From a virus: 35,155 nt of DNA. The first letter of the stretch is position 1, and the number at the start of each line of letters is the position of its first letter. Under the pieces are notes generated by a model. That model saw only the letters and a list, made by a program, of their open reading frames with translations. It was not told where the DNA came from and did not search any database. Positions 1-35,155 of this stretch are shown in pieces. The translations under genes were made by a program, and so were the position numbers. The stretch covers positions 1-35,155 of IMG/VR virus record IMGVR_UViG_3300046373_000023. The stretch is one strand, 5' to 3'.

Positions 1-127
1 TTTTTCTTAAACGACTCCACAAGCTCCGAATCTAATTTCTTTTTCTTCGCTATACTCTTTAAGAATTCGTAATCTCCTGCGGTAAGTCTCGCTTTTTCTT
101 GGTCTGATAGATTTTTGCCCACGGCAA
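1..127. repeat. Terminal direct repeat, left copy
   Basis: Identical over all 127 bases to 35029-35155. It lies inside the tape measure coding sequence, which reads through the join in frame. This is the signature of a circular contig whose ends overlap by one assembly k-mer, rather than a biological terminal repeat. The unique length is 35,028 bp. Confidence 0.95.
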
Positions 128-1370
128 TCCTATCTATTAGGATATCTTTCTCCCTCTTGTAGTTTTTGAATCGGTTATTAAATTCGTTCTCCTCCAAAGA
201 TTGCGCTTTGTTTATAAGCGCTGTTCGCTCTTTCACCGATTTACTTAAGTCCTTGGATTGTAATATAAGCTCTTTAACTTTTGTCGCAGTCCTTGCGCTG
301 GATAGCTCTTGGATATCCATAGCTTTAGTCAACGCTCTTTGTGCCCCCTCTAGCTTATAGGTCTCCACCGTGGCGTCTTTTATATCGGATCCAAGAGAAG
401 AGAATATGTCGCCTAGGCTTCTCGTACCCGTTACTAAATCCAGTACGGCGGTCTTTAGAACGGTGAACACTGCACCTAAGGCCGTAATCCCATCTTTTAT
501 AGGATTAATTACAGGGCTAAAATCTTTAAATACGTTGTACAGTATCAATCCCGCGGCGATAATGGCCGTAATAGGCAGTAATAAAACTCCGAGAACGGAA
601 GCCAACCCCGAAGAGGCTACGGTCGCCGTACCCTCAGCGACGGCTAACCCCTCGGTTGCTGCGGTTGCTACCGTCTCGCCTGCGGCTAATGTAGTCGCCT
701 GAGTGGCGGCTAGTTTAGAGGCGTTGCCAAAGCCTATAATATTCTGCGCAGCACCTACAACTGAGTTGTTAATACCTTTTACTGTATCTATAGCACCTGA
801 TACGTTTTGTTTAAAACCTATTACGCTAGATTGGACGTTATTGAATATGCCGCCTTGGCTTGTTAAAGTCCCATTAAGGTCGAAGTTCGCCTGTCTGTAG
901 TTGCCTGTGATCGTTGCGGCTTTCTCTTGCTCGTTTTTATTAGCCAGAATGAACTTATTATTCTCATTCATTTTTTTATTTAACAGCTCGATAGCCTGCG
1001 CCCCTTGTTCTGTAGTGGCGTCTAGCTGATTTCGAGTATTAAGAAGCTCTTTATTTTGAGCGTTGGCCTGAGCGATAGACTTAGCGTTTTCTTTTAGCGC
1101 CGCACTCTCTTTAATCTCTGCCAGCGTTACGTCGTTAATAGCTGCCTGCTGCGTGCGATATTGCGCGGTTAGCTGTTTAAGTTGTGCCTCATTTGCGACA
1201 AACTGCTTAGTCTGTTCACCCGTAGCGTCGCCGTTCTTCGATATGTCTTTCCTTAAATCCGAATTAGCTTTTTGCAATTCGAATATTTGCTGTTTGGTTT
1301 TTACTATAGAGTCATTAGCCTCTGACCGATCTATAGTAAGCGTCGCGATGTTTATAATATTTGACTCCAT
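1..1370 (-). CDS. Tape measure protein, N-terminal part (continues at 35028-33750)
   Basis: Five-prime portion of a long tail gene that starts ATG at 1370 and runs off the left edge in an open frame. On the circle it continues into 35028-33750, giving 882 codons plus stop, exactly divisible by three. The N-terminal 200 residues are Gln/Asn/Lys/Ala-rich and look like coiled coil. A hydrophobic stretch lies near residues 255-282 and further charged helical sequence follows. Length, helix-rich composition, an internal membrane-like segment and position after two distal-tail genes fit a siphovirus tape measure, which sets tail length and may act in DNA ejection. The start sits 6 nt after the stop of the upstream gene. 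The split is caused only by where the circle was opened. Confidence 0.8.
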   Translation of the reverse strand, partial: MESNIINIATLTIDRSEANDSIVKTKQQIFELQKANSDLRKDISKNGDATGEQTKQFVANEAQLKQLTAQYRTQQAAINDVTLAEIKESAALKENAKSIAQANAQNKELLNTRNQLDATTEQGAQAIELLNKKMNENNKFILANKNEQEKAATITGNYRQANFDLNGTLTSQGGIFNNVQSSVIGFKQNVSGAIDTVKGINNSVVGAAQNIIGFGNASKLAATQATTLAAGETVATAATEGLAVAEGTATVASSGLASVLGVLLLPITAIIAAGLILYNVFKDFSPVINPIKDGITALGAVFTVLKTAVLDLVTGTRSLGDIFSSLGSDIKDATVETYKLEGAQRALTKAMDIQELSSARTATKVKELILQSKDLSKSVKERTALINKAQSLEENEFNNRFKNYKREKDILIDRIAVGKNLSDQEKARLTAGDYEFLKSIAKKKKLDSELVESFKK

Positions 1371-1376
1371 ATTTTT

Positions 1377-3635
1377 TTATAATTGTTCGCTTACGCGGAA
1401 TTTCCAAATTACATTCGTTACCGCTATTAGCCCGTCCATAGTTCCTGATCCTGGTCTATCCTCCTCGGATAAATCGGCGAACTCTTCAATATAAATACTG
1501 TCCCCGGCTAGCACGCTAAAAGTTTTCGTCTCTGAAATGTCGTAATAGTCTTCCGTGGTTGAAAAGCTCTTATACCTATCGATTACGCCATTAGAGTATA
1601 CCGTCATAAGTAATGCGCCATTTTTCCATATATTAAAAAAGACCTTTGTTCGCGCCTCTGCTTTGCCACCTCGGTTAGAGCATTCTAAGTGCAGATGGCC
1701 GATAGTCAACTCGACGCTCACATCAGAGCCCCTGTCGAACTGTAAGACCTTGAACGCATCGGGCGGCGTAGCGTCCGAAACATCGCCTATCGCTGGGGCA
1801 AAAGTATCGGCTATGTTTATAGGCGTTGTTATCTTTCTTGAAAAGTTTAATCGTCTGTACGCTCCGTTTGTGTCCTCTTGCGAATAGGTATAAACGACGT
1901 CTAGGTCGCTTCGGAACTCTGACAAGAAATTCGCACGACCATTATGCTGAACGTTTATTTTACCTATGCGGCTAACTCCACCCTCCTCCGATACAAACTG
2001 AAATAAAATATCCGAATTGTTTTTGATGTTTTCCGTTTCGATATTCACGACTTTGAACTCGAATATCGCACTAACATCTATCGAAGTCGGAAAAGCAAAT
2101 ATCTGCGTGCCGTTTACAAAGATATCATTTTTCGTTAAGTCCGCTGCGGTTATAAGCATGGTCCCCGCAGGGCTTACGTTGTAGGCCGCATATAGCAAAT
2201 TTATGTCGAGTATAAGAACCTCTCCATAGAAATCAACGCTTAAGTTTTGATCGAATACAACGGGTACATCTAACTGCGTTTTTTCAATCATTAAGGCTTT
2301 TACACGTACTTCGTCTTTTTTAGTTGTGAAATTCAGCTCTAATGGCAGCCAATAGGTCGACAACTGTTTAATGAAAAAGACTTCTTGCATCTTAAAGTTA
2401 GCTAATAGTACCGCATCGTACCTGAACTTCAATAGCCCCACGGTTGGCAAGGCTATGTTTTTACAATACGCCTGGTGAAACGTCTGCCAAATTTCCAAGA
2501 TGTTAGGCGATACGGCCCTGTACATATTTTGATAAGACAAAACGCCGTTATAGTAGATAGGCACGTTGCTTATTGTATCCTCGAACCTGAAAATATTCAT
2601 AGTTTGAGGCTCTGTGATCTCGCCCACCGCGCGAAGCGGCAAACTCCCGTCATCTTCAAGGTCTTGGTCTTCGAAAAGCCTTAAGTTTCCCGCGCCGAAA
2701 TCGCTCTTAAGGTACTCCGTTGTTTCGACTATAGACTTATTGTTGTTAAAAAAACCGTTGTAAAACTCTGGGCTATCCGAGTAAGCGACGGTATTCTTCT
2801 TAGCCAGCCCGCCCTCAAATGAGTAGTCTGTAAATCCGACGAACTTATCGGAATAGTCGACAAAACGCGATTTAATACCCTCGATGTTTTTCCACAAGAA
2901 CAGCCCTAACGTCTTTGACGAGTCTGAAACCTCGATATACCCATTGAACGTTTTTAGAAAATCAGTTATGAAGTCGTAAACGGTTAGAGTCTCCTCAAAC
3001 TGAGGCGTACCGTCCAGCCCGTACCAACCAACATTAGGGCTCATATAGTATTTAGGTAGGTCGGTATCGGTTAGAATATCGCCTAAATACGAATAGCCTA
3101 ACTGCGTAAAGATATTAGTTAACAGCTGTTTTATGTTTAATAGAATGGCGTGCTCCTCTACTACGATAAAGCCGCTTTTGTCCTGAGCTGATACGGGCGC
3201 AGTTCTTGCTTCTACGTAAATGGGCTGGTTAAGGGCTAAAAAGTTCGTAAGCGTTTTATCGTAGATCACGTAGGTGTTTATCTGACTCATCAAAACGGTC
3301 TTAGCCTTAGCAACAAAAAAGTTATCTGTAAAAATGATATAGACGGGTATCGTATCTGTGCTTTCCTTTTGCACTTTGAGCTTTTGACGTTTTAGAAATA
3401 TGCAACCATTAAGTACTACGTCCACGTCGTAGCCCGCCGTCATAGCTTTAGCCTTTGAGTTCGGTAAATAGTTAATGCCTAAGAGCCTCCTATTTTTCGA
3501 AGAGTTTTTAAGCGTAAAGTTATTAGAGTATGAGTATTGTTCTTGTATGCCGTTAAGCTGTTGCGACTTTTTGAAAGTGACAAGACTATCGGCGTCAAGG
3601 TCTAACTGCTCGTTATTTATAAAAATTTGTATCAT
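1377..3635 (-). CDS. Large distal tail / baseplate-type structural protein
   Basis: A 752-residue protein translated just before the tape measure and overlapping the upstream tail gene by 4 nt (ATGA), which implies translational coupling. The first 60 residues (an ordered start MIQIFINNE, then LVTFKKSQQLNGI and NNFTLKNSSKNRRLLGI) resemble the N-terminal domain of tail proteins seen in Bacteroidetes phages. The remainder is mixed alpha/beta with many aromatic residues and no transmembrane or signal segment. The long C-terminal half is rich in beta-type sequence. By size and place it is a candidate for the distal tail, hub or receptor-adaptor protein. No enzymatic motif was seen. The function is an inference from context. 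Confidence 0.6.
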   Translation of the reverse strand: MIQIFINNEQLDLDADSLVTFKKSQQLNGIQEQYSYSNNFTLKNSSKNRRLLGINYLPNSKAKAMTAGYDVDVVLNGCIFLKRQKLKVQKESTDTIPVYIIFTDNFFVAKAKTVLMSQINTYVIYDKTLTNFLALNQPIYVEARTAPVSAQDKSGFIVVEEHAILLNIKQLLTNIFTQLGYSYLGDILTDTDLPKYYMSPNVGWYGLDGTPQFEETLTVYDFITDFLKTFNGYIEVSDSSKTLGLFLWKNIEGIKSRFVDYSDKFVGFTDYSFEGGLAKKNTVAYSDSPEFYNGFFNNNKSIVETTEYLKSDFGAGNLRLFEDQDLEDDGSLPLRAVGEITEPQTMNIFRFEDTISNVPIYYNGVLSYQNMYRAVSPNILEIWQTFHQAYCKNIALPTVGLLKFRYDAVLLANFKMQEVFFIKQLSTYWLPLELNFTTKKDEVRVKALMIEKTQLDVPVVFDQNLSVDFYGEVLILDINLLYAAYNVSPAGTMLITAADLTKNDIFVNGTQIFAFPTSIDVSAIFEFKVVNIETENIKNNSDILFQFVSEEGGVSRIGKINVQHNGRANFLSEFRSDLDVVYTYSQEDTNGAYRRLNFSRKITTPINIADTFAPAIGDVSDATPPDAFKVLQFDRGSDVSVELTIGHLHLECSNRGGKAEARTKVFFNIWKNGALLMTVYSNGVIDRYKSFSTTEDYYDISETKTFSVLAGDSIYIEEFADLSEEDRPGSGTMDGLIAVTNVIWKFRVSEQL

Positions 3636-4750
3636 AGCTTAAAATTACCCGAGTTAGTAATTTTGGCTTTAAGTTGAAAATCGAAAGTCCTGTACTGTTT
3701 AGCCGCTGAGCCTGTTACCTCGCACTCGATAAATACGTCGTTACCGTTTATCTGCTTAAGGTTCATTTCGACTTTCGGCGAACGCAATAGCATATCGAAC
3801 AACTCGTGCAGCTCTTTAATTTTCGAACCTTTGAAGTTTATTTCGTTCTTGTAGTCGCTATCCGCCTGAACGGCTGGCGACTTATTCTCGTTCTCATTGT
3901 AGTAGTTTCGGTCGTAAAACGTGACCTTGCTACGGTCTGAGGTTGACGAGTCTATGCACGCATAGAAATAAGAGAACCCGCCTTTCGGGTTAAAGAGTCT
4001 GAACTGTACAACGGTATCGTTTATCTCCCGGAAGTCGAACGCCTGCAAAGTCTTTGCTGGGTTTTGGTTCGTGCAGGTTATAGGAACTAAGGACTTAATC
4101 GCCGTAACCTGTGGCGCGGTAAGTAGGTAAGTTGCTACGCCGTCAACGGCTGTAACCGCTGAGGTAATGCCCGCAACTGTTACGCTGTTACCTGTTAGCT
4201 CGTTATGGAATATCGAAATATAATTATCAAAGCCGTTGCATACCTCGATTACGTCAGGCGTTAGGAACGTGAGCAGGTTATCCACAATAGGGTTGGCGAA
4301 CTTATCAAATAAAAGGCGTTCGCCCAGTATCGAAAAGTATTCGCCGTCTAGGTCGTCAATAGCCCCCACGCCGTCGGTAAATACGAAGTTATCAAATATG
4401 TAGTTATCAAATCTAAACGCGTCGTCGTTCGGGACTGAGCCGTCACGGATTTTTAGACTCGTTGTGAATTTCTCAACTGATAAGTTCTTAGTCCCCCCGA
4501 AATCAAACTCAAAGCCGTTAAGCTGCAAAGCTTTAAAGAACTCCGAGGCGTCAACCGAAAAGATTTTAGTCTGAGTGTTTGGAAACACGTTACGGATTAC
4601 CGCCGTTTTGTTCGCCCATGCGGAAGTAATAACCACATCACACACGTAATCGTCGAAGTTGCCTACAACCGAGTCGGTGGTAAACTCGAAGATTACGGGC
4701 GTTGTGCAGTTGAAGAACTGAGCAGGTTGTTTTATTATCGTAATAGCCAT
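3632..4750 (-). CDS. Tail structural protein, beta-rich
   Basis: A 372-residue protein with no signal peptide. Its N-terminus (MAITIIKQPAQFFNCTTPVI) introduces an immunoglobulin-like beta region of about 120 residues. The C-terminal quarter (around FDMLLRSPKVEMNLKQINGN to the end) is also beta-type. Proteins with this plan sit beside large tail proteins in Bacteroidetes siphophages, and a tail-tip or distal-tail role is inferred. The start overlaps the upstream gene by 16 nt and the stop overlaps the downstream start, so the three tail genes are tightly coupled. No catalytic motif is visible. Confidence 0.55.
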   Translation of the reverse strand: MAITIIKQPAQFFNCTTPVIFEFTTDSVVGNFDDYVCDVVITSAWANKTAVIRNVFPNTQTKIFSVDASEFFKALQLNGFEFDFGGTKNLSVEKFTTSLKIRDGSVPNDDAFRFDNYIFDNFVFTDGVGAIDDLDGEYFSILGERLLFDKFANPIVDNLLTFLTPDVIEVCNGFDNYISIFHNELTGNSVTVAGITSAVTAVDGVATYLLTAPQVTAIKSLVPITCTNQNPAKTLQAFDFREINDTVVQFRLFNPKGGFSYFYACIDSSTSDRSKVTFYDRNYYNENENKSPAVQADSDYKNEINFKGSKIKELHELFDMLLRSPKVEMNLKQINGNDVFIECEVTGSAAKQYRTFDFQLKAKITNSGNFKL

Positions 4751-5166
4751 TTAATCTTACTTACTTCGTTTATAGTTTCGTCAATTGCTATATTCATTAT
4801 TCGCTTAATGTTTGCTTCGCTAAGAACTTCTTGCAGTTTAATCGATCCGCCCTGTTTGTCCCAAGTCGTACCCTCTGTTAGGATAGTAGCTAGTACGGCG
4901 TAAGGGTCTAGCGTTCCCGCTAAGCCTTTAGCCTCTACCCAAGTCATAATGTCCTCGATAGTTGGCTTACTCTTGTACTGCTCACCGTCTCTAAGCTCTA
5001 AGATATAGCTCTCGGCATATACACGCACCTCGTCAATGTCGGGCGTTTTAGTAGTCTCGGTGTGTACGCTCTCGATTAATTGCCGAGTAGCGACCATGTC
5101 CTCTGCGACTATCGCACCGCGAAGCGGTTGTATAAGTTCGTCATCTACTAGAGCCTCTAAGTCCAT
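4735..5166 (-). CDS. Putative neck / tail-completion protein (HK97 gp10-like)
   Basis: A 143-residue protein using the ATG at 5166. An upstream in-frame start at 5208 would overlap the 37-residue gene ending at 5171, so the shorter form is preferred. The central segment (IEDIMTWVEAKGL, then PYAVLATILTEGTTW) resembles the WI..KGL / AIA..I...GT pattern of HK97 gp10-type head-tail completion proteins. An alpha-helical C-terminus ends in KIKWLLR. The position, just after a candidate tail terminator and before the tail proteins, fits that role. The assignment rests on this pattern alone. Confidence 0.45.
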   Translation of the reverse strand: MDLEALVDDELIQPLRGAIVAEDMVATRQLIESVHTETTKTPDIDEVRVYAESYILELRDGEQYKSKPTIEDIMTWVEAKGLAGTLDPYAVLATILTEGTTWDKQGGSIKLQEVLSEANIKRIMNIAIDETINEVSKIKWLLR

Positions 5167-5170
5167 AAGC

Positions 5171-5284
5171 TTACTTTTTATTGGATAGCTGAGACAGATA
5201 GACGCCAAGAGCTACCCCGAGCAAAAAGAAAATTCCACATAATACTAATACCGTCCACCAGAACGCATAAATTTTTAAATCCAT
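5171..5284 (-). CDS. Small single-pass membrane protein (37 aa)
   Basis: A short gene with ATG at 5284 and TAA at 5171. It overlaps the end of the upstream gene by 10 nt and stops 4 nt before the next ATG. The product has a polar start (MDLKIYAF), one hydrophobic helix of about 20 residues (residues 9-29), and a short positively charged end (SNKK). The exact fit between neighbours and the clean hydrophobic profile argue that it is real. Function unknown; a small inner-membrane protein expressed late. Confidence 0.55.
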   Translation of the reverse strand: MDLKIYAFWWTVLVLCGIFFLLGVALGVYLSQLSNKK

Positions 5285-5742
5285 ATCGAATAATTTACCT
5301 CTACGCCTGTACAGCCCTCAGCCTTTGTGTATCGAACCGAGTTGTATAACGGGCGTAAGTTATTAATATTTATCTCAAAATCACAAGCGATATAGTTCTG
5401 CAGCTCGTTAGCGAAATCCAAATTAAGCAGCGCCTTAACGATGTCGACAAATTGCCCGTTATTGTAAGTAGACTCGTTAACGTCAACGCTTAGGCTGGCA
5501 GGCTGTCCGATAAACAAAACGCCGTCAAACCTCATCCTATTGCGACCCTCTACAGGCGTTGCGACGTCTATGCGATTAATAAAAAACCAAGAGGGTTTAA
5601 TCTCGTTAGGCGTTACGCCCGTGCTGTCCGTATCATAGTACTGGGAGTCGTTATACTCCGCTATGTACTTGAACAAGTCAGACGTGTCCGCAATAGCGGG
5701 CAAAATGAACGTTCCATCTTTTGGTTTTAAAATTGTTGCCAT
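5275..5742 (-). CDS. Putative tail terminator / structural protein
   Basis: A 155-residue soluble protein with mixed alpha/beta sequence, ending in a beta-type segment (GVEVNYSIWI) like the last strand of tail-terminator proteins. It contains SWFFINRIDV and RNRMRFDGVLFI strands. It overlaps the upstream small gene by 16 nt and the downstream membrane peptide by 10 nt. The location between terminase and tail genes suggests a head-tail joining or tail-completion role. No diagnostic motif was found; function inferred from shape and context. Confidence 0.4.
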   Translation of the reverse strand: MATILKPKDGTFILPAIADTSDLFKYIAEYNDSQYYDTDSTGVTPNEIKPSWFFINRIDVATPVEGRNRMRFDGVLFIGQPASLSVDVNESTYNNGQFVDIVKALLNLDFANELQNYIACDFEININNLRPLYNSVRYTKAEGCTGVEVNYSIWI

Positions 5743-5933
5743 AGCCTACGTTTGTTGTATTTGAGTATCACATCTTTCAGCCTTTGGTCTCTTCTGTTTT
5801 GCGGTTTATAATGCTTATCAAAGAAATCTAACTGCTCCCACGTCCACGACTTAAACATACCGAAAACATAAAAACCTATAATCGTCCTTAGCCAAGAGAT
5901 AAACAGGGCTGCGTGTTTTAAGATTGTCGCCAT
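5727..5933 (-). CDS. Small protein with N-terminal hydrophobic segment (68 aa)
   Basis: A 68-residue product whose first 28 residues are hydrophobic (ALFISWLRTIIGFYVFGMF) and whose remainder is strongly basic and aromatic. It might be membrane-anchored with a basic cytoplasmic tail. It shares the opening residues MATILK with the next gene downstream, and the two genes overlap by 16 nt. That shared start could be a local duplication of the translation start region. Function unknown. Confidence 0.5.
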   Translation of the reverse strand: MATILKHAALFISWLRTIIGFYVFGMFKSWTWEQLDFFDKHYKPQNRRDQRLKDVILKYNKRRLWQQF

Positions 5934-5936
5934 TAC

Positions 5937-6011
5937 TTAGTGATTAGGTTTGCATAAGCCTCCTATTGCTATAATAGCCGCGAATATACAGCAGAGATAT
6001 AAGCCTCCCAT
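5937..6011 (-). CDS. Very small membrane peptide (24 aa)
   Basis: An ORF with ATG at 6011 and TAA at 5937, fitted into the gap between two genes (2 nt after the upstream stop, 3 nt before the next start). The product is nearly all hydrophobic with three cysteines (around LYLCCIFAAIIAIGGLC) and a short polar end. It has an upstream TAACT context and no clear Shine-Dalgarno. The tight packing supports it, but an ORF this short could occur by chance. Confidence 0.4.
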   Translation of the reverse strand: MGGLYLCCIFAAIIAIGGLCKPNH

Positions 6012-6013
6012 AG

Positions 6014-6532
6014 TTATTTCTTTTTAGGTTTATTGCGCTCATAGTCGTTAAACGCGTTTAATTTGTCTGCTAAGATAGATAAAATAATTGTATCGAGGTT
6101 AAAGAGCTCTCTTTTTTCTTGGCTCTTTTCGTTGAAGTTCACCGCGATAGACTTCTTATCCGCCCAATAGCTTATGTAGTAGAATTTATTCACGACTTCA
6201 TTCTGAAAACCTTTGGTCGCTCCCTCGATGTTGTAGCTTTGGTTTACATGCTCTATGGCTTCCCGGATATACTTTACCGCCTCTACGAACTTATGCGTAA
6301 AGGCTTTTAGCACTATCGCCTGAAAGGCGGGCGGGGTTTGGATATTAAAGCTTTCATAGAACCTCAGCGTAATAGCCGCTAAGGCTTTTTCGTCTTTCGC
6401 CTCTTGCAAGTCGAGCCAGTCAAACGCGTTGACCCTATCGACTATTTGCTCTTTAGTGATCCCTAAGTTGAGGTATTGCGCCAATGCGTCTTCGTGCCTT
6501 AAGACCGCTTTATCTTTTGCTTTTAGTCTCAT
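6014..6532 (-). CDS. Hypothetical late protein (172 aa)
   Basis: A largely alpha-helical, charged protein of 172 residues with a basic C-terminus (RNKPKKK) and no signal or membrane segment. Its start overlaps the upstream stop (TAATG), so the two genes are coupled. It lies in the terminase-to-tail interval where head completion and tail assembly proteins are usual, but no family was recognised. Confidence 0.5.
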   Translation of the reverse strand: MRLKAKDKAVLRHEDALAQYLNLGITKEQIVDRVNAFDWLDLQEAKDEKALAAITLRFYESFNIQTPPAFQAIVLKAFTHKFVEAVKYIREAIEHVNQSYNIEGATKGFQNEVVNKFYYISYWADKKSIAVNFNEKSQEKRELFNLDTIILSILADKLNAFNDYERNKPKKK

Positions 6533-6879
6533 TAATGGCCATGATTGATATTAGCTAGCAAGTCTTTACGATATGATACCGTTTCTTTTCGCATTGCCTG
6601 TAATTTTTTATTAGGTTTCGGCTTAACGCCGTATTTTTCGAGCATAAACGTTTTATATAACTCTTCATTTTTACCCGGTTTAACTATCTTGTAGTCTTCA
6701 GGAATGCCTAGTTCATCTAAGACCTCATCCGTGAAAGATATAGTAGATAGCTTAAAGTATATAGAGGTTAGATCTATCTGCTTTTTCATCCCGAGTAAAT
6801 GGCCCACCGTGTAATCTTTGTATTTGCCAAAATTTAGGGTAGATTTTTTAGTTAATTTCCTTAATAGTATAGAGCTCAT
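6532..6879 (-). CDS. Hypothetical protein with ExoX C-terminal-like segment (115 aa)
   Basis: A 115-residue protein using ATG at 6879; the in-frame alternative at 6903 lies within the hairpin just upstream and is less likely. Residues 16-32 (LNFGKYKDYTVGHLLGM) resemble the FGKYKG..v.ei segment found after some exonuclease X domains and in Bacteroidetes phage proteins. A conserved-looking block DEVLDELGIPEDYKI and a basic tail follow. No nuclease catalytic residues are present. It is the first gene after the interleaved inverted repeats and is coupled to the next gene by TAATG. Confidence 0.5.
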   Translation of the reverse strand: MSSILLRKLTKKSTLNFGKYKDYTVGHLLGMKKQIDLTSIYFKLSTISFTDEVLDELGIPEDYKIVKPGKNEELYKTFMLEKYGVKPKPNKKLQAMRKETVSYRKDLLANINHGH

Positions 6880-6894
6880 AATTTTAAAAATTAA

Positions 6895-6947
6895 AATGCC
6901 CAAGGCTCACCACAAACCAAGGGCATTAATATTGTTTCTGTGGTGAG
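6895..6947 (-). promoter_or_regulatory. Interleaved inverted repeats: terminator versus alternative hairpin or pseudoknot
   Basis: On the minus strand four segments occur in the order CTCACCACA (6947-6939), AATGCCC (6927-6921), TGTGGTGAG (6914-6906), GGGCATT (6901-6895), then TTTTAATTTTT. Segment 1 pairs perfectly with 3 (9 bp) and segment 2 with 4 (7 bp). The 2-4 stem followed by T residues looks like an intrinsic terminator, and the 1-3 stem would exclude it or form a pseudoknot. It lies between the large terminase and the structural genes. Confidence 0.55.
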
Positions 6948-6973
6948 GCGTAAAGATACAAAACTATTTTGAA

Positions 6974-8311
6974 TTAATCCCATACTGGCATAGTTTTTAG
7001 TTCAAAAATAAATCGCATTAACAGCGAGTCGAACCAGTCGGGCGAACGGCCTGTGCGCTTCTTAAGTTCTTTCTTGCTTTCGAGTTTTATCTTGCCCTCA
7101 TCGTCTGTAGGCTCTCTGCATATCTGCTCTAAGTCCGCCATTATTTGCTTCTTGAAAGTTAAATCGGCAATAAAGATAAGGCCTTTTTCTAAATATTCTT
7201 TTAGCATAAAGGCACATTCGGTCTTTAAGTTCTTGAACTGCTTGTCTTTCAGCGGTAAGGCGTTATTGATAAAAGGCTTTGCGGCTTCAAGTTTGCTAAG
7301 GCTGTTCGCCGTAAACTTCCTCAGTCCGTCCGCGTCGTAGGTTATGTTTGAGTATGGGACTTGGTGCTCTTCGGCTATCTCTTTGAGCCTTGTGCCTATC
7401 GCCGTTTCGTCTATCTTGTCAATCCCGTAGGTCTTAATAACCCGGAAGCCGTGCCAGACGAAGAGCGTAAAGATATCAGCCCCCATGTAGGCAATATCCG
7501 CCGTTATATATTTCTGCCCCTGAGCCTTAACGAAAGAGTTCGTGAAGAGGTTACAGATGTTGTCATAGTCGTACATGCTGTACGGGTTATCGTCGTATTC
7601 CCAGTCGCCGTAAACTAATCGCTTAATCGACTTTTCGTCGTTCTTAAGGGCGCGCATAAGGTCGCGGATATAGTTTTTAGGCAACATTTTGTTGTCCGTC
7701 GGCAAAGCCTGAACGAACTTTCGATACTCAGGTGATCGGTTTTCTTTCTTGGCAAGGTAATAGTCCTCATAGACGAAGTTCTTTGAGGGGTTTAGGGTTA
7801 CAAGTAGCTTGCCTGGGAGGTTGTAAAAGTCATTCTTCCAACGGCCTATAGTCGCTTGTAACATCGCTTTAGCTTTTGGGCTTATCTCCCCTGCTTCCTC
7901 AATCCATCCTCTCGTCATTTGGATAGAGCCGAAGCGTTCGAAATCCGGGTCAGTTGGTAAGTAAGCGGCTTCTAGCAAAAAGACCTTAGAGCCGTTGTAG
8001 AGCGTGTAGTAGTTATCTTGGCCGTTGAAGCTATAATAGCGTTCGTCTAGCCCCCAATCGCGCAGCACCTCTTCGATAGTCGGCTGGGTGTATTTACGCA
8101 AATCGTTTAGCTTCTTACGGGCAATAAAGTAATGCGTCTCAGGGTATATCAGCGCATCGCCGAAAATCAAAGAAGCCCCGAGGTAGGACTTACCTGAGCC
8201 TTTCGAACCGCCGTAGCCGATGTCAGAAACCTCAGGGTCTAGCCAGTACTTAGCGACTTCGAGCTGCTTGTCGTTGCCTCGGGTGTTAAAGCATATCGTC
8301 GTTTGGCTCAT
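6974..8311 (-). CDS. terL: Terminase large subunit
   Basis: The 445-residue ATPase-nuclease that drives DNA into the prohead. The Walker A motif is GGSKGSGKS at residues 34-42 and the Walker B-like stretch is WIEEAGEI near residues 137-144. A C-terminal RNase H-like nuclease domain has acidic residues in TADIAYMGAD (about 271-280), YDADG and SPDWFDSLLMRF near the end. The length is usual for the family. It overlaps the small subunit gene by 26 nt, the classic terminase pair. A regulatory hairpin element follows its stop. Confidence 0.95.
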   Translation of the reverse strand: MSQTTICFNTRGNDKQLEVAKYWLDPEVSDIGYGGSKGSGKSYLGASLIFGDALIYPETHYFIARKKLNDLRKYTQPTIEEVLRDWGLDERYYSFNGQDNYYTLYNGSKVFLLEAAYLPTDPDFERFGSIQMTRGWIEEAGEISPKAKAMLQATIGRWKNDFYNLPGKLLVTLNPSKNFVYEDYYLAKKENRSPEYRKFVQALPTDNKMLPKNYIRDLMRALKNDEKSIKRLVYGDWEYDDNPYSMYDYDNICNLFTNSFVKAQGQKYITADIAYMGADIFTLFVWHGFRVIKTYGIDKIDETAIGTRLKEIAEEHQVPYSNITYDADGLRKFTANSLSKLEAAKPFINNALPLKDKQFKNLKTECAFMLKEYLEKGLIFIADLTFKKQIMADLEQICREPTDDEGKIKLESKKELKKRTGRSPDWFDSLLMRFIFELKTMPVWD

Positions 8312-8759
8312 CGGTTTTAGTTACTTCGTTTTGGATTACCATCCCAACAATAGCGGGAACGGCTAAGGCTTTATTGCCGCTGGTTACATCGAGCTTATCG
8401 CCATACTTATCGGGACGCTCTTTGGCTAATCGCCACTTGATTGTATCGATCAAAAGGCGTCTATGCCCCAGCATATCGCCCGTAACGATTTTAACCCCGC
8501 TAGGGCTATCCTCGACGGTCTGCCCCTCCATAGGCGTTTCGGCTATTTGGATTAAGCGGTCGAACAGCGCAGCGGCGGCGATTTCTTTCGCGCGCACGTA
8601 TCTTTCCGATTTGCTTTTGTCTTCGTCGCACCACGCATAAAAGGCGGTACGGCTGGGCATACCCTCCATGTCGAGAACCTGCCCTAATGGCTTACCATTT
8701 TGCAGGTTCTCGATAACTTTTTTAAAAAGTATTTCTCGTTGTGCGGGTGTGTACTTCAT
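8286..8759 (-). CDS. terS: Terminase small subunit
   Basis: A 157-residue DNA-recognition partner of the large terminase. The N-terminal 60 residues look helix-turn-helix-like (LGQVLDMEGMPSRTAFYAWC), followed by a helical region (YVRAKEIAAAALFDRLIQIA) and the IKWRLAKERPDKYGDK signature of Sf6-type small terminases. It is the first gene of the first late operon, 21 nt downstream of a consensus Bacteroidetes promoter and next to a GTAAACAA palindrome. It should bind the packaging site and regulate the motor. Confidence 0.9.
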   Translation of the reverse strand: MKYTPAQREILFKKVIENLQNGKPLGQVLDMEGMPSRTAFYAWCDEDKSKSERYVRAKEIAAAALFDRLIQIAETPMEGQTVEDSPSGVKIVTGDMLGHRRLLIDTIKWRLAKERPDKYGDKLDVTSGNKALAVPAIVGMVIQNEVTKTDEPNDDML

Positions 8760-8779
8760 AGCCTTTTAGAATTATGCTT

Positions 8780-8812
8780 CAAAGATACAAGGATTAGAGC
8801 CTAAAAAGCAAA
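8780..8812 (-). promoter_or_regulatory. Late promoter (Bacteroidetes -33/-7 type)
   Basis: On the minus strand TTTG (8812-8809) is followed after 21 nt by TATCTTTG (8787-8780), matching the TTTG/TAnnTTTG consensus of Bacteroidetes housekeeping promoters. The predicted start site near 8773 leaves a leader of about 14 nt before the small terminase ATG. It would drive terminase through tape measure. Confidence 0.75.
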
Positions 8813-8831
8813 TAGAAAGCTTAAAAATTCG

Positions 8832-8849
8832 GTAAACAAGCTTGTTTAC
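8832..8849. promoter_or_regulatory. 18-bp perfect palindrome upstream of the late promoter
   Basis: GTAAACAAGCTTGTTTAC is its own reverse complement. Its centre lies about 67 bp upstream of the predicted late start site, where activators commonly bind. It consists of two GTAAACAA half-sites, the same unit that recurs through both intergenic islands. A further half-site follows at 8854-8861. Confidence 0.7.
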
Positions 8850-8853
8850 GCTA

Positions 8854-9198
8854 TTGTTTACGCTGCGAAGTACCGCCGTTATTGACTTTTAGCCTTAGAA
8901 TAACTCAAAAGTAAACAATAAACAATAACTATCACTCTTTCAACATATATAATATAATATACGCGTTTTATGTATGTATTATATATGTATTATACTATAT
9001 ATTTATTATATTTAATATTTTCTATAGTTTATTGTTTATATTGTTTACCATAGCTTAAAGCCCAGTAAACTGTGGGCATTAACGGTAAACAACTTATTGT
9101 TTACATTGTTTATTCTTGTTTACAATCTGCCCGAAATGCCTCAAAAACGTAAACAATGGTAAACGAATGTAAAATTTATTGTTTACGTTTTACGTACG
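8854..9198. other. Intergenic island A: GTAAACAA iterons and AT-rich block, candidate origin or operator region
   Basis: This non-coding stretch is free of genes. Counting from the palindrome at 8832, the gap holds 12 exact GTAAAC/GTTTAC hexamers at 8832, 8844, 8856, 8911, 9043, 9065, 9085, 9099, 9118, 9149, 9159 and 9181. Ten of these extend to GTAAACAA, and several form inverted pairs (9085/9097; 9148/9178). An AT-only stretch (about 8941-9040) could unwind easily and includes a 53-nt block, 8987-9039, 46/53 identical to 22476-22528. A small GC hairpin (9060-9077) follows. Iterons beside an AT-rich unwinding element are typical of replication origins. They could equally be operators. Confidence 0.6.
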
Positions 9199-9228
9199 AA
9201 AAAACCCGCCTTAAAGTAAGACGGGGTT
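9199..9228 (-). terminator. Rho-independent terminator of the early operon
   Basis: On the minus strand AACCCCGTCTT pairs with AAGGCGGGTT (10 bp with one bulged C, 5-nt loop) followed by a run of six T. It begins 4 nt after the stop of the last early gene and so ends the early operon before island A. Confidence 0.8.
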
Positions 9229-9232
9229 CACA

Positions 9233-9514
9233 CTATTTCGCTAAATGCTCCTTTAATTTGGCTATTAGCCTCCGACGGGGTTCAGGCTTAGGCTTAAAGA
9301 TTATCGCCTCGATGTACTCTAGGCACTCGGTTAATAGCTCTTTTCGCTCGTCAGGCTCTTCGACTAGTTCCACATAACCGTTTCGCCACTCCCATAACAG
9401 CACGCCGTCCTTAGTCGCCCAAATGGTTGTGTGCGGTATGACTTCTATAACCTCATCGGGCGCGAGCTTATCACCGAAGTGATTGCGTAGCTCTTGTTCA
9501 GTTGGTGGGGTCAT
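9233..9514 (-). CDS. Hypothetical early protein (93 aa)
   Basis: Last gene of the early operon, 93 residues, acidic in the middle and basic at the end (KPKPEPRRRLIAKLKEHLAK). A short beta segment (IPHTTIWATKDGVLLWEWRNG) precedes a helical half. It overlaps the upstream gene by 4 nt (ATGA) and is followed at once by a terminator. No family recognised; a small DNA- or protein-binding early protein is possible. Confidence 0.6.
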   Translation of the reverse strand: MTPPTEQELRNHFGDKLAPDEVIEVIPHTTIWATKDGVLLWEWRNGYVELVEEPDERKELLTECLEYIEAIIFKPKPEPRRRLIAKLKEHLAK

Positions 9515-9702
9515 ATCGTCTCCGGCTCTATCAGATCAGGGATCGCGAACCCCACCAGTCCGTCCTGCTCGATGTAAGGGTGTGGCTCTGCCACTTCGAA
9601 TCTAACCCCTCCCGTATCGGGATTAACTCCTTTATACACCCCTATTCGCCCCTTACCGTCTATAATATAACGTCTGTCTATTATTAAGTCCTCTACTCTC
9701 AT
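9511..9702 (-). CDS. Hypothetical small beta-rich protein (63 aa)
   Basis: A 63-residue acidic protein with a run of predicted strands (YIIDGKGRIGVYKGVNP, then GGVRFEVAEPH), suggesting a small SH3-like barrel. Its start overlaps the upstream stop and its stop overlaps the downstream start, both as ATGA, so it is part of a translationally coupled chain. Function unknown. Confidence 0.6.
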   Translation of the reverse strand: MRVEDLIIDRRYIIDGKGRIGVYKGVNPDTGGVRFEVAEPHPYIEQDGLVGFAIPDLIEPETI

Positions 9703-9863
9703 CTGTTCCTAAAATTAAATTTATAATTATGTTCTTTGCTTATCCGGCTTCTCGCCTGTTGGGCCTCATGAACTCTGCGGCTATTAAAGAATAAGTCTAT
9801 CGCTAAGGGCAGGTTAGCCGCATCGCCGAAGCACCAACGGCCTTGTACGACTTTAAATTGCAT
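9699..9863 (-). CDS. Hypothetical small basic protein (54 aa)
   Basis: A 54-residue protein using ATG at 9863; a TTG at 9884 in the same frame is less likely. It starts MQFKVVQGRWCFGD, carries a hydrophobic helix (LPLAIDLFF), then a basic Arg/Gln/Asn-rich tail. It overlaps the upstream P-loop gene by 11 nt and the downstream gene by 4 nt. No family recognised. Confidence 0.5.
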   Translation of the reverse strand: MQFKVVQGRWCFGDAANLPLAIDLFFNSRRVHEAQQARSRISKEHNYKFNFRNR

Positions 9864-10023
9864 TGCGATTGTCTTTAATTTCAATTACTGTCAACTCGGC
9901 GTTAAGGGTCTTCGCTACTGAAGCTATTTTAATCATAAAATCAGCGTCCGCCTCTGCAAGCTCTAACAATGTTGTTTTACCTGAACCTTGTTTTCCTATT
10001 AATACGTAGATTTTATTAATCAT
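9853..10023 (-). CDS. Miniature P-loop protein (56 aa)
   Basis: A short gene with ATG at 10023 and TAA at 9853. The product begins with a strand (IYVLI), then GKQGSGKTT, a textbook Walker A (GxxGxGK[ST]) at residues 10-18, then a helix and a second strand (ELTVIEI). That is the first beta-alpha-beta unit of a P-loop NTPase with nothing after it: no Walker B or sensor. No frame continuing the domain is evident downstream. It overlaps the upstream gene by 8 nt and the downstream gene by 11 nt, which argues it is translated. It may be a nucleotide-binding subunit or the remnant of a larger NTPase. Confidence 0.55.
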   Translation of the reverse strand: MINKIYVLIGKQGSGKTTLLELAEADADFMIKIASVAKTLNAELTVIEIKDNRNAI

Positions 10024-10336
10024 GGGATTTTAGTTTATTAGTTAAATTGCTAACGACTTCCTGCTGGTGGCTTAATCGCCTAAGCGCGCTATCGAGCACG
10101 GCGTAAACCCCAACCCCTGCGGCTAGTGAGTCAATCGCCTGTTTGAATGTAGAGTCCGAGTCGTATCGCTCTTCGCCATTTCTGAACTGTTCGAGCGTTT
10201 CGGTTAGCTTACTTGTTGAGGTGTCAGGCCTGCAGTCGTTGCAGTAGTCTCGGTCGTCTAAGTCTTTCTTTAAGTTGCAATGGCTGCCGCAGCTCGGGCA
10301 TTGCCCTGTAGTCGGTGTGTGGTTTCTAGTTAACAT
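10016..10336 (-). CDS. Zinc-finger-type small protein (106 aa)
   Basis: A 106-residue protein with an N-terminal zinc-binding arrangement: Cys13-x2-Cys16, Cys20, then Cys33-x2-Cys36 (CPSC and CNDC). A polar linker and a C-terminal helix with coiled-coil character (LRRLSHQQEVVSNLTNKL) follow. It lies in the second early transcription unit with other tiny genes. It probably binds nucleic acid or a host protein, as small early phage zinc proteins often do; the specific target is unknown. Confidence 0.6.
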   Translation of the reverse strand: MLTRNHTPTTGQCPSCGSHCNLKKDLDDRDYCNDCRPDTSTSKLTETLEQFRNGEERYDSDSTFKQAIDSLAAGVGVYAVLDSALRRLSHQQEVVSNLTNKLKSHD

Positions 10337-10350
10337 AGTCTTAAAGGGTG

Positions 10351-10527
10351 TTACGGCTTTTCGCCTGTTATAATATAGATTAAATCTTTAGAGCTTGCCG
10401 AGCTTTTAGCTTTAAGAACTTCTACAGCTCTGTCACTTGCGAGCTTGGAGGCTACGAGATACCCGAGGGTAAAGCCTAGCAGTATTACAGTTGCGAATAC
10501 TGCTAAGGAGGTTAGTGTTGATTTCAT
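10351..10527 (-). CDS. Small single-pass membrane protein (58 aa)
   Basis: A gene with ATG at 10527 and TAA at 10351. Residues 5-27 are a strong transmembrane helix (LTSLAVFATVILLGFTLGYL), followed by a polar helical domain rich in Ala, Ser and Lys and the end TGEKP. An early-expressed membrane protein with a cytoplasmic tail is plausible, for example in superinfection exclusion, but nothing specific supports a role. It starts 6 nt after the preceding stop. Confidence 0.6.
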   Translation of the reverse strand: MKSTLTSLAVFATVILLGFTLGYLVASKLASDRAVEVLKAKSSASSKDLIYIITGEKP

Positions 10528-10533
10528 AAACCC

Positions 10534-10620
10534 TTATATCTTACCGCCAGCTAAGTGGATGGCTATTAATATTGAGCCCACTACGGCGAAAAACACAAGT
10601 ATTTCTATAATCGTTTTCAT
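10534..10620 (-). CDS. Small membrane peptide (28 aa)
   Basis: First gene of the second early unit, ATG at 10620 and TAA at 10534. The peptide is one hydrophobic helix (IIEILVFFAVVGSILIAIHL) with a charged N-terminus (MKT) and a short GGKI end. It is the first ORF after the promoter at 10652-10681 and is followed immediately by another membrane protein. Together they form an early membrane-peptide pair of unknown function. Confidence 0.55.
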   Translation of the reverse strand: MKTIIEILVFFAVVGSILIAIHLAGGKI

Positions 10621-10651
10621 AATCTGTATTTCTTTAGTTGTTATCTGTGTA

Positions 10652-10681
10652 CAAATATACAACTGTTTTTAATATAAACAA
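10652..10681 (-). promoter_or_regulatory. Second early promoter, twin of the one at 22278
   Basis: On the minus strand TTG (10681-10679), 19 nt, TATATTTG (10659-10652). The flanks match the early promoter almost base for base: AAAAACAGTTGTATATTTG and then CAGATAACAAC occur in both, with 3 or 4 nt between. GTTGT and ACAAC form inverted arms around the -7 element and start site. It would drive the chain of tiny genes from 10620 to 9233. Confidence 0.75.
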
Positions 10682-10699
10682 GCATTTTAGTAAAAAATA

Positions 10700-12085
10700 T
10701 TAAAAACTTTTTGACTTTTTATGTAAAACCCCGTACTTCTTAAGCTTAGCGCGTACTGCATCCATTAAAATATCCTGCGTACTGGCTTTACGCTCTAGAG
10801 CGAGCTTAACCGTTTCGTCTTCCGTGCCCTGCGCTATAAGATGCCCGATGACTACAGGGTACTTGCGCCCCTGTCTGTGCAGCCTCTTATTGAATTGCTG
10901 GTACAACTCTAGCGACCAGTTAAGGGAAAACCATAGCGCCATCGTGTGCCCCTCCTGTAAGTTAAGCCCGTGCGAGGCACTATCGGGGTGCGCTAACATT
11001 ACCTGTATCTTTCCAGCGTTCCAGTCCTTAATATGCTGTTGGGTTTCCAGCTTAACGGGCTTGTACTTCTTAAGCCTCTCTAGTAGTCGGCTTAACTCGT
11101 GCTTGTAGCTGTACGCTATGAATACAGGCTTACCGTTCGCCGCTTCGATGAACTCCTCGCAAGCGTCCAGCTTACAGTCGTGTACCTCGTGGACGTTTCG
11201 CTCTTCGTCATACACCGCACCGCCGGCAAACTGTAGGAGTTTGTTCGATAAGCCCGCCGCGTTCATCGCGCTAATATCGTCCGCCTCTGCAAGCTCTAAC
11301 ACTTTCTCCCGTTCGAACTCCTCATACTTACGCTTTATCGCAGGAGGCAGTATCACGTTGATAAACGTATCGATACGCTCAGGCAGCTCTAAGTAGTCGG
11401 CGGATTTAAGGCTCATACATATATCTTTAATCCTACTATGTATGCGGCCGTCCGCCCCGGCGCTAATGTCATAGCCGAAACCCGAATACTTTTTGCTAAA
11501 GTAGTCACGGCGGTAAGCCGTTATAGTTTTACCTAAACGCTCTCCGCGATCCAGTAGCCAAATTTGCGGCCACAGGTCAATCAGCCCATTAGGCGCAGGT
11601 GTACCGGTTAGCAGGACAACGCGCTTAAAGCAGGGTTGCACCGCCTTAAGGGCTTTAAACCTAATCGACGCGTGGTTCTTAAACGAACTGCTCTCATCGA
11701 TTACGAGCATATCCCACGGCAGAAACGAGCCGCCGTAATGCCCCACAAGCCAAGCGATGTTGTCCCGGCTGATAATGTGTATCGAGGCTTTAACCTTAAG
11801 AGCCGTTACCCGTTGCTTCTCGTTGCCGATAATCTTAGATATAGTAAGGTTGCGCAAGTGCGGCCACTTCTCAATCTCGTCCGACCAAACAACCTCAGCG
11901 ACTCGTTTAGGGGCAATGATTAAAACGCCGTCTATTTCGAAATCCATATTCATTAAGCGGTCTATCGCCGTTAAGGTGCTCAGTGTCTTGCCTGTGCCCA
12001 TTTCAGCGAAGACTCCCGCGTGCGTATGGTCTTCTATAAACTCAACCGTTCGGGACTGATAGTTATGCAGGGGTAGGTGTTTCAT
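10700..12085 (-). CDS. SNF2-family DNA helicase/translocase
   Basis: A 461-residue superfamily 2 ATPase. Motif I is AEMGTGKT (Lys33), motif Ia LIIAPKRVAEVVW, motif II DESS in place of DEAH (about residues 128-131), motif III LTGTPAPN. C-terminal helicase motifs are HPDSASHGLNLQEG and QQFNKRLHRQGRK. Phage members of this group accompany replication modules and are thought to remodel or unwind DNA or branched intermediates. It starts 1 nt after the methyltransferase stop. The gene ends just before the twin promoter for the small early genes. Confidence 0.9.
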   Translation of the reverse strand: MKHLPLHNYQSRTVEFIEDHTHAGVFAEMGTGKTLSTLTAIDRLMNMDFEIDGVLIIAPKRVAEVVWSDEIEKWPHLRNLTISKIIGNEKQRVTALKVKASIHIISRDNIAWLVGHYGGSFLPWDMLVIDESSSFKNHASIRFKALKAVQPCFKRVVLLTGTPAPNGLIDLWPQIWLLDRGERLGKTITAYRRDYFSKKYSGFGYDISAGADGRIHSRIKDICMSLKSADYLELPERIDTFINVILPPAIKRKYEEFEREKVLELAEADDISAMNAAGLSNKLLQFAGGAVYDEERNVHEVHDCKLDACEEFIEAANGKPVFIAYSYKHELSRLLERLKKYKPVKLETQQHIKDWNAGKIQVMLAHPDSASHGLNLQEGHTMALWFSLNWSLELYQQFNKRLHRQGRKYPVVIGHLIAQGTEDETVKLALERKASTQDILMDAVRAKLKKYGVLHKKSKSF

Positions 12086-12086
12086 A

Positions 12087-13145
12087 TTAAAATAGGTTTA
12101 TGTCTTTCGGGATGTGTTTAAAGAACTCACAAACGGCATCGACGGTCCAACCGTTGCCGAGCATCTTATATCGTTGAGAGTTCGAGACTCCCGCCGTGTA
12201 ATTGTCCGGGAGAGTTTGCAGGCGTTCGCACTCGATAGGCGTTAGCTTTCGGATATAGCCGTCTTTGTAAAAATTATAGTCGTAAGCCGCAGCAGTTAGG
12301 CAATTGCTTTTAGTTTCCATTCGGCGACCTCTTCGGGTCTTCGAGTTAATAAAGGTTAAGTCCACGCCCTCACCGTCGTTAATCTCAGCATATCCTTTTT
12401 TAGTTGCTTCCGGGATATATAGTTTTTGGCCCTCTCCTTTATTGGTAGTTAAGCAATTAAGTTTGTCTTTCTCGATGCTTTGCACTAAGCCGTTCATGCC
12501 TTTGCCGCTTGGGTTAATGTTGAACTGCTGCACTATCAGCCCGGTCTTTTTTCGGGTCTGCATAGATTTGGCGTTTTCCTTGTAGATGGTAGCGAGGAGA
12601 GTTTGCCCTTTAGCCCTAAAAGTTTCGCAGTGTTCGTGTACTATGTCTTTCAATAAAATACCTTTGTCCTCGGGCGGCGTATAGCCTGGAATGTTCGTCC
12701 AGTACAACCGTTTACGGCTTTGCGCCGATACGACCGCACTATTTAACATTATTGGCTCAACGCCTAAATAACTGCTAATTACGTCCTGGTATTCTTTTTT
12801 CATAACAACGTTTTCAAGAAAAAAGTATTTAGGCTTGCACTCTTTCACCAGGCGCACAAACTCAAAAAATAGTTTACTCCTCGGGTCTTCAAAGTTTAGC
12901 TGTTTACCCGCAAAGCTAAACCCCTGGCAAGGTGAGCCCCCGATAAGTAAATCGATAGGATCGAGGTCTTCGGCTTTTACTTTCGTAACATCTCCAATAT
13001 GTATGATGTCGAGATAGTTGTTAGCCGCTACGGTAATAGCGTACTTGTCGATCTCAGCGGCGTAGTATTTATTAATCCTAAAACCGCAACGCTCTAAGGC
13101 TACACGCCCACAGCTCATGCCGTCGAATAGTGAAAGTACATTCAT
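12087..13145 (-). CDS. DNA (cytosine-5)-methyltransferase
   Basis: A 352-residue C5 methyltransferase. Motif I is FDGMSCGRVAL, motif IV GGSPCQGFSFAG with catalytic Cys73, motif VI ENV, motif VIII QSRKRLYWTN, motif X NSQRYKMLGNGWTVDAV. A variable target-recognition region lies between about residues 190 and 290. No cognate restriction enzyme is visible beside it, so protecting phage DNA from host restriction is the likeliest role. It overlaps the upstream nuclease gene by 4 nt (ATGA). Confidence 0.93.
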   Translation of the reverse strand: MNVLSLFDGMSCGRVALERCGFRINKYYAAEIDKYAITVAANNYLDIIHIGDVTKVKAEDLDPIDLLIGGSPCQGFSFAGKQLNFEDPRSKLFFEFVRLVKECKPKYFFLENVVMKKEYQDVISSYLGVEPIMLNSAVVSAQSRKRLYWTNIPGYTPPEDKGILLKDIVHEHCETFRAKGQTLLATIYKENAKSMQTRKKTGLIVQQFNINPSGKGMNGLVQSIEKDKLNCLTTNKGEGQKLYIPEATKKGYAEINDGEGVDLTFINSKTRRGRRMETKSNCLTAAAYDYNFYKDGYIRKLTPIECERLQTLPDNYTAGVSNSQRYKMLGNGWTVDAVCEFFKHIPKDINLF

Positions 13146-13423
13146 TCTAGTAAGTTGTTAAGGATTTTATTTAATTGATCTAGGCTGTCAATCACGTAAA
13201 CCGTAAAGCCTAACCGCCTTATGCGTTCGTGGACTAATAGCTGTCTCGCTGTCGGCTTTTTGCCTGTGCTCTTTATCTCTGCAAAGAATATAACGCCTCC
13301 CGGTAGTAAGACCAAACGGTCGGGCAATCCTGTAACGAATTGGCAAAGCAGTTTAAGTGACCAGCCGCCGAGGCTTTTCACCTCAGCGTTTAGTCTTTTC
13401 TCTATTACCTTTTCGCTATCCAC
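13142..13423 (-). CDS. VRR-NUC domain nuclease
   Basis: A 93-residue stand-alone VRR-NUC nuclease of the PD-(D/E)xK fold. The signature is GLPDRLVLLPGG, then FFAEIKSTGKKPTARQ, with the acidic residue in PDR and the E-x-K pair in AEIKS. Such small nucleases often travel with SNF2 helicases and VirE-type primases in phages and may act as structure-specific (Holliday junction-like) nucleases. It starts inside the preceding zinc-ribbon gene (8-nt overlap) and overlaps the methyltransferase start. Confidence 0.9.
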   Translation of the reverse strand: MDSEKVIEKRLNAEVKSLGGWSLKLLCQFVTGLPDRLVLLPGGVIFFAEIKSTGKKPTARQLLVHERIRRLGFTVYVIDSLDQLNKILNNLLE

Positions 13424-13556
13424 GGGCTTTTCTATCGCAAGCGTTGCACCACCAATTTATTCCGTCCTCTCCTATATCAGAACTTTGACACTTAGGACAG
13501 CGCCCTCCGTTATCCGCGGGCGTAAGCCCCAATAGCCTTAATATTAAATTTCTCAT
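13416..13556 (-). CDS. Small zinc-ribbon protein (46 aa)
   Basis: A short gene with ATG at 13556 and TAG at 13416. A hydrophobic/basic start (MRNLILRLLGLTP) is followed by a zinc ribbon, Cys20-x2-Cys23 (CPKC) and Cys37-x2-Cys40 (CNAC). It lies 5 nt after the primase-helicase stop and overlaps the nuclease gene by 8 nt. A nucleic-acid-binding accessory to replication is plausible. Confidence 0.6.
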   Translation of the reverse strand: MRNLILRLLGLTPADNGGRCPKCQSSDIGEDGINWWCNACDRKARG

Positions 13557-13561
13557 AATTT

Positions 13562-15967
13562 CTATTTTTTACGTTGATAAAATTTTTGTTTGCCATACGC
13601 CCCAAAATTGGCAGTCGTTGGCTTGTACCCCCATTCGGGGAAGGACTTCATAATGTCGTTAATATCCCGTGTTAGGTATCGGCTCATGTCCTCTTTGTTC
13701 TTACCCAAACACTCACACCATATCTCAGCCATACACACACGGTCACGTTTAGTGCCTTTGTCGTCGTAGGCCTCGGGGTCGCTGAGGTACATGCGCCTCT
13801 CGTCGATGCCTCTCGTCGTCCAGTCTTTAGGGAGTTGCCTGTCTAGGAAGAACTCTATTAAGCCTCTGCGCTCATCTGTCTCGCTGTGGCTAGACTGCTC
13901 GTAGCGTGCGATGCTCTCCGCCTCTGCACTTAAGTACAAAGGTTCGCCCGCCTTATAAAGCGTTAAGGCCTCCGCCCATATTTGGTCTACGTCCTTGTCG
14001 AGCTCTCGCCAAACATCCTTAACGGCGTCCTCTTTGACTACGTCGATAGGCATAAAGCGACGGTTACCGCTTGGGTCTGTGAATAGGTCTCGCTTGTTTG
14101 ATGTCCCTATAAAGATATTTTGTCTCGGGAAGTCCTCAGGACAACGCCCGTAAGCTGGTCTGAACGTATCGACTTGCTTAGAGACGTAAAGCTTAACCGC
14201 CTCAGCGTCCGCTTTTCTAAACCCGCTCATCTCTGCAATCTCTATAATCCAAGCCCCCTGCAATTGCTCGAACGCCTCTTTGCCGTGTACGGTTGTGAAG
14301 CTGTCAGAGTACCAACTCTTACCGAGCTTATTAATAAACGTTGATTTGTTCGTACCTTGTGGACCTATAAGCGTAAGCACTGAGTCAAACTTAACGCCCG
14401 GATTAAAAACTCTCGCCACTGCGGCGACTAGGCTCTTGCGTATCGCCTCACGGGTATAAATGTTGTCAACCGCTCCGAAGTAATCAATTAGTAAATAGTC
14501 AAGGCGTTCGCTGCCGTCCCACGTTAAGCCGTTGAGGTAATCTTTAATCGGGTGGAAACTATGCTTCTCGAACTCTAAGGCGAGGGCATCGTCAATCTTT
14601 TGCACGCCCGTAATCCCGTAGATTGTTTCGATATAGTTTCTAACTCCCGAGTAGTCTACGTTCTTAATAGGCTCGGGCTTCTTAATGCTTCGCCACGGTA
14701 AAGTGCGAAATACATATCTTTTATTGTCGAATACATTTTGTTTGAAGCACTCTTTAATGCGGGCGTCGTTCTTGAATATCAAAGAAACGTTTGCCGCACT
14801 AGATAGGTAGTTGCCTTTGCTATCCGCTTCTAGGTCGGTCATCCAATCGATGTCGTCTGCCTCACCCTCTATGGCTTCTATCTCTTCCTCGAACTCGTCG
14901 TCTAGTATCTCGGCAAAGTCATACCTAACGCTGGCCTTTGACTCCTCAGCTAAAAGCCTCTTAACATCTTTATCTTTGCGGGCGAACTCCTCCATAGCCG
15001 TGAAGCTCTTAGGCTTTGCCCCTTGCATTTGATTCTCGTTGTCGAGGTGTCCGTATAAGTGTAGACGCACAAGGTCGAAAGCGTTAGAAGTCTTTCCGCT
15101 GCAGGGATCCGTCCCGTGGTGACTATACGCAAAAGTATCTTCGTAAACGATAAGGCCTGCCGCCGTTGAGCCCTGCGTGTAAGTGAAGCGGTCGTCTTTG
15201 TCGGTCGGTATGTATTGCTCAGATAGGAACTTCTCTATTACTTCTGTGATTGAAAAGGTACGGCAAAACGCGCCAACAATCCCGGACTTCTCGCGCGGGT
15301 CTGCTTGCTTTTTGGCGTTAGCCCCCAGCTCTCTGAGCATTTGCCCCGATTTAGGCCAAAGGCTTGTATCTGTCCAGTCTATATAGCTGTCAAGTATATC
15401 GTCAGCACATAGCCAAGGGCCATCTTGCACCTCCATATAATAATCTACGTCTTTCGGCGTTGAGGGCCAAAACATAAGCCTATTAGTCTCAAAGGTGGTA
15501 TTATCGAAGACCTCAACGTCCATAGTTCCAGCAACTGCTCGGGCTATAGCCACGTACTCGTCGGGCGTAACCTCCCTATCGAGAGGCATTAATAGGCGGT
15601 AACGCGGGTCGGTCTTGCAGTGCTTATGCGTACCGTGAATGATCGCTGCGTTTTCGAACTGCAGGCAAAAGTCGCCCCAAAAGTCCAAATGCGCAAAATC
15701 AATATCGAGCGTTAAGAGTTGACGGCTTACCACATTCTTAGGGCTTCGCTTTCCGTTTCTTAGGTACCCACCGACGTAACCGCCCTGGTCTTTATATTTA
15801 AGTTGTTCGGCTTTGCTGCTTGCTATGAACTCTTTGTAAGTTTCAGGCGTTACGGTGTTCTCGCTGATACGCTGAACGAACGCCGACCAAGTAAACGTTT
15901 TATTTTTCCATTTCGAGCTCTGCGCCGAGTGGCCTAATGCGATGTTAAGTTTTCCGTCGTGGTTCAT
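13562..15967 (-). CDS. Primase-helicase: primase-like N-terminus and VirE-type helicase C-terminus
   Basis: An 801-residue protein using ATG at 15967, which overlaps the upstream methyltransferase stop as ATGA; a TTG at 16006 is the in-frame alternative. The N-terminal 260 residues contain primase-polymerase-like features (LLTLDIDF, then THKHC and YRLLMPLDR). Residues 520-720 form a VirE (virulence-associated E) superfamily 3-type ATPase with Walker A GPQGTNKST near 532-540, Walker B-like WIIEIAEM, and GTSNKRDLFTDPSGNRRF. It probably primes and unwinds DNA for the family A polymerase of the same operon. Confidence 0.88.
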   Translation of the reverse strand: MNHDGKLNIALGHSAQSSKWKNKTFTWSAFVQRISENTVTPETYKEFIASSKAEQLKYKDQGGYVGGYLRNGKRSPKNVVSRQLLTLDIDFAHLDFWGDFCLQFENAAIIHGTHKHCKTDPRYRLLMPLDREVTPDEYVAIARAVAGTMDVEVFDNTTFETNRLMFWPSTPKDVDYYMEVQDGPWLCADDILDSYIDWTDTSLWPKSGQMLRELGANAKKQADPREKSGIVGAFCRTFSITEVIEKFLSEQYIPTDKDDRFTYTQGSTAAGLIVYEDTFAYSHHGTDPCSGKTSNAFDLVRLHLYGHLDNENQMQGAKPKSFTAMEEFARKDKDVKRLLAEESKASVRYDFAEILDDEFEEEIEAIEGEADDIDWMTDLEADSKGNYLSSAANVSLIFKNDARIKECFKQNVFDNKRYVFRTLPWRSIKKPEPIKNVDYSGVRNYIETIYGITGVQKIDDALALEFEKHSFHPIKDYLNGLTWDGSERLDYLLIDYFGAVDNIYTREAIRKSLVAAVARVFNPGVKFDSVLTLIGPQGTNKSTFINKLGKSWYSDSFTTVHGKEAFEQLQGAWIIEIAEMSGFRKADAEAVKLYVSKQVDTFRPAYGRCPEDFPRQNIFIGTSNKRDLFTDPSGNRRFMPIDVVKEDAVKDVWRELDKDVDQIWAEALTLYKAGEPLYLSAEAESIARYEQSSHSETDERRGLIEFFLDRQLPKDWTTRGIDERRMYLSDPEAYDDKGTKRDRVCMAEIWCECLGKNKEDMSRYLTRDINDIMKSFPEWGYKPTTANFGAYGKQKFYQRKK

Positions 15968-16725
15968 AATAAGTCTAAGTTTAATCGCTCTTCTATTATT
16001 TTGCAATATTCTCCGCTCGTTTCAGACGCAATCCATTTGCGCTTATTTTTTATACTCATTTTTGCGGTTGTTCCGCTTCCTGCAAAACAATCATACACTA
16101 TATCACCTTTATTGCTCCAACTTAGTATGTGGTCCTCCGCTAATTTCTCAGGAAATATCGCAGGGTGCTGACTTGCTATTTTATCATTGGCGCCACCACC
16201 TGCAAAATATACCCATACATTACGCTTCAATCTTGTTTCGTCTTTTGAGGAATACCCCTCATCCACGCTGTTGTCTCTGTTTCGGCCAAACGCTTTATTT
16301 TTTCTATTGTCGGTATATTCCCGTGGCTCCCTTAGCCCATTAAATGTGTTCGGTTTCCCTTTGCTGAAAATAAACATAAACTCAAAGTTTTGTTCATACC
16401 TGTTATGCGTCAGTGGCGGGGTGCTTTTTTGATATATCATTGTGTCGTGTAAGTTAAATCCGCATTCTTTTGCAAACAAGGCTTGTTTAAAACTTGTACC
16501 TGTTTCGCTCCCCTCAATCGTTGCGTCACCAACCACCCACACCAATACTCCACCAATTTTAGTTACTCTATATAGTTCTCTTATTACATTTTGCCAATCT
16601 AGTATAAAGCCGTTGTATGCCCTAAGATTGTCATAAGGCGGAGAGGTTACAGTTAGGTTAACAAAGTTGTCGGGCATTTTAGCCATTGTTTCAAGGCAAT
16701 TTTCATTGTATATTTTATTGAGCAT
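15964..16725 (-). CDS. DNA methyltransferase, N4-cytosine/N6-adenine type
   Basis: A 253-residue amino-methyltransferase of the beta (permuted) class. The catalytic motif TSPPY is at residues 27-31 and the SAM-binding motif DCFAGSGTT is near 216-224, C-terminal to the catalytic motif. The TSPPY form is more usual in N4-cytosine enzymes, but N6-adenine cannot be excluded. By eye it is more AT-rich than neighbouring replication genes, suggesting later acquisition. It starts 2 nt after the polymerase stop and overlaps the primase start by 4 nt. No restriction partner is seen. Confidence 0.88.
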   Translation of the reverse strand: MLNKIYNENCLETMAKMPDNFVNLTVTSPPYDNLRAYNGFILDWQNVIRELYRVTKIGGVLVWVVGDATIEGSETGTSFKQALFAKECGFNLHDTMIYQKSTPPLTHNRYEQNFEFMFIFSKGKPNTFNGLREPREYTDNRKNKAFGRNRDNSVDEGYSSKDETRLKRNVWVYFAGGGANDKIASQHPAIFPEKLAEDHILSWSNKGDIVYDCFAGSGTTAKMSIKNKRKWIASETSGEYCKIIEERLNLDLL

Positions 16726-16727
16726 AA

Positions 16728-18701
16728 TTAATCTTTTTTATAGTAGTTAGTAATAAACCCCTCGGCGGGTGTGCCTAGCCCTTTCGCCCAAGGCACGGAC
16801 TCACCTAAAATCCTGCACATCTCGCCGATAACATAATCGGTCGACTGGTTAGGTATATCGGCGACCACCTCATCGTGTACGTGCATAACGATGTCGAAGC
16901 CCGCAGCGTCTAATCGGCGCATACCGTCTGCGAGTAAATCTCGCGCAATGGCTTGTATTATATTCTCTGAGAACTTACCGCCCCATGTATCGATACGAAC
17001 CCACTGCCCAGTCTTTTGATGCTTACCCATATACGTTACACAATCGCCACCCCATTTGTTCTTACCGATAGCAGGCCTGTTATAGCAAAGCTTACGCCCT
17101 GACGGTAGTTGAATTGTTAGGCTATTATGCTCGTATCTAAACACGATACCTTTAAGTTTTGAGGTTATGGGCTTTCTTCGGATCTTAAGTGCGCTAATCG
17201 CACAGGCTTCGAACTCATACCACATCTGTACAATCTTAGGCGAGGCTTTACGCCAACGCTCTACGATGTTCTTCATCTCTTGCTCACTAAGCCCCATCGC
17301 CTCACCGCCCATCGTTTTAAGTGCCCCGACGCTTCCACCGAAGCCGAGGGCTAACTCTGCGATTTTTCCCTTGTCTCGGTACTCAGAGCCTTTGCCGATT
17401 GACTCGATAGGGATATTAAACATCATAGCTGCCGAAGCTTCGTATATCTTACCGTCACCTGCAAACACGTCTAGCCTCCACTGCTCGCCTGCGAGCCATG
17501 CGGTTATGCGTCCCTCAATTGCTGAGTAATCGGCTACGGCTAACACATTGCCTGAGGACGGGATTAGAGCCGTACGGATAAGCTCCGATAGCACTTTCGA
17601 TATACTATTAAAAGTCATTGTTAAACTCTCGTAATCTCCCGCCTTAACCATATTTCGCGCCTCATCTAAAAGCTTCATTTTGTTACGTGGTAAGTTTTGA
17701 AGCTGTATGGCTCGACCAGCCCACCTCCCCGTTCTAAACGCCCCATAAAAATACGTCAATCCGTGAGCTATTCCCGTTGATAGTGCGTATTTAATCATAG
17801 CGTCGAACTTTTTATTTGAAGTCTTTGAGCCTTGCTGTCTAAGTTTTAAAACCTCTACCGCTAACCCTGTTTTATGCTCTTTAATTAATGATACTACGGT
17901 TTCTTTTTGAAGATTTTGTATATCTTTTTTCAAATAAGTACTTAGCCATTTTTGCAGCTGTACAGGGCTATTCGGATTTACGAGTCCAGTTAGATTCTTA
18001 AGTCGCATGATTACGTCGTCCTTAAATACTTTATTTATATCTATGGCATTTTGTGCCATTTCGACGTCTATGTTAACGCCTCTGTCGTTTATCTTTTGGT
18101 CTAAGAAGTAATTAAGGCGTTCGGTTTCGGGAATCTCAAAGCCGCTAAGCGCGTCCAGTATCCCCATTTCAGTCCTAACGTCCTGCGCGCAGTACTGCTT
18201 ATAGGCTTCCCACTTCTCAGGGTTATGCTTCGGCAAGTTACGAAGTCTTCCGCCGTTGGTCTTAGTGGGCTTAACGGGACAAGAGAAATAACGGATTAAG
18301 GCCTTACCCTCTGCGGCTTTTAGTTGCTCTATCCCTAACGCTTTACTCGCACCGTCTAAGCTCATAGGCAGTCCGCAATAGCCCGCCTTTACGGCTGAGC
18401 AGTGCCAACGCTCTACGGAAATGTCGTAGCCGATAGCCTTAAAGGCATTGCGCTCGAAGTTAGCATTATGCGCGTGCAGCTCTACGGTCTCGTCTAGGAT
18501 ATCTGCCATAAACTTTTTCGGAAGCTTAGCCCCCTGCGCTAGGTCGACTACTACAACCTTGCCCTTAAACCCGTTAACTTCATAGCTGTACGCTAAAATA
18601 AGTATTTCAAAGTCTAGGCTCTCAAAGTATGCGTAAGACCCGCATTTAGATATATCAACGCTCGAGTAAGTCTCGACGTCAAGGTGTAGTTTGACAGCCA
18701 T
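16728..18701 (-). CDS. Family A DNA polymerase with 3'-5' exonuclease
   Basis: A 657-residue replicative polymerase with no 5'-3' exonuclease domain. Proofreading motifs are LDVETYSS (Asp8, Glu10), HNANFERNAF and QDVRTE. Polymerase motifs are A VADYSAIEGR, B RDKGKIAELALGFGG and C VMHVHDEVV. In motif B a Phe stands where E. coli Pol I has Tyr766. The phage type is usual beside DUF2815 and VirE proteins. The gene starts just after the 343-nt structured non-coding stretch, which may influence its expression. Confidence 0.95.
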   Translation of the reverse strand: MAVKLHLDVETYSSVDISKCGSYAYFESLDFEILILAYSYEVNGFKGKVVVVDLAQGAKLPKKFMADILDETVELHAHNANFERNAFKAIGYDISVERWHCSAVKAGYCGLPMSLDGASKALGIEQLKAAEGKALIRYFSCPVKPTKTNGGRLRNLPKHNPEKWEAYKQYCAQDVRTEMGILDALSGFEIPETERLNYFLDQKINDRGVNIDVEMAQNAIDINKVFKDDVIMRLKNLTGLVNPNSPVQLQKWLSTYLKKDIQNLQKETVVSLIKEHKTGLAVEVLKLRQQGSKTSNKKFDAMIKYALSTGIAHGLTYFYGAFRTGRWAGRAIQLQNLPRNKMKLLDEARNMVKAGDYESLTMTFNSISKVLSELIRTALIPSSGNVLAVADYSAIEGRITAWLAGEQWRLDVFAGDGKIYEASAAMMFNIPIESIGKGSEYRDKGKIAELALGFGGSVGALKTMGGEAMGLSEQEMKNIVERWRKASPKIVQMWYEFEACAISALKIRRKPITSKLKGIVFRYEHNSLTIQLPSGRKLCYNRPAIGKNKWGGDCVTYMGKHQKTGQWVRIDTWGGKFSENIIQAIARDLLADGMRRLDAAGFDIVMHVHDEVVADIPNQSTDYVIGEMCRILGESVPWAKGLGTPAEGFITNYYKKD

Positions 18702-18732
18702 ATAATTAATAGTTTGAAAGGTTGTAATTTGT

Positions 18733-18787
18733 GAGGCGACGGGACTCGAACCCGTGGAACTTGCGAACCGCTTAACTCTGCCACCTC
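18733..18787 (-). other. tRNA-like element 1 (T-arm plus acceptor stem)
   Basis: On the minus strand GAGGTG (18787-18782) pairs with CGCCTC (18738-18733), one G-T wobble, and encloses 26 nt plus a perfect T-arm ACGGGTTCGAGTCCCGT with the canonical GTTCGAGTCCC. At 55 nt it is too short for a standard tRNA; no normal D-arm or 5-bp anticodon stem could be drawn. It ends in ACAA, without encoded CCA. It could be a degenerate tRNA or a regulatory mimic. Confidence 0.45.
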
Positions 18788-18971
18788 TGTGGCTCTTTGC
18801 GCGAGAGCCTTAACGGGTCTAAGATTAACTATTTTAAACCAAAATATTTGCTATTGAGCGCGCTCCTACGTGGGCGGCGCGCCCGTATGCCCCACCAAGA
18901 CCGCTAACAGTGGGCCGCCATTACGCGGTGCGTTCTTAGCCGTTTTGGAATTTTAGGCCTTTCGGCTTTGT

Positions 18972-19030
18972 GGACGGGCGGGACTCCAACCCGCTGCCCC
19001 CTCGGAGTGATAGCTGCTCAACTTCCGTCC
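18972..19030 (-). other. tRNA-like element 2 (T-arm plus acceptor stem)
   Basis: On the minus strand GGACGG (19030-19025) pairs perfectly with CCGTCC (18977-18972), enclosing 30 nt and a perfect T-arm stem GCGGG/CCCGC with loop TTGGAGT (C56 of the usual TTCGANT replaced by G). It is 59 nt long and, like element 1, is followed by ACAA and lacks a recognisable anticodon arm. The shared design suggests a related pair. Confidence 0.4.
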
Positions 19031-19044
19031 TACCATCTTTTTTT

Positions 19045-19611
19045 TTAATCTAGTTCGTCGAGGTCTTCTTCCTCCTCGTCGATTTCATCGAAAACGTCCT
19101 CAGCTCTTACACGTGCCGCGCCTAACGGCTCACCGTCCGCTACTTTCTGAATAGCTTCTAGGCTTGCAGTAATACCTTTGGACTCATCCATCCAGTAATA
19201 ATAGAACTCGATAGCCACATTAGCAACAACGCCGCTGTAGATTTCGCCCTCGTCGGTTATCGGATTTCTGCGTCTGTCAACGATAACAGGCTTAACGTGT
19301 TTAGATACATTAATGCAATATCTCCCCTCGTACTCTTCGCCGTCCTTTTCCGCATCCCCGTCGATAAAAGTATTGTCGATTCCTTTTTTAGGCATCTTAC
19401 CTGCGTACTTTTCCGTAACCATTTTATCCTCGACAAGCTTAATCGCCTTTTTAATTTTTGCTACAGACTCCTTATCTGTTTTGTCAATTAAAAGTAGGCA
19501 TTTATACTTCGGTTTCGATTTACCTTTCGGGTCGATATAAGGCTCGAAAACATTTACGTAACTTAATACGGCTCTTACTGTAACTCTTGTTGCATTTTTT
19601 TGATCTGCCAT
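19045..19611 (-). CDS. Single-stranded DNA-binding-like protein (DUF2815)
   Basis: A 188-residue protein with the DUF2815 pattern: TVRAVLSYVNVFEPYIDPKG, then YKCLLLIDKTDKESVAKIKK, aromatic strands (IEFYYYWMD) and a strongly acidic tail (DEIDEEEEDLDELD) like that of SSB proteins. In phages this family sits beside DUF2800, family A polymerase and VirE proteins. It is inferred to bind single-stranded DNA and recruit replication partners through its tail. It lies 2 nt after the upstream gene and just before the structured non-coding interval. Confidence 0.8.
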   Translation of the reverse strand: MADQKNATRVTVRAVLSYVNVFEPYIDPKGKSKPKYKCLLLIDKTDKESVAKIKKAIKLVEDKMVTEKYAGKMPKKGIDNTFIDGDAEKDGEEYEGRYCINVSKHVKPVIVDRRRNPITDEGEIYSGVVANVAIEFYYYWMDESKGITASLEAIQKVADGEPLGAARVRAEDVFDEIDEEEEDLDELD

Positions 19612-19613
19612 GA

Positions 19614-19913
19614 TTATTGCTTTTTAAAATTATCTGTGTTTAGTTCCGGGTCGATGTTAGCCATTTGCGTAACAAAGACCGCGTTTGCGAAGTCGGTTAA
19701 TTTCTCTGTATTCTCGTAAGTCTCATTACGCTTTTCCTCGGTATCAAAGCTGAACGGCGCAACGAATTGCACGGGCTCGTCTTTTGAATTAAAGCCGAAG
19801 ATTTTTAGCTCTAAATACTTATCATCCCTAACGTGCCAAATTGCTTGCGCATCGTCTGCAAGGTCTATAAGCTTAACGCGGTAAGACCTTTTTATCTGTT
19901 TTACTATCTCCAT
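19614..19913 (-). CDS. Hypothetical early protein (99 aa)
   Basis: A 99-residue protein using ATG at 19913, which is preceded by AGAGAG about 5 nt upstream. In-frame starts at 19946 or 19937 would overlap the preceding gene. The sequence begins MEIVKQIKRSYRVKLIDLAD and has a beta-type middle (WHVRDDKYLELKIFGF) with an acidic helical end. It lies between the 84-residue protein and the SSB-like gene in the replication operon. No family recognised. Confidence 0.6.
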   Translation of the reverse strand: MEIVKQIKRSYRVKLIDLADDAQAIWHVRDDKYLELKIFGFNSKDEPVQFVAPFSFDTEEKRNETYENTEKLTDFANAVFVTQMANIDPELNTDNFKKQ

Positions 19914-19923
19914 AATACTCTCT

Positions 19924-20178
19924 TTATTTAGCTGCATCGGGCGCACAAGCCCCGCGCTCTTTACCTTGCACGTCTTTAGGTTTTATGCCTATGCCCGTAA
20001 CTTCCATTTGGTCCTCGTCAAAATATAAAGAATCTAGCGGCTTGCCATCTCGCAACTCTGTAGGCTGTATGCAGTATCGGTTACAGCCAGTTAAAAACTC
20101 GCATCTTGAAATGATAATACCCTCAAATCCTGTAATTTTATCTTTGGCGGTTACGCCTAATTTATGCTTAAATTTCAT
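19924..20178 (-). CDS. Small conserved-type phage protein (84 aa)
   Basis: An 84-residue protein. The N-terminal half GVTAKDKITGFEGIIISRCE, then LTGCNRYCIQPTE, resembles a short SH3/KOW-like protein common in phages and prophages. It includes three cysteines in one stretch and a DSLYFDEDQ segment. It lies between the DUF2800 nuclease and the 99-residue gene. Function unknown; a nucleic-acid-binding role is only a guess. Confidence 0.6.
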   Translation of the reverse strand: MKFKHKLGVTAKDKITGFEGIIISRCEFLTGCNRYCIQPTELRDGKPLDSLYFDEDQMEVTGIGIKPKDVQGKERGACAPDAAK

Positions 20179-20185
20179 ATTTTTT

Positions 20186-21385
20186 TTAGTTTAAATCGTC
20201 CTCTAAATCCTCAAAATCTTTCGATATTCTCGATACGGCTAAGGGCAAACGTTTATCGCTCTCATCTACCAACGTAGGCGCACCCGCAGGCTTAACGACT
20301 AAATGTCCTAAAAGCTGCTCAAAAACTGATTTCTTAAGTAGTTTCTCTAAGTCACCTAAGCCTTTAAGCTTAGTGTTTAAGAAGTCTTTAGGCTCGTAAA
20401 GCTCCGCTTCTAAAATCTCACGGACTTTGGTCTCGTCGGTTATCTGTCTATTCGACTTACCCTCAACAAGCTTGTAACCCTGCCAATCTTTACCCGCTAA
20501 CGCCTCCTTTAGAACTAGAGCTTTTACGTCGCTCAAAAACTTAGATATGAAATCCGCATTTTTGTACAGGATTAAAAGCTCTTCGTCGTTTATTAGTTTA
20601 GGGTCTTCTAGCTCCTCAAAGTCTCGGCGGGCTTCCTGCAACGCCCTATCGTGTAACGCTCTACAGCGTGGTCGGACTTTACAGAATTGACACCAATCGC
20701 CTGGGACTTGTGCGCCGTCTCCACTATATGCCTCTGCGGCTTTTGGTCTTAAAACCTCATCGCCCCAATTACGTAAATCTTCAAGAGAGATGTCCCAACT
20801 AGCTATATTACTCATACGGGGCTGTACGGCGGTTAGCTTAATGTTGTGCATCCTTTTAGCCATGGCACTAAGAGACTCTAACGCCCCTAAGCCGTAATAC
20901 ATAAACTGGCTGTTATTTACAGGACTGACAAGCTTACCCGCTCCAAACTTAAGGTCGATAACTTCAAGATGTCCGTCCCTCACGATTATACAGTCGCTAG
21001 TCCCGAAGCCCATTTCGACGTAATTACGCAAATCGAAGCGCGTTTCAATTAAGATAAAAGCTTTCGGGTCTATCCGTTTAGCCTCTGCGAATTGCTGCTT
21101 AATATAGTTGACGTACTCCATAATCGGGTCTATCAAACTGTCAGAGTAAAGGGCGTGTTTCTTAAGCCTCTCTATATCCTCTCGATACTTGCTCATAGTG
21201 ATTAACTTCAAATCTACTTTAAGCATAAACTCTGCTAGCTCATGAGCTAGAGTGCCCTCTTCGGCGTACACGCTTGTCTCTTCGGGCAATTGCTCCTCTA
21301 GTCTAGGCGACGCGGGGCAATTTATCCATCTCTCAGAGCCTGAGGCCGAGAGTAGAGCGTGTTCTCTCTCGGCATGGCTCACCAT
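20186..21385 (-). CDS. DUF2800 / RecB-like nuclease
   Basis: A 399-residue protein of the DUF2800 family using ATG at 21385; a TTG at 21400 is the upstream alternative. The N-terminus has SASGSERWINCPASPRLEE and EEGTLAHELAEFM. The PD-(D/E)xK core shows GFGTSDCIIV and LEVIDLKFGAG. Cysteines in WCQFCKVRPRCRAL suggest a Cas4-like metal cluster. These exonuclease-like proteins accompany DUF2815, PolA and VirE in phage replication modules and are thought to process DNA ends in recombination. Confidence 0.88.
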   Translation of the reverse strand: MVSHAEREHALLSASGSERWINCPASPRLEEQLPEETSVYAEEGTLAHELAEFMLKVDLKLITMSKYREDIERLKKHALYSDSLIDPIMEYVNYIKQQFAEAKRIDPKAFILIETRFDLRNYVEMGFGTSDCIIVRDGHLEVIDLKFGAGKLVSPVNNSQFMYYGLGALESLSAMAKRMHNIKLTAVQPRMSNIASWDISLEDLRNWGDEVLRPKAAEAYSGDGAQVPGDWCQFCKVRPRCRALHDRALQEARRDFEELEDPKLINDEELLILYKNADFISKFLSDVKALVLKEALAGKDWQGYKLVEGKSNRQITDETKVREILEAELYEPKDFLNTKLKGLGDLEKLLKKSVFEQLLGHLVVKPAGAPTLVDESDKRLPLAVSRISKDFEDLEDDLN

Positions 21386-21401
21386 TGGTTTAGCTTTCAA
21401 A

Positions 21402-21839
21402 CTATTTCAATTTAGATAAGAAGTCGAAGTAAGCGGCGTAGTGCTTCTCGTCTAAGTTGCTGATTCCCGTAGCCCCAAGCTTAACAAGTTCGGCCTTAAT
21501 GGTTGCGCGGTGCTTATCGACTTTCTTAGCCTGTAACTCTCTAAGGTCGTCAGCGTCTATGCTTTCGTCCTCGTCCTTTCCGAGTACTCCGTCTTCTAGG
21601 TCGTCGTCGAAATCTTCATCTTCTTCGGGTTCAGGCTCAGCGGTCGGTTTAGCTTTAGCTCTTGACGGTCTAGGCTTCGGCGCGGGCTTCTCTGCTGCTA
21701 CCACCTCTTCGGCGTCAACAACCTTAACGGCTTCTAGTTTTTTACCACTTACGGCCGCTACGGCGATACGGGATAGGAACTCGTTTACGATTTCGATGTT
21801 GTTCACATCAACGTGCAATTCTAATTTAATTGTGCTCAT
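21402..21839 (-). CDS. Hypothetical acidic early protein (145 aa)
   Basis: A 145-residue protein with a beta-type N-terminus (STIKLELHVDVNNIEIV) and a low-complexity linker of Pro, Ala, Lys then a long Asp/Glu run (about residues 50-95). A helical C-terminus (RATIKAELVKLGATGISNL) resembles a small protein-interaction domain. It overlaps the regulator gene by 4 nt (ATGA) and precedes the DUF2800 gene. Function unknown; the flexible acidic middle suggests a partner-binding protein. Confidence 0.6.
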   Translation of the reverse strand: MSTIKLELHVDVNNIEIVNEFLSRIAVAAVSGKKLEAVKVVDAEEVVAAEKPAPKPRPSRAKAKPTAEPEPEEDEDFDDDLEDGVLGKDEDESIDADDLRELQAKKVDKHRATIKAELVKLGATGISNLDEKHYAAYFDFLSKLK

Positions 21840-22258
21840 TTTTGATTATGTTTAGAAATTAATAAATCCGTTATTGAAGAAAGATATTCTGATATTTCGA
21901 CTAGCCCGTTATGCTGAACTTCGTCTATAATCACAACGCCGTTACGGTAAACAACCGTCACCATTGTCTCGGTGTTAAGCTCTGCGACGTAGTCATAAGT
22001 TTTAAATTGTAAAGTGCCTCTAGGTGCGTTAGCAGGCTTGCCCATTTCCCACTCGGCGTCATCGAATAACAAGCCTATCGGCACCTCTGTTATCTCGGAC
22101 AATTTGGATATTTGGCTAGAATCTAAAAAGCCTCTGCCCGATTCGACGTAGTTAAGCGCGTTATAGGCATTTTTATGATTTGGGAAAAGTTCGACTGCAA
22201 GCTCTGAGGCTTTTAATCCTGTCAGTTTTCTTATTTTTTTAAGGTCTAGGGTCTTCAT
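21836..22258 (-). CDS. Helix-turn-helix regulator, first gene of the early operon
   Basis: A 140-residue protein with an N-terminal Xre/Cro-type fold. The sequence KIRKLTGLKASELAVELF, then NALNYVESGRGFLDSSQISK and LSEITEVPIGLLFD, gives the usual five-helix pattern (residues 8-65). A separate C-terminal half is beta-rich and ends in helices. It is the only DNA-binding regulator recognised and begins 20 nt from the -7 element, so it may regulate its own operon, the twin promoter and the GTAAACAA sites. No lysogeny partner or integrase is present. Confidence 0.75.
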   Translation of the reverse strand: MKTLDLKKIRKLTGLKASELAVELFPNHKNAYNALNYVESGRGFLDSSQISKLSEITEVPIGLLFDDAEWEMGKPANAPRGTLQFKTYDYVAELNTETMVTVVYRNGVVIIDEVQHNGLVEISEYLSSITDLLISKHNQK

Positions 22259-22277
22259 ATCTTGTTGTTATCTGAGG

Positions 22278-22307
22278 CAAATATACAACTGTTTTTTATA
22301 TATGCAA
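22278..22307 (-). promoter_or_regulatory. Early promoter (Bacteroidetes -33/-7 type)
   Basis: On the minus strand TTG (22307-22305), 19 nt, TATATTTG (22285-22278). The predicted start lies near 22271, leaving a leader of about 13 nt. It shares AAAACAGTTGTATATTTG and CAGATAACAAC with the promoter at 10652-10681, pointing to a common regulator. Confidence 0.78.
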
Positions 22308-22339
22308 TAGCTGAAGTGAAAAATATTAAAAAAAATTTA

Positions 22340-22619
22340 ACGTAAACAATGCTAAAAAGGTTAACACGTTGATTTATAGCGTTTTAGGCTTTAATTGTAA
22401 ATAATAAACGAAATAAACAAGTTTATTCTATAGAGTACTATACGTGTTTATGCGTTTTTGTATATAATTATATAAGTATTATACTATATACTTATTATAT
22501 TTTAAATTTTAGGTACTTTATTGTTTATTTAGGATATTAGGTGGCTTAAGCCTTTAAGCATAGGGCTTAAGCTGTCGTACAATACCCCGTTTACTAAGAA
22601 TATTTTTGTTTACGCACGT
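22340..22619. other. Intergenic island B: counterpart of island A
   Basis: A gene-free stretch with the same order of elements as island A: GTAAACAA (22342-22349), inverted AATAAAC-AA-GTTTATT (22412-22427), an AT-rich ladder including the 53-nt block at 22476-22528, a GC hairpin (GCTTAAGCC 22544-22552 / GGCTTAAGC 22564-22572), then GTTTAC at 22589 and TTGTTTAC at 22606. It has fewer exact hexamers (3) than A (12) but several ATAAAC variants. It lies between the lysis terminator and the early promoter. Candidate origin or operator. Confidence 0.6.
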
Positions 22620-22646
22620 AAAAAAAACCCTCGGTTAAGAGGGTTT
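22620..22646 (-). terminator. Rho-independent terminator after the lysis cassette
   Basis: On the minus strand AAACCCTC, loop TTAACC, GAGGGTTT, then continued T residues (eight T counting the stem end). A perfect 8-bp stem, 7 nt beyond the last small ORF. It ends the second late operon and insulates the early promoter. Confidence 0.85.
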
Positions 22647-22653
22647 ATGTTTT

Positions 22654-22737
22654 CTAATATCTGCAAATATTTGACTGATTGCCAAAAAGAATCTTTGATA
22701 TTTTGTCATAGAATTTTTCGAAGGTAGATTTTTTCAT
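22654..22737 (-). CDS. Micro-ORF closing the lysis operon (27 aa)
   Basis: ATG at 22737 overlaps the stop of the spanin-like gene as ATGA, and TAG at 22654 falls just before the terminator. The product is short, basic and aromatic (MKKSTFEKFYDKI and a Cys near the end), with no membrane segment. The ATGA coupling supports translation, but the length makes it tentative. Confidence 0.45.
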   Translation of the reverse strand: MKKSTFEKFYDKISKILFGNQSNICRY

Positions 22738-23183
22738 AATATTTTGTATTTTTTTAGTGTTAAGTAGATTACAAATAGCGTGCCAATTGCAAAAGTTAAT
22801 CCAATCCATAGATTTGAATTATCGGTCTTTTCTGTTTGCTTCGATATTTCCGATTTTTCAGAGCCTGTATAACTCAAATTTTTACCCGCTTTTATTTCAA
22901 TCCCTTTTTTAATGCTTTTATCGAACTCAATAATAGCGTTGTAATAGTACTTGCCATTAATTATCATCGGTTTAAGCGCATCAAATGGTTTTATTGAACC
23001 TATATCGCTAAAAGTTGAGTTTTGCGTTAATTCGTAATGGTTTGATATGTTTAGTGAATCATTTTTTATGTAGTGCTTTTCGGTTGAGGCTATTCGTTTT
23101 CCACAACCTATACAGAATAGGCAAAATAATATAGATAAGGCCAATACGAAGGCGCCAATTATTGTTTTAGTTCCTGTTTCCAT
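22734..23183 (-). CDS. Candidate unimolecular spanin (u-spanin)
   Basis: A 149-residue protein with an N-terminal hydrophobic leader ending in a lipobox-like CIGC (Cys27; Cys at -3 is atypical). About 95 polar residues suited to the periplasm follow, then a C-terminal transmembrane helix (residues about 123-141, LWIGLTFAIGTLFVIYLTL) and basic residues KKYK. That outer-membrane-lipoprotein plus inner-membrane-anchor topology is what unimolecular spanins use to fuse the two membranes at lysis. It follows the lysozyme directly (overlapping TAATG). No sequence similarity to known spanins was judged; the call is topological. Confidence 0.6.
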   Translation of the reverse strand: METGTKTIIGAFVLALSILFCLFCIGCGKRIASTEKHYIKNDSLNISNHYELTQNSTFSDIGSIKPFDALKPMIINGKYYYNAIIEFDKSIKKGIEIKAGKNLSYTGSEKSEISKQTEKTDNSNLWIGLTFAIGTLFVIYLTLKKYKIL

Positions 23184-23662
23184 TATTCAGTAAAATAAAG
23201 TTTTGCTTCCGCTTTTCTTCTTGCTAAAAGACCTGGTAAACTTACTCCGTTAGCTCTGATGTATTTTGTCTCAAACCAAGTTTTTATATCTTTGTCGGAA
23301 GCTTTATTGTTTATCAATTCAAAAAGAGTGTTTGAGCCTCCTGTATTATAGGTATGAGAAATTAAAGCATCGAATTGCTGTTGTTTCAACGGTACTTTTA
23401 TCTTTCTAGCTATAATTAACTCATAGACAACTAAGTCTTTTTTAAGTAGCTCTTCTGCCTGTTTTATAGTTGAAACAGTAGCTTTTGGAGCTGTTTTAGT
23501 TTTTATAAAATACCCTTTACTGTCAACCATTGCATGACCGTACCCCTCAGTCCATATACCTATCGGGTCTTTTTTAGGCTGCAATCCTATTTCTTTAAGA
23601 TTCCCATCGTGCAACCCCTCAAAATGCTTAATTAAATCTATGCCTATTTGTGATGTTTTCAT
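23183..23662 (-). CDS. Endolysin, GH24 (phage lysozyme) family
   Basis: A 159-residue muramidase of the T4-lysozyme family. The catalytic arrangement Glu15 (KHFEG), Asp32 and Thr38 (DPIGIWTEGYGH) matches E...D-x5-T, with an insertion between Glu and Asp relative to T4. Downstream helices (LKQQQFDALISHTYNTGG, then LPGLLARRKAEAKLY) are typical. No signal peptide or SAR anchor is seen, so it needs a holin to reach peptidoglycan. It lies among small membrane genes and before the spanin candidate. Confidence 0.93.
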   Translation of the reverse strand: MKTSQIGIDLIKHFEGLHDGNLKEIGLQPKKDPIGIWTEGYGHAMVDSKGYFIKTKTAPKATVSTIKQAEELLKKDLVVYELIIARKIKVPLKQQQFDALISHTYNTGGSNTLFELINNKASDKDIKTWFETKYIRANGVSLPGLLARRKAEAKLYFTE

Positions 23663-23663
23663 A

Positions 23664-23963
23664 TCAATCTTCGCTTAAAAATTCTTTCTTAAAATCTATA
23701 ATTGTTTTTTGGTTGCTCAGTTTATAAATCTCTAATTTTTTTAATTCCCTGTTCAATTTACTCATGTGCCAATAGTTTATAATCCTAAAAATCAAATAAA
23801 CTAATCCGGCTAAAGAAAAAAGTATCTTAATCAAACTGTCAATTTGTGTAAATATAACTGTAGAACCTGATGTTAGCAAAGGCACTACTTCAATAAGTGT
23901 AACGCTCCAAAACGTACCTAAAATTATATCTATGAAATTGAGAAGCGATTTAATATGCTGCAT
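23664..23963 (-). CDS. Two-helix membrane protein, holin or antiholin candidate (99 aa)
   Basis: A 99-residue protein with two predicted transmembrane segments (about residues 10-30, IDIILGTFWSVTLIEVVPLL, and 42-66, IDSLIKILFSLAGLVYLIF). A charged coiled C-terminal tail (KLNRELKKLEIYKL) follows. It is located directly before the lysozyme gene (1 nt apart) and overlaps the previous membrane gene by 34 nt. Size and topology suit a class II holin or a holin partner; sequence alone does not settle it. Confidence 0.5.
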   Translation of the reverse strand: MQHIKSLLNFIDIILGTFWSVTLIEVVPLLTSGSTVIFTQIDSLIKILFSLAGLVYLIFRIINYWHMSKLNRELKKLEIYKLSNQKTIIDFKKEFLSED

Positions 23964-24289
23964 ATTTTTAACGTAAAGTAGGTAAGTAATAATTTTAAAG
24001 GCACGAAATAAATTAAATCCAACAATCCTAAATGGATTAAATCAAAAGCATTTAACACGAACAAAAATAAGCAAATTTTTCTTATTGTAATATCAAATCT
24101 TACAAAAGCCATATAGTAAAAAACAATCCCGAAAATTAGAATGTTTGAATAGTCATCAATAACATTGCATAAATATCGTTTATTATCCGAAAATAAATAC
24201 CAAGAAACCCTTAAATCTGAGTTATAAAAAAGTGCCTTTGCTTCTGACAAAGGCACTAATAGTAATAAAATGTAATGTTTATTTTTCAT
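23930..24289 (-). CDS. Polytopic membrane protein (119 aa)
   Basis: A very hydrophobic protein with about four transmembrane segments, using ATG at 24289 (an upstream in-frame start exists at 24316). It overlaps the preceding holin-like gene by 11 nt. It is very AT-rich: row 24061-24120 has only 12 G+C of 60. A perfect 10-bp hairpin followed by T residues lies inside its first codons (24257-24225), which could attenuate it or everything beyond. A holin-related role is possible but unproven. Confidence 0.5.
   Translation of the reverse strand: MKNKHYILLLLVPLSEAKALFYNSDLRVSWYLFSDNKRYLCNVIDDYSNILIFGIVFYYMAFVRFDITIRKICLFLFVLNAFDLIHLGLLDLIYFVPLKLLLTYFTLKICSILNRFSIS
24225..24257 (-). terminator. 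Terminator-like hairpin inside a lysis-region gene
   Basis: On the minus strand AGTGCCTTTG, loop TCAGAAG, CAAAGGCACT, then TTTTT: a perfect 10-bp stem with T tract. It overlies codons about 11-21 of the polytopic membrane protein, between the first holin candidate and lysozyme. It could limit transcription of the lysis genes. Confidence 0.6.
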
Positions 24290-24542
24290 CTTTTTTAGGA
24301 GGTATCTGCGTGCCACCTATTGACTGAACCAAGTCCTGTAGTTTTTCAGGATTTTGAGTAGGCAAAGCCTTTTTAAGTTTGTAAACTGCATAAAGTCCAA
24401 AAGCAAGTTTTACAAGGCCTATCCATTTTTCTGGCAATCCAATTTCAATCAAAAAAGGATTTAATACCTCAAATCCTTGGTCTAATATAATTGCTGCCAT
24501 CCCTAACAATGCAAACCACCAATTCTTTAATTTACTAATCAT
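24279..24542 (-). CDS. Holin candidate (87 aa)
   Basis: An 87-residue protein. A short basic start (MISKLKN) is followed by two hydrophobic segments (about residues 9-33, containing WWFALLGMAAIILDQGFEVL, and 40-57, WIGLVKLAFGLYAVYKL). A polar, Lys-rich C-terminal tail ends in KKDEK. Size, two-helix topology and place at the head of the lysis genes fit a class II holin. It follows the fibre gene across a branched hairpin structure. Confidence 0.55.
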   Translation of the reverse strand: MISKLKNWWFALLGMAAIILDQGFEVLNPFLIEIGLPEKWIGLVKLAFGLYAVYKLKKALPTQNPEKLQDLVQSIGGTQIPPKKDEK

Positions 24543-24570
24543 ATTTATTTAATTTAAAGTTTATATTTAA

Positions 24571-24617
24571 AAAGCAACCTCGACCTCTCCGTCTAGCCTC
24601 TTATAGGCGGTTGCTTT
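24571..24617 (-). terminator. Branched (three-way) hairpin with T tract after the fibre gene
   Basis: On the minus strand AAAGCAACC pairs with GGTTGCTTT (9 bp), then T residues. Inside, two small hairpins form (GCCT-ATAAG-AGGC and GAC-GGAGAG-GTC), giving a three-way junction. It separates the tail fibre gene from the lysis genes and may act as a terminator or RNA stabiliser/processing signal. Confidence 0.55.
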
Positions 24618-24626
24618 GTTTTATTA

Positions 24627-27600
24627 TTAATCAACTTTCCATGTTGTACCATCAAAAAATACTTTCCATACTACAGCTCCGCCACCTACAGCAGTAGCCA
24701 TGTAAGTCGGAGCTAATAGATCGGTACAATAAGCAGTATCTCCTTGTGTTCCTGTTGGTAATGTTGCGACTGTGTAGTTTTTTAAACGAACTACTCCTGT
24801 TGCGATTAACTTAGGAATTGTAAACTCTCCGTTGTGGTCTATTTTAGCAGTTAAAACCGCATTCTTTGTAAATTGCATTAAATCTCCAGTAGAACCTGTT
24901 ACTGAATTGGTCAATGTCATAACTCCCGAAGAGTAATTATTATTATTATGACCTATTCCTGTTGAAAGATTCTTCAATTGTTGACCTGTACCCGTATTGT
25001 TGTTATCTATATATATAGCTTGACTACCCGCAGCAGCAGCTCCAGCGTTGTTATTTATTATCGTTATTCCTCTTTGTCCGTTACCTGACCCCGTACTGGT
25101 AACATCGATATATAGCGTTGCTGAACCAGTAGCTGTTGATTGGTTTGCTAGATTAATAGCCGTTGAATCTGACCCAGCAATAGTACTACTTTTAACCCCT
25201 GTAAAAGTCTGATTACCTGTCAGTAATAAAGCGTTTGAGTTCGTTGTTGACTGTACAAAAGCCGTTGTAGCAATTTGAGTTGTATTAGTTCCTGCTGTTG
25301 CTGTTGGTGCTGTTGGTGTTCCTGTCAGAGTTGCGCCTCCTGTATAAGATATAGCAGATATATTTCCATTAGCCTGAACTAAATCCACTCCATTATCCGT
25401 AGTTGTACCAATCAAAAAATTACCTCCCGACACGAATCTAGCTCTTTCTGTTCCAGATGAATAAAACCTCAAATTATTATTAGCTCTTACCATGAAATCG
25501 TTATCAGTGCCGCCGAATATTCTAGCATCTCCTACGAATCCTATATCAGTACTCCCTCTTGTAAACGAAAATAAAGGAAGCGTAGATATATAATTAATTG
25601 TTCCGTTATTTTGAGACAAATAAGAATCCCCAAAAACATTACTAGACCCCATAACTGGAATATAACCTCCAGAAGTAGTCGCGCTGGGTTTTGCGTCTAG
25701 CTGTGATCTAATAACAACTTGATTCGATAAAGTTGCAGCACTTGCTGAAATTGTTCCGTTAACTTGTACTTTATCTGTTCCGTTATCAGTTGATGTGCCA
25801 AACCCATATCGACCACCCGAGGCATTGAAGAAAGAAAAACCCCCTCCTGTACCTGTACCGTTGGCTTTTATGGATACTGTTATTGCTGCCCCAGAACCGT
25901 AAGGATACAAGTCTAGCTTTCCGTGTGATATACCTTTGAAACCATTAAAAGAAGCATACCCTTCATTCGTTGCGCTTGCACCAATTTTTAAATTATCATC
26001 AACATATAAGTTATTAAAATTATCAGAGAATTTCGCTTGTTTATTTGATATAAAACCGTCTGCAACGGCGTTGGCTACTAATTGATAACCTGAATCATTA
26101 GGATGTAATCCATCGGTCAAATATGATGAACTTCCGTATATTCCCGAATTAGTGTTTAAGTCAATTACTGGAATGGATAAAAAGTTTGCTATAGCGATTT
26201 CAACATCTACATAATGTCTTAAATCTAACGCTCCTGTCCAAGCTGATGATGTTTTTAAAGGTGTTAGTACAATTATTTTTGCAGTAGGGTACTTATTCTT
26301 AATTGTTTCAAGATTGAATCTAAATGCCTCTGCAAAAGATTGTGTTTCATCTAAACTAGCAAATGATTTTTTAAGAACTGATGTTACGTCGCCTATTGTA
26401 TTATCAACGTCCCAATCATTAACGCCTATCATTAGTGTAACCAAAGTTGCTGTAGCTGGAGAACTTGCAATTATAGTGCTTAAAGGGGTTCTTGACACTG
26501 TGGGTTTTACCGTTGCTGCCGATACTCCTAATTTTGTATAAGTTCTAAAACCGAAACGAGTATTTAAAATATCAGTGTAACTTGTAGTGCCAGTAGTTGA
26601 CCCAACGCCATAAGTTATCGAGTCTCCAAATCCAACATAATCGGTTGTTGATGGAGAGATAGAATTGCTTAAGTTAAACTTGTTTGATACTGCTTGAACA
26701 GTTGGATATAGCGTGTTGTTTATCGTTGTGAAACTTGTTGCTTTGTTGGTCGTTTGTTCTGATCCGTTAACCAACGTAACCTGCGCATTTGTTAAGTGGT
26801 TATATTCTCCTGCCGTTCCGCCTTGGATACCTGACAAAGCATTATGCTCTGGAACTCCTGCGCCTACGAAATCATTAGCGAAACTACTTTGAACTTCAGC
26901 GATTGCAGCATTATTTTTTTGAATAAACAGCCTACCTACTTCTAGCCCTAAAACTTGTAACTCAACGGGTAATGCTGAGGGTCTAGGGGCTGTTTTTGCT
27001 TGCGTTAGATTAGAGTACGAAGTAGTACCCATTATTACATATAACTTACTTGGATTGTTTGGCAATAGGTAAACGTAGTCAGTTCTATAATCGCCGTTGC
27101 CTAATGTGGTTAATGTTCCGGATACGTTGTACTGAGAGTTATTTATCTGCGTTTGTCCAGTAGTTCTAGTCCAAGTTGCCCCGTTGTTGTATGCAAGAGT
27201 AAATGTATCAGGTGAAGCTGTATTGAATGCTAACGTGTTTATTTTAATTAAGCCGCTCGCTAAAACACCTGCGGTTAACGTTATATTTCTATTAGAGAAT
27301 CCTAAAACGGCACCGTTCAATCTTCTAATACCCTCTTGGTTTAAAAACCTATCTCTTAGTTTTGCGTTTGGGTCAACATTTTGCCCTACCAAAGACAGGT
27401 AATTTAAAGTAGTTCCAACCCTTGCTATTACATAAGCTAAACTATTAGTTTGGATATTTATAGTTGCTGAATTAGTTGTAACTGTGAGCGTTGGACTTCC
27501 TGAATTGTAATCAACTAAAACGAAATTATTCGCATTATCCGTTAACGCTAAATTCGTAACTGCCGAAATAGGGTATTTTATAATTGCGGAATAAGGGTCA

Positions 27601-27908
27601 TTCGTTGCTCTAAGATACGCAATACCACTACCTATATTTACAGTACCGTTTCCATTGTTAGTTAATGCAAAACCGCTTACCGCTCCTGCTGAAACGTCTG
27701 TCTCTAGCTCTAATGCGTTTGTAGTGGCTGTGGAAACAGGTAAAGACGTAGCGTTTATATGGTTAATTTCGCCGTTAGCCTCTTGCGTATTTATTTTATT
27801 AGTAGAGCTAGAAACTCCGTTCGCCGTAATTGCGATTTTCTCGTATTCTGCTTGCGAATAGCCTAGAGTCGTAAAGACTAGAGCTATTAAAACTATTAAT
27901 TTTTTCAT
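24627..27908 (-). CDS. Tail fibre with SGNH/GDSL esterase domain and a secretion-type leader
   Basis: A 1093-residue protein using ATG at 27908, whose first 20 residues (MKKLIVLIALVFTTLGYSQA) form a classic Sec signal. A longer ORF from 28004 overlaps the upstream gene and is rejected. Fibre-like beta repeats flank a central SGNH hydrolase: GFGDS with Ser430, GVND with Asn497, DGLHP with Asp599 and His602. The C-terminal part carries twin repeats (GTSTDNGTDKVQVNGTI and GTTTDNGVDLVQANGNI). It also has the tail-fibre motif TGTPTAPTA...GTNTTQIATTAFV. It likely binds and deacylates host surface polysaccharide. The signal peptide is odd for a virion protein assembled in the cytoplasm. Confidence 0.85.
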   Translation of the reverse strand: MKKLIVLIALVFTTLGYSQAEYEKIAITANGVSSSTNKINTQEANGEINHINATSLPVSTATTNALELETDVSAGAVSGFALTNNGNGTVNIGSGIAYLRATNDPYSAIIKYPISAVTNLALTDNANNFVLVDYNSGSPTLTVTTNSATINIQTNSLAYVIARVGTTLNYLSLVGQNVDPNAKLRDRFLNQEGIRRLNGAVLGFSNRNITLTAGVLASGLIKINTLAFNTASPDTFTLAYNNGATWTRTTGQTQINNSQYNVSGTLTTLGNGDYRTDYVYLLPNNPSKLYVIMGTTSYSNLTQAKTAPRPSALPVELQVLGLEVGRLFIQKNNAAIAEVQSSFANDFVGAGVPEHNALSGIQGGTAGEYNHLTNAQVTLVNGSEQTTNKATSFTTINNTLYPTVQAVSNKFNLSNSISPSTTDYVGFGDSITYGVGSTTGTTSYTDILNTRFGFRTYTKLGVSAATVKPTVSRTPLSTIIASSPATATLVTLMIGVNDWDVDNTIGDVTSVLKKSFASLDETQSFAEAFRFNLETIKNKYPTAKIIVLTPLKTSSAWTGALDLRHYVDVEIAIANFLSIPVIDLNTNSGIYGSSSYLTDGLHPNDSGYQLVANAVADGFISNKQAKFSDNFNNLYVDDNLKIGASATNEGYASFNGFKGISHGKLDLYPYGSGAAITVSIKANGTGTGGGFSFFNASGGRYGFGTSTDNGTDKVQVNGTISASAATLSNQVVIRSQLDAKPSATTSGGYIPVMGSSNVFGDSYLSQNNGTINYISTLPLFSFTRGSTDIGFVGDARIFGGTDNDFMVRANNNLRFYSSGTERARFVSGGNFLIGTTTDNGVDLVQANGNISAISYTGGATLTGTPTAPTATAGTNTTQIATTAFVQSTTNSNALLLTGNQTFTGVKSSTIAGSDSTAINLANQSTATGSATLYIDVTSTGSGNGQRGITIINNNAGAAAAGSQAIYIDNNNTGTGQQLKNLSTGIGHNNNNYSSGVMTLTNSVTGSTGDLMQFTKNAVLTAKIDHNGEFTIPKLIATGVVRLKNYTVATLPTGTQGDTAYCTDLLAPTYMATAVGGGAVVWKVFFDGTTWKVD

Positions 27909-27925
27909 ATATTTTTTTTTATTAA

Positions 27926-28459
27926 TTATGGTACGATATATATTTTCTTCCCTGCTGCTAATATCGCCCCGAGGACTTCGATATCCTGCCCTGACTGATC
28001 CCATTCTAACTCCTTATAACGCATCCCCCTATCAATAAATAGGTGTTGAGCTTTCATACCCGATTGAGCTAGAGTGAAAATGTTAGACGATCCGGTTGAA
28101 ATAAAAAGCTCAGGCTCGTAGGTTGTAACTATAAGGGTATAGTCCGCCTCATCTTGAGAATTCCCCCCATTGAATATGGCGTTATCCCATATGCCGCTAG
28201 CCGTGTTGTATCTGTGGGCTATGTCCCCCACTTCTATAACAGATAGGTTCGTATTGCCCGCACCTTTAAATTTAAGGCCGAATTGGGAAAACAGTGGCAC
28301 GTCGCTAATATTAACACGGTCTATAATCTCGTTAATCTTAAGCCTTATGTTATTAGTTTCTTCGGCTGATAGCTTATTATATAGCTGCGTGGTAGCACCG
28401 AGCTGCCTCTCCTTAGTCCCGTCGGGCTTTTTGTCTATAAATTCATAATGCTCTATCAT
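27926..28459 (-). CDS. Structural protein preceding the tail fibre (177 aa)
   Basis: A 177-residue soluble protein. A helical N-terminal third (LYNKLSAEETNNIRLKINE) is followed by beta-type sequence with repeated Gly/Asn turns and a hydrophobic end (LAAGKKIYIVP). It overlaps the connector gene by 4 nt (ATGA) and ends 17 nt before the fibre start. The position suggests a fibre-attachment or head/tail accessory protein. No motif establishes this. Confidence 0.5.
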   Translation of the reverse strand: MIEHYEFIDKKPDGTKERQLGATTQLYNKLSAEETNNIRLKINEIIDRVNISDVPLFSQFGLKFKGAGNTNLSVIEVGDIAHRYNTASGIWDNAIFNGGNSQDEADYTLIVTTYEPELFISTGSSNIFTLAQSGMKAQHLFIDRGMRYKELEWDQSGQDIEVLGAILAAGKKIYIVP

Positions 28460-28911
28460 ATCTTATCGATTTGAAACGACGAGTAAGGGTCGTAATCGTT
28501 AGTAGGCGTTTTGTCTAAAAGCTTAAGCACTTTTTTAGCTTCGATAAACTGAGCCTCTACGGCGTTATTTAGCTGCATAAGCGTCGTATTTTTAGTTGCC
28601 GCCGTTGGGCTAGACCAGTTTGGCTGATTAATGGCCTTAAGTCCTGCTGTTGTATGCACATACGTTTCTTCGACCTGCTGACGTGCTATGCACATCGCGA
28701 CGAACTTGCGGAAGCCCATAAATGCCGCACTAGCCGAATCTGCGATAGTCCCGTCAAAAATCTTAGTGCTAATTTCAAAACCAAACATCTCTAAAAATGT
28801 AACATTTTTGATGTGTTGCATGACCGCATCAATCTTTAATTGACTCAGCGACTCGCTAACAGGGTAGTACTCCTGTATTTCTGCAAGTGTTATATTTTCA
28901 ATAGCTGCCAT
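28456..28911 (-). CDS. Putative head-tail connector (adaptor) protein
   Basis: A 151-residue largely helical protein whose start (LAEIQEYYPVSESLSQLKID) and layout of amphipathic helices resemble small head-tail adaptor proteins of the gp6 type. It ends in an aromatic polar stretch (NDYDPYSSFQIDKI). It lies 3 nt after the portal candidate and is coupled to the next gene (ATGA). The assignment rests on size, helical content and being next to the portal. Confidence 0.5.
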   Translation of the reverse strand: MAAIENITLAEIQEYYPVSESLSQLKIDAVMQHIKNVTFLEMFGFEISTKIFDGTIADSASAAFMGFRKFVAMCIARQQVEETYVHTTAGLKAINQPNWSSPTAATKNTTLMQLNNAVEAQFIEAKKVLKLLDKTPTNDYDPYSSFQIDKI

Positions 28912-28914
28912 AGC

Positions 28915-29940
28915 TTAAGGTGTGTTAGGTTCAAGGGTTACGGTTTGCAGTGGTACGCCTATCTCTTTAAAAGCTTTTTCAATCTTAAGGGCTTCAAATT
29001 CGCAAGTCTCTCGCCAAAAATTAATCGCCGCCTGATAGGCCTCTCCACTATTTCCGAAAAGTCCCTCACTCGGATTAGCCAGAATCTGTGGGAAGCAATA
29101 AGCCGCGGTACATATCTTCTTACCTGCTTTATCGTCAACGCTGTTGAACTTATCTAGGTCGATATTATTGCCGATTTCGTACTTTTGAAACACCTTGCTT
29201 ATATCCTCTTCGGTGTTAACCGTTAATAGGTAATTTTGCGAGCTGTTTTTCGCGGATTTCCCTTGGCTTAGAACACGTAAAGTCTTTTCGGTATTGCTTA
29301 GTTTTGGCTTTTCGGGGTCTTCACTCGATGAAGTCTCCGCCGCTTTTTTCATAATAAATATATTATTTCCAAAGAGAGCATTATCCGCACTAGAAGTGAT
29401 GTATGTAGGCGCATCCGCCTCGACTTTCATCCAATTAAAAACAGGTACGAAAACCGAGAACTCATAAGCCGATGTAGTAGTATTATATTGGTAAATCTGC
29501 CCTGTAAAATTCTGAAAACCTCCAGCTTTTTTAATTTGAGCTGCCAATACGGTCTTATCTTTATTAAACGCGGGGAATACTTTTTTAGTCTTAGCGTTAT
29601 AGTATTCTGCTACCTTGCCTAAATCGTCCAGTTTCTTAGCTCGATAGTCTCGGGATAGTCTGAAATGCACCGCCTTTACATCTAAATTCGCGTTATATTC
29701 TACCCATAGAGTGAAAAAGCCGTATCGGATTTTCTCGTCCTTTATTTTCTCCCAATAAGGAGCGATAGCAGGCGTAATGCTGGGCAATTCGCAATACTTC
29801 TTAAACATAAGCACCGCCATTGAGGCTGTAGGGCTTTCACGGATAGCCTCGTCCATCTTATCAAAATAGTCGCCTTTCTCAATAAGTTTAACAAAATTAG
29901 CTTTTTCGGATATTTGCCTGTCGATTCTAGTGATCTCCAT
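28915..29940 (-). CDS. Probable portal protein
   Basis: A 341-residue protein resembling compact portals of Bacteroidetes phages. The N-terminal half contains the YGFFTLWVEYN segment and a strand-rich wing (FTGQIYQYN; FSVFVPVFNWMKVE). The C-terminal half has AAYCFPQILANPSEGLFGNS, then helices (EAYQAAINFWRETCEFEALK, IEKAF), like the crown/clip-proximal helices seen where portals end. A polar Ser/Glu-rich linker lies near residue 200. It would form the dodecameric DNA gate. It sits after the capsid genes rather than next to terminase, an unusual order. Confidence 0.55.
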   Translation of the reverse strand: MEITRIDRQISEKANFVKLIEKGDYFDKMDEAIRESPTASMAVLMFKKYCELPSITPAIAPYWEKIKDEKIRYGFFTLWVEYNANLDVKAVHFRLSRDYRAKKLDDLGKVAEYYNAKTKKVFPAFNKDKTVLAAQIKKAGGFQNFTGQIYQYNTTTSAYEFSVFVPVFNWMKVEADAPTYITSSADNALFGNNIFIMKKAAETSSSEDPEKPKLSNTEKTLRVLSQGKSAKNSSQNYLLTVNTEEDISKVFQKYEIGNNIDLDKFNSVDDKAGKKICTAAYCFPQILANPSEGLFGNSGEAYQAAINFWRETCEFEALKIEKAFKEIGVPLQTVTLEPNTP

Positions 29941-29955
29941 AAATTTAGCTTTTAA

Positions 29956-29988
29956 AAAATAAGCCTACTTGTTAGATAGGCTTATTTT
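29956..29988 (-). terminator. Terminator-like hairpin, AATAAGCCTA family, before the portal gene
   Basis: On the minus strand AATAAGCCTA, loop TCTAACAAG, TAGGCTTATT, then TTTT; extended to 12 bp with A-T pairs. The same stem sequence occurs at 33509-33543. It lies between the Pro-Val-Glu repeat gene and the portal gene in the middle of an operon, so read-through or processing is expected. Confidence 0.6.
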
Positions 29989-30008
29989 ATTGATTTCAAA
30001 GGACTAAC

Positions 30009-30494
30009 TTAGTCTAAGCTTTCAGCTTCTTTCGCGGCCTTAGTCTCTGCGGCTTTTTTAGCGGCCCCGAATAAAGGCTTAACTGATTCAACCGGTTCAA
30101 CTGGTTCAACTGGTTCAACTGGTTCAACTGGTTCAACTGGTTCAACTGGTTCAACTGGTTGAACCGCCAAAATAGCTTTTATCTTTTCTTCTTGGAAGTC
30201 CGAAAAGCGTCCCGGTGCTTTCTCGAATACGATTAACGCCGTTTGTAACTTTTCTTTAATTGCTTCCTCCGAGTCTTTCGGGTGAATTGGGTATAAAACC
30301 CCGTGCGCCCCGCTGTCAGTTTTATAGCTAACCGCTCCTGTGCGCAAAGTAAATAGTGATTTCTTTTGCATAATTAGATACTTTTTATACAAGGTGTCAA
30401 TGTCTTGCGCGTTACCGCAAGACAAACACCCTTGTTGTTTTTCAATATACTGTCTTGCGGCTAACGGCAAGTCGTTAAACTCCTCCGCAGTCAT
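30009..30494 (-). CDS. Structural-region protein with Pro-Val-Glu tandem repeat (161 aa)
   Basis: A 161-residue protein. The N-terminal 105 residues have mixed helix/strand with a Cys pair (GCLSCGNAQDID), then about nine Pro-Val-Glu triplets, then a basic/Ala-rich helix (PLFGAAKKAAETKAAKEAES). The repeat acts as an extended stiff linker between two domains. Its start overlaps the previous stop (TAATG). It lies between capsid and portal genes; function unknown. Confidence 0.6.
   Translation of the reverse strand: MTAEEFNDLPLAARQYIEKQQGCLSCGNAQDIDTLYKKYLIMQKKSLFTLRTGAVSYKTDSGAHGVLYPIHPKDSEEAIKEKLQTALIVFEKAPGRFSDFQEEKIKAILAVQPVEPVEPVEPVEPVEPVEPVEPVESVKPLFGAAKKAAETKAAKEAESLD
30094..30156. repeat. 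9-nt tandem repeat, seven exact units
   Basis: Seven exact copies of GGTTCAACT (plus strand) with one degenerate unit on each side (30085-30093 and 30157-30165). In the coding frame each unit encodes Pro-Val-Glu. Perfect repetition at the DNA level suggests recent expansion by slippage. Confidence 0.95.
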
Positions 30495-31102
30495 TATGGC
30501 AAGATTTCAAGGCGGTTATTAAACTGCGCCAAAGTAGTAGCGTAGTCAGTATCCAACCAGTTAACCCCGTTAGGCGTAGCCTCTTCTCCGCCCGCAATGC
30601 TGGTAAACGTACCTGTTACGCGGTTGCCAAACTCTACAGCCGTTGCGGCTGGTAAGAACTTAAGGCCGTTCGCAATTCCAAAAATATGGAACGTCGCCGC
30701 ATCGTTCACAACTCCTTTCATCGGGGCCACGATAGCCCAAAGATTAGAGTTTAGAGCCTTAACGTTTGCTTTGCCCTCCGCCGTCTCAGAGTCTGAAACC
30801 ACAATAGGCCCTAAAGTCTGAGTATAGGAGTCCGAAACGCTTGTGCCCTCCAAAACTTCGTAGTTAGGCAGCACAGAATTGTACAGCCACTCTATTTTTA
30901 CAGGGTAGTAGGCCGAAGCAGCTAGGGGGTACACCCCCGTTGCAGGGTCTTTAACCTCAACCGCTGTAATTAAGTAGGGGTTAGCTACGTCTTTCGTAGC
31001 GGATAAGGCCTCTAGCCTTACCGCATACATTTGAGCTTTTAGATTCAGCGTTACCGAATCGCAAGCTTTATCAATATCTTTTGAGTCTCCACAATAAGCC
31101 AT
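30494..31102 (-). CDS. Probable virion structural protein, tail-tube candidate (202 aa)
   Basis: A 202-residue protein with mostly beta-type sequence and few basic residues. The opening block carries Cys residues (MAYCGDSKDIDKACDSVTLN); the middle has VKDPATGVYP and a long strand region, and the C-terminal half contains FGIANGLKFLP and GNRVTGTFTSIAGGEE. It follows the capsid gene closely. It could be the major tail tube protein or a capsid accessory protein; nothing visible decides between them. Confidence 0.5.
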   Translation of the reverse strand: MAYCGDSKDIDKACDSVTLNLKAQMYAVRLEALSATKDVANPYLITAVEVKDPATGVYPLAASAYYPVKIEWLYNSVLPNYEVLEGTSVSDSYTQTLGPIVVSDSETAEGKANVKALNSNLWAIVAPMKGVVNDAATFHIFGIANGLKFLPAATAVEFGNRVTGTFTSIAGGEEATPNGVNWLDTDYATTLAQFNNRLEILP

Positions 31103-31122
31103 GTCTTGTCTTTTTTTAAAGA

Positions 31123-32148
31123 TTAATAAGCTACTACGTAGTAGTCACCGTCCACCGCCTCAGGGTGCATAATGGTTAACATCGTGCCTGCCTCCCAACG
31201 TTTAGAAACGTCGTAGAACTGAGTTCTAAAACTAGAATCTACAGGTTTAGGGAATGACAGCATAGGCAAACCTACTGTCAAAATGATACGGTGCGGCAAT
31301 AATTGCGTATCAGCTACACCAGTAGCGAAGTCGGCAATAGCTGCGCTAAAATGCTCGTATTTTATCCACTGAATATCACGATACACGAAAGAGTCAAAGT
31401 TACCGAACTCGTTTTCGATAGCCACAAAACGGATACCTGCCAATTCGTTCTTTTGTCTTTGCGCTTGGATAATATCAAAAATCCTTACCGTTAACCATGC
31501 AGTTTTTGCTGAGTTTGTAATCATCTGCATAGACAAAGACTGTGCGTCAATTACAGCATCTAAGTACGCTAATGCTTGGTCGTAAGTCATTGTGTTTTGC
31601 AAGGCCAAAGTCAAAGCTGCGTTTTGCGTAATAGTTACGTGTGCAGGCGATGCAGCTAAAATCTTTTTCCACTGCCCGTCATCTTTCGTATAAGCTGCTA
31701 ACTTAGCCGCCACTAATAAATCAGCTGCGATATAATCAACGTCTCCAAGCCAGTAAGTTTTTAAACCTGAGAAAGTCAATTGAACTGCTTGCTCTCTTGC
31801 TTTTTGGTTTTCTAACTCTGTAGTCGGCTCAGGGAATACAGGGTCGATCCCGTAAACCTCAAACTCACCCTCGGATAAGTCAGTTAAACAGATTTTACAC
31901 GCTTCATTCATCTGAATACGTGTGTTTTTCAATACGCTAGGAACAGAGCAAGCAAGCGATACGTCGCAACCAGCTACAAGCGTAGCGTCCGAAATAACGA
32001 TAGGCGCAAGGCTGTACGTATTAGGCTCTAAGGTAACACTTGTGTTATACTTAGACGTGGCTCTCGCCATTGCCTCCATCAAGGCGATTTCGAAATCGGA
32101 CTCTCCGAATTGAAACCCTACAGGGGTCATGTTATTTGCTGTGATCAT
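31123..32148 (-). CDS. Probable major capsid protein
   Basis: A 341-residue protein after a protease and a scaffold-like protein, the usual place of an HK97-fold capsid subunit. It has an ordered N-terminus and long Ala-rich helical middle (IAADLLVAAKLAAYTKDDGQ; MTYDQALAYLDAVIDAQSLS). It also has strands and loops expected of the A-domain (GIRFVAIENEFGNFDSFVYRD) and C-terminal beta sequence (TMLTIMHPEAVDGDYYVVAY). No signal or membrane segment. Length fits. It is inferred from position and composition rather than a diagnostic motif. Confidence 0.65.
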   Translation of the reverse strand: MITANNMTPVGFQFGESDFEIALMEAMARATSKYNTSVTLEPNTYSLAPIVISDATLVAGCDVSLACSVPSVLKNTRIQMNEACKICLTDLSEGEFEVYGIDPVFPEPTTELENQKAREQAVQLTFSGLKTYWLGDVDYIAADLLVAAKLAAYTKDDGQWKKILAASPAHVTITQNAALTLALQNTMTYDQALAYLDAVIDAQSLSMQMITNSAKTAWLTVRIFDIIQAQRQKNELAGIRFVAIENEFGNFDSFVYRDIQWIKYEHFSAAIADFATGVADTQLLPHRIILTVGLPMLSFPKPVDSSFRTQFYDVSKRWEAGTMLTIMHPEAVDGDYYVVAY

Positions 32149-32151
32149 AGC

Positions 32152-32739
32152 TTATTTAAGATTTAATTTGGCTAAGTCAATAGACTTACCCCCGATTGAT
32201 ACTTTATTATTTGCCGCTGCGGCTGCTGCGGGCGTTGGTAACCCGTCACCTGCGTGCCCCATTGTAGCTTTGAACTTCACGAAATCCGCCTGCAAAGTCG
32301 CAATAGTTTGCGCCTGAGCATCTATAGTGGCCAGTGCCGTAGCTCTGAAAGTTTCGTGAGCCTCCAACGCTTCCGCTACTGCCTCGATAAACTCTACGGT
32401 TTCAGGACTCATCGCCTCTGCCCCCGGTGCAGGGTTGCCCGTTTGGTCTTCTACTACTTTTGTAACTTTCCCACCTGCAACCTCGATAGTGTATACCGAG
32501 TTATCCGCTGTAAATACGTGAGTCCCATCGGTAGCCGTAACAGTTACGCCGTCCACGATTTCCGAAACGTCACCGATATCAGGGAAAGATAACGTTTCGC
32601 CGTTGGCGTCGTCGATTTCCAGCTTAGCGGTTGGCTTTCTTTGGCCGCCGCCTAACTTCATTTTAGCGAGTCTGTCTCGCCAGCTTGGCGCGCCCTCCGC
32701 TTTCGCGAAAAAACCACCCGTTAATAACACTTTTTTCAT
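32152..32739 (-). CDS. Putative scaffold / capsid assembly protein (195 aa)
   Basis: A 195-residue protein between the protease and capsid genes. A basic N-terminus (SWRDRLAKMKLGGGQRK) is followed by a small beta segment (VTVTATDGTHVFTADNSVYT), then a long helical coiled-coil-like region rich in Ala, Glu and Gln (about residues 108-155), a Pro/Ala linker, and a basic C-terminus (SIDLAKLNLK). Scaffolding proteins are commonly helical, alanine-rich and placed exactly here. It may be cut by the upstream ClpP-like protease. No definite family recognised. Confidence 0.55.
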   Translation of the reverse strand: MKKVLLTGGFFAKAEGAPSWRDRLAKMKLGGGQRKPTAKLEIDDANGETLSFPDIGDVSEIVDGVTVTATDGTHVFTADNSVYTIEVAGGKVTKVVEDQTGNPAPGAEAMSPETVEFIEAVAEALEAHETFRATALATIDAQAQTIATLQADFVKFKATMGHAGDGLPTPAAAAAANNKVSIGGKSIDLAKLNLK

Positions 32740-32747
32740 ATCTATTT

Positions 32748-33257
32748 TTAATTTAATTCGTATTCTCGCTCCATAAATCCCAAAAATATAAGGTCTTCTT
32801 TATCTAGGAAATTATCATTCTTCTTTAATATCTCATACATACCTGTTTGCAAGTTCGTATTAGCTGCTAGCACCTCCTCTATAAAAGCATCGTCCTCCTC
32901 CAACATATCGAGCATTTCTCTTAAGTCCGTAGATGTTAGCCGCTCGGCAATATCAAAGCCTGAAGAGTGGAACATGAATCGTGCCGTATCGCTGGCCGTT
33001 TTAATATCCCCAAATAAGAATAGCAGCATCCCGCAAGAGTAAGCAAAGTTCTCAACGTGGGTTGAAAATACGTAGCCCTCTGTCTTCTTTTGATTTATAA
33101 TAGCGCCCATCTCTTTAAGGACTTCGGTGTAGCCCCCGAAACTTTCTATATCAATTGAAACTATACACGGTTTAGTCAGCGTGCCCATAAAGGCGGCGAA
33201 CCTATCCGCTAAAGGTTGCGAAAAATCTTCGTACACATTGAACTCTACTTCTTCCAT
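32748..33257 (-). CDS. ClpP-like prohead maturation protease
   Basis: A 169-residue serine protease of the ClpP/crotonase-like fold. The nucleophile Ser74 is in AYSCGMLLFLFGD and His97 in ARFMFHSSG, with the usual spacing. The third catalytic acid is probably in the EEDDAFIEE helix. An IDIESFGGYTEVL segment corresponds to the oxyanion region with GG. Its position before scaffold and capsid genes indicates it cleaves scaffold during prohead maturation. It overlaps the upstream Cys-rich gene by 13 nt. Confidence 0.85.
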   Translation of the reverse strand: MEEVEFNVYEDFSQPLADRFAAFMGTLTKPCIVSIDIESFGGYTEVLKEMGAIINQKKTEGYVFSTHVENFAYSCGMLLFLFGDIKTASDTARFMFHSSGFDIAERLTSTDLREMLDMLEEDDAFIEEVLAANTNLQTGMYEILKKNDNFLDKEDLIFLGFMEREYELN

Positions 33258-33487
33258 TTAGGGCATATATTTTTTTCTTCTTTTGCGAATATCTTTGTGG
33301 CTAGTGGGCAGTTGCAAACTTTGCAAACATAACCGTTAAGCTCTACCATTTTCGAGTCTAGAATCTTAGCGTAAGCCCTGACTTCTTTATCGGGACAAGC
33401 GGCGCATATCGCGGCTCTTCTCTCCTCCTCCTCGCCCCCTATCTCTTCGGTAAAGTGCTGTTTCAGTGCTTGCAAGAAATCTAACAT
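33245..33487 (-). CDS. Small Cys-rich (zinc-binding type) protein (80 aa)
   Basis: An 80-residue protein with Cys28-x2-Cys31 (CAAC), Cys55-x2-Cys58-x-Cys60 (CKVCNC) and Cys75 (ICPKW). This is a pattern of small zinc proteins seen just before head genes in Bacteroidetes phages (GYVCKVCNCPL near the end). It is the first full gene of the second late operon, behind a leader peptide and hairpin. Function unknown. Confidence 0.7.
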   Translation of the reverse strand: MLDFLQALKQHFTEEIGGEEEERRAAICAACPDKEVRAYAKILDSKMVELNGYVCKVCNCPLATKIFAKEEKNICPKWKK

Positions 33488-33508
33488 ATCCGTTTGGTTT
33501 TAAAACAA

Positions 33509-33543
33509 AATAAGCCTATCCGCTAAGTGCAGATAGGCTTATT
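33509..33543 (-). terminator. Terminator-like hairpin in the leader of the second late operon
   Basis: On the minus strand AATAAGCCTATC, loop of 11 nt, GATAGGCTTATT, then TTGTTTT: a perfect 12-bp stem that shares its stem sequence with the hairpin at 29956-29988. It lies downstream of a promoter and a short leader ORF and 22 nt upstream of the first structural gene. That is the geometry of transcription attenuation. Confidence 0.65.
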
Positions 33544-33577
33544 TGATATTATCAAGGCAAGTGCTGTACATCTTCAT
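33539..33577 (-). CDS. Possible 12-codon leader peptide
   Basis: ATG at 33577 and TAA at 33539 encode MKMYSTCLDNIK. The ORF begins about 11 nt after the predicted transcription start, and its stop codon lies inside the 5' arm of the terminator hairpin. Ribosome position could therefore decide whether the hairpin forms. No run of a single amino acid codon is present, so a classic amino-acid sensor is not evident. Confidence 0.35.
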   Translation of the reverse strand: MKMYSTCLDNIK

Positions 33578-33594
33578 ACAGTATTAGGGTTAAG

Positions 33595-33624
33595 CAAATG
33601 TAATGATTTATTTTTAATGTGCAA
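33595..33624 (-). promoter_or_regulatory. Second late promoter
   Basis: On the minus strand TTG (33624-33622), 19 nt, TACATTTG (33602-33595), the same spacing as both early promoters. Predicted start near 33588. It follows the tape measure terminator and would drive head, fibre and lysis genes. Confidence 0.72.
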
Positions 33625-33631
33625 CTTTAAG

Positions 33632-33668
33632 AAAGAAAAAAAAGCCGAGTAAATCAATACTGGCTTTT
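33632..33668 (-). terminator. Rho-independent terminator after the tape measure gene
   Basis: On the minus strand AAAAGCC-AGTA, loop TTGATT, TACT-C-GGCTTTT, continuing as TTTT: a stem of 11 bp with one bulged C. It lies about 80 nt after the tape measure stop and directly before the second late promoter. Confidence 0.82.
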
Positions 33669-33749
33669 CCCTCCCTTCACTAAAAAAAATTCAACCGTTA
33701 ACCATAAAAAAAATGAGCTTTCGGCTATAAAGATAATAATTTATTTCAA

Positions 33750-35155
33750 TTAGTTCGATTTTATTTTTATTTGTTGCTGATTTTGTACTTCTTGTAGTGT
33801 CTCCAAGACAAGTACAGGCGCTGAGCCTACGGGCGTATCTATACGAGGTGCAGCGTCCACCGTCGCAACGGTTGCCGTCCTTGCTGGGTTTTCGAAAATA
33901 GCCGCAGGGGTCGCCGTTGTTCCGCCGCCTGAGGAAGACGCGCTACCCGAAGACCCTTTATCCGTTTTAAGTATATTCTTGACGGCTGCAAAACCGCTAG
34001 AAGCCACGACTGCAACGTTAGCGATCTTAAGGCCTATCTCATAAGGCGTTACGGGTTTTGTCGATAACTCTGCCGTTATACCCTGATAGGTGTTAATTAA
34101 AGCCGAAGCGACCGCAAGGGCTTTACTCTCCCCAAAGATGTTTTTAGCTACGGTGATGGCGTCGTTTGCTATTTGAAATTGTGCGGCTCTTTTAGTTTTA
34201 GCAACCTCTTTATCTATCGCCTTAGTCGCTTGCGCATACTTCTTTTCTTCTAATAGGCGGATAGCGGTAGCCTGTTGAGCTGTTATCTTTTTATTCTCTA
34301 AGTCCTGAGCGGTAAGCCTCTTTTTCTCCTCGAACTCTGCGGCTAATATCTGTTTGCGTATATCGCTTTCAGCGATGCCCTGCTCTTGGATCGTCAGCAA
34401 TCGCATTTCGAACGCTACCGCGTCAAGTGCTGCCTGCTCTTCTTTTCTTAACTTCTCCGAGTCTTCGAAATTCTTATTTATCTCGGTTACGCTAGCTAAA
34501 TAACCTTTCTGAATTTCAGTAAGAGCCGCCGCCTTGTCTTTCTCGTTTAAGATACTGGACTCAACCCGTTTCGTCTCGGCGTCTTTAAGGAATTTAGCAT
34601 TATCAAGTAAATCACGTTGCTCTTCACTAGAGAATCGCTTCTTCGCCTCTATGCCTTTTTTCTGCAGCTCTAGTTCGTCGGCTATAGTCTTGTTGGTAAT
34701 TTCCAGAACCTTAGCCGAGAAGTCTGCAGCGTTTTTAATTCGATCCGTTCCACCTTGCAACTTGTCGAGCTTAGCATAATAGCTCTGGTAAAATGCTAAC
34801 TGTTCGTCGACAGCATGTTGTTCAGTCTCGAATTTTAGTTTTGTGTTGGCTAAATTCTTAGTTGCCGATTCTTGTTGTTTTTTGGCGTTGTCCTCCGAGG
34901 CTTTAGCCGCTTTCTCTTGCGCTTTTTCATCTCTGGCTTGCTGCTTTTCGATTATTTTATTCTTGTAATTCTGCGCTTTCTCCTGTATTTGGTTGTCCTC
35001 CTGCAAGAGCTGTTCGCGGGATAGCTGGTTTTTCTTAAACGACTCCACAAGCTCCGAATCTAATTTCTTTTTCTTCGCTATACTCTTTAAGAATTCGTAA
35101 TCTCCTGCGGTAAGTCTCGCTTTTTCTTGGTCTGATAGATTTTTGCCCACGGCAA
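33750..35155 (-). CDS. Tape measure protein, C-terminal part
   Basis: Carboxy-terminal 466 codons of the tape measure gene, read in the same frame as the part ending at position 1 (codon 417 is the GTG at 35150, equivalent to position 122). It is mostly long charged coiled coil. A hydrophobic segment near residues 745-800 (around IFGESKALAVASALINTYQG) resembles the C-terminal region common in tape-measure proteins. A Ser/Gly-rich linker and a Gln-rich tail end in KIKSN. The stop TAA at 33750 is followed 80 nt later by a strong terminator, so this gene closes the first late operon. A GTG-initiated protein starting at 35150 would be an artefact of the linear cut. Confidence 0.8.
   Translation of the reverse strand, partial: AVGKNLSDQEKARLTAGDYEFLKSIAKKKKLDSELVESFKKNQLSREQLLQEDNQIQEKAQNYKNKIIEKQQARDEKAQEKAAKASEDNAKKQQESATKNLANTKLKFETEQHAVDEQLAFYQSYYAKLDKLQGGTDRIKNAADFSAKVLEITNKTIADELELQKKGIEAKKRFSSEEQRDLLDNAKFLKDAETKRVESSILNEKDKAAALTEIQKGYLASVTEINKNFEDSEKLRKEEQAALDAVAFEMRLLTIQEQGIAESDIRKQILAAEFEEKKRLTAQDLENKKITAQQATAIRLLEEKKYAQATKAIDKEVAKTKRAAQFQIANDAITVAKNIFGESKALAVASALINTYQGITAELSTKPVTPYEIGLKIANVAVVASSGFAAVKNILKTDKGSSGSASSSGGGTTATPAAIFENPARTATVATVDAAPRIDTPVGSAPVLVLETLQEVQNQQQIKIKSN
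35029..35155. repeat. Terminal direct repeat, right copy
   Basis: Exact second copy of bases 1-127; see the left copy. It shows the molecule is circular or circularly permuted, as expected of headful packaging or a closed replicative form. Confidence 0.95.

Follow-up and report, generated by a model that had tools for sequence, protein, structure and literature searches.

Two intergenic islands in a viral genome are most probably a pair of putative replication origins of the PriRep type, which would share one VapE initiator, would have been duplicated from a single origin at the 3' end of vapE and appear to evolve in concert, a reading to which we assign a probability of roughly 0.7. Binding, melting, initiation and a division of labour between the two sites are the functions that we infer here from the sequence. 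Pairing of origins is known from the Bacillus phage SPP1, and single origins of such a build are known as well; a conserved pair changing in step is unusual.

The analyzed stretch of DNA, termed the window, is a virus record of 35,155 bp with the major genes all on the minus strand, and the GC skew was uninformative because all genes are co-directional. No near-identical sequence was found when phage records were searched with the window. The islands are located in two gaps with a GC content of 26–29%, gap 1 (8760–9232) upstream of the terminase (late) operon and gap 2 (22259–22653) upstream of the replication (early) operon. The first late-operon gene encodes the terminase small subunit (terS; 8286–8759, minus strand; PF20901, E = 2.6e-25). 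The replication operon encodes an HTH protein, an exonuclease, an SSB, PolA, a methylase, the VapE primase-helicase, a C5 methylase and an SNF2 helicase; its first gene (HTH; 21836–22258, minus strand) appeared XRE-like by eye and its product gave no Pfam hit. These flanking genes agree with an early replication operon and a late terminase operon, bearing out the placement of the islands in a preliminary description of this DNA. The islands are about 13 kb apart, bracket the replication genes and are about 4.4 and 6.3 kb away from vapE (13562–16006, minus strand; PF05272, E = 9.7e-78). The PolA and Enc34-type SSB genes adjoining vapE (16728–19611) recall the PolA-SSB putative primase pairs that occur in other mobile elements (PMC10061031).

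Island T (8760–9204, minus strand), the putative origin before the terminase operon, contains ten exact copies of the iteron GTAAACAA in a layout that is kept in relatives. Proceeding from the −7 element TATCTTTG of the late promoter (8780–8787, minus strand; pattern only), it comprises an iteron group beside the promoter (8832–8861; sites at 8832+, 8842− and 8854−), the tandem pair GTAAACAATAAACAA on the promoter side of the AT-rich block (8911–8925, plus strand), the block itself (8960–9039), the facing tandem pair TTGTTTATATTGTTTAC on its terminator side (9031–9048, minus strand), an outer iteron group (9085–9186; sites at 9085+, 9097−, 9116−, 9149+ and 9179−) and the terminator of the preceding operon (9205–9225, minus strand). 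Island E (22259–22624, minus strand), the putative origin before the replication operon, aligns to island T and occupies a position that is also filled in relatives. It comprises the −7 element TATATTTG of the replication-operon promoter (22278–22285, minus strand; pattern only), a promoter-proximal GTAAACAA (22342–22349, plus strand), an AT-rich block as putative unwinding element (22463–22528) and a terminator-proximal GTAAACAA (22606–22613, minus strand; TTGTTTAC on the plus strand), and is followed by the terminator of the preceding operon (22625–22646, minus strand). Both −7 elements conform to the Bacteroidota-type promoter pattern TAnnTTTG. Exact/near iteron sites amounted to 10/14 in gap 1 and 2/6 in gap 2, so that gap 1 is the full version and gap 2 a partly degenerate one; island E of the window is devoid of a clean tandem iteron pair, which we counted against the two-origin reading.

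The order of elements was the same in each gap, with promoter, GTAAACAA sites, AT block, GC hairpin, GTTTAC sites and terminator of the preceding operon, and the promoter-to-block distance was 207 in gap 1 and 198 in gap 2. Within the AT-rich blocks a stretch of 53 nt (22476–22528 and 8987–9039) is identical at 46 of 53 positions without gaps, compared with 39 for the best ungapped 53-mer from 300 blockwise dinucleotide shuffles. Local alignment of the two gaps scored 98, whereas dinucleotide shuffles averaged 28 and reached at most 50, and blockwise shuffles at most 72 (n = 1000 each). BLAST independently aligned the islands with 85% identity over 80 nt (E = 1.8e-19). The claims of the preliminary description on the colinear second copy 13 kb away, the order of elements, the two distances and the 53-nt block therefore all hold, and the similarity exceeds that of shuffled sequence, the comparison that it had named as a possible refutation. 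That the likeness stems from A/T-rich composition alone has a negligible probability despite the low GC content of both gaps, and we rejected it, as none of the 1000 dinucleotide shuffles, global or blockwise, reached the observed score and the iteron counts far exceeded Markov nulls: GTAAACAA occurs 10 times in gap 1 and twice in gap 2, with null means of 0.09 and 0.06 (p = 0.0005 for gap 2). Counting both orientations, 12 of the 13 sites in the window fall inside the two gaps; the remaining exact site is located at 21947 within the HTH gene, ~310 bp from the gene start. Inside the replication operon the early promoter region (GTTATCTG...CAAATATACAACTGTTTTT) recurs as a third copy, of which 70 nt (10637–10706) are 81% identical to 22264–22332; this copy contains one TAAACAA and no iteron array.

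For comparison we collected 34 loci with a related VapE gene from viral contigs, which are linear pieces and may be incomplete. Chance hits were numerous in a loose pattern scan of such contigs, and we kept loci with clusters only. The clade motif, mostly GTAAACAA, forms two clusters, island E ahead of the HTH gene and island T ahead of terS, and in whole-record pattern searches the majority of the longer records had such a pair, with roughly 13 to 20 kb between its members. Both islands share a layout with tight spacings, in which the AT-rich block separates a tandem iteron pair from an inverted pair that faces it. Read in the direction of transcription, it begins with the terminator of the preceding operon and iterons including an inverted pair with a 3–4 nt loop, continues with ~35 nt containing a weak hairpin, the tandem iteron pair (9-bp step) and the AT-rich block, and ends with the facing tandem pair, more iterons and the promoter. 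Relative to the tandem pair, the sites were positioned at about −76, −57, −45, 0, +9, +121 to +155 and +177 to +201 across phages whose VapE proteins differ by up to about one third. In three loci the left arm of the late island (inverted pair, spacer, tandem pair) is duplicated (L017:14426–14900, L029:15270–15500 and L025:19127–19430), with a terminator-like hairpin between the arms in L017 and L029.

The preliminary description would have been contradicted by related phages lacking the pairing. Most clade members possess it; locus L208 has the late island only, Elizabethkingia phage TCUEAP1 a single island before the early operon, and several relatives at 50–58% VapE identity yielded no clear iteron cluster in an exact scan, the relaxed scan for facing pairs returning mostly noise. 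The group without clusters comprises most of loci L298–L315 and Bacteroides phage BF486P3 (L157), though both closer and more distant relatives have them. Such single or missing clusters weigh against the two-origin reading, as does the promoter position of both islands, which leaves some probability for a regulatory role. In TCUEAP1 (L158:4586–4880) a long inverted repeat includes the iteron pairs (TTGAGAC) as well as pairs of CTTTACA and the margins of the AT-rich block.

The two islands change together. In four clade genomes both islands had switched to the same new iteron, which amounts to three separate switches, since two of the genomes are close relatives (L297 and L303, both islands with GTAAACCAT). 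The other switches are to GTAAACAG in L012, for which the early island was read in L192, and to TAAACAAAG in L296, for which the late island is found in L355 before a TerS-like ORF. Among 15 genomes selected because both islands could be placed, the E–T similarity averaged 126 within a genome versus 58 across genomes; the own-genome partner ranked first in 11 of the 15, and none of 5000 permutations reached the own-genome mean. For L015, L021, L024, L025 and L029 the own E–T pair was even closer than any cross-genome E–E or T–T match. These data point to copies that evolve in concert, either by gene conversion or by repeated duplication. The term "two ancient copies" used previously thus holds in so far as the pairing is old in the clade; the copies themselves are more alike within a genome and their iterons change together. 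Taken together, pairing and joint switching make a single initiator for both islands the most likely arrangement.

A different picture was obtained for more distant VapE relatives from genome and viral contigs, in which we searched de novo for repeats of any heptamer that included a tandem pair. At 40–50% identity, 66 of 104 relatives contained a significant cluster, whereas none of 60 Markov copies of the loci reached the cluster threshold. In 60 of the 66 it started between positions −80 and +300 relative to the 3' end of vapE, with 38 different heptamers, for example GTCAACA in Clostridioides phage phiCDKH02, GTATCCA in Enterococcus phage EFP1, GTGACAA in L031 and GTAAACG in Bacteroides phage Bacuni_F1. 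This distribution indicates that the element goes with VapE and that the iteron varies by VapE lineage. Two clusters were seen in none of these 66 relatives, including 35 whose visible flanks extend at least 9 kb ahead of VapE and 8 kb beyond it; the pair thus most likely arose within the clade of the window. In a few distant relatives the single cluster lies ~10 kb ahead of vapE or 6.6 kb beyond it (L248:1099–1474, L324:1224–1461, L346:10478–10768), hinting that the origin moved more than once.

VapE is also a suitable initiator by homology. Its residues 376–744 match PriRep1 (PDB ID: 7pds) by sequence with E = 3.8e-71, and an AlphaFold2 model (20 sequences, mean pLDDT 81) gave PriRep1 with dsDNA as top PDB match (E = 3e-38), extending the relationship across helicase and C-terminus. 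Modelled alone, the C-terminal 115 residues adopt a predicted winged helix (pLDDT 83; ~residues 756–814, encoded by 13565–13741, minus strand) that matches the PriRep1 C-terminus with a Z score of 12.3, the next match being at 6.6. In a partial-correlation analysis for iteron-reading residues, the winged-helix segment 771–800 reached 0.26 compared with a permutation maximum of 0.21. Residues 671–700 (0.30) and 461–490 (0.25) scored high as well, and as these peaks fall outside the winged helix we take the covariation, which is suggestive of this domain as the iteron reader, as supportive only.

Based on the SaPI and Sfi21-type origins, we propose a model in which the C-terminal winged helix would attach VapE copies to the GTAAACAA iterons in two groups that flank the AT-rich block and face each other. 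Bound in this way, the two groups would melt the block, whereupon VapE would load as helicase rings and start replication. One initiator would read both origins, ~13 kb apart on either side of the replication genes, and the pair would have descended from a single origin directly 3' of vapE, the position retained in the distant relatives. A division of labour may exist, resembling the theta-to-concatemer switch proposed for SPP1. More tentatively, and at somewhat less than even odds, a clade of Bacteroidota phages duplicated a PriRep-type origin so that a copy stands at either end of its replication module, and concerted evolution keeps the two alike, with one initiator firing one of them for theta replication and using the terS-side copy for the switch to packageable concatemers. 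If so, any change of iteron would have to pass through the initiator and both origins jointly.

An unlikely but serious alternative is that VapE binds both islands and only one of them starts replication, the other serving as a roadblock, a switch or a regulatory site. The copies are indeed often unequal, with island E degenerate in the window and island T degenerate in L006 and L008, and in SPP1 a fork colliding with oriR-bound gp38 has been proposed to set off the change from theta to concatemer replication (PMC6316719). However, in many relatives (L004, L010, L297, L303 and L029) both islands retain an AT block flanked by iterons on either side, which is beyond the need of a mere binding block.

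A far less probable reading takes the islands as operators, bound by a regulator of phage transcription that would set early and late expression; the HTH protein of the first early gene would be one candidate. Both islands adjoin promoters, one of them before the HTH gene itself, and HTH homologues were found in 34 of the 45 clade loci with the exonuclease in view. None of the 104 distant VapE relatives has such a homologue, so the HTH protein cannot be the general reader; in these phages the element is usually located 3' of vapE and no promoter is needed. In addition, a long AT block between facing iteron groups would be superfluous for an operator, and the annotated Sfi21 origin exhibits this very layout. 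We give still less weight to a packaging site (pac or cos) in island T with its relic in island E: island T does lie directly before terS, but island E and the single islands of distant relatives are found away from terminase genes, the latter by vapE. Of the options left by the preliminary description, one protein controlling both islands or two origins, the comparative evidence thus supports both together, with VapE rather than the HTH protein as the most likely reader.

On the two-origin reading, it would become possible to recognize origins by their sequence in a large phage and prophage family of Bacteroidota, Bacillota and others, and the ~40 different iterons beside their likely initiators would form a dataset on how winged helices read DNA. 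A clade with two matched putative origins would further provide an unrelated system for the question raised by SPP1, namely what a second origin is for and how the switch to concatemers is triggered.

In the SaPIbov1 origin the iterons are arranged in two sets on either side of an AT-rich region, and the window likewise has multiple short iterons flanking such a region, clearly in island T and in degenerate form in island E. SaPI Rep proteins (PriRep1, SaPI5 Rep) and SCCmec Cch2 are self-loading initiator helicases that recognize their origins through a C-terminal DNA-binding domain, SaPI Rep reading short iterons just downstream of its own gene (PMC7581432). The window VapE is homologous to PriRep1 and has a predicted C-terminal winged helix, and the islands share the short iterons of the SaPI and SCCmec origins. 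SaPI and SCCmec elements have one origin, placed directly 3' of the helicase gene like the clusters of 60 of the 66 distant relatives, whereas the window has two copies at operon boundaries away from the gene. A location 3' of the helicase gene is typical of the kind rather than required for function, and the window hence represents a variant. Our literature search found no published origin for VapE-type or Bacteroidota phages. Croceibacter phage P2559Y, a named isolate, belongs to the same clade (VapE 59%) and likewise has both islands, one with GTAAACA preceding the HTH gene and another such island preceding the late genes at the end of its record, which carries no annotation of origins.

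As a positive control we used Streptococcus phage Sfi21, in whose record a 302-bp non-coding origin is annotated directly 3' of a D5-type primase-helicase gene, a region described as an independent origin (PMC6356513). Its sequence runs from GGTTACTcAGTAACC through a hairpin spacer to TTAGTTACTTAGTTAC, an AT-rich block and GTAACTAAGTAACTAA, that is, inverted half-sites, hairpin spacer, tandem pair, AT-rich block and facing tandem pair as in the islands of the window, and it is above all for this equal layout that we call the islands origins. Unlike the window, Sfi21 has one copy with the iteron TTAGTTAC, an 8-bp step and an only distantly related initiator. The pairing has its counterpart in SPP1, where oriL and oriR are located ~13 kb apart, contain similar repeats and an AT-rich unwinding element and are served by one phage initiator (PMC6316719). 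The window matches this in having two like-built copies ~13 kb apart and, by inference, one initiator. SPP1 in contrast relies on the initiator gp38, the loader gp39 and the DnaB-type helicase gp40, with oriL inside gene 38, whereas the window encodes VapE, PolA, SSB and SNF2. As far as known, the two systems are not homologous, and the likeness to SPP1 is one of arrangement, not of family.
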